Source: Lactobacillus sp. | GTDB taxonomy: Bacteria > Bacillota > Bacilli > Lactobacillales > Lactobacillaceae | Assembly: GCA_022641965.1 (NCBI GenBank) | Contig: JALCDX010000011.1 | Location: forward strand, 1 to 52,901 | Length of the DNA: 52,901 bases | Direction: 5' to 3' | Shown: piece by piece, positions 1 to 52,901 of the stretch | Numbering within the stretch: position 1 is the stretch's first letter | Layout of the letters: each line of letters opens with the position of its first letter | Notes under the pieces: model-generated | Told to the model about the DNA's origin: nothing | Database searches by the model: none | Seen by the model: only the letters and a program-made list of their open reading frames with translations | Translations under genes and position numbers: made by a program

Positions 1-127
1 TCGAACCAGAACTTTGGCCAGCAAGATATAGCCTAACAGCAGCTAATTTCTGCTCATAAGAAAATTTAGACAAAACAAAAACCTCCAAACTTGAACCTGT
101 TTGGTCCAACTTTGGGGGTTAGCTTCA
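1..127 (-). mobile_element. IS3-family element, 5' end, running off the window
   Basis: The outer end reads TGAAGCTAACCCCCAAAG on the minus strand and carries the 5'-TG expected of IS3-family termini. A GGAGG ribosome site follows, then a TTG start at 73 and the first codons of orfA (SKFSYEQKLAAVRLYLAGQ), the start of an IS150-like helix-turn-helix subunit. The 73 coding bases match the copy at 42186 base for base. The rest of the element lies outside the window. The terminus was placed at 127 because three copies in the window share TGAAG before the C-rich repeat. Confidence 0.85.
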
Positions 128-156
128 CTATCTCTAGTCCAGATAGTGCTTTTTGT
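126..156 (+). terminator. Weak hairpin next to the IS3 end
   Basis: CACTATCT and AGATAGTG (126-133 and 141-148) form an 8-bp stem followed by CTTTTTG on the plus strand. The two outermost bases belong to the IS end, so the stem may be partly fortuitous. It could be the surviving terminator of a plus-strand gene interrupted by the IS. Confidence 0.4.
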
Positions 157-207
157 GTTCCTTATGACGACATCTTTCAATTACACATTTAGTATAGCAC
201 AATGCCA

Positions 208-247
208 CAAAAAAGCATTACCTTTTGTAGAGATCAGGTAATGCTTT
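208..247 (-). terminator. Terminator of the hrcA-grpE-dnaK-dnaJ operon
   Basis: GCATTACC and GGTAATGC form a stem with a 14-base loop, and on the minus strand it is followed by TTTTTTG. It lies just beyond the dnaJ stop codon and fits a rho-independent terminator. Confidence 0.8.
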
Positions 248-265
248 CAAGTCGATCAATCCGCT

Positions 266-1411
266 TTATTCTCCGTTCAGCTTATCCTTCAGCCGTTCAA
301 AGAAATTCTTTGCCTGTGGTGGCACTTCGCCGCCGCCAGCTTTGACATAGTCAACCAGTGCATCCCGCTGAGCCTGGTTCAAATGCTTCGGGATGACGAC
401 TTTCGCTGTCACTTCCTGGTTTCCGCGGCCTGCTCCATGCAAATTCGGCACGCCTTTGCCCCTCAAGGTAAAGACCGTCTCCGGCTGCGTGCCTGCAGGA
501 ATATGCAAGCTTTCATCGCCATCAACCGTTTTAACCTTGATTTCGTCGCCTAACGTTGCCTGAGCGAAGGTAATTGGCACTTCCGTATACAGAGTCGTCC
601 CCCGCCGCTTAAAGACGTCGCTAGGCCGCACTCTGATCTCTAAGTACAAATTGCCGTAAGGGCCGCCGTTTTTCCCAGCGTCGCCTTTGCCTTGCAGCGT
701 CACCTGGGTGCCATTATCGACACCAGCTGGAATCGTTGCATCCAGAGCCACTTTCTTGTTAACCAAGCCCTTGCCTTGACAGGTCTTGCACGGGTGCTGA
801 ATAATCTTGCCTGTCCCGTGGCACTTGTCGCAGACAACCTGCTGCTGGAAAATCGTGTATGGGTTGCTGCGGTTGGTTTGCAGCACAACGCCGCTCCCGC
901 CGCATTTGTCGCACACTAATGGATGGGTACCATGTTCAGTCCCCATGCCGTGGCAAGTCTCACAAGTTTCATCGCGGTTGTAAGCCAAATGCAGCTTGCG
1001 TCCTTTAACTGCGTCCATAAAGTCAATCGTAATCGTCTGATCCAAATCGGCTCCGCGAGTAGGAGCAGTTGGATCAACGCGGCGCTGGCAAGCGCCACCC
1101 CCAAAGAAGTCGTTGAAGATGTCGCCGAAGTCGCCAAAACCGCTGAACCCTTGGCCACCGAAGCCTTGACCGCCAAAACCGGCTTGACCATTAGCCTCAG
1201 CTTGCCCGAATTGGTCGTACTGCGCCCGTTTCTGCTGGTCATGCAGGACTTCGTAGGCTTCATTAACCTGCTTGTATTTCTCCTCAGCTCCAGGTTCGTG
1301 GTTCAAATCTGGGTGATATTTCTTCGCCAGCCGCCGGTAAGCTTTACTGATCTCGGCGTCGCTAGCGTTGCGATCAACCCCTAAAACTTTGTAGTAATCT
1401 TCTTGTGCCAT
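266..1411 (-). CDS. dnaJ: Chaperone protein DnaJ (Hsp40)
   Basis: This is the cytoplasmic co-chaperone that delivers unfolded clients to DnaK and stimulates its ATPase. The 381-residue product has the full class I layout: a J domain (1-70) with HPD at 33-35, a Gly/Phe-rich segment (about 75-112, several GFGGQ units), a zinc domain with four CxxCxGxG repeats ([32 protein letters not shown]), then the C-terminal substrate-binding region. The ATG at 1411 is preferred because AAGGAG lies 7 bases upstream; a TTG two codons earlier is in frame. It is the last gene of the hrcA operon and follows an AT-rich hairpin after dnaK. Confidence 0.97.
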
Positions 1412-1430
1412 CTGCAAGCTCCTTACACTG

Positions 1431-1467
1431 AAAAGAAAAGAACCACTAGCTAGCAGTTCTTTTCTTT
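1431..1467 (-). terminator. Hairpin between dnaK and dnaJ
   Basis: AAGAAAAGAAC pairs with GTTCTTTTCTT around a loop containing TGCTAGCTAG, and the minus-strand copy ends in TTCTTTTC. It is A-T rich with a poor U tract. It more likely trims or partly terminates dnaK mRNA, giving less DnaJ than DnaK, than stops all transcription. Confidence 0.5.
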
Positions 1468-1491
1468 AAAAATCACTTTATTGTAAACCTT

Positions 1492-3363
1492 TTACTTGTT
1501 CGGGTCTACCTTGTGGAAGTCGCCATTGACTGTGTCGCCGTTGCCGCCATTGCCAGCACCGCCGTTGTCATTGTTTGGCTGACCGCCTTGTGGTCCTTGC
1601 GGGCCGGCTTGACCAGCTGCACCTTGTGCGCCGCCGTTTTGTTGGTAAAGCTTAACGGCTAAATCTTGCGCAGCTTTGGACAAAGCGTCTTTCTTGGCCT
1701 TCATTTCGTCCAAGTCGTTGTCTTTTTGAGCCTTCTTCAGGTCATCCAAAGCAGCTTGCACTTTCTTGGTGTCGTCGTCTGAAACCTTGCCCTTGGTTTC
1801 CTTCAGAGTCTTTTCAGTCGTGAACATCAGCTGATCAACTTCGTTGCGAAGCTTAGCTTCTTCTTCACGCTTCTTGTCTTCGTCAGCGTGTTCTTCGGCA
1901 TCCTTCTTCATCTTTTCGATTTCTTCATCGGACAAGCCCGAAGAATCCTTGATGGTGATCTTTTGTTCCTTGCCAGTTCCCATGTCCTTGGCAGAAACGT
2001 TAACAATCCCGTTCTTGTCAATGTCAAATGTAACTTGAATTTGTGGAACGCCACGTGGTGCAGGTGGAATATCCGTTAATTCAAACCGGCCTAAAGTCTT
2101 ATCATCGGCTGCCATTGGCCGCTCGCCTTGCAGAACGTGCACGTCAACTGCTGGCTGGTTGTCAGCCGCGGTTGAGAAGATTTGGCTCTTTGAAGTTGGG
2201 ATCGTCGTGTTGCGGTCGATCAATTTAGTGAAGACACCGCCCATGGTTTCAATCCCAAGTGACAATGGGGTAACATCCAGCAGGACAATATCTTTCACAT
2301 CGCCGGAAATAACGCCGCCTTGGATAGCGGCACCCATGGCTACGGCTTCATCTGGGTTGATGGAGTGGTCAGGTTCTTTGCCAGACCATTCTTTAACTGC
2401 CTTTTGAACAGCTGGGATTCTGGTTGAACCACCATTCAAAATGACTTTGTCGATGTCGCTGACTGACAGGTCAGCGTCTTTCAAAGCGTTATCAAATGGA
2501 ACCTTGGTCTTTTCAACCAAGTCAGCGGTCAGTTCGTCAAACTTAGCCCGGGTTAAATCAGCTTCCAAGTGCAATGGGCCAGCTTCGCCAGCAGAAATGA
2601 ATGGTAAAGAAATGTGGGTCGTTGAAACGCCTGACAAGTCCTTCTTAGCTTTTTCAGCCGCGTCCTTTAAACGCTGCATAGCAATCTTGTCTTTAGACAA
2701 ATCAACGCCATTGTCAGCTTTGAAGTTCTTAACCAGCCAATCCATGATCCGCTTGTCGAAGTCGTCACCGCCCAAGTGAGTGTCGCCGTTAGTTGACAGA
2801 ACTTGGAAGACGCCATCGCCTAATTGCAAAACGGACACGTCAAAAGTACCACCGCCAAGGTCGTAAACCAAAACTTTTTCATCTTGGTCCTTGTTTAAGC
2901 CAAAGGCCAAAGCAGAAGCAGTTGGTTCGTTAATAATCCGCTGCACGTTTAAACCAGCGATCTTGCCGGCATCTTTAGTAGCTTGCCGTTGAGCGTCGTT
3001 GAAGTATGCTGGCACAGTAATAACAGCATCAGTTACCTTTTCACCAAGGTAGTCTTCAGAGAACTTCTTGATGTATTGCAAGATGAAGGCAGAAATTTGC
3101 TGCGGAGTATAAGTCTTATCGCCGACTTTAACCTTGTAGTCGCTTTCGCCCATGTGCCGCTTGATTGAAGTAATGGTGTTCGGGTTGGTAATTGCTTGCC
3201 GCTTGGCAACGGCACCAACTTGCATTTCGCCATCTTTAAAAGCAACAACTGATGGGGTAGTCCGGTCCCCTTCAGGGTTGGTAATAATCTTTGGTTCTTT
3301 TCCTTCCAGGACAGCGACGGCTGAGTTAGTCGTCCCTAAGTCAATCCCGATAACTTTGCTCAT
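1492..3363 (-). CDS. dnaK: Chaperone protein DnaK (Hsp70)
   Basis: This is the ATP-dependent folding chaperone of the cytosol and partner of DnaJ and GrpE. The 623-residue product starts with the actin-fold nucleotide-binding domain (GIDLGTTNS near residue 5, [10 protein letters not shown] near 170, GGSTRIP near 310). The hydrophobic linker [12 protein letters not shown] follows near 360, then the substrate-binding domain and a Gly/Gln/Asn-rich tail ending in FHKVDPNK. Length and tail are normal for lactobacilli. The start has AAAGGAAG upstream. It sits between grpE and dnaJ under HrcA control. Confidence 0.98.
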
Positions 3364-3378
3364 TGATAAGCTTCCTTT

Positions 3379-3960
3379 CTACTGTGCCACAACAACCATG
3401 GCTGGTCTTAATGTCCGATCTTTATATTGATAGCCTTTTTGCAGAACCTGCACGATCTGGTCTTTTTGGTCATCATTCTCGGCGGCCACTGTCTGGACTG
3501 CCTGGTGGAGTGTCGGATCAAATTTTTCGCCATCGGCCTTGATTTCTTTAATGCCGTGCTCCTGCAATGACTTAACTAGCAGGTCCAAGGTCATTTGCAC
3601 GCCCTTCTTCAGCTGCTTAGAAGCATCGTCATCAGCCTTGACGGCCAATGCCCGCTCCAAGTTGTCAACTGCTGGCAGCACGTCTTTAGCCAAATTTTGC
3701 GATTCATACTTGATCAGCTGCGCGCGTTCTTTGTTATAGCGCTTTTGCGCGTTTTGCAGTTCTGCCTGGCTGCGCAAGAACTTGTCTTGCCAATCATCAG
3801 CGGCCTTAGTCAGCTCAGCTATTTTAGCTTCGCTGGCTTGGGCAGCCTGCTTGGACTGATCCTGCTTAGCAGCCTTGGCTGGCTGTTCTTTTTTAGCCTT
3901 AGCGGCTTCTTCTTTGGTGCCAGCTGGCTTTTTCTCTTGCTTTTTATCTGCTTGCGTCAT
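3379..3960 (-). CDS. grpE: Nucleotide exchange factor GrpE
   Basis: GrpE releases ADP from DnaK and so resets the chaperone cycle. The 193-residue product has a Lys/Ala/Glu-rich, low-complexity N-terminus (about 1-45), a long helical dimerisation segment, and the conserved C-terminal beta domain ([17 protein letters not shown]). The start follows AGGAGG. It lies 9 bases after hrcA and 15 before dnaK in the transcribed order. Confidence 0.96.
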
Positions 3961-3969
3961 GCTAGCCTC

Positions 3970-5022
3970 CTATTGTAATCCGTTATAGTAATCCAGCAGC
4001 TTTTGCGCTAGCGCCTGCCGGAAAAATTCCAATAAGCCAATCATCTGCGAATATGGCATATTGGTTGGCCCCAGCAAGGCAATTCGGCCTTGCCCGTGCT
4101 CGCCAACGCTGTAGCTGGCCGTCAGCAGGCTGTAATTTTTCAGCAGGTCGTCTTCCATTTCAGTACCCAATCGCACTTGGACTGGGAAACGGTGGCTGAC
4201 GTCTTGCTGGCCTGGCCAGTCAAACCAATCGCTCCAAACCTGGTCAGAATCAATTAATTGATATAGCGACTTAATATCGCTGACATCAGTTTCAACCGGG
4301 TTGTTCAGCAGATTGATCTGTCCATCAACATACATCTGCTCACTTGCTGCGTCTTTAAAGACGTCTTCAACTAAATCCAGCAGCAAGCCAGCGTGACTAG
4401 TGTCGCCAAGGTGGTGGCCAATTGCCTGAAACAGCTGCGGGGTAATTTGACTAACTGGCAGCCCGACCACTTGATCATTAATCAAGCGCACGGCCTTTTC
4501 AATTTCATCGCCAGACACGCCCAGCGCCAAGCCGTAAACTTGGTTGCGAACGTTGCCATCGCTGGTCACCAGAATCGCCATGACTTGCCAGCTGGAAACC
4601 GGCACAATCCGAAAACCAGTGACCTTGACGTCGGCTGTTTCCGGTCCCACCGCAAAAGAGGTGTAATTAGTCAGATCTGACAGAATCTTCGCCGCTTCTT
4701 GAATGATCGCATTGACCTGGTGGAAAGGCTGATTCAGCTTGTCACCGATTTGCTGATAAATCTTTTGCGGCAGCTGAATTGGCTCAACCAATTGGTCCAA
4801 GTAGTAGCGATAGCCGCGCGCTGAGGGCACCCGCCCGCTAGAAGAGTGGGTCTTTTCGATCAAGCCCTGATCTTCGAGGACTGCCATTTCATTTCTAATC
4901 GTGGCGCTCGAAACTTTGATCGGCAATTGCTGCATGACCGTCTTGGAGCCCACTGGCTCATGCGACTGGGTAAAATCTTGAATAATTGTTTTGAGAATTA
5001 ACTCTTGCCGTTTGGTCAACAT
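3970..5022 (-). CDS. hrcA: Heat-inducible transcription repressor HrcA
   Basis: HrcA binds CIRCE operators and represses the class I heat-shock genes; GroE normally keeps it active. The 350-residue protein has an N-terminal winged helix ([20 protein letters not shown] near residues 37-56, then the wing [16 protein letters not shown]) and a C-terminal ligand-sensing region with the usual GPTNMPY-type motif near the end. GAGG lies 8 bases before the ATG. It is the first gene of the operon and is preceded by two CIRCE-like palindromes, so it should repress itself. Confidence 0.97.
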
Positions 5023-5037
5023 GTTATCGCCTCGTAA

Positions 5038-5064
5038 TTAGCACTTGCCGTTCAGCTTTGCTAA
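5038..5064 (-). promoter_or_regulatory. CIRCE operator, proximal copy
   Basis: On the minus strand the site reads TTAGCAAAG, 9 bases, AAGTGCTAA. The consensus is TTAGCACTC-N9-GAGTGCTAA; the right arm matches 8 of 9 and the left arm 6 to 7 of 9. It lies just upstream of the hrcA ribosome site, downstream of the likely promoter. Confidence 0.8.
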
Positions 5065-5072
5065 CACCTAAT

Positions 5073-5100
5073 AGAATACCATATATTGGCACATTTGCAA
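5073..5100 (-). promoter_or_regulatory. Promoter of the hrcA operon
   Basis: TTGCAA (5095-5100) and TATTCT (5073-5078) are 16 bases apart on the minus strand. The promoter sits between the two CIRCE copies, and its -35 box lies in the spacer of the distal copy. Confidence 0.6.
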
Positions 5101-5112
5101 GCAGAGTGCTAA
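5086..5112 (-). promoter_or_regulatory. CIRCE operator, distal copy
   Basis: On the minus strand the left arm TTAGCACTC is perfect; after 9 bases the right arm reads ATGTGCCAA, a 6 of 9 match to GAGTGCTAA. Confidence 0.8.
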
Positions 5113-5121
5113 TCCTTTTGC

Positions 5122-5157
5122 AAAAAAATACTCGCTCAGTCAGCGAGCAAGTATTTA
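5122..5157 (-). terminator. Terminator after ribF
   Basis: ATACT..CTCGC and GCGAGTAT form a G+C-rich hairpin followed by a run of seven T on the minus strand. It ends the truB-ribF unit before the hrcA promoter. Confidence 0.85.
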
Positions 5158-6090
5158 GTGATTTTTCTTGAAAAAACGCTGGGCAGCAACTTGATCTTTG
5201 CGCATTTGCGCGGTTAATTCCTGGCCATTGGCAAAGTCTAGCTCCCCGCGCAGGTATTTGTCCCATTCAATGGCAATCGTTTGACCATATGCTTCTTGAT
5301 CAAAGTCAAACAAATTTGACTCAATATAAATCTTTCTTTTTTCATTGAAAGTGATGTTGTAGCCAACGCTGGTCATGGACTCATAAACCTGCCCTTTGAC
5401 CGTAGTTTTCGTGGCATAGACCCCAATTTTGGGCAAGACGTTGGGGTAAGTCAGATGCAGGTTCAAGGTTGGAAAACCGAGCTTGTGCCCGAGCCGTTTG
5501 CCGTGCACGACTTTGCCAGTTAAAACATATGGTTCGCCGAGCAGTTCGGCTGCTAAACCCATATCGCCATCGGCAATTGCCTGACGGATTTCAGTCGACC
5601 CGATTTTTTTGCCTAAAAATTTTTGTTCAGGCACCTCAATCACGCGGAAGCGGCCATGTGCTTGATTGGGCAGCGTTTCCATATTGGCAATATCGCGGCG
5701 GCCATAAGTATAATCAAACCCGGCCACGACAATTTTGGCCTGCAGCTTGCAGATCACTTGGTCAACGAACTCTTGCGGCAGCAGCTCTTTAAAGCCGCTG
5801 TTCCAATCGGCAAAGAGCAAGTAATCAGCACCGTGGGCAGCCATTTTGCGAATTTTTTGATCGGGACTATCTAAATAGCGAAAATTGCGGTCATGGCGAA
5901 AGATCACATTAGGACTTTGCTTAAAAGTCAGCACTACCATCGGCCAGTGATGCTGGTCAGCTTCCAAGCGGGCTTTTTTCAATAAAGCTTGGTGGCCGCG
6001 GTGAACGCCGTCAAAGAAGCCCAACGCCAGCACAATTGGACTTGAAAATAATTCTGTCTGTATTGGATAGTCTAAATCGATAACTTGCAA
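5155..6090 (-). CDS. ribF: Bifunctional riboflavin kinase / FAD synthetase
   Basis: RibF converts riboflavin to FMN and then FAD. The 311-residue protein has an N-terminal nucleotidyltransferase domain (GFFDGVHRGHQ near 25-35, GFDYTYGRRD near 128, STEIRQAI near 170) and a C-terminal flavokinase domain (GKVVHGKRLGHKLGFPTLNL near 190, with the GxPT motif). The start appears to be TTG at 6090; AAGGATTGAAG lies upstream and no ATG fits. It lies 17 bases after truB, as in many Firmicutes. Confidence 0.95.
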   Translation of the reverse strand: MQVIDLDYPIQTELFSSPIVLALGFFDGVHRGHQALLKKARLEADQHHWPMVVLTFKQSPNVIFRHDRNFRYLDSPDQKIRKMAAHGADYLLFADWNSGFKELLPQEFVDQVICKLQAKIVVAGFDYTYGRRDIANMETLPNQAHGRFRVIEVPEQKFLGKKIGSTEIRQAIADGDMGLAAELLGEPYVLTGKVVHGKRLGHKLGFPTLNLHLTYPNVLPKIGVYATKTTVKGQVYESMTSVGYNITFNEKRKIYIESNLFDFDQEAYGQTIAIEWDKYLRGELDFANGQELTAQMRKDQVAAQRFFKKNH

Positions 6091-6106
6091 AAAACTTCAA
6101 TCCTTA

Positions 6107-7006
6107 TTAATTGTTTTGCAAGAACATCAGCTCTGGCCGGTATAAACCAGGCTGGTGGGCCTGCGCGCGATAAATTGCTTTAACTTTTTTATTATACGAT
6201 AATGCAGCTTCTTTTGCATTAATTGCTAGGTGCAGCCAGCCTCCATTTTGAACCTGCTGCCACTGGTCGGAGCTTAAAGTCAGCTGTGGCAAGTCGCTAA
6301 AAAATTCGTCCAGCGGGTGCAAGTATTGACTAGGATCGCCGCTGCCGGCCAGCGTGTCTAAAGCAACTGCTTGCGCAAGCGTAAAACCTGAACTAGCAGT
6401 CCGCGTCAGCTGCGTCATCACCGCCGGCAAGCCTAATTTCACGCCGAGGTCATTGACCAGCGAGCGGACATAGGTGCCCTTGCTGCAAGTGATGGCAAAA
6501 TCGAAATCTTCAGTGCCAGCTGCCGCAGCAAAAACAGGCTGACTAGTTAAATCATAGCTGGTCACGTGCACCTTCCTGGTTGGAATTTCGACTGTTTCGC
6601 CAGCTCTAGCATAGTCATAAAGGTGCTTGCCATTGACTTTGACGGCGCTATAAATCGGAGGCTGCTGCGTGATGTCGCCAACAAATGTCTGCATAGCAGC
6701 CTGCAGCGTTTGAGCAGAAACTGGTTCAGTCAATTTTTGCTGCTGCCTGATTTTGCCATCCAGATCATAAGAATCCGTCGCCAGTCCTAACCGGCCCCGG
6801 CCTCGATAGGCTTTTGGCTTAGTGTGCATGCGCTCAATCAATTTGGTTGCTTGACCAACCGCCACTGGCAAAACGCCATCCACTTCTGGGTCAAGCGTGC
6901 CAGCATGACCGACGCGCCGCATATGCAGCAGCTTGCGCAGTTGGTAAACTACATCTCCACTGGTTATTCCTCTAGGCTTATTGATTACAAAAATTCCGTT
7001 TAGCAT
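6107..7006 (-). CDS. truB: tRNA pseudouridine(55) synthase TruB
   Basis: TruB makes pseudouridine 55 in the T-loop of tRNAs. The 299-residue protein shows the family motif [18 protein letters not shown] with the catalytic Asp at 39, KxYxGxGRLG and the KGTYVRSL motif near 195, plus a C-terminal extension of the PUA-like type. The ribosome site is weak. A strong terminator separates it from rbfA upstream, so truB-ribF depend on readthrough or on a promoter not obvious here. Confidence 0.96.
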
Positions 7007-7018
7007 ATTTCACCCACA

Positions 7019-7046
7019 GAAAAAGGTGCCAACCGGCACCTTTTTA
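7019..7046 (-). terminator. Terminator between rbfA and truB
   Basis: AAAAAGGTGCC and GGCACCTTTTT form a perfect hairpin around a 4-base loop. It is symmetrical and could act on either strand. On the minus strand it follows the rbfA stop and precedes truB by about 14 bases. Confidence 0.85.
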
Positions 7047-7047
7047 C

Positions 7048-7410
7048 TTACTGCTTTTTGGCAGCATCATCTTTTTCAACTTGCGCAATTAGCTGATCGA
7101 TTTTGGCCCCATATTGAACTGAAGTATCGCGCTTGAAAATCAAGGCCGGTACTTTATAAACCGTGAGCACTTGCCCCAGCAAATGCCGCATCATGCCTTT
7201 GGCTTTTTCCAAGCCAGCTTGCACTTCTTGTTCTTGCTTGGCATCTTCGGTCAGCAAACTGTAATAGACAGTCGCATATGACAAGTCATTGGTGCATTCG
7301 ACTGCTGTAAAAGTGACCTCGCGCAGGCGTGGATCACGAATATTGCGCTGCAAAATCTTGGTCAATTCGCGCAGAATTTCGCCTTCTACGCGCCCAATTC
7401 GGTGCTTCAT
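7048..7410 (-). CDS. rbfA: 30S ribosome-binding factor RbfA
   Basis: RbfA is needed for late 30S maturation and 16S rRNA 5'-end processing. The 120-residue protein has the KH-like fold sequence (RIGRVEGEILRELTKIL at the start, DPRLREVTFTAVECTNDLSYATVYYS in the middle) and a typical length. It follows infB with AGGAGG before its ATG and is the last gene before a strong terminator. Confidence 0.95.
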   Translation of the reverse strand: MKHRIGRVEGEILRELTKILQRNIRDPRLREVTFTAVECTNDLSYATVYYSLLTEDAKQEQEVQAGLEKAKGMMRHLLGQVLTVYKVPALIFKRDTSVQYGAKIDQLIAQVEKDDAAKKQ

Positions 7411-7440
7411 CAGACTGTCCTCCTTTGGCTTAATTAACGG

Positions 7441-10008
7441 CTACTTCGGCTTAACTTCCACCATTTCGTAAGCTTCTAGTTGGTCGTCAACCTTAATGTC
7501 ATTGTAGTTTTCAATCATTAAACCACAATCGTAGCCTTGCTTGACTTCCTTGACATCGTCCTTAAACCGCTTCAACGAAGCGACATGGCCATCATACTTC
7601 ACAATCCCATCGCGAATCACGCGGATTTTGGCATCGCGGGTGACCTTGCCGGAATCAACAAAGGCACCAGCAATCGTCCCCAGCTTAGAAACTTTCCAAG
7701 TTTCGCGCACGGTCAGATTGCCCATAACCTTTTCCTCAAAGGTTGGAGCCAGCATCCCTTTCATGGCGGCAGTTACATCGTCGATTACCTTGTAGATAAT
7801 TGAGTAAACGCGGATATCAACGCTGTCAGCTTCGGCCTGACTTTTAGCAGTATTAGTTGGACGAACATTGAAACCAATGATGAAGGCATTGGAAGCACCA
7901 GCTAAGGTAACATCGGATTCATTGATGGCACCAACACCAGCGTGAACGATATTAACCCGCACGCCTTTGACATCAATCTTTTCCAGTGACTGTTGCAAAG
8001 CTTCAACTGAACCTTGCACGTCAGCCTTCAAAACGATGTTGACTTCCTTCATGTTCTCACGCTTCATGGTATCAAACAGGTTGTCCAAAGTAACATGCTG
8101 TACTTGGTCACGCTGTTTTTCCAAAGCGTTTTGCGCACGCTGCTCACCGACGGCCCGGGCAGTCTTTTCATCTTCAAAGACCACCATCTTGTCAGCTGAT
8201 TCTGGCACATCATTCAAACCAGTAATTTCAACTGGCATGGATGGCTTAGCTGATTTGACCCGGCGGCCTTTGTCGTTAGTCATGACCCGGACACGGCCGA
8301 AAGTATTGCCGACAACGATTGGGTCACCGACATGCAGCGTACCTTGTTGAACCAGCACGTCGGCAACTGGGCCGCGGCCCCGTGACAGACGAGCTTCAAC
8401 AACGGTCCCGATGGCCTTTTGATCTGGGTCGGCTTTCAGTTCCATCACATCAGCTTGCAGCAAAATCATTTGCAAGAGCTCATCGACATTTTCGCCGGTT
8501 TTAGCAGAAATGTTGACAAAGATGGTTTGCCCGCCCCAGTCTTCTGGCACCAGGCCATATTTCATCAGCTGTTCCATTACGTGCTGCGGGTTGGCACCTG
8601 GCACATCAATCTTGTTGACCGCTACAATAATTGGCACGTGGGCATTTTTGGCGTGGTCAATTGCTTCAATCGTCTGCGGCATAACACCGTCGTCAGCAGC
8701 AACCACCAAAACGACGATATCAGTAATTTCAGCACCGCGAGCCCGCATGTTGGAGAAGGCGGCGTGGCCCGGCGTGTCCAAGAAGGTAATCAGCCGATCG
8801 TCCAAACGGACTTGGTAGGCACCAATTTTCTGGGTAATCCCGCCAGCTTCGTGTTCAGACACGCTGGTGTGACGCAGCCGGTCCAGCAAGGTTGTTTTAC
8901 CATGGTCAACGTGACCCATGATCGTAACAACTGGTGGCCGCTTGACTTGGTGCTTAGATTGCTTAGAAGCAGCTACTTCTTTAGCGTACAAGCTGTCAAT
9001 ATCAGAAATATCTTCGTGGACTTTTTCTTTAGCTTCAATCCCATATTCAGCTGCCAAAATTTCAATCGTATCTTTATCAAGTGATTGGTTCTGGTTAGTC
9101 ATGACGCCGAGCATGAAGAGCTTCTTCACGATTTCAGCTGGTTCACGGTGGAGCAGCTTGCCTAAATCTTGGGCATTCATGCCTTCTTCGTAAACCAAAG
9201 TCTTTGGAAGCGGCTTAGCCTTGCGCTTCGTTGGCTGGACTGGCCGGGCAGCGGCTTCTTGCACGCGGCGGTTGCGGCGCTTCTTCTTGTTTTTACGCAG
9301 CTGGCGGTCGCTTTCTCCGCGTCGGCGGCGCTCTTCATACGTCCGCGTTTGTTCTTGCCGGCGGCGACCTAATTCATCTGTGTTCTTGCTCCGGCGTGAG
9401 CGTGCTTCTTCTTGCTCAGCATTTTTGGTTTGCAACCGGGCTGGCGATGGCTTCAGAATCTTTGGACCAGTTACCCGCTCAGGTTCGGCTGGTTCAGCCT
9501 GTTTTTTGGCTGGCATAACCTTTTTAACTGCTTGCTTGGCAGCCTTTAATGGTTCTTCTTTGACGCGATGCCATTCTGCTCGGGCACGCTTGCTTTGCTC
9601 AGCTAGCTTGCCTTGTTCAGCCCGCTGCTTTTCTTTAAATTGCTGCAGCAAATCGCGAGCTGCATGCTTAGCGCTGCCCGCTTGCTGGCGGTTATTTTGC
9701 CGGCGCTGTCCGCGGCTACGGTTAGTTTGCTTTGACCGCTGATTTTGTTTAACAGCTGGTTTTCTTAAGGCAGAAACTGAAATTTTGATCTTGCCTTTAT
9801 TGCCGCTCTTGCTACTTCCAGCTGACTTGTCAGTTTGTTTGTTGTTTTGAGCTGATTGCATGTTTTTCTTTAGTTCAGCTACTTGTGAGTCGAGCAGGGT
9901 CGACATATGGCTTTTGACATCAAAGCCCAGTTTCTTGGCCCGATTCAGCAAAATTTTGTTATCAATGTCTAGTTCTTTAGCTAGTTCGTAAATTCGTTTT
10001 TTAGCCAT
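7441..10008 (-). CDS. infB: Translation initiation factor IF-2
   Basis: IF-2 is the GTPase that brings initiator tRNA to the 30S subunit and promotes 50S joining. The 855-residue protein has an N-terminal IF2-N winged segment ([19 protein letters not shown]), a very basic Arg/Lys/Gln-rich linker (about 55-270), a second IF2-N segment near 280, then the GTPase domain with GHVDHGKT near 363, DTPGHAAF, and NKID. Beta-barrel domains II and IV follow. AAGGAG precedes the ATG. It lies 4 bases after ylxQ in the nusA operon. Confidence 0.97.
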
Positions 10009-10012
10009 CTAA

Positions 10013-10321
10013 TCACGCTCCTTGGTTGATTTTCTTCATTAAAGCTTGAGCAAAGCCGGCATCAGCAATTGCCACTACCTTGCGCTGGCGGCCGATGGCC
10101 TGGCTGAGTTCTGCTCCTGTAAAAATCTTAATTAGTGGAACTGAATGTGCTTTAGCTGCTTGCCTTATGTCAGCGGCGGTTTTGCTGCTGAGGTCAGCCG
10201 CAATCAGTACTAGCTTGGCCTGCGCCATGCGCGCTAGCACTAAGTCAGTGCCTGAGATGACGCGGCCGGCTCTTTGGGCTAAGCCAAGCAAATTCAGTGC
10301 TGCTTGTTTACTTGTCACCAA
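10013..10321 (-). CDS. L7Ae/L30e-family protein YlxQ
   Basis: The 102-residue L7Ae-fold protein resembles YlxQ, a predicted kink-turn RNA binder always found between ylxR and infB in Firmicutes. Diagnostic segments are ALNLLGLAQRAGRVISGTDLV at the start, LVLIAADLSSKT and the KVVAIADAGFAQAL tail. It overlaps the end of ylxR by 14 bases, which suggests translational coupling. The precise cellular role is not established. Confidence 0.88.
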   Translation of the reverse strand: MVTSKQAALNLLGLAQRAGRVISGTDLVLARMAQAKLVLIAADLSSKTAADIRQAAKAHSVPLIKIFTGAELSQAIGRQRKVVAIADAGFAQALMKKINQGA

Positions 10322-10604
10322 ATAACTCTTTCCGTGCTTTTTGATGGTCGACGTAAGCGTAAAGGTCCTGGTAGAATTCAGGTTTGATTTTAGTCTTTAG
10401 GCTGCGTTCTAAAATGCCGCTTTTTTCAGCTGCGGCAATTTTATCAGGCTGCAAGGACACATAAGCCCCGCGGCCAGATTTTTTGCCAGTTGGATCAATC
10501 GAAACTTCTTGATCAGGACCAATCACGATGCGCACTAAGTCTTTTTTCGGCTGCATCGTATTCGTCAACAGGTCTTTTCTCATCGGAACTTTTCGTTTGC
10601 GCAT
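10308..10604 (-). CDS. YlxR-family RNA-binding protein
   Basis: The 98-residue basic protein is of the YlxR (DUF448) family, with the conserved opening RKVPMRKDLLTNTMQPKKDLVR reduced to its core motif RK-P-R and the later GRGAYVSL segment. The fold has a predicted nucleic-acid-binding surface, and homologues have been linked to RNase P and transcriptional regulation. The ATG at 10604 is preferred because AGGTGG lies 5 to 6 bases upstream; an in-frame GTG lies three codons earlier. It sits between nusA and ylxQ. Confidence 0.85.
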   Translation of the reverse strand: MRKRKVPMRKDLLTNTMQPKKDLVRIVIGPDQEVSIDPTGKKSGRGAYVSLQPDKIAAAEKSGILERSLKTKIKPEFYQDLYAYVDHQKARKELFGDK

Positions 10605-10613
10605 CGCGGCCAC

Positions 10614-11762
10614 CTACTCTTCGTTATTGTCTGGCTCAGACTCAGTTTCAGCTGAATCTGCATTGTCAGCCTTGTCGCTGTCAGCAGGTTCAGCAGCCTC
10701 GCCATTATCTTCGTCAACAAATTCAACTTCTGATTCCGGCCGAATATCAATCTTGTAGCCAGTTAGGCGCGCAGCCAAGCGAACGTTTTGACCCTTTTTG
10801 CCAATTGCTAGTGACAACTGGTAATCAGGCACGATGACCAAAGCATCTTTTTGCTGATCTTCGTCTTCGCTGAATTGGACAGCGATCACTTCAGCCGGGT
10901 TCAAAGCATTGGCAATGAAATCTGAAGGATCTTCTTCATAGCGGACCACATCAATATTTTCACCGCCCAGCTCGTTCACGATATTTTGCACCCGGGCGCC
11001 GCGTGGGCCGACACAAGTGCCAACCGGGTCGATGTCAGGGTTGCTCGACCGGACGGCAATCTTAGTCCGATCGCCGGCTTCGCGTGCAATTGACACGATT
11101 TCAACGGTTCCGTTGTAAACTTCTGGAACTTCTTCTTCAAACAGACGCTTGACTAAATCTGGTGCTGTCCGTGAAACCACGATTTGAGCACCTTTAGAAT
11201 CAGAGCCAACTTTCGTCACCAAGACGCGAATTTGGTCTTGCGGACGATAATGCTCATTTGGCATTTGATCGCCGCGCGGCATAATGGCCTCCACGTTGCC
11301 AATTTTGACATAGACAAAGCGGTTGTCGCGCCGTTCAACGATCCCGGTAATCAGCTCATCTTGATATTGCGAATATTCATCAACAATATGATTGCGTTCT
11401 GCTTCGCGCAGTCTTTGCATAACCACTTGCTTGGCAGTTTGCGCAGCAATCCGGCCAAAATTCTTCGGCGTCACTTCAAAACGGATTTCATCGCCAACTT
11501 CGTAAGCCTTGTTGATTTCCAAAGCATCTTGCAAGGAAACCTCCAGCCGGTCATCATGCACTTCATCGACAACGGTTTTCACCGCGTTGACTTTAAACGT
11601 GCCCTTCTGCTCATCAAACTCAACTTCCACGTTTTGGGCTTGGTTGTAGTTCTTCTTGTAAGCAGCGACTAAGGCTGATTTGATTGCATCGATAATGACA
11701 TCTTTTTTGATGCCTTTTTCCTGCTCAAGCGCAGCTAAGGCACCAATTAATTCTTTGGACAT
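10614..11762 (-). CDS. nusA: Transcription termination/antitermination factor NusA
   Basis: NusA binds RNA polymerase and controls pausing, termination and antitermination. The 382-residue product has the N-terminal polymerase-binding domain, an S1 domain (about 130-200), and two KH domains with [18 protein letters not shown] and [18 protein letters not shown]. An acidic tail of Asp/Glu/Ala follows, in place of the E. coli C-terminal acidic repeats, as usual for Firmicutes. The ATG at 11762 has AAAGGATG upstream, and homologues start there. Confidence 0.96.
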
Positions 11763-11781
11763 AAGTTTTTGATCATCCTTT

Positions 11782-12258
11782 CTAAAGCTCGACCGCGAAG
11801 CGGATTTGAGCAAGTTTTTTGCGTGGAATGTCGATTTGCCGCTCTTGACTGCCTTGCTTGACCGCTAAAGTCAGCTGGTCGTCGTCATAATCGACCAGGA
11901 TTCCTTCAAAGGTTTTGCTGCCAGCAATCTTTTGGTACAAGCCAACGTGAATAAAAGCACCCTTGGCCCGCTCCCAATCCTTAGCAGTTTTAATCGGCCG
12001 CTCTAAGCCTGGCGATGACATTTCCAGAACGTATGGCTCTGGGAAAGGGTCAGGTTTAATCTCATCGAGCAAGTTGGAAACTGGCTCCGTCAATTCAGAA
12101 ATTGTTTGCAAGTCAATGCCGCCCGGTTGACGGTCAAGGTACAAACGCAAATAGTTTTGTCCCTGTTCCTTTACGTATTCAGCATCGACCAGCTCGCAGC
12201 CATGGGCTGTGATGACTGGCTCCACCGCTTGCGTTACTTTTTCAATAATTTTTGACAA
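11782..12258 (-). CDS. rimP: Ribosome maturation factor RimP
   Basis: RimP is needed for 30S subunit assembly. The 158-residue protein shows the family segments [17 protein letters not shown]-like, [15 protein letters not shown], and [14 protein letters not shown] near 75-88. The start is taken as TTG at 12258, giving [13 protein letters not shown], because GAGGAA lies 6 bases upstream and family members begin here. It is the first gene of the nusA-infB operon, and a strong hairpin terminator sits just before it. Confidence 0.93.
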
Positions 12259-12272
12259 TCTAATTCCTCGCA

Positions 12273-12304
12273 ATAAAAAGAGTGAGCACAAGATGCTCAC
12301 TCGA
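12273..12304 (-). terminator. Terminator or attenuator between polC and rimP
   Basis: GAGTGAGCAT and TGCTCACTC form a stem with a short loop, followed on the minus strand by TTTTTATT. It ends 17 bases before the rimP start. Because a TATAAT box lies between polC and this hairpin, it may attenuate the rimP-nusA-infB operon rather than only end polC. Confidence 0.8.
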
Positions 12305-12328
12305 ATTACCTATTCGAACCTCATTAAA

Positions 12329-12357
12329 ATTATAGCATGCTTTTTCAGCAATAGCCA
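12329..12357 (-). promoter_or_regulatory. Candidate promoter of the rimP-nusA-infB operon
   Basis: A perfect TATAAT (12329-12334) lies on the minus strand with a weak -35, TGGCTA, 17 bases further up (12352-12357), abutting the polC stop codon. It lies upstream of the hairpin at 12273-12304. Confidence 0.4.
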
Positions 12358-12358
12358 G

Positions 12359-15300
12359 TTAAAAGAGCGACAGCTGGTTTTGATCTGGCATCCCCGCTAA
12401 CACACCATTTTCTTCGAAGTAGTCCATGATCGTCTGGGAAACTTTGCCCCGCTTCTGCAGGTCTTCTTTTGACAAAAAGTCTTGCTCAGATCGGGCAGCG
12501 ACAATCTGCTTGGCAGCATTGTCGCCTAGGCCTGGCACAGCATTAAACGGAGCCAAAATAGTATGCTCATCCAAAATTTTGAAATTCAAGGCTTCAGACT
12601 GATTAATATCAACCATCTTGATCTTGATGCCCCGTTCCAAACACTCGTTGGCAATCTCAAGCACTGTCAGCAAGCTTTTATCTTTAGCCGAAGCATCTTG
12701 ACCTTGATCCTCGATCTTCTTCATTAAGGCTTTAACCGAATTCTTGCCATGGCTCATCGCTACCAAATCAAACAGGTCAGCCCGCACGGAGAAGTAAGCC
12801 GTATAGTAAATCACTGGGTAGTAGACTTTAAACCAAGCAATCCTGAGCGCCATCAAAATATAAGCGGTCGCGTGGGCCTTCGGGAACATGTACTTGATCT
12901 TCAAGCAAGATGGAATATACCAATCTGGAATTTTGTCGTTCTTGGTCAAAATCGCCATGTTTTCGTCAGAAATACCGCGGCCATGCCGGACAGTTTCCAT
13001 CGTTTGGAAGGCAACTTCAGGCTTCACGCCCCAGTGAATCAGGTCCATCATGATGTTGTCACGACAACCGATAACTTCTTTCAAGGTGCAAGTTTTTTGA
13101 TTGATCAAGTCCTCAGCGTTGCCCAACCAGACGTCCGTTCCGTGTGACAAACCAGAAATCTGCAGCAATTCGGCAAACGTGGTCGGTTTGGTTTCTTCCA
13201 GCATCCCCCGTACAAACCGGGTTCCAAATTCTGGCACGCCTAAAGTCCCTGTTTGTGAAAAAATCTGCTCTGGCGTCACGCCTAGAATTTTGGTGCTTGA
13301 AAATAGGGACATCACCCCTGGATCATCTGGCGGAATCGTCAGCGGATCAACCCCAGACAAATCTTGCAGCATTCTGATCATCGTTGGGTCATCGTGACCC
13401 AGAATATCAAACTTTAAGATATTGTCGTGAATGGAGTGGAAGTCGAAGTGGGTCGTCAGCCAAGCCGCATTCAAATCATCAGCTGGATATTGCACCGGTG
13501 TAAAGTCGTAAATATCCATATCGTTTGGCACCACGACAATCCCCGCCGGGTGCTGGCCAGTCGTCCGCTTGACTCCGGCAGTTCCGGCAGCCAGCCGGTC
13601 CAGCTCGGCTCCTCTGAACTGCAAGTCATGATCTTCTTCGTAATGTTTGACGTAGCCATAAGCAGTTTTGTCGGCCACGGTGGAAATCGTGCCCGCCCGG
13701 TAAGACTTGGACGGTCCGAACATAACCCGAATGTAATTGTGGGCAACTGGCTGATAGTCGCCAGAGAAGTTCAGGTCGATATCAGGAACCTTGTCGCCGT
13801 GAAAGCCTAGAAAAGTGGCAAACGGAATATCCTGGCCATCTTTAACCAAATCAGCTCCGCACTGCGGACATTTGGCATCAGGCAGGTCAAACCCTGAACC
13901 ATATTTGCCATCTTCGAAGAATTTAGAATATTTGCATTTTGGACAGCGGTAATGCGGCGGCAGCGGATTGACCTCAGTAATGCCTGACATCGTGGCTACC
14001 AAACTGGAACCAACGGAGCCCCGCGATCCAACCAAATAGCCGTCTTTGTTGGATTTGGCTACCAGCCGCTGGGAAATCAAGTAAATGACAGCATAACCAT
14101 TGGAAATAATGGAATTCAATTCCATATCAATTCGGTCTTTGACTAACTTTGGCAGCGGCTTGCCATAAAGCTCATAAGCTTTATTGTAAGTCAGATCTTT
14201 CATTTCCTGGTCAGCATTATCGATATGCGGCGGATACAAGCCAGATTTGATCGGGGCAATGCTCTCAATTTTATCAGCGATTGCATTGGTATTGTCAATC
14301 ACGATTTTCTTGGCTAAATCTTCACCCAAGAAATTAAAAGCATCCAGCATCTCCTGCGTAGTGTAGAAATGCAGGTCCGGCTGCGGCCGATTGCTGTCAG
14401 GGTTGCCTTTCTGCGCAGCCAGCAAAATCACACGGTAGATTTTGTCATGCGGCTCAACATAGTGAGCATCGCCAGTAGCAACCACTGGAATCCCCAGCTC
14501 ATCCCCTAATTTGCAAATATCCTTAATGATTTCTTCTAATTCGGCCCGACTCTTTAGCAGGTGATTGTCCAGCAGCTGCTGATAATTGGCTGGCGGCTGC
14601 ACCTCCAAATAATCATAGAATTGCGCCAGTTCTTTAGCAGCTTCATAGCCCGATTCCATCATGGCTGTAAAAACATCACCCTCATGACAGCCGCTGCCAT
14701 ACAGCAAGCCATCATGATATTTTTCAAGCTCTGATTTTGGCGTCCGCGGCACCCGGTAAAAATATTTGGTGCAAGCCAGAGAAATCAATTTGTATAAGTT
14801 TTTCAGCCCAGTTTGATTTTTCACCAGGATGCTCATGTGCGATGGCCGCGTTCGCTTATAAGTTTGACCATAGCTGACATAATCATTTAGCTTGCCTAAG
14901 TCGGCCACCTGGAAGCGTTTGTAAAACTCATCCAGCAGCTTGTACATTAGCAAGCCGGTAGCTTCAGCATCTGAATCAGCCCGGTGGTGGTGTTCCAGCA
15001 CCACGTTGTATTTTTTAGTCAAAGAATCAAGTTTGTGATTAGTCTGTTCAGGGTGCAGCAGACGCGAAACTTCCAAAGTATCAACCACGGGGACTGAAAC
15101 TAGCGGCAAATGAGCCCGCTTTAAAGCAGCATTGACGAAGCCAATATCAAAGCGCACGTTGTGACCGCACAGCGGCCGGTCGCCGCAGAATTCCTGGAAG
15201 CGTTTGATGACATCAGCCTCATCATCAGCTTGTAAAACCAGCTCATCAGTAATTGAAGTTAAGTTGATCGTCGTTGAGCTGAGCGGATGATGGGGATTGA

Positions 15301-16663
15301 TGAATTCGTCAAACCGATCCAGCACTTCCCCATCTTTCATCTTAACCGCGCCGATTTCAATCATCGTGTCATAGACCGAAGACAAGCCTGTTGTTTCGGT
15401 ATCAAAAATCACAAATTCACGGCCGCGGTAATCCATCGATTGCGGATTTAACACCAGCTTGACGTCATCATTGACCATATTGGCTTCGTCGCCATACAAG
15501 ATCTTCATTTTTTGGCTAGCACCGCTATGGTAAGCCTCAGGGAAAGATTGGACATCGCCATGATCGGTAATCGCAATGGCATTTTGACCAAACTTTTTAG
15601 CAGCTTTAATGAAATCAGTAGCAGTATTGGTTGCATCCAGCTGGCTCATATTGGTGTGCAGGTGCAGCTCAACGCGCTTTTTCTCGCCCTCATACTTTTC
15701 TTGCCGGCCGACATGCTTGACGATTTCAAATTGATCGATATTGAAGACTAAGTCATGCTGGTAGCGATCATCCATGACTGACCCCTGCATTTTAGCCCAC
15801 ATGCCAGGCTGGACTTCTTTGAGACTCTCAACTTGTGCCTCGTCGCGGACCCAGCGCTTAAAAGCAATGGAATCAGTATAATCTGTGATTTCGCCAGTGA
15901 AAATATAAGCCCCGCTGCGCAGCTGCCGCAGCTCGCAGTTGAAAATATGGCCTTCAATGACGAGGTTGCTGGCCCCGTCAGCTAAATTTTTCATCTGGGT
16001 AATTGGAGCATTTTCATCTAGTTTTTTCGGACCATAGTGGCGCTTGCTAGTAGCAGGCGCTTGACGAGGAGCTGGCTCGGGTTCTGGCAGATTTTGGTAG
16101 ACTTCTTGCATCTGCGCAGCATGAGCTTCCTGCTCTTCTGCCAAGCTTTCCAGTTGCGCATCCCGGTTGGCCTGATCTTGCCGCATAATAAACTTAACGT
16201 TAAAAAAGCCGTATTTGCGGTATTCCAAACCAAGAGCCAGCAAAGCCTGGTTAGTCAAAAAATCCTGCTCAACCTGATTTTGTACTGTAATAATCCATTG
16301 ATCCTGCTGGCAGACTGGCCGTTCATTGATTAAAAACTTTTGCGCCATCGTTGGCAGATCAGCATGATCAATTACATATTGCCAATAATCAGGCAGATAT
16401 TTGCGGTCCCCATCTTTAGTTTTTACCAGCAAGCTGGCTGTAACCATTGGACTGAAAGCATGTTCAATGCCAGCGGCTAATGCTTGGTAGGTCTTAAACG
16501 GGAGCGGCGTGTCAAAAAAGACGTGGATTATCCACTTCCGCTTTTCAGCATAAACATCCACGTCTTCAATCTGACCCGTTTGCAGAACTGGATCATCGGC
16601 AAACTGATCAGGCAATTTTATTTGCGTTAATAATTTCTTGAATAAATCTTGCTGTTTAGTCAC
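12359..16663 (-). CDS. polC: DNA polymerase III subunit alpha, PolC type
   Basis: This is the replicative polymerase of low-G+C Gram-positives, with built-in 3'-5' proofreading. The 1434-residue chain has an N-terminal domain and OB fold (about 210-325), a PHP domain opening with ELHLHTNMSQLDATN near 330, and an inserted DnaQ-type exonuclease (FVIFDTETTGLSS near 423, HNVRFDIGF near 500). The polymerase core follows with zinc-binding CPKCKYSKFF and CPQCGADL near 915-945 and PDIDLNFSGDYQ near 961. The tail DQNQLSLF is a sliding-clamp-type motif. The start is GTG with AGGAT upstream. It lies 5 bases after proS. Confidence 0.97.
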   Translation of the reverse strand: MTKQQDLFKKLLTQIKLPDQFADDPVLQTGQIEDVDVYAEKRKWIIHVFFDTPLPFKTYQALAAGIEHAFSPMVTASLLVKTKDGDRKYLPDYWQYVIDHADLPTMAQKFLINERPVCQQDQWIITVQNQVEQDFLTNQALLALGLEYRKYGFFNVKFIMRQDQANRDAQLESLAEEQEAHAAQMQEVYQNLPEPEPAPRQAPATSKRHYGPKKLDENAPITQMKNLADGASNLVIEGHIFNCELRQLRSGAYIFTGEITDYTDSIAFKRWVRDEAQVESLKEVQPGMWAKMQGSVMDDRYQHDLVFNIDQFEIVKHVGRQEKYEGEKKRVELHLHTNMSQLDATNTATDFIKAAKKFGQNAIAITDHGDVQSFPEAYHSGASQKMKILYGDEANMVNDDVKLVLNPQSMDYRGREFVIFDTETTGLSSVYDTMIEIGAVKMKDGEVLDRFDEFINPHHPLSSTTINLTSITDELVLQADDEADVIKRFQEFCGDRPLCGHNVRFDIGFVNAALKRAHLPLVSVPVVDTLEVSRLLHPEQTNHKLDSLTKKYNVVLEHHHRADSDAEATGLLMYKLLDEFYKRFQVADLGKLNDYVSYGQTYKRTRPSHMSILVKNQTGLKNLYKLISLACTKYFYRVPRTPKSELEKYHDGLLYGSGCHEGDVFTAMMESGYEAAKELAQFYDYLEVQPPANYQQLLDNHLLKSRAELEEIIKDICKLGDELGIPVVATGDAHYVEPHDKIYRVILLAAQKGNPDSNRPQPDLHFYTTQEMLDAFNFLGEDLAKKIVIDNTNAIADKIESIAPIKSGLYPPHIDNADQEMKDLTYNKAYELYGKPLPKLVKDRIDMELNSIISNGYAVIYLISQRLVAKSNKDGYLVGSRGSVGSSLVATMSGITEVNPLPPHYRCPKCKYSKFFEDGKYGSGFDLPDAKCPQCGADLVKDGQDIPFATFLGFHGDKVPDIDLNFSGDYQPVAHNYIRVMFGPSKSYRAGTISTVADKTAYGYVKHYEEDHDLQFRGAELDRLAAGTAGVKRTTGQHPAGIVVVPNDMDIYDFTPVQYPADDLNAAWLTTHFDFHSIHDNILKFDILGHDDPTMIRMLQDLSGVDPLTIPPDDPGVMSLFSSTKILGVTPEQIFSQTGTLGVPEFGTRFVRGMLEETKPTTFAELLQISGLSHGTDVWLGNAEDLINQKTCTLKEVIGCRDNIMMDLIHWGVKPEVAFQTMETVRHGRGISDENMAILTKNDKIPDWYIPSCLKIKYMFPKAHATAYILMALRIAWFKVYYPVIYYTAYFSVRADLFDLVAMSHGKNSVKALMKKIEDQGQDASAKDKSLLTVLEIANECLERGIKIKMVDINQSEALNFKILDEHTILAPFNAVPGLGDNAAKQIVAARSEQDFLSKEDLQKRGKVSQTIMDYFEENGVLAGMPDQNQLSLF

Positions 16664-16668
16664 AAAAA

Positions 16669-18366
16669 TTATCCTAACTCTTTAGCAATCCAGGCGTCCA
16701 AATCGTTAAGGGCAACTTCCTGAGCCTTCTCATCGCTTGGGCGCTTAACCTCAACGATGCCATCGCCAACCTTGCGGCCAATCGTAATTCTAATTGGTGC
16801 ACCCACCAGATCTGCATCGTTAAACTTCACGCCTGGCCGCTCTTTACGGTCATCGTATAAGACATCGTACTTGGCAGACAAGCTGCTTTCAAGTTTTTCG
16901 GCCACGGCAGTTTGCTGGTCATCATTCATTTTCATTTGCACTAATTGAATATCAAATGGCGCAATTTCTTTCGGCCAGGCAATACCATGATCAGTCAGGT
17001 TTTGTTCAACGATCGCTGACAGCATCCGGGTGACGCCAATCCCGTATGAACCCATGATTACTGGCTGGGCCTTGCCGTTTTGATCCAAGAAATCGGCTCC
17101 CATGGTCTTCGTATAATAAGTCCCCAACTTGAAAATGTGGCCAACTTCAATACTGGTGGTAAATTTCAATGGCAAATGATCGACTGGGTCAAGTTCGCCT
17201 TCATTAGCCACCCGGATATCTGCAAATTCGTCAACTTTAAAGTCGCGGTCCAAGTTGGCATTCTTGAATTGGTAATCAGTTTCACTAGCCCCAACCACGA
17301 CATTGTACAAATTCTTAACCGTCTCATCGGCAATAATCCGATCGGCAAAATCAGCCTTAACTGGGCCAACCCCACCCTTAGCAGAGCCAGTCAGCGCTTC
17401 GAGGTCGCTAGTTTGAGCTTCATGAATATCGTCAGCATCAATTACGTGGGCAAGTTTGGCTTCGTTAATTTGCTTATCGCCGCGAATCAAGACTAACACT
17501 TTTTGTCCATCAGCAATGTACAAGATGCTCTTCACAATTCGCGTAGCTGAGACGTTTAAGAATTTTGCCAATTTTTCGATTGAATCACAATTTGGCGTCG
17601 CAACTTTTTCTAGTGGCTGCGGATCTTCTGGTTCCTGCTTAAAGTCATCCAAGCTTTGAGCCATTTCCAAGTTGGCAGCATAGGTACCAGTTTCATTCAC
17701 AGCAATCGTGTCTTCACCAATTTCAGCCGGCGCTTGGAACTCAGTTGAATCTTTCCCTCCCATCGTACCAGAATCGGCAATAACTGGCCGCACTGTTACG
17801 CCGCAGCGCTTAAAGATGTTTTCAAAAGCCTGCTTTTCATCATCAAATTGTTCATCCAGCTGCTGGCGAGTGGCTGCAAAGCTGTAAGCATCTAGCATGA
17901 TGAATTCTCGGCCCCGCAGCAGGCCAAACCGTGGCCGGTTCTCATCCCGGTATTTGGTTTGAATTTGATACAAGGAAATCGGCATTTGCTTGTATGACTT
18001 CAAATTTTTGGCAATCAGTTCAGTAAAGGTTTCTTCATGCGTAGGGCCTAATAAAGATGGCCGGTCGTGGCGGTCATTCAAGCGGAACATTTCAGGACCG
18101 TATTTCTTCATCCGTCCTGATTCTTCCCACAAAGAAGCTGGCAGCAAAGCCGGCATTAAACATTCCGGCACATTGATCTTGGCCATTTCTTCTTCCATGA
18201 TCTTTTCAGCCTTGTTTAAAACCCGGTAAGCTAGCGGCAGGTAAGAATAAACACCAGCTGTAACCTGTCTGATATAGCCCCCGCGCAGCATCAGCTGATG
18301 ACTTTTAGCCACCGCGTCAGCTGGGGTTTCTTTTAAAGTTGGCATAAAGAATTTGGATTGACGCAT
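16669..18366 (-). CDS. proS: Prolyl-tRNA synthetase (bacterial type)
   Basis: ProS charges tRNA-Pro. The 565-residue protein has class II motifs: motif 1 around LPLAYRVLNKAEKIMEEEM, motif 2 YRDENRPRFGLLRGREF, and motif 3 GSYGIGVTRMLSAIVEQ. The bacterial INS editing domain lies between motifs 2 and 3 (about 225-400), and an anticodon-binding domain ends the chain. GGGGGAG precedes the ATG. It sits between rseP and polC as in other lactobacilli. Confidence 0.97.
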   Translation of the reverse strand: MRQSKFFMPTLKETPADAVAKSHQLMLRGGYIRQVTAGVYSYLPLAYRVLNKAEKIMEEEMAKINVPECLMPALLPASLWEESGRMKKYGPEMFRLNDRHDRPSLLGPTHEETFTELIAKNLKSYKQMPISLYQIQTKYRDENRPRFGLLRGREFIMLDAYSFAATRQQLDEQFDDEKQAFENIFKRCGVTVRPVIADSGTMGGKDSTEFQAPAEIGEDTIAVNETGTYAANLEMAQSLDDFKQEPEDPQPLEKVATPNCDSIEKLAKFLNVSATRIVKSILYIADGQKVLVLIRGDKQINEAKLAHVIDADDIHEAQTSDLEALTGSAKGGVGPVKADFADRIIADETVKNLYNVVVGASETDYQFKNANLDRDFKVDEFADIRVANEGELDPVDHLPLKFTTSIEVGHIFKLGTYYTKTMGADFLDQNGKAQPVIMGSYGIGVTRMLSAIVEQNLTDHGIAWPKEIAPFDIQLVQMKMNDDQQTAVAEKLESSLSAKYDVLYDDRKERPGVKFNDADLVGAPIRITIGRKVGDGIVEVKRPSDEKAQEVALNDLDAWIAKELG

Positions 18367-18428
18367 TATTTCTCCCCCGAACTATTTTGCATTTGTCTTT
18401 ATCCAAAAATAAATAATAACCGAAAAAG

Positions 18429-19685
18429 CTACTTAATAAAATAGCGATAAATATCATTGCCAGTTACTGCGATAATCAGCAGCAGCAAGATTCCAACCCC
18501 GATCAGATCGATAATGGCTTCATGTTCTTCTTTAATCGGCTTGCCGCGCACTAATTCAATCAAATTCAGCAGCAGTTTGCCCCCGTCTAAGCCAGGAATA
18601 GGAATCAAGTTGACGATGCCCAAGTTGATGGAAATCATTGCTAAAAAGGCCAAAACTGATGCCAGGCCAAGTTTGGAAACTTGAGCAGTTGCTGAGTAAA
18701 TGCCAACTGGCCCTGACAATTTGTTGAGGCTGAAGCTTCTGAACAGGTCGCCGACGGCACTAAAAATCATGCCGGTAGTTTGCATTGAAGTTTGCCAGCT
18801 GCGCTTTAATTTAGCGGCCGCCGAATTATCCGGCTGAGCCAAAATACCTAGTTGGTAAGTGCTATGCCCTTGCACCTTGACTTTTTTCGGCGTCACCGTC
18901 AACGTCTTAGTGCGACCTTGTCTAACTACTTTAACTCGCATAGCCTTATGACCATTGGCTGCCACTAAATTGCCAATTTGATCAAAATCGGTGATCTTAT
19001 GCTGGTTAATTTGCGTAATGCGGTCCTGCTTCACTAAACCAGCTTGAGCAGCTGGCGAGCCTGGACTGACTTTTTGAATAGTCGTTGTACTTGGACCAAC
19101 AGCCACGAAAGTCCAAATCATAAAGACAACAAAGCCTAACAGAATATTCATCAAAGGGCCAGCGACGTTAGTGGCCAATTTTTGCCAAATGCTGGCCTGA
19201 GGAAATTGCCGGTTCCAGGGTGCAATCACCAATTCATTATGGTGTTCATCGATAATCGTGGCATGCGGCGACACTTGGAAAGTTTTAGTGACGCTCTCGT
19301 CGCCATTCTCATATCCAGTGATCGTCAAGGCATGCACTAAATCCGCTTTCACAACCTGTACTGGCGTACCAGCAATTGGCAAGTCGGATTCTGAAGCGTC
19401 AATTCGTGTCACTAAGCCTGCATCATCGGTTGCCAGCACCATCCGCGTGCCGGGTGCAAGTTCAGCCGCATCATCGGGTCCAGCCAAGCGCACGTACCCG
19501 CCTAATGGCAGCCAGCGAATAGTATAAGCCGTTTCATGGCGTCTGGTTTGAAAAAGCTTGGGGCCCATGCCAATCGAAAACTCACGGACTAGAATTCCAG
19601 CTTTTTTAGCGACCCAAAAATGGCCAAACTCGTGGACAAACACCAGCAGGCCAAAAATAATAATAAAGATTAAAATTCCGCGCAT
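18429..19685 (-). CDS. rseP: Site-2 protease RseP (RasP)
   Basis: This is an intramembrane zinc metalloprotease that cleaves membrane-embedded anti-sigma factors and signal-peptide remnants. The 418-residue protein has a first membrane helix ending in HEFGH (His18, Glu19, His22), a PDZ domain about 205-280 (VSPGSPAAQAGLVKQDRITQIN), and the second metal motif IPGLDGGK near 365 followed by a last helix. It directly follows cdsA with no gap; GGAGTG lies before the ATG. Confidence 0.95.
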   Translation of the reverse strand: MRGILIFIIIFGLLVFVHEFGHFWVAKKAGILVREFSIGMGPKLFQTRRHETAYTIRWLPLGGYVRLAGPDDAAELAPGTRMVLATDDAGLVTRIDASESDLPIAGTPVQVVKADLVHALTITGYENGDESVTKTFQVSPHATIIDEHHNELVIAPWNRQFPQASIWQKLATNVAGPLMNILLGFVVFMIWTFVAVGPSTTTIQKVSPGSPAAQAGLVKQDRITQINQHKITDFDQIGNLVAANGHKAMRVKVVRQGRTKTLTVTPKKVKVQGHSTYQLGILAQPDNSAAAKLKRSWQTSMQTTGMIFSAVGDLFRSFSLNKLSGPVGIYSATAQVSKLGLASVLAFLAMISINLGIVNLIPIPGLDGGKLLLNLIELVRGKPIKEEHEAIIDLIGVGILLLLIIAVTGNDIYRYFIK

Positions 19686-20471
19686 CTACAGCACTCCTAA
19701 CAGGGCAACCGTTGGCAGCACAAACAGCATGCTGTCAAAGCGGTCTAAAATGCCGCCGTGACCAGGCAAGATTTTGCCTGAATCTTTGACCCCGTAATAG
19801 CGCTTGTAGGCCGATTCCACTAAGTCGCCGATTTGACCAACAATGGACAAGAAGAAAGCAGCGATCACTAGCGGCAAAGTATGCAGCTGAACTAATGGCG
19901 CATAGATGGCAGCTAAGATAACTGCACAAATAACCCCAGCAATTGAGCCTTCCCAAGTTTTGTTTGGCGAAATTACTGGCCATAATTTATGCTTGCCAAG
20001 TTTGCGGCCAAAGCTGTAAGCGGCAATATCAGTCGTCCAGACCACCACAAAAACGTAGCCTAGCAAGGCCAATCCGTCAGCTGAATTTCTGATGGCAGCC
20101 ATATAGTGAAAACCTGCACCGATATACAAGGAGGCAACCGTGTAGACGCCAACATCATCAAACGTGACTTTGTTTTTTGATAAAACTGTCCAAACTAGCA
20201 GCAACATAATGAAAATAAAGTAAACATTATAACTGCTCATATGCTTAGGCAGCCAAGAAAAGAAGCTGTTAGGGACAGCCAAAGTCATCGTTGCCAGCCA
20301 GGCCAGCACAAAATCAACGGAAACTAAGATCCGTTTCTTCATTAAGAAAATTTCGCTAATGCCAACAGTAGCAAAAATTGCGACCGTCCAATCGATCCAC
20401 AGGCCACCGGCCAGGACAATCGGAATAAATACTATTAAAGCAACTACTGCCGTAATAACTCTTTGTTTCAT
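19686..20471 (-). CDS. cdsA: Phosphatidate cytidylyltransferase
   Basis: CdsA makes CDP-diacylglycerol from phosphatidate and CTP for phospholipid synthesis at the membrane. The 261-residue hydrophobic protein has several membrane helices and ends with the family signature SAYKRYYGVKDSGKILPGHG followed by ILDRFDS. It lies 15 bases after uppS and runs straight into rseP. No strong ribosome site is visible. Confidence 0.96.
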   Translation of the reverse strand: MKQRVITAVVALIVFIPIVLAGGLWIDWTVAIFATVGISEIFLMKKRILVSVDFVLAWLATMTLAVPNSFFSWLPKHMSSYNVYFIFIMLLLVWTVLSKNKVTFDDVGVYTVASLYIGAGFHYMAAIRNSADGLALLGYVFVVVWTTDIAAYSFGRKLGKHKLWPVISPNKTWEGSIAGVICAVILAAIYAPLVQLHTLPLVIAAFFLSIVGQIGDLVESAYKRYYGVKDSGKILPGHGGILDRFDSMLFVLPTVALLGVL

Positions 20472-20486
20472 ATATTAAAAAAATCT

Positions 20487-21203
20487 CTAAATCTTTCCAA
20501 AACGTCGATGCCGATTAGCAAAGGCGGTTAAAGCTGTTTGCAAATCGTTTTCATCAAAATCAGGCCAATACCGCTTAGTAAAATAGAATTCACTATAAGC
20601 CAGCTGCCACAGTAAAAAGTTGGACAGCCGCTCTTCACCGGAAGTGCGAATCAATAAATCTGGATCGGCCAGCTCACCTAAATCACCAGTCATCAGCTGA
20701 CGACTGAACATTTCTTCATTAATGTCAGTCGCCTGAATTTTCCCAGCAGCTGCTTGAGCCGCTAACTGCTGACAAGCAGAAATAATTTCCGCGCGGCTGC
20801 CGTAGTTAAAAGCAAAATTCAAAACCATGCCTGTATTATTAGCTGTTTCAGCCATTGCTTCCTGCACGGCTCGCTCAGTGGCAACGGGCAGCTTATCAGG
20901 ATAGCCCATGATTTTTACTTTAACATTGCGTGCTTGCAGCTCCGGCATGTAGTGATTAAAAAAATTCACCGGCAGGCTCATCAAATAGCTGACTTCTTTC
21001 TTGGGACGGGCCCAGTTTTCGGTTGAAAAAGCATACAAAGTCAACACTTTAATGCCATGATCATCACAAGCACGGGCAATGCGGCGAATATTTTCCATGC
21101 CCTGCTTGTGACCGGCCATCCGCGGCAAATGACGCTGCTTGGCCCACCGGCCATTGCCATCCATAATGATGGCCAAGTGACGAACTTGTCCAGTCTGACT
21201 CAT
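20487..21203 (-). CDS. uppS: Undecaprenyl diphosphate synthase
   Basis: UppS elongates farnesyl diphosphate to C55 undecaprenyl diphosphate, the carrier lipid for wall polymers. The 238-residue protein has [19 protein letters not shown] at 14-32 with the catalytic Asp, [12 protein letters not shown] and the C-terminal [19 protein letters not shown]. Its ATG overlaps the frr stop as TAATG, so the two are translationally coupled. Confidence 0.97.
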
Positions 21204-21759
21204 TAGCCCTCCGTAATTTCCTTTCGCTTAGCATCTGCTAAATCATCAATCTTGCCTGTTGCTTGATTGGTAACCTTTTGCACTTCGGCTTCCAGGTCGT
21301 GTTCTTGATCTTCAGTAATGTCGCCAGCTTTGCCTTGTTTTTTCAGTTTATCCATAGCGTCGCGGCGCACGTTGCGGACGGCAATTTTAGCTTCTTCAGC
21401 CAATTTGCCAACTTGTTTGGCAATTTCTTCCCGGCGTTCGCCAGTCAATTGAGGAATAACCAGACGGATAACTTTGCCGTCGTTAGCTGGCGTTAGACCT
21501 AAATCAGACGCTAAAATTGCGTGTTCAATGTCGTCCAAGCTGGATTTATCATAAGGCGTCACCATTAATACCCGTGCTTCTGGAATAGTAACACTGGACA
21601 TTTGCGTCAGCGGTGTAGGAACACCGTAGTAATCTACTTTAACGCTTTCCAGCAAAGAAGCATTGGCAACGCCCGCCCGAATTTGTCCTAAATTTTTTTC
21701 AAATGCCTTAATGGACTTGTCCATGTTGGCGCTAGCTGCTTGAATAATTTCGTTTGTCA

Positions 21760-21760
<1 letters not shown>
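21203..21760 (-). CDS. frr: Ribosome recycling factor
   Basis: The factor splits post-termination ribosomes together with EF-G. The 185-residue protein has typical segments ([54 protein letters not shown]) and family length. The start overlaps the pyrH stop as TAATG and the stop overlaps the uppS start in the same way, giving a tightly coupled pyrH-frr-uppS set. Confidence 0.97.
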
Positions 21761-22506
<746 letters not shown>

Positions 22507-22511
22507 TCATT

Positions 22512-22517
22512 ATTTTA
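22512..22517 (-). promoter_or_regulatory. Candidate -10 box of the pyrH operon
   Basis: TAAAAT lies about 27 bases upstream of the pyrH start on the minus strand, after the tsf terminator. The -35 region is poor, so only the -10 is marked. Confidence 0.4.
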
Positions 22518-22554
22518 GCATATTGACTCTGTATTTTCTTGCTTAGCTGACAAA

Positions 22555-22588
22555 CAAAAAAGGATGTGCTGGTATTCAGCGCATCCTG
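22555..22588 (-). terminator. Terminator of rpsB-tsf
   Basis: GGATGCGCTG and CAGCACATCC form a stem with one mismatched pair and a 5-base loop, followed by a run of seven T on the minus strand. Confidence 0.9.
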
Positions 22589-22607
22589 ATCTGTTAATCT
22601 TTTAAGA

Positions 22608-23486
22608 TTAGTTCATTTGTTCAGCAACTTCAGCAGCGAAGTCTTCTTGCCGCTTAGCGATGCCTTCGCCAACTTCGTAACGAACAAAGTTAGTGACAAC
22701 ACCGTTGTTAACTGATTTTGCATATTCAGCAACTGTTTGCTTGTCGTCCTTAACGTATGGTTGGTCAACCAAGCAAATTTCGCTTAAGTACTTGTTGACC
22801 CGGCCCTTAACAATCATTGGCACGATCTTAGCAGGCTTGCCTTCTTGTTCAGTTTCTTTAGTGAACACTTCAGTTTGCCGCTTCAGTTCGTCAGCTGGAA
22901 CAGAATCCTTGTTCAAGTATTCTGGGTTGATTGCAGCTACGTGCATAGCAATGTTCTTAGCTGCTTCTTCGCTGCCGCCTTTCATGGTTACCAAAGCTGC
23001 GATGGCACCGCCATTGTGCTTGTAAGCACCAAAGATTTCGTCATCTTTCTTGGAAACCAGTTGGAACCGGCGCAGAGTCAGCTTTTCGCCAATCACAGCC
23101 GTCAAGTTGGTAATTGCATCTTGAATGGTGCCATCACCCATTGGAGCAGCTAAAGCAGCCTTCAAGTCAGCTGGCTTGTTCTTCAACAATGAAGCAGTAA
23201 TGTAATTAACCAGCTTCTTGAACTTGTCGTTTGATGACACAAAGTCAGTTTCGGAGTTAACTTCTACCAAAACAGCATCGTTGCCATCGATTGCGTATTC
23301 TGCTAAGCCTTCAGCAGCGATACGGGCGCTCTTCTTAGCAGCCTTAGCAGAGCCGTTTTCACGTAAAATATCGATTGCTTTTTCGATGTCGCCGTCAGCT
23401 TTAACCAAAGCTTTCTTGCAGTCCATCATCCCAGCACCGGTACGGTCACGTAATTCCTTAACAAGTTTTGCAGTAATCTTAGCCAT
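22608..23486 (-). CDS. tsf: Elongation factor Ts
   Basis: EF-Ts exchanges GDP for GTP on EF-Tu. The 292-residue protein has the UBA-like N-terminal domain (ELRDRTGAGMMDCKKALVKA), the TDFV contact motif at about residue 80, and two core subdomains. AGGAGG precedes the ATG. It follows rpsB after a 33-base gap and ends at a strong terminator. Confidence 0.97.
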   Translation of the reverse strand: MAKITAKLVKELRDRTGAGMMDCKKALVKADGDIEKAIDILRENGSAKAAKKSARIAAEGLAEYAIDGNDAVLVEVNSETDFVSSNDKFKKLVNYITASLLKNKPADLKAALAAPMGDGTIQDAITNLTAVIGEKLTLRRFQLVSKKDDEIFGAYKHNGGAIAALVTMKGGSEEAAKNIAMHVAAINPEYLNKDSVPADELKRQTEVFTKETEQEGKPAKIVPMIVKGRVNKYLSEICLVDQPYVKDDKQTVAEYAKSVNNGVVTNFVRYEVGEGIAKRQEDFAAEVAEQMN

Positions 23487-23519
23487 TTGTGTCCTCCTAA
23501 TTGACCCGGCTAGCAGTGA

Positions 23520-24311
23520 TTAGTCTTCTTGGTCGTCGTCAGCGTCAGCAACGACTTCTTCCATAGACTTGTCGCCATCTTCGCTGGCTTGGTCAGCCAT
23601 TTCCTTTTCAACGTCTTGTTCATCGTCTTGGCCTTGCTTGCCTTCGATGATAGCGTCAGCCATTGCACCAGAAATCAAGCGGATAGCCCGAATAGCGTCA
23701 TCGTTTGAAGGAATGATTACGTCGATTGGGGTTGGGTCAGTGTTGGTGTCAACCATGGCAACAACCGGAATGCCCAAGATGTTTGCTTCGTGAACAGCAA
23801 TCTTTTCCTTCTTAGGGTCAACTACGAACAGAACGTCTGGGATTCTTGGCATATCTTCGATACCGCCTAAGAATCTTTGCAGCTTGTCCATTTCCTTAGT
23901 TAAAACAGCAACTTCCTTCTTTGGCAATAAGTCGAAAGTACCGTCTTTTTGTTCAGCTTTTAATTGCTTTAAGCGCTTAACCCGGCTTTGGATGGTAGTC
24001 CAGTTAGTCAAGGTACCGCCTAACCACCGTTCGTTAACGTAGTATTGGCCGGCACGGGTAGCTTCTTCAGCAATTGATTCTTGTGCTTGCTTCTTAGTAC
24101 CAACAAACAGGAAAACGCCATTATCTTTGGCAACAGCCTTGACGTAGTTGTAAGCGTCATCCAGCATCTTGATGGTCTTTTGCAGGTCGATGATGTAAAT
24201 GCCATTTCTTTGGGTAAAGATGTATGGCTTCATCCGTGGGTCCCATCTTCTAGTTTGGTGACCGAAGTGGACACCTGCTTCAAGCAATTGTTTCATTGTA
24301 ACAACAGACAT
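23520..24311 (-). CDS. rpsB: 30S ribosomal protein S2
   Basis: The 263-residue S2 begins [20 protein letters not shown], has the [10 protein letters not shown] and [10 protein letters not shown] motifs, and ends in a very acidic Asp/Glu tail (about 225-263). The tail is longer than in E. coli but normal for lactobacilli. GAGGAGG lies before the ATG. It is the first gene of rpsB-tsf and has a roughly 115-base leader after its promoter. Confidence 0.97.
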
Positions 24312-24426
24312 AAAAATCCTCCTCTGGTTATTCCTCTCAGCTGCTCATTTCAAAGCTTGACCGCTTAGCGGCACCAGGGCTTGATCGCAGCTGATGTGAT
24401 TTGCATGCATAAAAATGCACCTATTC

Positions 24427-24455
24427 ATTGTATAAAGAAATTGCCAAGAGTGCAA
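24427..24455 (-). promoter_or_regulatory. Promoter of rpsB-tsf
   Basis: TTGCAC (24450-24455) and TACAAT (24427-24432) are exactly 17 bases apart on the minus strand. The roughly 115-base untranslated leader before rpsB contains short complementary segments such as CAGCTG repeats and AAGCTTTG, so a regulatory fold is possible but not shown. Confidence 0.75.
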
Positions 24456-24458
24456 GTC

Positions 24459-25472
24459 TTACCAAATTACCTCATGCCCGCGCAAAAATTTTTCTTTCCA
24501 AGCCCGCTCATGGTGTTTGAACCAATACTCGCGCTTCAAAGCTTGCCGCTTTGACGGAAAACGCTCATGATAAAGCAATTTGACTGGCCGACGTGTTTGC
24601 GTGTACTTAGCACCCTTGCCTGCATTATGCGCATCCACGCGAGCAGGCACATCATCGGTAAAGCCGCCATAGAAACTGCCGTCGCTGCAAAGCAAAACGT
24701 AAAAATAATAATATTTAGCTGGTTTGGCCTGTTCATGAATAATTTTCTCAATTGCTGGCGTGAAGGAACAATCAGCTTCGTGAACAACGATGCCATCTTT
24801 TAAAACCAGGCCAGTAGCCGCCACATGCTTTTTAGCAACAACAACCACTAAGTTGCTATCATCGCCGCGGTGAGACAAATAAGGCTGAATGACTTTCACG
24901 CTTAAGTCGTGCTGACTGCAAGCAGCAATAATTTCTCCCAACCGTTCTGGCCGGTGCACCATCACCATTCTTCCCTTCATCTTGAGCAGACCCGAAGAGA
25001 TAGCGATAATCTGGTCCAAATTAATCAGCAATTCATGGCGGGCAATCGCTTTTTTGCGGTCTGGATTTAGCTTGTGACCAGCTGGCACCTTGAAATATGG
25101 CGGATTGACCATCACCAAATCATAGCTGTCTTTTTTCAGCAGATGCCAGGCATCTTTGACATCCCCTAAATGCACGTCGACGCGGTTTTCAAAATGATTA
25201 AGCACCACTGACCGCTCGGCCTGAGAGGCAACTTCCGGTTGAACTTCTACAGCATCAAAATGGGCTAAGCTTTGATAGGCCAAATACAAACTGGCCGCCC
25301 CATTGCCGGCACACAAATCAGCGACTAAAGAGCGCGGTTTTAAAAATTGCTTAGCCTGTGCAGCCAAGAGCAGCGTATCTAAGGAAAAAGCAAATTCATC
25401 TGCCGCTTGGATAATTTGCAAATCATCACTGTACATATAATCAATGCGCTCGCCTGCTTTGAGCTGGGCCAT
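24459..25472 (-). CDS. tRNA1(Val) A37 N6-methyltransferase fused to a GIY-YIG (UPF0213) domain
   Basis: The 337-residue protein joins two families that are separate neighbours (yabB and yazA) in Bacillus subtilis. Residues 1-248 are a TrmN6/YabB-like Rossmann methyltransferase with a SAM motif DLCAGNGA (52-59) and catalytic NPPY (123-126). Residues 253-337 are a GIY-YIG domain of the YhbQ/YazA type ([19 protein letters not shown], then [10 protein letters not shown]). The join lies in one frame without a stop. The methyltransferase part should modify adenosine 37 of tRNA; the GIY-YIG partner's role is unknown. GAGGTGAT precedes the ATG. It is divergent from plsC. Confidence 0.85.
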
Positions 25473-25526
25473 GCAATCACCTCAAATTTATTCTTAAATT
25501 TTTTTAGCATTCTATTTTAGCGTTCT

Positions 25527-25541
25527 ATGATAACATATCAT
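25527..25541. promoter_or_regulatory. Perfect palindrome in the plsC promoter
   Basis: ATGATA-ACA-TATCAT is a perfect inverted repeat. It overlaps the region where a plus-strand promoter would lie (TTAGCG, 16 bases, CATAAT) and ends about 17 bases before the plsC start. It may be an operator; the cognate regulator is not known. Confidence 0.5.
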
Positions 25542-25558
25542 AATGTTGGAGGTTTAAT

Positions 25559-26173
25559 ATGTTTTATCGCGTGATTCGTCCGATTGCTCGTTTCATCGTT
25601 TGGGTGCTCAATGGTCACTTGAATGTACACCACAAAGAACGCTTGCCCGAAGGCAATTATATTTTGGTTGCCCCGCACCGCACTTGGTGGGAACCGATTA
25701 TGTTCGCCCTGGCGGCTAGCCCGATGGAATTCATGTTCATGGCTAAAATCGAACTGTTTAAAAATCCTATTTTACGATTTATTTTGAACCATGCGCATGC
25801 TTTCCCAGTCGATCGTCAGCACCCTGGCCCATCCGTGCTAAAAATTCCAGTCAAAGGATTGCGGGCAGGGGAACTGTCTTTGATTGTCTTTCCGTCTGGC
25901 ACGCGCCACTCTGCCGAATTGAAAAGCGGCGCTTTAGTTATTGCCAAAATGTCCCGCAAACCGATGGTGCCGGTTGTTTATCAAGGACCGCTTACTTTCA
26001 AAGACCTGCTAAAGCGTCAACCAATGGAAATTTGCTTCGGCGATCCCATCAAGCTCGACCCTAAGACCAAAATCAACCATGAAACGACCACCGTTCTGTA
26101 TCACGAACTAGAACAAGCGTGGGACCAGCTGGATGAGGAGCAGAATCCTGCGTTTAAATACGTACCGCATTAA
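25559..26173 (+). CDS. plsC: 1-acyl-sn-glycerol-3-phosphate acyltransferase
   Basis: The enzyme acylates lysophosphatidate to phosphatidate at the membrane. The 204-residue protein has the acyltransferase motif I as HRTWWE (40-45), that is HX4E where most families have HX4D. Motif III is FPSGTR near 118 and the PVVYQGP segment lies near 139. The start has TTGGAGG upstream. It is followed after 11 bases by cfa, so the two probably form a membrane-lipid operon. Confidence 0.9.
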
Positions 26174-26184
26174 GGAGGAAAAGC

Positions 26185-27369
26185 ATGCTTGAAAAGACTT
26201 TTTACAACAACATGTTGAAACACTCGTTCAATATTCCCGTTAAAGTCACTTTCTGGGATGGGAAGAGCAAGTTATACGGAGAAGGCGAACCGCAAGTTGC
26301 CGTAGTTTTCAATAAAAAAATTCCGCTGCGCGACATTAGCAATAATGCTTCCTTGGCCTTTGGGGAAGCATATATGCGCGGCGACCTGGAAATCCATGGC
26401 AGCATCCAAAAATTGATTAAAGCCGCCTATGATTCAGCTGACTCTTTTATGAAAAGCAGCAAGTTTCGCCGGTTGATGCCGCATCAAAAACACACCGAAG
26501 CCCAAAGCACAGCCGATGTGCAAAGTCACTATGATATCGGCAATGATTTTTACCGTTTATGGCTTGACCCAAGCATGACTTATTCCTGCGCCTACTTCAC
26601 TCCAGAGAACAAGAATAATGATTTGGAAGCTGCCCAATTAGCTAAAGTGCACCACATTTTGCGCAAGCTCAACCCGCAACCAGGAAAAACGCTGCTGGAT
26701 ATTGGCTGCGGCTGGGGCACTTTGATGCTGACGGCTGCTAAAGAATACAATTTGCGCGTGACCGGCATCACCTTAAGCGAAGAGCAGTACAAACTGGTTC
26801 AGCAAAAAATCGAAAAACTTGGTTTGCAAAACCAAGCCGAAGTTCTGCTGGAAGATTATCGCGAACTTGGCGACCGGAAGTTTGACTACATCACGTCAGT
26901 AGGCATGTTCGAACACGTTGGCAAAGAGAATCTGGGTCAATATTTCCAAGACGTAGCTAAATACATGAAACCAGACGCGGTTGCCTTGATTCACGGCATC
27001 ACCCGGCAGCAAGGCGGCGCTACCAATGCTTGGCTGAATAAATACATCTTCCCAGGCGGCTATGTGCCAGGTTTGGCCGAAATTGTTGGTGAAATTGAAA
27101 ATGCCAACTTGCAAATTACGGACCTAGAAATGCTGCGACGGCACTACCAACGCACCCTGGAAATTTGGGATCAAAACTTTAATGCTCACCGGCAAGAAAT
27201 CGCTAAGATGTTTGATGAGGAATTTGTCCGCATGTGGGATTTGTACCTCAACGCCTGTGCGGCTTCATTTGAGTCAGGCAATATTGACGTGGTGCAGTAC
27301 CTCTTGACTAATGGTCCATCCGGCCAAAGCCTGCCAATGACGCGGGGTTACATGCTCAACGAAAAATAA
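26185..27369 (+). CDS. cfa: Cyclopropane-fatty-acyl-phospholipid synthase
   Basis: The enzyme adds a methylene group from SAM across double bonds of membrane lipid acyl chains, typically in acid or stationary-phase stress. The 394-residue protein has an N-terminal lipid-binding region, the [23 protein letters not shown] segment in its family form near 112, and a SAM site DIGCGWGT near 172. The family tail with [13 protein letters not shown] and [10 protein letters not shown] follows. AAGGAGG precedes the ATG, and a strong terminator follows. Confidence 0.96.
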
Positions 27370-27385
27370 ATTATTTTTGACAAGT

Positions 27386-27424
27386 AAAAAGAGATGTTCA
27401 AGTCAAGAAGAACATCTCTTTTTT
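27386..27424. terminator. Bidirectional terminator between cfa and the ABC exporter
   Basis: AAGAGATGTTC pairs with GAACATCTCTT around a 9-base loop, with A-runs on one side and T-runs on the other. It serves cfa on the plus strand and the ABC exporter operon on the minus strand. Confidence 0.92.
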
Positions 27425-27431
27425 AGTGCGC

Positions 27432-29222
27432 TTATTCAGTATGAACTTGCAAGTTGTACAAGCTGTAGTAGTAGCCCCTTTGTGCTAAAAGCTCTTCGTG
27501 GGTACCATGCTCCACAATGCGGCCTTTATCCAGGACAATGATTTGGTCAGCATCGGCAATCGTTGACAAACGGTGAGCGATTGCTAAAGTAGTCCGCCCT
27601 TGCCGCAAGCGCTTAAGCCCAGCTTGAATCAATTCTTCAGTCTCAGTATCAACATTAGCCGTTGCTTCGTCTAAAACTAAAATCTTCGGATTGGTAACTA
27701 AAGTACGAGCAAACGAAATCAGCTGCCGTTGGCCTTGACTGAGTTCACTGCCGCCTTCTAGCACTTTAGCATGGTATTTGCCCGGCTGTTTTTGAATAAA
27801 TTCATCAGCCCGGACGGCCTTGGCCGCTGCTTCAATTTGCTGGTCGCTGATCTTTTGGTTATACAAGCGAATGTTCGAGGCAATATCGCCAGTAAACATA
27901 AATGGGTCTTGCAAAACCAGCCCCAGTTTAGCCCGCAGCTCAGCTGGCGCATACGACTTCAAATCATGCCCGTCAATCAAAATTTGACCTTGATAGTATT
28001 CGTAAAAACGCAGCATGACATTGATAATCGTGCTTTTGCCAGAACCAGTGTGACCAACAATTCCTAAAGTCTGTCCAGGTTCAACCGTAAAAGACAAATC
28101 GTGCAGAATCTCATGCTTGCCATCATAAGAAAAGCTGACATGTTTTAACTCGATTTTGCCTTCTTTGATTGTCAAGCCGGATTGCGGATGCTGAGCAGGT
28201 TCAAATTCTTTAGTATCCAACACTTGAAAAATCCGCTTGCCAGCCACGATCCCGTCTTGAAACAGGGTCATTTGATCCATCATCGTTGAAAATGGATTAA
28301 AAAATTGATTCAAATACTGCGAAAAAGCATACAGGACACCGGCCGGCACGAAAGTTTGGTGGAGAGGAAAGCCAAAGTAAAGCAGGACCACTGTCAGTGC
28401 AGCTGAATACAGCAGCGAAGTTAATGGCGACAGCAGCAAAGAGTTGATGTGAATCATGGCCATCCGCGTTTGCATCAGCCCGCCATTTTCTTGCTCAAAT
28501 TTTTCCTGCATCCGATCTTCTTGCTTGAATTCCTGAATCAGCCCCATCCCTTCAATATTTTCATTCAAAGAAGTGTTGATTCGGCTTAATCGTTCCCGCA
28601 TTTTGCGATACAAGCGCGAGCTAAAATGCGTATAAACAGCAATCACCAGCATGATAATTGGCACGAAGATCAGCATCAGCCAAGCGGCGGTGACATTCGT
28701 AGTGAACATGGCAATAAAAGCTGTCACCAGTGAAAAGACCGCCATAATGACGCTGGCTAACACCGTCAAAAAATTGCTTAAAGTCATCGTATCGTTAGTT
28801 ACCCGCGAGACAATCGCACCAGCTGGGGTTTGATCGAAGAACCGCATTCCTAATTTATGCAGATGACGGAACATGACTTTCCGGATGCTTTCCAGCGTCT
28901 TTTCTGACCCATAAGCAAAATAAAATTCATAGGTGAATTGCAATGCAGCCTTCAGCAAAACGCCTAAACCGTAAAGAAACCCGGCCCACAAAATAATTTG
29001 CGTAGTCGCGCTTTTTGTAACTAAGTAGTGGTCAATAAAATATTGCAGGCCGTGCGGCAGCAGCATATTGATACCACTGACGAAAAAAGCACCAATCGTT
29101 GCTATCAGCATTTCCCAGCGGAAAGGCTTCACGAATTTAAACAAACGTTTGAGAATTTGCCATTGTTCTGACAGAGGAATTGGTTTTGACCAGACTGATT
29201 TGGTATTTTTTTCTTGCTCCAT
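27432..29222 (-). CDS. ABC multidrug-type exporter half, LmrD-like (canonical ATPase site)
   Basis: This is one half of a predicted heterodimeric type IV exporter in the membrane. The 596-residue protein has an N-terminal six-helix domain (about 40-330) and a nucleotide-binding domain with Walker A GHTGSGKST, Q-loop LVLQDPFMF, a signature LSQGQRQ, and Walker B ILVLDEAT with catalytic Glu. The start at 29222 is chosen for GGAGG 8 bases upstream. It begins one base after its partner's stop codon. Substrate is unknown; drug, peptide or lipid are all possible. Confidence 0.88.
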   Translation of the reverse strand: MEQEKNTKSVWSKPIPLSEQWQILKRLFKFVKPFRWEMLIATIGAFFVSGINMLLPHGLQYFIDHYLVTKSATTQIILWAGFLYGLGVLLKAALQFTYEFYFAYGSEKTLESIRKVMFRHLHKLGMRFFDQTPAGAIVSRVTNDTMTLSNFLTVLASVIMAVFSLVTAFIAMFTTNVTAAWLMLIFVPIIMLVIAVYTHFSSRLYRKMRERLSRINTSLNENIEGMGLIQEFKQEDRMQEKFEQENGGLMQTRMAMIHINSLLLSPLTSLLYSAALTVVLLYFGFPLHQTFVPAGVLYAFSQYLNQFFNPFSTMMDQMTLFQDGIVAGKRIFQVLDTKEFEPAQHPQSGLTIKEGKIELKHVSFSYDGKHEILHDLSFTVEPGQTLGIVGHTGSGKSTIINVMLRFYEYYQGQILIDGHDLKSYAPAELRAKLGLVLQDPFMFTGDIASNIRLYNQKISDQQIEAAAKAVRADEFIQKQPGKYHAKVLEGGSELSQGQRQLISFARTLVTNPKILVLDEATANVDTETEELIQAGLKRLRQGRTTLAIAHRLSTIADADQIIVLDKGRIVEHGTHEELLAQRGYYYSLYNLQVHTE

Positions 29223-29223
29223 A

Positions 29224-30975
29224 CTATTCCTCCTGTCTAGTAAATTCTTGGGCAGCCCACATCTGGGCATACCAGCCGCCCTGTTGAAGCAAAGCTTCAT
29301 GGTTGCCGCGCTCAATAATCCGACCATCTTCTAAGACTAAAATCAAATCAGCGTCTCTGACTGAAGTCAGCCGGTGGGCAGCAATGATCGTGGTTTTATC
29401 AGCACGCTCTTTACGCAGCGATTTCAAAATCGCAGTTTCCGTTTTCGCGTCAACTGCCGACAAAGCATCATCCAAAATCAAAATCTGACTATGTTTTAGC
29501 AAGGCCCGCGCGATTGACAAACGCTGCTTCTGACCGCCAGACAATTCGACCCCGTTTTGGCCAACCAAAGTATTGTAAGTATTCGGCAGCTGGGTAATAT
29601 CTTGGTGCAGCGCACTCTTGCGGGCAACGGCTTCAACATCATTCAGCTGGGCCTGATGCTCGCCAAAGGCGATATTATTGCGAATCGTGGTCGAAAACAG
29701 GAAATTTTGCTGGGGCACATAGGCAATTTGACTCAGCAGCGTGCCTAATGGGATCTTCTGCAAATCATAGCCGTTTAAAGTGATTTTGCCATCGTACTTG
29801 GCATATTCCCGCAGCAGCAGCTGAATAATCGCTGTCTTGCCTGATCCTACCTTGCCAACCAAGCCCAAAGTCTGGCCAGCCTTCAGTTCAAAATTGACAT
29901 CCTGCAGCACTGGAATTTGCGGCTCATCTGGGTAAGCAAAATAATTAATCTGGTAGACCAGACTGCCGTGCAAGTCGCTGGCCTTAATGAACTGATCAGC
30001 ATTTTTATCAGTAACCAGTGGTTTTTCCTGCAAAATTTTTTCTACCCGGTCATAGGAAGCTGATCCACGCTCAACGATGTTGAACAGGTAGCCGATAGCG
30101 AACATTGGCCAAACCATGTTGGAAATATAGGCAACAAAGGAAACTAACTGACCAATGCTCAGCTGACCGCTGCTGACTAGCAGACCGCCATAAATAATCG
30201 TAATTACATAAGTCAGGCCAATAATCAGCGAACCTAAAGGATCAAACAAAGAATCCCAAATGAAAACCTTGCGGTTGATTTTAATCGTTTTATCGACCAA
30301 ATTGTCAAAGGCTGCGGTATCTTCTTGGCCTTGGCCAAAGGTCTTTAAAACTTTCATCCCACTGACCGTTTCCTGAGTTTTATTATTCAGTTCTGAAAAC
30401 GCAGCCTGCGACTTGTCGAACTCGCTGTATAATCTGGTTCCCAAACGCCAAGCACCTAACGCTAAAAAAGGCAGCGGCAGCATTGCGACGACAGTCAGAC
30501 GCAAATCGGCAAAAGCGATCATGGCTGCCAAGGTGGACAAACCCATAATCAAAGAGTCAACTAGCGTCAGCACCCCATCGCCAGCAACCATTTCGATAGC
30601 GTTGACATCGTTAGTAGCATGTGCCATTAAGTCACCAGTGCGGTGACGCTGGAAAAAGGTCCGGTCCATTGCCAAAAAATGAGCAAACAGACGGCTGCGA
30701 ATCTCCCGTTCGAGCACTGCTGCCCCGCCCCAAATCTGCTTGCGCCAAACATAGCGCAGACCAAATAAAGCCAAGGCGGCCGCAATCACTGCCAGCACTA
30801 ATCCACCGTACTGAGCCCAAGAAATTTTGCCAGCATCCAACCGGTCAGCCATCAAGCCCAAAATCCGCGGCGGCACCAAATTGGCCACTGAGGTTAAAGC
30901 TAAGAACAAAATGCCGATCGTATAGCGCTTTTTCTCCTGTTTAAAAAACCAGCCAAGTTTTTTAAAAACTCCCAT
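29224..30975 (-). CDS. ABC multidrug-type exporter half, LmrC-like (degenerate ATPase site)
   Basis: This is the first gene of the exporter pair. The 583-residue protein has the six-helix domain (about 15-320) and a nucleotide-binding domain with Walker A GKVGSGKTA, Q-loop YVPQQNFLF, signature LSGGQKQR and Walker B ILILDDALS. Asp replaces the catalytic Glu after Walker B and Ala replaces the usual Ser/Thr at the end of Walker A. That is the degenerate half seen in heterodimers such as Lactococcus LmrCD. AGGTGAT precedes the ATG. Confidence 0.88.
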   Translation of the reverse strand: MGVFKKLGWFFKQEKKRYTIGILFLALTSVANLVPPRILGLMADRLDAGKISWAQYGGLVLAVIAAALALFGLRYVWRKQIWGGAAVLEREIRSRLFAHFLAMDRTFFQRHRTGDLMAHATNDVNAIEMVAGDGVLTLVDSLIMGLSTLAAMIAFADLRLTVVAMLPLPFLALGAWRLGTRLYSEFDKSQAAFSELNNKTQETVSGMKVLKTFGQGQEDTAAFDNLVDKTIKINRKVFIWDSLFDPLGSLIIGLTYVITIIYGGLLVSSGQLSIGQLVSFVAYISNMVWPMFAIGYLFNIVERGSASYDRVEKILQEKPLVTDKNADQFIKASDLHGSLVYQINYFAYPDEPQIPVLQDVNFELKAGQTLGLVGKVGSGKTAIIQLLLREYAKYDGKITLNGYDLQKIPLGTLLSQIAYVPQQNFLFSTTIRNNIAFGEHQAQLNDVEAVARKSALHQDITQLPNTYNTLVGQNGVELSGGQKQRLSIARALLKHSQILILDDALSAVDAKTETAILKSLRKERADKTTIIAAHRLTSVRDADLILVLEDGRIIERGNHEALLQQGGWYAQMWAAQEFTRQEE

Positions 30976-30998
30976 TCATTAATCACCTGCTTTTTATG

Positions 30999-31031
30999 TA
31001 AAAAAAAGAGGGCCATTTCGACCTCCGTCTG
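30999..31031 (-). terminator. Terminator between yneF and the ABC exporter
   Basis: GAGGTC and GGCCCTC form a stem with one bulge around GAAAT on the minus strand, followed by a T run of nine. Confidence 0.75.
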
Positions 31032-31049
31032 CAATGCTTTAAGCAAGCC

Positions 31050-31274
31050 TTACATCTTAGTTTGTTGGTGACGCATCATGTTCATCACCTGGTTGACCTT
31101 TCTGGCTGATGGGGTTTGACCCATTTGCGACATAATGGTCCGGATCATCTCTTCATTGAACGGAGGGTTGTCTCTGAAGTATCTTTTCATGTAAGCGCGG
31201 GCACCATAAAAGCCGCCAACCAAGCCTAAAATCAAGGCAACAATAATCAAAGTAATAGCTAATCCTAAATTCAT
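31050..31274 (-). CDS. UPF0154 (YneF-like) small membrane protein
   Basis: The 74-residue protein has one N-terminal membrane helix (about 4-26, LGLAITLIIVALILGLVGG), then the family motif GARAYMKRYFRDNPPFNEEMIRTIM shortened to its core ARAYMKRYFRDNPP, and a charged C-terminus. Function is unknown; it is widespread in Firmicutes. The ATG at 31274 is used because GGGGAG lies 9 bases upstream; a GTG two codons earlier is too close to it. Confidence 0.85.
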   Translation of the reverse strand: MNLGLAITLIIVALILGLVGGFYGARAYMKRYFRDNPPFNEEMIRTIMSQMGQTPSARKVNQVMNMMRHQQTKM

Positions 31275-31297
31275 TCTCACAGTCTCCCCTTGCTTGT

Positions 31298-31546
31298 CTA
31301 ATCTTTGCGCAGGCCTTTGCGCCGCTGGGCGCGTTTGGCTTTTTCGGACGTTACTTCGCGTCCATTTTTGTCAACAATGACTAAATTTTCTACTTCTTGT
31401 CTAAAGCCAGCCCGGAAGTTGGCAATGAACTTTTTGTGCAGCCGCTTGCGTTCAGCCTGTTCAGCTTCAGTCAGCGGTCTTTGTTCTTTCAGGTGGTAGA
31501 GTTCATTGATTCGGGCGATGACTCGTTTTTCTTCTTCTTTGTCCAA
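31298..31546 (-). CDS. DUF896 (YnzC-like) protein, SOS-neighbour gene
   Basis: The small basic protein is of the DUF896 family: RINELYHLKEQRPLTEAEQ near the start and RAGFRQEVENLVIVDKNGREV further on, within 82 residues. Homologues sit beside lexA in many Firmicutes. The start is taken as TTG at 31546 with GAGGTG upstream; a longer reading frame to 31597 exists but lacks a ribosome site and runs into the lexA promoter region. It is divergent from lexA. The role is unproven. Confidence 0.82.
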   Translation of the reverse strand: MDKEEEKRVIARINELYHLKEQRPLTEAEQAERKRLHKKFIANFRAGFRQEVENLVIVDKNGREVTSEKAKRAQRRKGLRKD

Positions 31547-31612
31547 GTCAGACACCTCGCTAGTAAGATAGTTTACCCTAAAACGCGCTGACGTCAAAGC
31601 AAAAAAGGACTA

Positions 31613-31624
31613 GAACATTTGTTT
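31613..31624. promoter_or_regulatory. LexA operator (SOS box)
   Basis: GAAC-ATTT-GTTT matches the Gram-positive LexA box GAAC-N4-GTTC with one change. It overlaps the -35 region of lexA and lies upstream of the DUF896 gene, so LexA may control both. Confidence 0.65.
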
Positions 31625-31650
31625 GGAGCCACATTTTTTGCTAAAATTAA
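31619..31650 (+). promoter_or_regulatory. lexA promoter
   Basis: TTGTTT and TAAAAT lie 17 bases apart, overlapping the SOS box. The start codon follows about 25 bases later after CGGAG. Confidence 0.6.
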
Positions 31651-31673
31651 AGCAAATAGACGGAGATTAAGTT

Positions 31674-32288
31674 ATGACTAAATCAAAACAATTAGAAATT
31701 TTGCAATTTATCTATGATACTGCTGCTGGCCGCGGCTTTCCGCCAACCGTGCGAGAAATCTGCAATGCCGTCAACTTATCCTCAACTTCAACTGTCCACG
31801 GCCATTTGACCCGGCTTGAGCGCAAAGGCTATTTGCTCAAAGACCCAAGCAAGCCCCGCGCAATTGAAGTCACGCGGGAAGGCATGGAAGCACTCGGCAT
31901 CAAATCCAAAGAAATTCCAGTTGTCGGCGTTGTTACTGCTGGACAGCCAATTTTGGCAGTCGAAGATATTGATGACTACTTCCCGCTCCCGCCTGATTTG
32001 CAAAATGAGGCTGGCAATTTGTTCATGCTAAGGGTTCACGGGGAATCAATGATCAACGCTGGCATACTGAACGGCGATAAAGTAATTGTCAGAAAGCAAG
32101 GTTCAGCTAATAATGGCGAAATAGTCGTTGCCATGACCGATGACAATGAAGCAACCGTCAAGCGTTTTTACAAGGAAAATGGCCATTTCCGCCTGCAGCC
32201 TGAAAATGACACGATGGATCCAATTATTTTGCCGAATGTACATATTTTAGGCAAAGTTATTGGCTTGTACCGCAATGAAATTGATTAA
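31674..32288 (+). CDS. lexA: SOS repressor LexA
   Basis: LexA represses DNA-damage genes and self-cleaves when RecA is activated. The 204-residue protein has an N-terminal winged helix (1-65, [20 protein letters not shown] at 21-40), the Ala89-Gly90 cleavage site in VVTAGQP, and the catalytic Ser125 (HGESM) and Lys161 (ATVKRFY). Its own promoter carries an SOS box. A strong terminator follows. Confidence 0.97.
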
Positions 32289-32301
32289 AATTTTACACAA
32301 A

Positions 32302-32341
32302 TAAACGGAGCTGCTTGCGAGCAGGTCCGTTTTTATTTTTG
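32302..32341 (+). terminator. lexA terminator
   Basis: ACGGAGCTGCT and AGCAGGTCCGT form a hairpin with one mismatch, followed by TTTTTATTTTT. Confidence 0.9.
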
Positions 32342-32350
32342 CCTTGGTTT

Positions 32351-32384
32351 TCACCAGCGGTTAAAAACCGCTAATAAGTGGTGC
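32351..32384 (+). promoter_or_regulatory. Palindrome upstream of the dipeptide epimerase gene
   Basis: AGCGGTT-AAA-AACCGCT is a perfect inverted repeat (32356-32372). It is enclosed by a second pair, CACC and GGTG. It lies just upstream of a likely promoter whose -10 is TAGAAT at 32404-32409. It has no T tract, so it looks more like an operator or leader fold than a terminator. Confidence 0.5.
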
Positions 32385-32443
32385 TACTGGCTAACGAATT
32401 TGCTAGAATTAGATTAAAGATTTATTAAGAAAGGATCTTCAAA

Positions 32444-33508
32444 ATGAGTGCATTAACTATCCAAGATTTGCAAATCGATCATAAGAGCGTTCCCCTCAAG
32501 CATCCCTTTGTCACGGCCTTACACCGGGTCGATCGCATCGAAGCAGTCAGGGTGAAAATTATTTTGTCGAATGGCATTGTCGGCGTCGGTACGGGTACGC
32601 CCAACGAAAAAGTGACTGGCGACAATTTGACCGCAGCCAGCGCAGTAGTTGAGCAAGGCATTCAGCCGGTATTAATTGGGGCTGATTTTAACCAGTGGCA
32701 TCAGCTGCTGGCAACTCTTCATGCCAGCATTATGAACAATACCCCAGCCAAAGCTGCTATTGAACTGGCGCTTTATGACGCTCGCCGGCAGCTGTTTCAC
32801 TGCTCGCTGCCTGAGCTGCTGGGCGGCAAAAATGGTAGTGTGACTACTGACTATACAATTAGCATTGGCCAGCAAGAGCAAATGGTCGCTGAAGCTAAAG
32901 ACTTAGTTAAGCGCGGTTTTACTTCCTTAAAGGTAAAATTAGGCAAAGCTGCTATCGAAGAAAATATTGCAGTCATTGAAGCGATTGCGCAAGCAACAGG
33001 TCCTGACATTCACTTGCGTTTAGACATGAATCAAGCTTGGACAACGCGTACCACCATGCAGGCAGCCCAAGCCTGGCAAGCAGCAGGCGTCAAGATCGAT
33101 TTTATTGAACAGCCGCTGCCAGCTGATGATTTAGCCGGGATGGCTTATCTGACTGCTCACTGTCCGTACCCAATTATGGCTGACGAAAGCGTTCACTCTT
33201 ATTTGGATGCTCAAAAAGTCATTAGCATGCAGGCAGCCGACTATATCAATATCAAGCTGATGAAAACTGGCGGGCTCAGCGAAGCTCAAAAAATCAATGA
33301 TTTAGCTGCTAGTCGCGGCATTCATACCATGCTCGGCTGCATGATTGAGCCGATTGAATCAATTGCTGCTGCTTGCAGTTTCGTCTTGGCTAATCCCAAT
33401 GTTAAGTTTGCTGATTTGGATTCCATTTTTATGGCTGAATTGGACCCAGATTTAGCTAAGTTCGCTAAGTGTCAAGGCAATCAAATTCAGTTGATTGATC
33501 ATGACTAA
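32444..33508 (+). CDS. Enolase-superfamily dipeptide epimerase (L-Ala-D/L-Glu type)
   Basis: The 354-residue protein belongs to the muconate-lactonizing subgroup that interconverts L-Ala-D-Glu and L-Ala-L-Glu in cell-wall peptide recycling. It shows the catalytic KxK (Lys163, Lys165), metal ligands Asp194, Glu222 and Asp247, the following Glu248, and the second base Lys271 in INIKLMKTGG. The specificity loop DLDS lies near the end. It overlaps the next gene by 8 bases. Exact dipeptide specificity cannot be read from the sequence. Confidence 0.85.
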   Translation: MSALTIQDLQIDHKSVPLKHPFVTALHRVDRIEAVRVKIILSNGIVGVGTGTPNEKVTGDNLTAASAVVEQGIQPVLIGADFNQWHQLLATLHASIMNNTPAKAAIELALYDARRQLFHCSLPELLGGKNGSVTTDYTISIGQQEQMVAEAKDLVKRGFTSLKVKLGKAAIEENIAVIEAIAQATGPDIHLRLDMNQAWTTRTTMQAAQAWQAAGVKIDFIEQPLPADDLAGMAYLTAHCPYPIMADESVHSYLDAQKVISMQAADYINIKLMKTGGLSEAQKINDLAASRGIHTMLGCMIEPIESIAAACSFVLANPNVKFADLDSIFMAELDPDLAKFAKCQGNQIQLIDHD

Positions 33509-34241
33509 GTTAGCTCACGACATTCAAACAGTTGCAGCTAGTCTGCCTGGCAAAACAGCCATCATTGTTAAAAACCAAGCTGGGCAGACAATTTTTGCAA
33601 CTGACAATTGTCAAGAATTGTTCAAGTCAGCCAGTTTAATCAAATTAGGGATTGCCGCTTACTGGAGTAAGCAGGCTGTCAATTTAAAGCAGACAATTGA
33701 ACTTAATGAGACTGACTTAGTGCCAGGCGGGGTCCTGTATCATCTAAACAAACGGTGCTGGAGCTTGCATGATTTGCTAGATTTAATGCTTTCTGTTTCA
33801 GACAATACCGCCGCGAATGTGCTGCTGAAACTGGCAGGCTTTGACAAAATACAAGCTTGGCTGAGCAATACTTACCCGCAAGTCCATTTAGGCCGATTTT
33901 TAATGGAGCAGGCAGCTGATGAAAATTTGATTTCAGCCAAGACTGCCTTAATTTTGCTTGAAGAGCTGCTAAATGATCAAACCGCATTTGGCAAGGCTTG
34001 TCAGACAGCTATGTTTAACCAAACCACCCGTTCAAAATTAATTGGAGCGCTTCCTGAAGATCACTCTTTTAACAAAACTGGCGAATTGGCGGATACTGAA
34101 CATGATGTCGCACGCATTTGCCGAAATGACGGTTTTTATGACTGCTGCTGTTTGAGCCATTTTGACAATTGGGAAGACCGTTGGTCGATTATCCGCGGAA
34201 TGAACCAAATCGGCGCTCTGCTTTTCCAAGCGTTAGCTTAA
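33501..34241 (+). CDS. Beta-lactamase-fold serine hydrolase (class A-like)
   Basis: The 246-residue protein has the three active-site motifs of class A beta-lactamases: SxxK as SLIK (45-48), SDN (100-102) and KTG (192-194). No export signal is visible, which is odd for a beta-lactamase and suggests a cytoplasmic hydrolase acting on a wall peptide or amide. It starts inside the epimerase stop region (ATG at 33501, no good ribosome site), so coupling is likely. It may process muropeptides together with the epimerase. Confidence 0.75.
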   Translation: MTKLAHDIQTVAASLPGKTAIIVKNQAGQTIFATDNCQELFKSASLIKLGIAAYWSKQAVNLKQTIELNETDLVPGGVLYHLNKRCWSLHDLLDLMLSVSDNTAANVLLKLAGFDKIQAWLSNTYPQVHLGRFLMEQAADENLISAKTALILLEELLNDQTAFGKACQTAMFNQTTRSKLIGALPEDHSFNKTGELADTEHDVARICRNDGFYDCCCLSHFDNWEDRWSIIRGMNQIGALLFQALA

Positions 34242-34254
34242 ATTTTGACAAAAT

Positions 34255-34289
34255 AAAACCAGTTGGAAACAGATCCAACTGGTTTTTGC
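34255..34289. terminator. Bidirectional terminator after the hydrolase gene
   Basis: AAAACCAGTTGG pairs with CCAACTGGTTTT around an 8-base loop. It serves the serine hydrolase on the plus strand and the Nudix remnant on the minus strand. Confidence 0.92.
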
Positions 34290-34294
34290 TTGTT

Positions 34295-34572
34295 TTAGCA
34301 GTGTTTATGTTCTTGTTCTTCCAAGTAGCGATTAGCCTTAGTTAGAATATCACGCAAACCTTGATAAGACAGGGTGTCTAGACCTTCTTTAAAATCAACC
34401 CATTTGGCTGGCTGAATTTCTGCTAGCTGCCGGCGAACTTGATCCGCTTTTTCAGCTTGCGCCAGGAAAAAAGTGACTGTTTTGCGCGTTTTAAACTCAG
34501 TATTGTAAGTTAATTCGTGCAGAAAATCACAGTTAAATTTAGGACGCAGGGCGGTTTCTTCGTGTACTTCCC
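34295..34572 (-). pseudogene. Nudix hydrolase, C-terminal remnant
   Basis: The minus strand reads REVHEETALRPKF, the end of a Nudix box (REx-xEE), then about 75 further residues ending in YLEEQEHKHC and a stop. A diadenosine-tetraphosphate hydrolase-like enzyme is likely. The N-terminal half and start are missing: sequence identity breaks at about 34570, where the frame hits TGA and a different gene begins on the other strand. There is no promoter, so it is probably dead. Confidence 0.75.
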
Positions 34573-35146
34573 GCTCTCAACCCTGCACTGGATGATCGCT
34601 GACCAGACCGGCACCATCGTGGTCGAATCCATGAAAGACGGCCTCCACGTTTACGACAACCCAGTCGGCGTCATGACCAACAACCCGCCATTCCCAATCA
34701 TGAAGTTCGCCTTGAACGACTACTTCGCCCTTTCGGCCCACCACAAGGAGCACACTTTTGGTCCAGGCGTAGAACTCGCCGAATATTCCCGCGGTATGGG
34801 CGGGCTCTGGTTGCCAGGCGACTTGTCCAGCAAGTCGCGCTTTGTCCGCTGCGTCTTTACCAAGCTCAACAGCATTGGCGAAACGGACGAAGTCAGCTCC
34901 GTCAACCAATTTTTGAAGATCCTCTACTCCGTTGAACAGGTCAAGGGCCTGTGCGAAGTGACCCCAGGTAAGTACGAATACACCATCTATTCTTCTTGCA
35001 TGAACCAAGAAAAAGGGATCTACTACTACACCACCTATGAAAATTCCGACATCCACGCCATCGACATGCACAAGACGGACCTGGACAACGCGGAACTGTC
35101 TGTTTACCCGCTGCAAAGACAGCTGGAAATCCACTTGGACAATTAA
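34571..35146 (+). pseudogene. Choloylglycine-hydrolase family (Ntn amidase), C-terminal remnant
   Basis: About 191 residues remain, beginning PLSTLHWMIADQTGTIVVE and continuing through GPGVELAEYSRGMGGLWLPG to a normal C-terminus. Conjugated-bile-salt and penicillin amidases of this family have about 310 to 330 residues and start with a catalytic Cys2. That N-terminal third is missing here, so the protein cannot be active. The gene fragment is more G+C-rich than the flank to its left. An out-of-frame extension into the Nudix remnant is fortuitous. Confidence 0.8.
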
Positions 35147-35154
35147 TCTACATA

Positions 35155-35189
35155 CGAAAAATGCTCGGCCAAAGCCGAGCATTTTTTAT
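35155..35189. terminator. Bidirectional terminator between the amidase remnant and phoR
   Basis: ATGCTCGGC and GCCGAGCAT form a perfect 9-bp stem with a 4-base loop, flanked by A and T runs. It ends the phoP-phoR transcript on the minus strand. Confidence 0.92.
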
Positions 35190-36832
35190 TTGTCTTCATG
35201 CTTTAAAGCTGGGAAGACCACGGTAAAGGTTGAGCCCTTGCCCAGTTCACTTTCAAGGCGGATCGTCCCATGGCACTGCTGTACTGCGTGCTTGACGATG
35301 GACAGACCAAGTCCCGTCCCGCCAGTCTTGCGGCTGTGGGACTTGTCGACCCGGTAGAACCGTTCAAAGATGCGGTTTTGCACTTCAAGCGGAATCCCGA
35401 TCCCCGTGTCAGAAACCCGCAAAATAGCTTGCCCCCGCACTTCCTTGACCGCAATCTTGACCTGGCCGCCAGGATTGTTGTAGCGAATGGCGTTGTCGAT
35501 CAGGTTGTAGGCAATTTCATAAACCAAGCGGAAGTTGGCCTTGATTTCTGTATCGGCCAAAGCCGCCTTCAGCTCAATCTCGTGCTTGTCAGCTGACGCC
35601 TGCAAGGCTTCGATCGCCTCGGTCACCGGACTCTTCAGGTTCATCCGGACCTCTTCAAATTCCGGATTTTCGTCCAGGTGAGACAGCCGGATAATGTCAT
35701 CGATCAAGGTCAAGAGCTGAGCTGAAGATTCATGGATCTTCCGGTAAAAGGCTGGCCGATCGTCTTCCTTGACCAGGTTGTTTTCCAAAAGCTCCGCTGA
35801 CCCCATGATGGACTGCAGCGGTGTCTTCAATTCATGGGACACATTGGCCGTGAATTCGCGCCTGACCTGCTCTTCATGGTATTCTTCTGTGACGTCAACG
35901 ACCAAGATCGAAGTCCCTTTTAAGACCTTCCGTGAAAAAATCGGACTGGCACTAATTTGAATGTTGCGCCCTTCTCTTTCCACGATCCCTTCGGTGTGGA
36001 CGGTCCGCTTGTCTTGATCGATGATCTTTTTAACATCATCTGGCAAAACTTCAGAAGACTTTGATCCTAAGAGCGATACTACCGCCGGATTGGACAAGAG
36101 GACCTGGTCGTTCAGGTCGATCAAGATCAGGCCTTCTTGCATGGCATCGATGACGGTCTTGAACTCCTTCTCCCGGTGGTGGAGCTGCTCCATTTGGTCA
36201 GCAATCTGCTTGTTTTGACTGTCAAGCCGGGTTAACAGCGGCTTGATTTCTTCATAGCTCTTGCTTTCAAGCGGCTGGTCCAGGTCTAACTGGTTCAGCG
36301 GCTTGACGATGGACTGCGAGATCATCTTAGCTACGAACCAAGAAGCAATCACGGCGATCAGCAAGATGATCAGCATCGGCCTCAGCAATTGCAAGATGGT
36401 CATCCAGATCGAATTCCGCGTAACCGCCACCCGGATAACGCCGCCGTCTTTCAGCTTTTTGGCATAGTACATCGTAACCGTCGACAGGGTCGTGCTGTAG
36501 CGCTCGCTTTGCCCTTCGCCTTTTTTCATGGCTTCAGCAACTTCTTTGCGCTTAGCGTGGTTGCCCATCTTGGCTGGGTTTTCCTCATTGTCGTAGAGTA
36601 CCTTGCCTTTAGCATTGATCCAGGTAATCCGGTAATTTTCTCCTTTTAGCTGGGTTAAGTACTTCCGTCCCCCATTGTTGACCCCGCTGGCTGCCAAATC
36701 GGCCTGCGAAGCCAAGGCGTTGACCTCATTGTGATCATAGTCGATGCCTAAAAAAAGCGCACTCAAAACCACCGAGCAGACCAGCATGACTGCCGTTGAT
36801 AAAAAGACTGCCCGAAATATTTTTTTAAACAT
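35186..36832 (-). CDS. phoR: Phosphate-regulon sensor histidine kinase PhoR
   Basis: This is the membrane sensor of phosphate limitation and partner of PhoP. The 548-residue protein has two membrane helices (about 9-30 and 150-170) around an extracytoplasmic loop, a HAMP-like segment, a PAS domain (about 215-310), and the H-box SHELKTPLQS with His near 333. The ATPase boxes are N (NLIDNAIRYNNPGG), G1 (VSDTGIGIP) and G2 (KTGGTGLGLSIV). Its start overlaps the phoP stop as TAATG. Confidence 0.93.
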   Translation of the reverse strand: MFKKIFRAVFLSTAVMLVCSVVLSALFLGIDYDHNEVNALASQADLAASGVNNGGRKYLTQLKGENYRITWINAKGKVLYDNEENPAKMGNHAKRKEVAEAMKKGEGQSERYSTTLSTVTMYYAKKLKDGGVIRVAVTRNSIWMTILQLLRPMLIILLIAVIASWFVAKMISQSIVKPLNQLDLDQPLESKSYEEIKPLLTRLDSQNKQIADQMEQLHHREKEFKTVIDAMQEGLILIDLNDQVLLSNPAVVSLLGSKSSEVLPDDVKKIIDQDKRTVHTEGIVEREGRNIQISASPIFSRKVLKGTSILVVDVTEEYHEEQVRREFTANVSHELKTPLQSIMGSAELLENNLVKEDDRPAFYRKIHESSAQLLTLIDDIIRLSHLDENPEFEEVRMNLKSPVTEAIEALQASADKHEIELKAALADTEIKANFRLVYEIAYNLIDNAIRYNNPGGQVKIAVKEVRGQAILRVSDTGIGIPLEVQNRIFERFYRVDKSHSRKTGGTGLGLSIVKHAVQQCHGTIRLESELGKGSTFTVVFPALKHEDK

Positions 36833-37509
36833 TAATTCCCTTCATGGTAGCGATAACCGACCCCGCGCACCGTTTCGATATGGCTACCAGCCTCACCCAA
36901 TTTTTGTCTCAAGGTTCTTACGTGAACGTCCACCGTGCGCGTTTCACCGTAAAAGCCCGTTTCCCAAATTTGATCCATAATTTCTTCTCGGGAAAAAACG
37001 GTCCCTGGATGGGTGATCAAGAGCTTCAAGAGGCCGTACTCTTTCAAGGTCAGCTCGATTTCCTGACCATCGACATAAACCTCATGCCGCTTGAGCAGGA
37101 TCTTGATCCCGTCTTTCTCGATCTTGTCTTCTTTCTTGTGGTTGGTCCGGCGCAGGACCGCCTTGACCCGGGAGACCATTTCCATCATGCCAAAAGGCTT
37201 GGTCAAGTAATCGTCAGCCCCAGAATCCAGGTTCTTCACCTTGTCATATTCGGCTGTCTTAGCACTAGCGATGATCACCGGCAATTCTTCAGTTGACGAG
37301 TTGCCACGTAGCTTTTTCAAAATATCGCTCCCATCTTCATCTGGCAGCATCAGGTCCAAGATGACCAGATCTGGATGCTTTTCCGCCAGGGCCTTGAAAA
37401 AAGTCGTCCCGTCTTCAAAGCCGCGCACCTTAAAGTTCATCGACTCCAGCGTATACATTTCGATTTCGCAAATGCTTCCGTCGTCTTCCACACACCATAT
37501 TTCAGTCAT
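36832..37509 (-). CDS. phoP: Phosphate-regulon response regulator PhoP
   Basis: This OmpR-family regulator is phosphorylated by PhoR. The 225-residue protein has a receiver domain with acidic pocket Asp9/Asp10 and phospho-acceptor Asp52 (LVILDLMLPDEDG), the conserved Lys in DDYLTKPF near 102, and a C-terminal winged helix (LTLKEYGLLKLL, TRTVDVHVRTLRQKLGE). It probably binds the direct repeats upstream of pstS. A long inverted repeat lies just upstream of its start. Confidence 0.94.
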   Translation of the reverse strand: MTEIWCVEDDGSICEIEMYTLESMNFKVRGFEDGTTFFKALAEKHPDLVILDLMLPDEDGSDILKKLRGNSSTEELPVIIASAKTAEYDKVKNLDSGADDYLTKPFGMMEMVSRVKAVLRRTNHKKEDKIEKDGIKILLKRHEVYVDGQEIELTLKEYGLLKLLITHPGTVFSREEIMDQIWETGFYGETRTVDVHVRTLRQKLGEAGSHIETVRGVGYRYHEGN

Positions 37510-37516
37510 AAAAAAA

Positions 37517-37593
37517 TTCTCCCTAATCTATCTGCAAATAGCTACTCTAATTATAGCTTAGAAACATTTGCTATGCAGATAGATCAGGAAGAA
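37517..37593. promoter_or_regulatory. Long inverted repeat around the phoP promoter
   Basis: The arms 37517-37542 and 37570-37593 share CTATCTGC..AGC and GCT..GCAGATAG with few mismatches over about 24 bases. The 27-base centre contains TATAAT on the minus strand, a likely phoP -10. It could be an operator pair or a leader hairpin. Confidence 0.6.
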
Positions 37594-37619
37594 TATTAAT
37601 TTAGCAAACTTTCCAAGAC

Positions 37620-38261
37620 TTATCTTCCGGCCTTGCCAGTTGCCACAAACTTGGTCCACTTAGCAACGTTGACCGCGTGGTCACCGATCTTTTCCAAGTA
37701 CTTGGCAACCATCATCAGGTTGATCAGGTATTCTGGATTGCCATCCTTGCTGAAGTTGTTGATCAGGATTTCTCGGGCATGGTCAAAGTCATCGTCGACA
37801 ATGTCGTCGCGGTCGATAACCGCTTGCGCCAGTTCCAGATTCTTGGTGGACAAGGCGGTTACGGCATCATCAACCATGCTGGTTGAGGTTTGCACCATGG
37901 ACTTAAGGTTCAGCTGGTCATTGGCGATGGACAGGTGTTCATTTAACACGAGTTCTGCAATATCAGCAGAGATTTCCCCAATTCTTTCCAGGTCGTAAAC
38001 GGCCTTCAAAGAAGAACTGATCACCCGCAAGTCAGTCGCAACTGGCTGCTGCTCCATCAACAGGCGCAAGCAGCTGTCTTCAATTTCCCGTTCGCTCTTG
38101 TGGATGCGGCGGTGCAAGTTGACTGAGTCTTCAGCTTCATGGTAGTCGCCCGTAAACAAGGTGTTGGTTGCTTCCAAAATGGCTTCCTTGCACAGCTTGC
38201 CGATGTCTTCCATGGACTTTTGCAAGTTGTCCAATTCTTCATCAAATCTTGATCTAGTCAT
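37620..38261 (-). CDS. phoU: Phosphate signalling protein PhoU
   Basis: PhoU links the Pst transporter to PhoR and keeps the regulon off in high phosphate. The 213-residue, all-helical protein has two PhoU repeats, with metal-binding segments near DLERIGEISADIAE and LEKIGDHAVNVAKW. The ATG at 38261 is used because AAAGGCAGGA lies upstream; the reading frame continues nine codons further without a ribosome site. It follows pstB. Confidence 0.94.
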   Translation of the reverse strand: MTRSRFDEELDNLQKSMEDIGKLCKEAILEATNTLFTGDYHEAEDSVNLHRRIHKSEREIEDSCLRLLMEQQPVATDLRVISSSLKAVYDLERIGEISADIAELVLNEHLSIANDQLNLKSMVQTSTSMVDDAVTALSTKNLELAQAVIDRDDIVDDDFDHAREILINNFSKDGNPEYLINLMMVAKYLEKIGDHAVNVAKWTKFVATGKAGR

Positions 38262-38301
38262 TGTTCCTGCCTTTCTTACTCTATCCAATTATTACTGGTC
38301 T

Positions 38302-39057
38302 TTAACCGAAACGACCAGTAATGTATCTTTCAGTTCTTTCATCCTTAGGCATGGAGAAGAGTTGGTCAGTTTCACCGAATTCTACCAGGTCACCCAGCAA
38401 GAAGAAGCCAGTCTTGTCAGAAATTCTCACGGCTTGTTGCATGTTGTGGGTAACGATAACGATGGTGTAGTCCTTCTTCAGTTGCAGAGCCAATTCTTCA
38501 ATCTTTGAAGTTGAAATTGGGTCAAGGGCACTGGTTGGTTCGTCCATCAGCAAGACTTCTGGCTTAACAGCCAAGGCACGAGCGATGCAAAGACGTTGTT
38601 GCTGACCACCAGACAGACCCAAAGCAGACTTGTTCAAACGGTCCTTCAAGTCATCCCAGATAGCAGCTTGCTTTAATGAGGTTTCAACGATTTCGTCAAG
38701 TTCTTGCTTGTCGGTTACGCCGTGGATCTTGGGACCGTAAGCAACGTTGTCGTAAACGCTCATTGGGAATGGATTTGGTCTTTGGAAGACCATGCCGACT
38801 CTCTGTCTCAAAACAGTGACGTCAAGGTCATTTCCATAAATGTCGGTACCATCTAACTTAACTGAACCGTCAATCCGGCAGCCTTCAACCAGGTCGTTCA
38901 TCCGGTTCAAGCAGCGAAGCAAAGTAGACTTACCACAACCAGATGGCCCGATGAAAGCCGTGATTTCATTCTTTGGAATGTGCATGTTAATGTCATGCAA
39001 GGCGTGGAAATCACTGTAGTAAAGGTTCAAGTTTTCGATAGTAATTTTGTCTTCCAT
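38302..39057 (-). CDS. pstB: Phosphate ABC transporter ATPase PstB
   Basis: PstB powers high-affinity phosphate uptake. The 251-residue protein has Walker [10 protein letters not shown] near 37-45, signature LSGGQQQR and Walker [14 protein letters not shown], all in the PstB form. There is one pstB here, whereas many Firmicutes have two in tandem. It lies 2 bases after pstA with GGAGG upstream. Confidence 0.96.
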
Positions 39058-39059
39058 TA

Positions 39060-39935
39060 TTAATTTCCTCCGTTATTGCGCTTACGCATCTTGTCTGAAA
39101 TGCGGCGGGTAACTAAAGTAAAGAGCAGCGCGAGTACAACTAAAACAGCTGAAGTAAAGTTGGCAATTTGGGTTGCCTTAGGGTTCAAAGCCCCTTCAGT
39201 TCTCATGACCCAGATGTGCAGTGAAAGAGTTTCACCACTTCTGAATGGGTTCAAAGGTGAAGTAGGTGAAGTAATCTTCCAGAAGTTGTGCCAGTTGATG
39301 TAAGTGGATTGACCAGACGTGTACAGCAAAGCGGCGGCTTCACCAAACCCACGCCCAGCGGCCATGATAACCCCAGTCAAGATTTGCGGCATAGCAGCTG
39401 AAATCAAGACTTTTCTAATGGTTTCTGACTTGGTTGCACCTAAACCTAGAGAACCTTCCTTGTATTCAATTGGCAAGGCACGAATTGCGTTGTTGGTTTC
39501 AGTAGTGATCAAAGGAATTGACAAAATTGAGATCGTCAAGGCCCCGGCCACGATGTTCCAGCTCATTCCCGTCCACATGATGAAGGCCAGGTAGCCGAAC
39601 AAACCGATTACGATGGATGGCAGAGAAGAAAGTGATTCGATACTTACTTCCAGCATGGTCAAGAACTTGCCTTCCTTGGCGTATTCAGCCAGGTAAACCC
39701 CAGCCCCGATCCCGATTGGCACGGAAACTAAGAGCGAAAGGAAAACTAAGTAAAGAGTGTTAAAGAATTGGTTGAAGATCCCGTTGCCGGCAGCCACTAA
39801 GAAGTCTGGGCTAAAGCCCTTCAAGCCATCAAAGATAATGGTAAATGTCAAATATAGCAAGAATGCTAGCATCAGCCAGCCGATGGCGTAAAAGACGCCG
39901 GTCATAAACCGATCTTTTTTCTTAGCACGGTTCAT
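39060..39935 (-). CDS. pstA: Phosphate ABC transporter permease PstA
   Basis: The 291-residue permease has six predicted membrane helices and the inner-membrane component loop [20 protein letters not shown] shortened to [14 protein letters not shown] near 158. It pairs with PstC. It overlaps the pstC stop as TAATG and has AAGGAT upstream. Confidence 0.95.
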
Positions 39936-40843
39936 TATTTATCCTTCTTTCCGTTAGCCAGTTTGTGAATGAGCACAATCAAGACAATTGAGATGATGAA
40001 CAAGAGCAGCGCCATGGTCCACAGAGCCAGGTTGTATTCCCCGCCTTGGGCAGTGTTACCCATGTCGGCTGCGATGGCACTCGTCAAGTTGCTGGTTGGT
40101 GACAAAAGGTTTGCCGCAAATGAGCGAGTCTTACCGATAACCATGGCTACGGCTAAGGCTTCACCGATCGCTCTGGCCAAGCCCAGGATCACCCCGGTCA
40201 AGATGCCGCCTGAAGCTGCTGGCAAAACAACTTTGCCGATTACTTGCCAGCGGGTTGCGCCTAAACCGTAAGCACCTTCACGGTAGCTCATTGGCACTGA
40301 CTTAATGGCGTCAGCGGAAACCGTGGTGATGGTTGGGAAGATCATGATGGCCAAAACAATGGATGCGGCCAAAACTGAGTACCCACCCATGGCTGGATGG
40401 AAAATATTTTTAATCAATGGAACCAGCTTGGTCATCCCAAACCAACCATAAACAACGGATGGAATTGAAACGTAGATTTCCGTAGCTGGACGGAAGTACT
40501 TTTCACCGATCTTTGGTGAGATTTCCGTCATGTAAACTGCTGAGCCGATAGCAAATGGCAAGCAGATAACCAGGGCCAGCAAACAGGTTTCAAGAGAACC
40601 TACGATGTAAACTGCTGCACCGACTTTCCCGCCAAACAGGCCGGTCTTGTCAAGCGGTGCCCAGTCGCTGGTAAACAGGAATTCCCAGATGCTGTGGTGA
40701 GCCTTGATAAAGGTTTGACTACCTTGGTAGAGCAGGAATGCCCCCATCAAGAGCGTCAAAGCAACAATCAAGAGCCCACAAGCAATGTATACTGCCCGCC
40801 AGCGCTTATCGCTAGCGATGGCTTTTTGAACTACCTTGTCCAT
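39935..40843 (-). CDS. pstC: Phosphate ABC transporter permease PstC
   Basis: The 302-residue permease has six predicted membrane helices, an N-terminal cytoplasmic segment and the ATPase-contact loop REGAYGLGATRWQVIGKV near 190. AAAAGGAGAG precedes the ATG. It lies 17 bases after pstS. Confidence 0.95.
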   Translation of the reverse strand: MDKVVQKAIASDKRWRAVYIACGLLIVALTLLMGAFLLYQGSQTFIKAHHSIWEFLFTSDWAPLDKTGLFGGKVGAAVYIVGSLETCLLALVICLPFAIGSAVYMTEISPKIGEKYFRPATEIYVSIPSVVYGWFGMTKLVPLIKNIFHPAMGGYSVLAASIVLAIMIFPTITTVSADAIKSVPMSYREGAYGLGATRWQVIGKVVLPAASGGILTGVILGLARAIGEALAVAMVIGKTRSFAANLLSPTSNLTSAIAADMGNTAQGGEYNLALWTMALLLFIISIVLIVLIHKLANGKKDK

Positions 40844-40860
40844 GAAAAATTACTCTCCTT

Positions 40861-41745
40861 TTACTTGTGTTCTTTCTTAGCCTTGTCTGAAAGCTTAGAA
40901 GCAACACCGTAGCCCATGCCTTCAACCTTTGATTCGTATTCTTTACTCAACATCTTCTTTAAAAAGGCCTTAACAGCAGCTTTCTTTGGTTGACCCTTGG
41001 TGTACATGTGCTCGTAGTTCCAAACCTTGTATGAGCCGTTGTAAACGTTGGCCAGAGTTGGCTTAACGCCGTTGATGGCAACTGCAGTTACGTCTGGGTT
41101 ACCAGTCAAGTATGATAAGGCAACGTAGCCGACAGCCCCTTCAACGCTTTGAATCATTTGGATCAAAGTACCGGAGTCGTCAGTTTCCAGTGATTGGTTT
41201 GAACGACTGGCAGTCTTGTTTAAAGCATATTGTTCAAAAGTTGCCCGGGTACCTGAAGAAGCAGGACGTGAGATCAAAACAATCTTGCAGTCATTGCCGC
41301 CAACTTGCTTCCAGTTGGTAACCTTGCCAGTGTAAACATCGATCAATTGCTGGGTGGTTAAGCTCTTAACCCCTGCTTCCTTGTTGACGATTGGGGCAAT
41401 CGCGGTGATGGCCACTTGGTGGTCAACCAGCTTTGATGCGGACTTCTTGTCTAATTTTTCTTCTGCGAACAAGTCAGAGTCACCGATGTCGATGGTTCCA
41501 TCTGAGACTTGTTGTAAACCTTGGCCTGACCCACCACCGTTGGTGTTGATCACGCTGTCTGGATTTTCATCCATGAATGATTTAGCTGCGCTTTGGACTA
41601 GCGGCAACAGGGCTGAAGACCCCGCAGCGTTAACAGTCCCAGAGACACCCTTGGTGTCTGCCTTTGAACTGCCAACAACGCAGCCGACGACTATAGCCAG
41701 TAGAGCAAGTGCGATAACCACTACTCTAGTTTTCTTGCCTGACAT
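40861..41745 (-). CDS. pstS: Phosphate-binding lipoprotein PstS
   Basis: PstS captures phosphate outside the membrane and hands it to PstCA. The 294-residue precursor has a lipoprotein signal (KKTRVVVIALALLAIVVGC) with the lipidated Cys at about 22, and phosphate-binding segments AAGSSALLPLVQSAAKSF and RPASSGTRATFEQY. The ATG at 41745 is used because AAGGAGG lies 7 bases upstream; the longer frame to 41802 has no ribosome site. It is the first gene of pst-pho. Confidence 0.96.
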   Translation of the reverse strand: MSGKKTRVVVIALALLAIVVGCVVGSSKADTKGVSGTVNAAGSSALLPLVQSAAKSFMDENPDSVINTNGGGSGQGLQQVSDGTIDIGDSDLFAEEKLDKKSASKLVDHQVAITAIAPIVNKEAGVKSLTTQQLIDVYTGKVTNWKQVGGNDCKIVLISRPASSGTRATFEQYALNKTASRSNQSLETDDSGTLIQMIQSVEGAVGYVALSYLTGNPDVTAVAINGVKPTLANVYNGSYKVWNYEHMYTKGQPKKAAVKAFLKKMLSKEYESKVEGMGYGVASKLSDKAKKEHK

Positions 41746-41922
41746 AATTATCCTCCTTGAATTTTTACTAAGTAAATAGTAATTAATGGAGGTTAAATAC
41801 ATTCAGGGGGAAATGTTAAATCAAAGTAAAATACTTAACTTTGTTTAAATTCTGGCCAGATTTTGGAAAAATCTTTACCATTTTCCGAAAATCGGTTAAT
41901 ATTCTAACGTTATTTTTCTTAG

Positions 41923-41939
41923 TTTACATTAGCTTAACA
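41923..41939 (+). promoter_or_regulatory. PhoP box pair 1
   Basis: TTTACA-N5-TTAACA fits the Gram-positive PhoP-binding pattern TT(A/C/T)ACA repeated with 11-bp spacing. It is on the strand opposite to pstS transcription, about 180 bases upstream of the start. Confidence 0.65.
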
Positions 41940-41978
41940 AAGCAAAAAATGTACCGCTTTCACCCTTGCTAGTTCTAT

Positions 41979-41995
41979 TTAACATCGGCTTAACA
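41979..41995 (+). promoter_or_regulatory. PhoP box pair 2
   Basis: TTAACA-N5-TTAACA is a perfect direct repeat with 11-bp spacing. It lies 56 bases from pair 1, about five helical turns. Confidence 0.7.
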
Positions 41996-42131
41996 ATCTT
42001 GGAACCTGATGCTTTTGTTAATTTTTTGTGAGATATCACCTGTGTGATGCATTATGTAACCGATTAAATCTATTCAAGGCTATAAATAGTGACATAGTTA
42101 TGACATTTGCTTAAGCAGACAAAAAGCCAGT

Positions 42132-42432
42132 TGAAGTTACCCCCTAAAGTTGGACCAAACAGGTTCAAGTTTGGAGGTTTTTGTTTTGTCTAAATTTTCT
42201 TATGAGCAGAAATTAGCTGCTGTTAGGCTATATCTTGCTGGCCAAAGTTCTGGTTCGATTATTAAAGAGTTTCAAATTGCAGAGTATGCAGAACTTCTTT
42301 TTTGGGTCAAGCAATATCAAAGGCATGGGCCAGCAAGCCTTAGACCAAGCAAGACCAAATCACAATATAGTAGCGAGTTTAAATTAAATGCTTTAGACTG
42401 GAAAAAACGATATCACGAAACTTTTGAAGCAA
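42132..42432 (+). mobile_element. IS3-family element, 5' fragment
   Basis: The left end starts TGAAGTTACCCCC, differing from the two window-end copies by small changes. GGAGG, a TTG start at 42186 and about 82 codons of orfA follow (IIKEFQIAEYAELLFWVKQYQ, a helix-turn-helix region). It stops abruptly near 42432 where oppA sequence begins on the other strand. orfB and the right end are absent, so this copy cannot move on its own. Confidence 0.85.
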
Positions 42433-43143
42433 CGGCTTTGACGTTCCAGTAGTTCTTGTTCTTGACCATGGTCCAGGACAAGTTGGAGCCCGTCCAGCCC
42501 TTTTGCAGGAATGGCCCGTTATAAACGGTCGTTTTTGATGACGCACCGTACTTTGAGCCATACTTTTCAACTGCGGTCTGGTTTTCTGGGAAAAAGACTG
42601 GGAAGGCCATCAAAAGCTTGAAGTATGGAATCTTATGTTCCAGACTAACCCTGCAGCTTGTATTTGCCAGCGGCTTTCACGCCCAGCGTATCGGCCTTCT
42701 TTTTACCAGCAACGATCTGGTCGGCATTTTTAATCCCAGAGAAAATGTAGCTGTATTGGCTAGCTGTCTTGGGGTTCACCGTCCGCTTCCAGGAATAGAC
42801 AAAGTCCTTGGCAGTTACGGTTTCGCCATTAGACCATTTAGTCCCCCTTCTTAAGGTCAAAAGTCCAGGTCAGACCGTCTTTGCTGACAGTCATCTTCTT
42901 GACCAGTCCCTTAACCGGCTTGCTGTCTTTGCCCAGCTGGTAGAGCCCTTCAGTCGTATTTTCAATCTGCTGGAAGGACGTGGTGTCGGTGGCTTTGGAT
43001 GGGTCCATGGTGATGATTTCCGCACTGGTCATCCAGTTTAAATTCTGCTTGACAGATGCTCCTTGGCTCTTGCCGCAGGCCGCCAGCATGCTCCCGCACA
43101 TAAAAATAACAGCACCAGTCATTAAAGTCTTACCCTTGTTCAT
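42433..43143 (-). pseudogene. oppA: Oligopeptide-binding lipoprotein OppA, truncated and frameshifted
   Basis: The first 101 codons read as an OppA precursor with a lipoprotein signal ending LAAC (Cys near 23), then NLNWMTSAEIITMDPSKAT. A frameshift in a run of five G (near 42848) breaks the frame; the next frame gives GTKWSNGETVTAKDFVYSW. A second frameshift near 42645 leads to the LLMAFPVFFPENQTAVEKYG segment, then WNVKAV, where the gene stops at the IS3 fragment. About 240 of an expected roughly 540 to 590 residues remain. Confidence 0.88.
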
Positions 43144-43266
43144 CTTAATACCTCATTAGCTAACACGCATAACAAAAAATCTTCAGTTAACGATGCCGCC
43201 GATAAACCGGGTGTACTTAATACTGTGCTGTTAAATTATCTTTGATTAACTTTGTCTAAAGGACAG

Positions 43267-43338
43267 TTAAAGCATGACGCGGTTTGCTCTTGCAGCGACA
43301 CCGCTAAGACTGATTGTATTAACAGTCAGATTAATCAT
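43267..43338 (-). CDS. 23-residue upstream ORF (candidate leader peptide)
   Basis: The frame reads MINLTVNTISLSGVAARANR plus VML and is preceded by AAAGGAGG 7 bases before its ATG, a better ribosome site than that of oppA. It lies between the oppA promoter and the oppA start, with about 120 bases between its stop and oppA. No family is recognised. It may be a regulatory leader or a small peptide. Confidence 0.5.
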   Translation of the reverse strand: MINLTVNTISLSGVAARANRVML

Positions 43339-43404
43339 GCTTTTTGCCTCCTTTGCTAAAAATAATTGTTTTTATACACATTTCTTGCGTTTCTTATGCA
43401 TTAT

Positions 43405-43432
43405 ATAATAACACTGATTATTGTCTTTGCAA
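43405..43432 (-). promoter_or_regulatory. Promoter of the small ORF and oppA
   Basis: TTGCAA (43427-43432) and TATTAT (43405-43410) are 16 bases apart on the minus strand; TATAAT overlaps 5 bases further on. It sits between the repeat array and the small ORF. Confidence 0.5.
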
Positions 43433-43462
43433 GAGGGAGTGGCAGTTTTTTGACAATTAGGG

Positions 43463-43799
43463 TTGATTCACTTAGAAATTGCACAAAAACTTACTCAAGC
43501 AAATGAAAATGCCTCCCAAAATTTACTCAACTATTGCAATTATTGAAAAACTCGCTCAAAAACTTACTCAAGTAAGCCATCCCCCGGCCCAAAATTTACT
43601 CAACTACCAGGAAAAATTGGACAGTTGAGTAGACTGTTGTGCAGACAAATTGTTACTTGAGTAAATCTGTGTGCAAGCTTTTGGCTAGTTGAGCAAAGTA
43701 TTGAGAAGTATATTTTTTACTTGAGTAAATTTTTGTGAGCTCATTTCCCTAGTTGAGTCAACTTTTGAGCATCAATATTTCTACTTGAGTAAATTTTGT
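43463..43799. repeat. 32-bp-phased repeat array that flips orientation in the middle
   Basis: Ten clear copies of a 12-bp core, consensus TA(G/C)TTGAGTAAA, start their TTGAG/CTCAA parts at 43491, 43523, 43564 and 43596 (minus sense) and 43625, 43657, 43689, 43721, 43753 and 43785 (plus sense). The last six are spaced exactly 32 bp. Degenerate copies lie at 43463-43474 and near 43552. AG and AC variants alternate, giving a 64-bp higher-order unit, and AAATTTT-type sequence follows many cores. The array reverses at about 43614 and ends against the ISL3 element. Confidence 0.85.
43596..43632. repeat. Central hairpin of the repeat array
   Basis: TACTCAACT and AGTTGAGTA form a perfect 9-bp stem with further CCA/TGG pairing inside, centred near 43614. 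This is the point where the cores change orientation. Confidence 0.75.
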
Positions 43800-43813
43800 G
43801 GCTGTATAATTTT

Positions 43814-43868
43814 TCTTACTGATAGACGACCAGAAATGGTAGACTGTCAGTAAGATTTTTTGTTTTTA
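43814..43868 (+). terminator. Hairpin terminator at the ISL3 left end
   Basis: TCTTACTGA and TCAGTAAGA (43814-43822, 43847-43855) with further AG/CT and ACC/GGT pairs form a long imperfect stem, followed by TTTTTTGTTTTT. It would stop plus-strand transcription entering the element. It also contains part of the terminal inverted repeat. Confidence 0.7.
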
Positions 43869-43872
43869 GACT

Positions 43873-43898
43873 AGAAAAAAAGAAGCCCACTGGCTTCT
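43873..43898 (-). terminator. Minus-strand terminator at the ISL3 left end
   Basis: AGAAGCC and GGCTTCT form a 7-bp stem with a 4-base loop, and a run of seven T follows on the minus strand. Confidence 0.7.
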
Positions 43899-43955
43899 CT
43901 CTAAACAAAAAATCTTCTTCCACAATTCATTTAAGTATTAGAAAGCAAGTTACCA

Positions 43956-45287
43956 ATGGACCTCTCTAACAATTCTATAAAAGATTTGTACGATATTAAA
44001 GACCCAAACCTTGAATTTATTGATTTAGACAATCATGATCCCAAGTTTCCTAATGGATAAGTGTGGACAGCCAAGCTAGAATACAGCTACTGTCACGACT
44101 GCGAGTCAGACGATATCGTATATAACGGTTATAAGGTCGTTGATGTGCCCTATATTACCGCAAACGCAAGCCATTCTATAATCTTTAGAATCAAGAAGCG
44201 CGGCTTTTACTGCCGTAATTGCCAACGCTATTAACAGCCAAAGACAGAACTCCTCGACGAGTACTGCCATATTTCTAATGCGGTTAAACTTAAAATCTTA
44301 GATGGTTTAACAGAAGACCGCTCCATGACTAGTATTGCCAGGGAAAATGGTGTTTCTGTAAATACTGTCCAACGCGTTCTGGACAAGTGCAGCAGTAACT
44401 TTCACTCCACTTCCGATCCCTTGCCTGAGCACCTAGCTTTTGATGAATTCAAAGGCGTTGGCACGAGACTCCATTTCATCTGTCTTGATTGTGATAAACA
44501 CACGGTTGTCACTATTCTCCCTAATCGCTATAAGCGCTCCATTATCCGGTATTTTGAGAAGTACTCAGCTCAAGATCGGGAGCGGGTTAAGACTGTATCG
44601 ATGGACTTAAACTGTTATTATGGCGTACTAGCTCGGAGACTGTTCCCAAATGCGGAAATCATCATCGGCCGTTTCCACCTTGTACAGATGGTTACTAGGT
44701 CGTTTAACAGCTACAGAGTCTTAGTTATGAAACAAGCAGACAAGAACCGTATGGATCCCGAAAAAAGCTTAAAACACAGAATTTACAAGGGATACTGGAA
44801 GCTGTTTTTGAAGAAATACACTGAATTAAAGGGGCAGAAACAATTTTATGACTGGCTATTAAAGTGCTCATATACACCTGCTCAAATCGTTGATAAAGGA
44901 CTTGAATACGACGATGTTTTACGCTCCTCATATGACTTCATGCAAGACTTTATGATAGCCCTGCAGGATAGAAATAGCACCAAGATAGCTGAGCTACTAG
45001 ACAGCGATATTAACCAATACTGCGACCAATTAAAGACAACGATTAGGACCTTCAGAAAGAACCGGAGGGCTGTTATTAATGCGGCCAAATTCAGCTACTC
45101 TAATGGTTGCCTAGAAGGCTTTAACCGCAAAATCAAACAGATCCAGCGGACTGCCTTTGTATACAGAAATTTGACAACTATGCTCAAGCGTATTCGCCTT
45201 GAACAAAAGAATGTCCCAATTCAAAAAGCACCAAGCAAACGGATTTGCTTGATGCTTCAAAAATTAGACTTGACACCTTATCAGTAA
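43956..45287 (+). pseudogene. ISL3-family transposase with two in-frame stops
   Basis: The frame starts MDLSNNSIKDLYDIKDPNLE and would give about 443 residues. It has the ISL3 zinc-finger pattern CHDC and CRNC near the N-terminus, the helix-turn-helix SIARENGVSVNTVQRVLDKC, and the DDE transposase core with FDEFKGVG, SMDLNCYYG and the final YSNGCLEGFNRKIKQIQR. TAA codons interrupt it at 44058 and 44232, both before the catalytic core. The region from 44235 on is open, so a shortened protein without the DNA-binding fingers might still be made. Confidence 0.88.
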
Positions 45288-45303
45288 GATTTGACAAAGA
45301 GCC

Positions 45304-46656
45304 GTAATTGTGACGCTGAAGTATGCAATGTACCAGTCAAGTTTGTCGTCGTTCCTGCTAAATCAGAAAAGCAAACTTTTCACTCTTACGTTACAGGATT
45401 AGATATTCCTCTACCAGAAAATGCATTACGCTATCAAATGGCACCCTTTGTTGACTATAAAATTCATGGTCAATTTGGCGAGTGCGGAATTAACAGCGAA
45501 AATGTTGCTATGAGCTCAACGGAAAGTCTTTACGGTAATCCTCAAGTTTTAGGATTAGATCCATTAGTAAAGAACGGAATTGGTGAAGATGCTTTATTAA
45601 GCATTGTTCTGCCCTTAATCCACTCTGCTCGAGATGGTGTTCAATATCTAGGCAAATTAATTGAAAAAATATGGTTCTCACGAAGGTAACGGTATCGCCT
45701 TTAGCGATAAGAATGAAGTTTGGTATATGGAAATTCCAACTGGTCATTATTGGGTTGCTGAAAAACTTGATGATGACAAAGCTGCTGTAATTGCTAACCA
45801 AGTTTCTCTTCAAGATATCGACTTTGACGATAGTAGTCGCTTTATGTGGGCACCAGGAATCAGAGAATTTGTAGAAGATAATCACTTTCCAAATGAATTT
45901 AACTTTCGTCATATCTTTGGTACTTCTAACGCACGGGACCGTTGCTACAACACCCCACGTGTTTGGTTTGGTCAACGTTACTTAGGTCATATTGCTTTCT
46001 CACCTACCAGAAATAACTTAGACTTTAGTTTTAAACCAGACCGCAAGTTAAAGCGTGAAGATGTTGGCTATGTTCTTAGTTCCCACTATAACGAGACTAT
46101 CTACGATCCATTAGCTGATGATACACCCAAAGATGACAGAACTAAATTCCGTCCAATTTCGATGGCAAGATGTGCAGAATCGCATATTCTTGAAATTAGA
46201 AATAAAGTTCCAGCAGGAATCGCTGGAATTGCCTGGTTCAATTTTGCCCCAACTGCTTTTAATCCATATGTTCCATTTTATGCTAATGCAAACGGTACTG
46301 CTCCTGAATATGAGAACACTACCGACGCATATAATTCTGATCAAGCTTATTGGCTATCAAGAACAGTTGCAGCCTTAATTCAACCAAGCTACAATGAAAT
46401 GAAATCTCTATTAAGTGGTTTAGACGGTTTCTTGCCTACTGCTGATCAGCTTACAAATCATTTGGTTCATCAAACTGATATTGAAGCTGAAAAGTTAAGT
46501 GGTCAAAAGTTAACTCAATATTTAACTAAAGCTAATAGCGCAAATGCAGAAAAGGTTCTTGCCCTTACTCATAATGCTGTTGGCAACTTAGTAAAGCATG
46601 AATTAACCCTATCTCGTTTAAGCTTTTCAATCAATACTGACCGACTGCAAAATTAA
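45304..46656 (+). pseudogene. C69-family dipeptidase PepD, 5'-truncated and frameshifted
   Basis: The gene begins at RNCDAEVCNVPVKFVVVPAK, immediately after the ISL3 end. About 25 N-terminal residues are missing, including the nucleophilic Cys that C69 peptidases expose by self-processing. A run of six A near 45664 shifts the frame once between LIEK and YGSHEGNGIAFSDKN; the second frame then runs to a normal C-terminus (46656). The missing nucleophile makes it inactive. It is more A+T-rich than its surroundings and is followed by a terminator. Confidence 0.85.
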
Positions 46657-46666
46657 TTTTTTCAAA

Positions 46667-46697
46667 AGCTAGGTGAAAATCACCTGGCTTTTTCTTT
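46667..46697 (+). terminator. Terminator after pepD
   Basis: AGCTAGGTG and CACCTGGCT form a stem (one G-T pair) around a 5-base loop, followed by TTTTTCTTT. Confidence 0.85.
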
Positions 46698-46726
46698 AAC
46701 AAATATTATTTTAGGAGATGAGAATA

Positions 46727-47883
46727 ATGATGGATGATGCGAAGGATAAAGAAAAGAAATCTGTTAAGCAGATTTATATTTCTATCCTTGCATTAACATT
46801 AATGAACGTCTCAATTATCGCGGGGATCGGTAATGACGTTCAGCAAGCCTTTTATGGCTTGTCTGCTGTTACTTATTTTGCTATTGGTGCAATTTGTTTC
46901 TTTATTCCTACAGCTCTAGTAGCTGCTGAGCTTGCATCAGGTTGGAGCAATCGTGGTGGTATCTTTCGATGGGTCGGCGAAGGCCTTGGTAAAGGTTGGG
47001 CACTAACTTGTTTATTAATTCTTTGGGTCAAAACAATGATTAACTTTGGCATGGGAATGCCAAGTTACGCCGCAACGATTATGTTTTATACTCCAATGTA
47101 CGATAAAGCCGTTCAATTTGCACAGCATCCACAGCATGAAGTTTTAATCATGACTGGTTTTATTATTTTATATTGGGTGTTAACTTTTATTGCCACTAAA
47201 GGTGTTAAAGCCTTTAGTAACGTGGCTAAATATGGTGTTTTAATAGGGACTTTTATTCCTTTAGCTTTAATGATTATTTTAACAATTGTATGGTTATGCC
47301 AAGGCCACACTCCTGCTATTCCAATGACTCCAAAAGGACTAATTCCTAAGTGGAACAGAATGAGTACCTTACTGCCGGCGTCTTCTTCTCATATACCGGT
47401 ATTGACACTAACGCTGCCCACATCAAGCAATTAAAACATCCAGAAAAAGATTTTACTAAGGCTACCTTTATCACAATTATCTTAGTTTTCCTAATCTTCG
47501 TAATTGGGACAGTTATTATTGCGATGATTGTGCCTGAAAAACAATTGAACGTCATCTATTCTTTAAACACTGTCTTTAGAGAATTAGGTGCCACTATTGG
47601 AATGCCGTGGTTATACATGGTTCTTGTTTGGGCTGGGCTATGTAACGTTTTAGCCAGTGTCATCACTAATATGGCCGGACCTTCATTCATGCTCGGACAA
47701 GCTGGAGGTAGCGGATTTTTACCAAAATGGTTCCAAGAAAAGAATAAGCATAAAATGCCTGCTCACTTGATGTATACCCAGATTGCAGGAATGACCATTA
47801 TTGCCTACTTAGTAAAATTACTTCCAAATGTTGAAGGATTCGTTATTCTTTTGACTCCCATGATCATGAGCTTTATTTTATAG
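46727..47883 (+). pseudogene. APC-family amino-acid permease, frameshifted and 3'-truncated
   Basis: The first part (to about 47360) reads as an APC-superfamily transporter with IYISILALTLMNVSIIAGIG and about seven membrane helices, resembling glutamate:GABA antiporter-like permeases. The frame then shifts near 47350-47390, and the second frame carries GVFFSYTGIDTNAAHIKQLK and further helices to a TAG at 47881. Together they give about 385 residues against a usual 470 to 510, so the last helices are lost. GGAG lies 9 bases before the ATG. A+T content is high, as in pepD. Confidence 0.8.
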
Positions 47884-47932
47884 CAAGCAGCCAAGAATTG
47901 TAAATATTATTTTGACCATAAATTACTAGTAA

Positions 47933-48071
47933 TTAGCTAACTCTGTTTAAATCATCATGAGTTCCTAAAGCCACCAACAGTAATTCCAGTCGGTGATGAT
48001 TAAAGTGATAAAACAAAAGCCAATCTCATCTTAAATGCTCGTTTAAAAGATGGAGTAACTATTATTTCCAT
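47933..48071 (-). pseudogene. RelE/YafQ-type toxin remnant
   Basis: The minus strand starts MEIIVTPSFKRAFK, like the N-terminus of RelE-superfamily mRNA interferases. It then jumps, with a frame change, to DWLLFYHFNHHRLELLLVAL and GTHDDLNRVS, like their C-terminus. About 45 residues remain of roughly 90; the middle, including most catalytic positions, is deleted. Confidence 0.65.
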
Positions 48072-48118
48072 GTATCCATATCCTTAAATAGATCAGCTAC
48101 TGAATCATATTTTCCTGC
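48062..48118 (-). pseudogene. RelB/DinJ-type antitoxin C-terminal remnant
   Basis: The minus strand reads AGKYDSVADLFKDMDTWK and a stop codon. The last codons overlap the toxin start, the usual arrangement of such pairs. The N-terminal DNA-binding part is missing; the remnant ends at the rplS terminator. Confidence 0.6.
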
Positions 48119-48129
48119 CCTTTCTCCAA

Positions 48130-48162
48130 GAAAAAAATCGCCCTCTTAATAGAGGACGATTC
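48130..48162 (-). terminator. rplS terminator
   Basis: AATCGTCCTCT and AGAGGGCGATT pair around a 4-base loop and are followed by a run of T on the minus strand. Confidence 0.9.
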
Positions 48163-48180
48163 TTAAGTAGCGACGTCTGA

Positions 48181-48528
48181 TTACCGACGTGCTTCAGCAA
48201 TTCTAGCTGCCTTACCGTGACGGTTACGCAGGTAGTACAGTTTAGCACGGCGTACGCGACCATGACGGACAACTTCCAGCTTAGCAACACGTGGGTCGTT
48301 AACTGGCCAAGTACGTTCAACACCGATGCCTGAAGACATCTTGCGAACAGTGTAGGTTGCGCTGATGCCAGCACCCTTCTTGCGGATGACTACGCCTTCG
48401 AAGACCTGGATACGTTCATGGTTACCTTCGACAACGCGAACGTGCACACGAACAGTGTCGCCAGGACGAAATTCTGGCATGTCGCTGCGTAATTGTTCTT
48501 TAGTAATAGCTTGAATTAATGGATCCAT
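48181..48528 (-). CDS. rplS: 50S ribosomal protein L19
   Basis: The 115-residue L19 has the family core [20 protein letters not shown], a [12 protein letters not shown] segment and [19 protein letters not shown] at the end. GGAG precedes the ATG. It has its own promoter and a leader with a long-range stem, so it is transcribed separately from trmD. Confidence 0.97.
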
Positions 48529-48534
48529 AAGTTT

Positions 48535-48600
48535 TCTCCTTTTCCGGCATTCATCAACAGAATTAAGCTTGCCAGCGGAATGCCCCTAATCATGGCTATT
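48535..48600 (-). ncRNA. Candidate L19 leader of rplS
   Basis: In the rplS leader GGCATTC (48578-48584) pairs with GAATGCC (48546-48552), enclosing a 25-base loop. The stem ends about 17 bases before the start codon. This fits the position of the known Firmicutes L19 autoregulatory leader, but the consensus was not checked here. Confidence 0.5.
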
Positions 48601-48612
48601 TGCCACCCAGTT

Positions 48613-48641
48613 AGTTTAGCAAAAACATTGTAGCAAGTCAA
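48613..48641 (-). promoter_or_regulatory. rplS promoter
   Basis: TTGACT (48636-48641) and TAAACT (48613-48618) are 17 bases apart on the minus strand. Confidence 0.75.
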
Positions 48642-48698
48642 TTGAAAATAATAGCATAATGCCGTCTATCACGGCTCATATAACACCGTAGCGCTACT

Positions 48699-49439
48699 TT
48701 ACTGCTCTGAATCTGCCAACTCCTGCTGGATGTCATTCAGCATGATCTTTTCTTCCTTAGACAAGTTGCGTGCTTTCAGCAAATCCGGCCGATGCAGCCA
48801 AGTTGCTTTTAAGGCCTGATAATGACGCCATTCAGCAATCTTTTGGTGGTTGCCGCTCAGCAGAACTTCAGGAACCTTCTGGCCTTCAAAATCTGCTGGG
48901 CGAGTGTATTGCGGGTACTCCAGCAAACCATGCGAAAAGGACTCTTCAACGGGTGAAGCACTATTGCCCAGAATGCCAGGTACCAGCCGCATCGTGGCAT
49001 CAATCATGCTCATTGTTGGCAATTCGCCACCTGTTAGCACGTAGTCGCCGATCGAAACCGTTTCATCCGCCAAATCATAGACGCGCTGATCGAAGCCTTC
49101 ATAATGGCCGCAGATAAAAGTCAAATCCTGCCCAGCTTCTGCCCAGCGCTGTGCCATTTGCTCATCAAAGCGCTGGCCTTGCGGAGCCGTGATAATCACT
49201 TTCCCCGGATTAGCCAGTGATTCCAAAGCGAGCTTAATTGGCTTGATTTGCAGCACCATGCCAGCGCCGCCGCCATAGGGCGTGTCATCAACGTGATGGT
49301 GAACGTCATGCGTAAAATCGCGGAAATTGACCAAATTAAGCTCCCACTTGCCATCTTCTAATCCGCGTCCTAGCATCGAAACTTTTAACGGCGAAAACAT
49401 ATCAGGAAACAAGGTTAAAACATTGATTTTCATCGTCAA
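48699..49439 (-). CDS. trmD: tRNA (guanine-N1)-methyltransferase TrmD
   Basis: TrmD methylates G37 of tRNAs and protects against frameshifting. The 246-residue SPOUT-fold enzyme has INVLTLFPDMF at the start, FICGHYEGFDQRV near 108 and SIGDYVLTGGELPTM near 130, the knotted SAM site. TTG at 49439 has GGAGGG 6 bases upstream; ATG at 49433, two codons later, would give the more usual MKINVL start. It overlaps the rimM stop. Confidence 0.96.
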   Translation of the reverse strand: MTMKINVLTLFPDMFSPLKVSMLGRGLEDGKWELNLVNFRDFTHDVHHHVDDTPYGGGAGMVLQIKPIKLALESLANPGKVIITAPQGQRFDEQMAQRWAEAGQDLTFICGHYEGFDQRVYDLADETVSIGDYVLTGGELPTMSMIDATMRLVPGILGNSASPVEESFSHGLLEYPQYTRPADFEGQKVPEVLLSGNHQKIAEWRHYQALKATWLHRPDLLKARNLSKEEKIMLNDIQQELADSEQ

Positions 49440-49942
49440 TCTAGTCCCTCCATGACTTTGATCAGAACGCGCTTTTGGTCAGGATCAACTTTTTTAACAC
49501 AGGCTGGAATATAAGGCAGCCAAAAGGCAGCCCCATTTGGTTTGGTGATCTGCCAAATATCATTGGCTCCTGGAGCTTCAATATCAGTAACTTTGCCGAT
49601 TAATTTCCCTGTCTCAGCATCATATGCTTGGCAGCCAATAATTTGGTGATAATAGTAGCTGCCAGTCGGCAGCGCCTGCTGATCGCTAGCCGCCACCATC
49701 AGCATTTGTCCTTGCAGCTTTTTAGCCTGGTCTAAGTCTGCTATCTCTGCAAACTTAACTAGCCAAAACTGCTTAAACGGACGGCCAGCAGTCACAGTCA
49801 ACTCCTGCTCTGGCTCAGCCTGCAAGCGCAGATGCTGTCCAGCTTGAAAACGCTGGTCTGGAAAATCCGTAATAACTTTAACTTTAACTTCGCCATTAAT
49901 TCCGTGAGTGTTGATAATTTGACCCACTTCGTAAAGATCCAT
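49436..49942 (-). CDS. rimM: Ribosome maturation factor RimM
   Basis: RimM assists 30S head assembly. The 168-residue protein shows the N-terminal segment VGQIINTHGINGEVKVKVITDF and the PRC-barrel segment GKVTDIEAPGANDIWQI near 120, both typical. It overlaps trmD by 4 bases and lies immediately after a terminator hairpin, with AAGGAG between the U tract and its ATG. Confidence 0.96.
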   Translation of the reverse strand: MDLYEVGQIINTHGINGEVKVKVITDFPDQRFQAGQHLRLQAEPEQELTVTAGRPFKQFWLVKFAEIADLDQAKKLQGQMLMVAASDQQALPTGSYYYHQIIGCQAYDAETGKLIGKVTDIEAPGANDIWQITKPNGAAFWLPYIPACVKKVDPDQKRVLIKVMEGLD

Positions 49943-49955
49943 TTTGGCTCCTTAA

Positions 49956-49986
49956 TAAAAAAATCCTGGGTTTTGTCCCAGGATTC
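49956..49986 (-). terminator. Terminator between rpsP and rimM
   Basis: ATCCTGGG and CCCAGGAT form a perfect 8-bp stem with a 6-base loop, followed by a run of seven T on the minus strand. The rimM ribosome site follows immediately. Confidence 0.88.
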
Positions 49987-49993
49987 AGCTTGC

Positions 49994-50266
49994 TTACTTG
50001 CTGTACTTTTCGTCGTGCAGCTTCTTCATTAAGCCAGCGCCGGATAATAATGAACGAACAGTTTCTGAAGGTTGAGCACCCTTCTTCAGCCAGTCGTAAA
50101 TCTTGTCTTCGTCCAGCTTCAATTCCTTTGGCTTAGTGGTTGGGTTGTAGTAGCCAACTTGTTCAATAAAGCGGCCGTCACGTGGCATCCGTGAATCTGC
50201 TACAACGATCCGGTAAAATGGATTCTTCTTTGCACCCATCCGGCGCATTCTAATCTTAACTGACAT
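49994..50266 (-). CDS. rpsP: 30S ribosomal protein S16
   Basis: The 90-residue S16 has the typical opening [20 protein letters not shown] and [12 protein letters not shown]. The ATG at 50266 is used for AAGGAGG upstream; the longer frame has no ribosome site. It lies between ffh and rimM, as in most Firmicutes. Confidence 0.97.
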
Positions 50267-50342
50267 GTAAATATCCTCCTTGAAATAACGATTATTAATA
50301 TAATCCAAGGAAAAGCAGCTGTCAAGTGTTTTTACTTAACAG

Positions 50343-51770
50343 TTAAGAATGAAATCTTTTGACGTGCTTCAGACGCTTGCGCTTATTCTTTTTAAACCGC
50401 TTGCTCATCCGCCGAGCAGCTGCTCTGCCCATCGGCGAATCCATCCCTGGCAGACCAGTCAGGCCCTTCATATTGCCTTTGGCCATTTTTTGCATCAAAT
50501 CGCGGGCTTGTTTGAATTGTTTGATCATGCGATTGACCTGAGCAATTGGCAGTCCTGCTCCATAGGCAATCCGGCTGCGGCGTGATGGCTTCAGCAAGTC
50601 GGGATTTTCCCGCTCTTCAGGAGTCATGGAGTAAACAATCGCCTTCGTATGCGCAATTTGTTTATCAGACAGCTGGACGTTTTGCAGCTGCGGATTGTTG
50701 GCCATCCCTGGCACCATCTTCAGCAACTGGTCCAGCGGCCCCATCTTTTGCACTTGGTCCAGCTGGTCGATGAAGTCGTTGAAATCAAAGGTGTTCTCTC
50801 GCATTTTTTCAGCAACTTTAGCTGCTTCTTGCTCGTCATAGTCTTGCTGAGCTTTTTCAATCAAAGTCAGCATATCGCCCATGCCTAAGATCCTTGAAGC
50901 CATGCGGTCTGGGTGGAATGCTGCCAAATCAGTTAGCTTTTCACCTTGACCGGTAAACAGAATTGGCTTGCCCGTCACAGCACGAATTGATAAAGCTGCA
51001 CCGCCGCGAGTGTCGCCGTCCAGCTTGGTCAAAATGACGCCGGTAATATCCAGCTGTTTGTCAAAGCCTTCAGCAACGGTCGTTGCTGCTTGCCCAGTCA
51101 TTGCGTCGACAACCAAGACAATATTGTCTGGATGAACCGCTGCCTTGATATTAGCTAGTTCTTGCATCAGATGCTCATCAATTTCCAGCCGCCCGGCCGT
51201 ATCGATAATGACATAGTCGTTTTTATCAGCTTCAGCTTGCTTCAAGCCATCTTGCACGATTTTAACGACGTCTTGCCCTGCTTCAGTAAAAACAGGCACG
51301 GATAATTCTTGCCCAATCTGTTGCAACTGATCAATCGCAGCTGGCCGATAAACGTCACCTGCAATCAGCAGAGGCCGTGCTTGCTCAGTCTGCTGCAAAT
51401 TATAGGCTAATTTGCCGGCCGTGGTAGTTTTACCTGTCCCTTGCAGACCAACCATCATAATAATCGTCGGGATGTGCGCCGCCTTGTTTAAGGCAACTGT
51501 GTCGGATCCCATCATTTTGGTCAGTTCATCATTGACAATTTTGACGACCTGTTGGCCAGGGTTTAACGAGCCTTGAACCTCTTGCCCCAAGGCCTTTTTC
51601 TTGATGGTTTTAATAAAATCTTTGACAACCTTAAAATTGACGTCTGCTTCTAGCAAAGCCAAGCGAATTTCTCGACTTGCCTGGTCAATATCGGCTTCAG
51701 AAACCCGGCCCTTGCCAGTTAGATTCTTTAACGCTTTTTGAATGCGTTCGCTTAAGTTTTCAAATGCCAT
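50343..51770 (-). CDS. ffh: Signal recognition particle protein Ffh
   Basis: Ffh binds signal sequences and 4.5S/6S RNA and delivers nascent membrane proteins to FtsY. The 475-residue protein has an N-terminal helical bundle, a GTPase domain (GLQGTGKTT near 108, DTAGRL near 190, TKLDGDTRGG near 247) and a methionine-rich M domain (about 325-475) with a basic Lys/Arg tail. It follows ylxM at a distance because a GNAT pseudogene lies between. Confidence 0.97.
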   Translation of the reverse strand: MAFENLSERIQKALKNLTGKGRVSEADIDQASREIRLALLEADVNFKVVKDFIKTIKKKALGQEVQGSLNPGQQVVKIVNDELTKMMGSDTVALNKAAHIPTIIMMVGLQGTGKTTTAGKLAYNLQQTEQARPLLIAGDVYRPAAIDQLQQIGQELSVPVFTEAGQDVVKIVQDGLKQAEADKNDYVIIDTAGRLEIDEHLMQELANIKAAVHPDNIVLVVDAMTGQAATTVAEGFDKQLDITGVILTKLDGDTRGGAALSIRAVTGKPILFTGQGEKLTDLAAFHPDRMASRILGMGDMLTLIEKAQQDYDEQEAAKVAEKMRENTFDFNDFIDQLDQVQKMGPLDQLLKMVPGMANNPQLQNVQLSDKQIAHTKAIVYSMTPEERENPDLLKPSRRSRIAYGAGLPIAQVNRMIKQFKQARDLMQKMAKGNMKGLTGLPGMDSPMGRAAARRMSKRFKKNKRKRLKHVKRFHS

Positions 51771-51825
51771 AACATGCCGCTCTCTCTTGTTTAAAATTAC
51801 ATTTTTTAGTATAGCAAATTAAGAC

Positions 51826-52386
51826 TTAGATTGCTTTAACCATATGAGCATAAGTCCTATCGCCAATTGTCATCTTACCAGTCGCATGAAAGCCTAAATG
51901 CTCATAAAGTCTAGCAGCCCGCGGATTGTCTAGATCCACATTGAGGCTGATTTTCTTAAACCCGCGCTGGCGGCCCAATTCATCAGCAAATGGAGCAGCT
52001 TGGTTCCAATTCCTTGCCCCCAAGCAGCAGGGTCAACTGCCAAAGCATCGATATACCACTCATGCGGCAGCGCTTCTTTGTCAGCAAAAACAATTGTATC
52101 CAGCGGCAGGCCAACTTTTGGAAAGGCTTGTTTCAGCGAAGAATCAATTACGTCTTGGGCATCATAGCCGTATAACACAATTACGCGGCCGCCCATCGCT
52201 ATTGACGTCAACCCAGCAGCGGCGCCTGCTATAACGATAGCGATCAGAATAAAAGCCCAGCCGCAGCAAATCATAAAATTGATCAGCCGGCAAAGCCTTT
52301 ACTGTGTCCAAATCCATTTCGTCAAAAATCTGCTCTAATAGTGGGAAAATCCAGGGGAAATCTCTTCTTTCGGCAGGTCTAATCAT
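51826..52386 (-). pseudogene. GNAT-family N-acetyltransferase with two frameshifts
   Basis: The minus strand starts MIRPAERRDFPWIFPLLEQI, then loses frame near 52190-52250. The second frame carries VLYGYDAQDV, WYIDALAVDPAAWGQGIGTKLL (the GNAT acetyl-CoA loop QGIGTKL), and a second shift near 51995 leads to ADELGRQRGFKKISLNVDLD and ARLYEHLGF. All GNAT motifs are present but in three frames. Acceptor substrate is unknown. It sits between ylxM and ffh, which are normally adjacent. Confidence 0.85.
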
Positions 52387-52404
52387 TAAATATCCTTTCT
52401 TAAA

Positions 52405-52740
52405 TTAATTCAGCTGCTGTTCAATCTTTTCGATTTTAGCTGCTGCAGTTTGCAAGTCGCCGGATTTAACGAGTTGTTCAAGCTGCTGCAGATTAGCCAG
52501 CAGCTGATCGTTTTTCACTTTCAGCCCCAGCAAACGCTCATCTTTTTCGAGCGACCGGCTTGATCTCTTTAAATTATCGTAGACGGCTGCGCGCGAAACG
52601 CCATGATTTTCAGCAATTTCGCTCAAAGACAGGTCATCATAATAGTATTCTTCAAAATAAGCTTGCTGGCCAGCAGTTAGCAGTGGCCCATAAAAGGCGA
52701 ATAAATCGCCAAGTCGTTCATTTTTGCTTAACTCATCCAT
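52405..52740 (-). CDS. YlxM/p13-family helix-turn-helix protein
   Basis: The 111-residue protein is of the YlxM family, sigma-like with a helix-turn-helix LSLSEIAENHGVSRAAVYDN near 38-57 and a C-terminal coiled-coil-like tail. It stimulates SRP assembly in streptococci and is usually upstream of ffh. The ATG at 52740 is used because AGGTG lies 6 to 7 bases upstream. The IS3 copy ends only 35 bases upstream, so its native promoter and ftsY link may be lost. Confidence 0.88.
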   Translation of the reverse strand: MDELSKNERLGDLFAFYGPLLTAGQQAYFEEYYYDDLSLSEIAENHGVSRAAVYDNLKRSSRSLEKDERLLGLKVKNDQLLANLQQLEQLVKSGDLQTAAAKIEKIEQQLN

Positions 52741-52775
52741 TCGCATCACCTGCTTTTATTATAAAAAAAGCATTA

Positions 52776-52901
52776 TGAAGTTAACCCCCAAAGTTGGACA
52801 TTAATTTAAAGATATTTCTCTAAGGCAAGCTGCCAATATTCCATTGGTGTCTTGCCTTTTAATGTATGACGAATTCTTTCAAAATTATAATAGCTAATAT
52901 A
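52776..52901 (-). mobile_element. IS3-family element, 3' end, running off the window
   Basis: The end reads TGAAGTTAACCCCCAAAG on the plus strand, an inverted match of the left end at 1-127. Minus-strand codons give the C-terminus of an IS150-like orfB (FERIRHTLKGKTPMEYWQLA then LEKYL) with its stop at 52806. The rest is outside the window. Confidence 0.88.

Follow-up and report, generated by a model that had tools for sequence, protein, structure and literature searches.

The repeat array and its surroundings

The stretch of DNA analysed here (the window, 52,901 nucleotides of a Lactobacillus genome) carries an array of ten copies of TA(G/C)TTGAGTAAA at 43501-43782, four of them reversed and six forward, when a core is called at no more than two mismatches to TASTTGAGTAAA. 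Table 1 lists the array and its neighbours. The gene to the left, which we take by eye to be oppA, is split into several frames within 42150-43143, with a transposase-type helix-turn-helix frame at 42150-42452, and one 101-aa piece is without Pfam match. To the right, at 43800-45287, an ISL3-family element seemingly starts at the last unit of the array, with stops in frame ahead of the transposase ORF.

Table 1. Position and strand, within the window, of the array and the features next to it.
Feature	Position	Strand	Remarks
oppA-like lipoprotein gene fragments	42645..43143	(-)	Left of the array, 5' end closest; ORFs; orthologous flank in L120 (L. equicursoris), 84-87% identity
Left arm	43470..43606	(-)	Core starts 43501, 43533, 43574, 43606; spacing 32, 41, 32; same 4 units in L. 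equicursoris L120
Arm junction	43607..43621	(.)	16 bp between core starts; folds into a hairpin together with the inner core on either side
Right arm	43622..43802	(+)	Core starts 43622, 43654, 43686, 43718, 43750, 43782; 32 bp x 5; last unit apparently cut by insertion
Terminator-like hairpin, then T-run	43814..43855	(+)	Inverted repeat just beyond the right arm
ISL3-family transposase reading frame	44325..45287	(+)	Right of the array; 320-aa ORF; Pfam DDE_Tnp_ISL3, E 9.6e-42

An earlier note on this DNA had described at least ten copies, four reversed and six forward, mostly in a 32-bp phase and flipping at 43614, all of which our motif scan confirmed, while the start positions given there (43625 and onwards) fall 3 bp inside the core start, at TTGAG. 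The hairpin proposed for the flip point was also recovered, folding as single-stranded DNA with -8.4 kcal/mol (z -2.8; equalled by one of 200 shuffles). The alternation of AG and AC versions and the suggested 64-bp higher-order unit hold in the window, and Tandem Repeats Finder returned a period of 64 for the right arm, but the unit of the wider family described below measures 32 bp. Across the whole window, 23 core matches were found, compared to 7.3 (sd 2.8) in shuffles and a maximum of 14 among 100 of them. The last unit diverges near 43800 from the last unit of the corresponding array in L. equicursoris, with the ISL3 transposase frame lying beyond, and judging from this comparison the right arm was probably broken there by an ISL3-type insertion. 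The array is the sole one of its type found in the window's assembly, which amounts to 807,589 bases on 15 contigs of a 67.5% complete Lactobacillus.

Two classes of arrays in related genomes

The exact pattern TASTTGAG-N24-TASTTGAG was found in three of 75 Lactobacillus genomes, namely that of the window (G000, 5 matches), L. equicursoris DSM 19284 (G050, 40) and the MAG E27__bin119 (G080, 15), with 0 matches in the backward control. In a collection of 84,980 species, the same exact scan yielded 20 stretches, every one belonging to L. equicursoris DSM 19284 or E27__bin119, and a sequence profile of the unit matched four of the 75 genomes, the fourth (G085) marginally at E about 1e-3. The window array is orthologous to L120 on contig C113 of L. 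equicursoris: stretches of flank and array are 84-87% identical, and the ten units align one by one, from the left, with the 14 of L120.

A second, related class (CD, as opposed to the AB class of the window) is built of 42-bp units, with GGTTGAGTCAACTTGGGGGC in arm C and GGTTGACATACTTYGGGGGC in arm D, and is present in four of the 75 genomes (G041, G049, G050 and G080); profile matches number two in G049, which holds a 4-unit remnant, and one in G080. When the units of arms A, B, C and D are aligned in phase, a common bipartite layout of 21 bp emerges, with TTGA close to its start and a G-rich GnGC closing it. The geometry is strict, as 525 of 534 same-strand spacings (AB and CD, 42 array groups) measure 31-33 or 41-43 bp, equivalent to three or four turns of the helix. 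Where the arms diverge, all 19 CD junctions measure 5 bp and 16 of the 21 AB junctions 16 bp (36, 47 or 48 bp in the rest), head-on joins between adjacent arrays span 46-47 bp in seven of eight instances, and arms hold 1 to 23 units. Overall, 628 motif matches stand against 4 in the reversed-sequence control. Since arm A differs from arm B, and C from D, each array has a direction. A function as RNA or hairpin was also considered and seems unlikely, since selection for pairing would hardly leave the two arms of an array with consistently different motifs (A/B, C/D).

The examined stretches contain 34 array groups in L. equicursoris, 14 in G041 and 6 in G080, including contig-end fragments and arrays split by IS elements. 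Where both neighbouring genes were callable, 16 of 33 arrays lie between convergent genes, compared to 43 of 353 other gaps (p = 2e-6), and one of the 33 lies between divergent genes. Of 89 array ends, 45 have a terminator-like hairpin no more than 130 nt away, compared to 83 of 1363 random pieces, a control that does not consist of gene 3' ends and thus leaves insertion preference and mere gene-end position unseparated. The arrays flank many different genes, mostly at their 3' ends, and the link to oppA hence looks incidental.

Two further arrays of L. equicursoris deserve mention. One (L121:3383-3779) consists of 13 near-identical units at 33-bp intervals, which suggests that it expanded locally not long ago. 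The other (L358:32-176), near the start of contig C142, is a further 42-bp type of 3.5 copies whose unit contains CCAAGTATATGCAGCCAAG; the site is empty in G080 and occupied by an array of yet another type (E, see below) in G041.

An origin of the arrays from plasmids, phages or viruses was rejected, considering that neither an AB array nor a CD array found a match among plasmids or phages. The D motif had no match in IMG/VR, and the AB pattern met 55 stretches there, 54 with one match and one with two, which we judged to be chance.

A predicted nuclease-initiator gene adjoins some of the arrays

Two loci, L126 in G080 (two AB arrays with the gene between them) and L200 in L. equicursoris (a CD array with the gene beside it), first drew attention to a neighbouring gene for a protein of ~535 aa, in which a NERD nuclease-related domain is followed by a Rep_3 plasmid-initiator (iteron-binding) domain. 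Eight full-length copies of this NERD-Rep3 gene exist in three of the 75 Lactobacillus genomes (four in L. equicursoris, two each in G041 and G080), and these are the three genomes richest in arrays. Another 16 of the 75 have partial matches only, and the gene was not found in the window's genome, 67.5% complete, or in G049. At E <= 0.01, Pfam recognises NERD in 8/8 proteins, Rep3_N in 7/8 and Rep3_C in 4/8. Residues E90, D129, E142 and K144 are invariant in all eight and putatively catalytic; we read them as a PD-(D/E)xK active site.

A phased array lies within 2 kb of all eight genes, and within 1.5 kb of seven. For these seven, period counts on the better side range from 51 to 739, whereas none of 31 control segments taken from the window exceeds 8. 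The eighth gene, L246, has a CD-type array 1.9 kb off, with an intervening frame that we read by eye as a transposase. Six of the genes came from a protein search, with the array sought afterwards beside each and found in every case. Considering that L246 is the counterpart of L200, and L241 that of L242, these constitute four further independent families (L241/L242, L243, L244 and L245), with arrays in 4/4. The period is 42 bp at L241, L242, L244 and L245 and 31 bp at L243, and the motifs of L241-L245 differ from AB and CD, that of L245 having the TAGTTGAGT core in common with AB. Between the arms of the 31-bp array beside the gene at L243 lies an AT-rich stretch of ~100 bp (L243:8205-8300) that recalls the melting region of a plasmid origin.

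Besides the missing gene in the window's incomplete genome and in G049, it counts against the explanation proposed below that L. equicursoris has many AB arrays, but its four NERD-Rep3 proteins are 39-52% identical to the AB-linked protein, and no close copy of the latter was found there.

The genes sit among others that look chromosomal by eye. The protein matches 1179 plasmid records, for the most part from enterococci, staphylococci and lactobacilli, those listed in the Rep3 half only, and among 72,556 plasmids no match reaches 80% coverage of the query. Across the order, 40 of 246 genomes match at E <= 1e-10, again with all matches listed in the Rep3 half, and among phages one record matched, in the Rep3 part only. 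Of 65 IMG/VR stretches with the NERD-Rep3 pattern, none was confirmed, and a PDB sequence profile search returned nothing at E <= 0.05. A single-sequence structure prediction reached a mean pLDDT of 35 and was left unused.

Presence, absence and apparent fusion of arrays

Every AB locus found in G080 also has an AB array in L. equicursoris, whose contigs end within the array at tyrS and thrB (these locus names, as well as murC and phosphoketolase, are by-eye calls on our part). The tyrS site is empty in G041, G049 and the window's genome, the thrB site in G049 and G041, and the L118 site in G080, G049 and G041. Arrays of a further type, E, complement this picture in G041, where the E-type arm has 56 matches in nine places at no more than three mismatches, compared to 2 in the backward control; elsewhere it matches 12 times in G080 (11 of them at the gene), twice in L. 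equicursoris and once in G049. One E array of G041 (L324) is missing in L. equicursoris. A second (L325, 9851-12019), split by a 472-aa ISL3-family transposase frame, is replaced by ~10 bp without array in G080, and by a different 42-bp array in L. equicursoris, and a third (L319) has as counterpart L. equicursoris contig ends bearing CD arrays. Presence and absence at orthologous sites, by which MITEs and transposons are recognised, is thus found at L118, thrB, tyrS, L324 and L325. Conversely, the F-type motif (L244) has 10 matches in L. equicursoris, of which 8 lie at the gene, while a search of four other genomes gave none, which counts against spread.

At L126, where G080 has the gene between two AB arrays of the same orientation, L. 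equicursoris has a single fused array and the gene is gone. The fused array joins the left part of the first G080 array to the right part of the second, as expected from recombination between the two. At three locus pairs, orthologous arrays differ at 22 of 294 core, 66 of 272 spacer and 86 of 256 flank positions, the core positions having been preselected from the same units. Copies at non-orthologous loci are only about 64-89% alike in the comparisons made, and hence no recent jump is seen. Neither a target-site duplication nor precise array ends were definable at the compared sites, empty ones included. The outer units of the arrays resemble each other.

Proposed explanation

Our main reading, which we hold at a probability of roughly 0.6, is that proteins of a chromosomal NERD-Rep3 family bind the window array as a set of iterons, and that arrays of this kind have spread in copies without the gene. 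Rep_3 initiators use a pair of winged helices to bind their bipartite iterons. Analogously, each 21-bp bipartite site (TTGAGTAA and TGnGC) may be gripped by the pair of winged helices in the Rep3 part, with the three- or four-turn phasing stacking the proteins on one face of the helix, and the two arms directed away from a fixed centre. In the simplest case, each NERD-Rep3 protein would bind its own array type. Plasmid iterons are spaced by 21-22 bp, and the longer 32/42 spacing of the arrays counts against this view. The gene-less arrays, including that of the window, would represent dispersed non-autonomous copies in intergenic regions, often beside terminators. Their insertion would most likely be performed by the cognate NERD-Rep3 protein, and the inserted arrays may then grow or shrink via unequal recombination. 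The array family, its phasing, the linkage and co-occurrence of genes and arrays and the presence or absence at orthologous sites are visible in the sequences, and from these we infer binding, cleavage, mobility and a protein-driven spread. We prefer the reading in which a gene-linked array gives rise to gene-less copies elsewhere, and it is the E family that matches it best, whereas the F type is scarcely spreading and slightly lowers our confidence in the explanation. A bolder version, of which we are less convinced and which we put forward tentatively, is a selfish system, in which initiator-derived NERD-Rep3 nucleases, each with its own iteron alphabet, would recognise and copy their own arrays and spread them over the host chromosome, the families coexisting and competing for terminator-side sites.

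Two further suggestions of the earlier note can be viewed in this light. A platform for cooperative protein binding gains partial support, since the conserved bipartite site, the strict helical phasing, the many copies and a candidate binder encoded beside the arrays would all suit such a role. That the array is a target drawing insertions is partially borne out by ISL3 transposase frames, one next to the array of the window and one that interrupts an array of G041, and by frames beside two other G041 arrays that were called transposases by eye.

Alternative explanations

An alternative that has the binding step in common with our reading is plasmid defence, where NERD-Rep3 would bind and cut the iteron origins of invaders in the manner of the Odn nuclease, with the chromosomal 32/42-bp arrays as protective regulatory or decoy sites that restrain the enzyme. 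It would account for a nuclease-related domain with invariant putative catalytic residues joined to a Rep3 half that resembles initiators on 1179 plasmid records, and according to the excerpted text of PMC8263062, Odn, a nuclease-initiator chimera, does need iterons to cut. We nevertheless deem it unlikely, as AB and CD arrays are without match in plasmid or phage records, PADLOC gave no match for the two NERD-Rep3 proteins scanned, the gene neighbours are by eye metabolic and transport genes, and dozens of dispersed arrays would be superfluous.

Rep_3 initiators perform handcuffing, and in this way the proteins might bring arrays together in trans and fold the chromosome into loops, with selection holding the positions. 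Positions common to species, dozens of sites, strict phasing and conserved cores are congruent with such chromosome organisation, and so is the polarity of CD arrays in L. equicursoris, which opposes the local GC skew in 17 of 22 (p 0.017, with arrays of the same contig counted separately). This polarity is however weak or absent elsewhere (E 8/11, p 0.23; AB in L. equicursoris 9/17; CD in G041 2/4) and reversed in AB of G080 (0/5); being mixed across the array sets, a replication polarity of the arrays is not claimed here. Moreover, most species of the genus lack arrays, as do several orthologous sites, and the nuclease domain is left unexplained, making this account less probable still than plasmid defence.

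REP/BIME elements are found in intergenic regions, between convergent genes and near terminators. The intergenic location of the arrays and their enrichment at convergent genes (16/33 vs 43/353) and terminators resemble this distribution, raising the question whether the arrays are REP/BIME-like or passive repeats unrelated to NERD-Rep3, neighbouring it by coincidence or hitch-hiking. This we regard as improbable, since the units are direct repeats in arms rather than alternating palindromes, and since arrays near 8/8 genes, together with the co-occurrence in three genomes, are hard to obtain by chance. Finally, a one-off local tandem duplication beside oppA, which the single array in the window's own draft genome might indicate, can practically be dismissed, since L. 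equicursoris carries the array at the corresponding locus and dozens more lie elsewhere; running the test that the earlier note had set for a system rather than a one-off revealed related arrays of the same architecture in other Lactobacillus genomes.

Comparison with known systems

Rep_3 iteron theta plasmids likewise combine a Rep_3 winged-helix protein with short, helix-phased direct repeats beside the rep gene, and both an initiator domain in the associated protein (Rep3_N in 7/8, Rep3_C in 4/8) and direct repeats next to the gene (seven of eight within 1.5 kb, the eighth at 1.9 kb) are present here. On the other hand, our arrays are chromosomal, linked to a nuclease-related fusion, often two-armed and present in many gene-less copies, and instead of about two turns the spacing is 31-33 or 41-43 bp in 525/534.

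As with REP/BIME elements and MITEs, the repeats are short, non-coding, dispersed and intergenic, and their presumed cognate enzyme is encoded at another place in the genome, but they consist of arms of phased direct units, with neither a palindromic unit, as in the alternating palindromes of REP/BIME, nor a target duplication found. CRISPR arrays have regular repeats of a similar period, but here the orientation flips at the centre, the stretches between cores are related and many loci are occupied.

The nearest precedent among proven systems is Odn of phage ICP1, described in the excerpted part of PMC8263062 as an origin-directed nuclease-initiator chimera that needs iterons to cut the origin of a parasite. 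Both unite a nuclease with the DNA-binding part of a replication initiator, aimed (here by prediction) at iterons, but Odn joins T5orf172 to RepA_N, is encoded by a phage and acts on the parasite's origin (PMC8263062), whereas the present proteins join NERD to Rep_3, are chromosomal and would act on the carrier's own arrays. Other NERD proteins figure in PMC6563490 and PMC12458937, as far as the excerpted portions of these go. We came across neither these repeats nor a NERD-Rep3 protein in the open-access literature: the parts are of known kinds, and the combination was not found in print there.

Aggregated, the arrays and their linked nuclease-initiator genes point to an undescribed DNA-binding, possibly mobile system, tying anonymous chromosomal repeats to a specific and testable protein family. 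The several pairs of protein and array lend themselves to a comparative study of DNA recognition by Rep_3 domains. Should binding and cutting be confirmed, NERD-Rep3 would constitute another initiator turned sequence-directed nuclease beside Odn, with sites across the carrier's own chromosome, and would represent a new kind of mobile DNA, a new layout of plasmid defence or a system for chromosome pairing.
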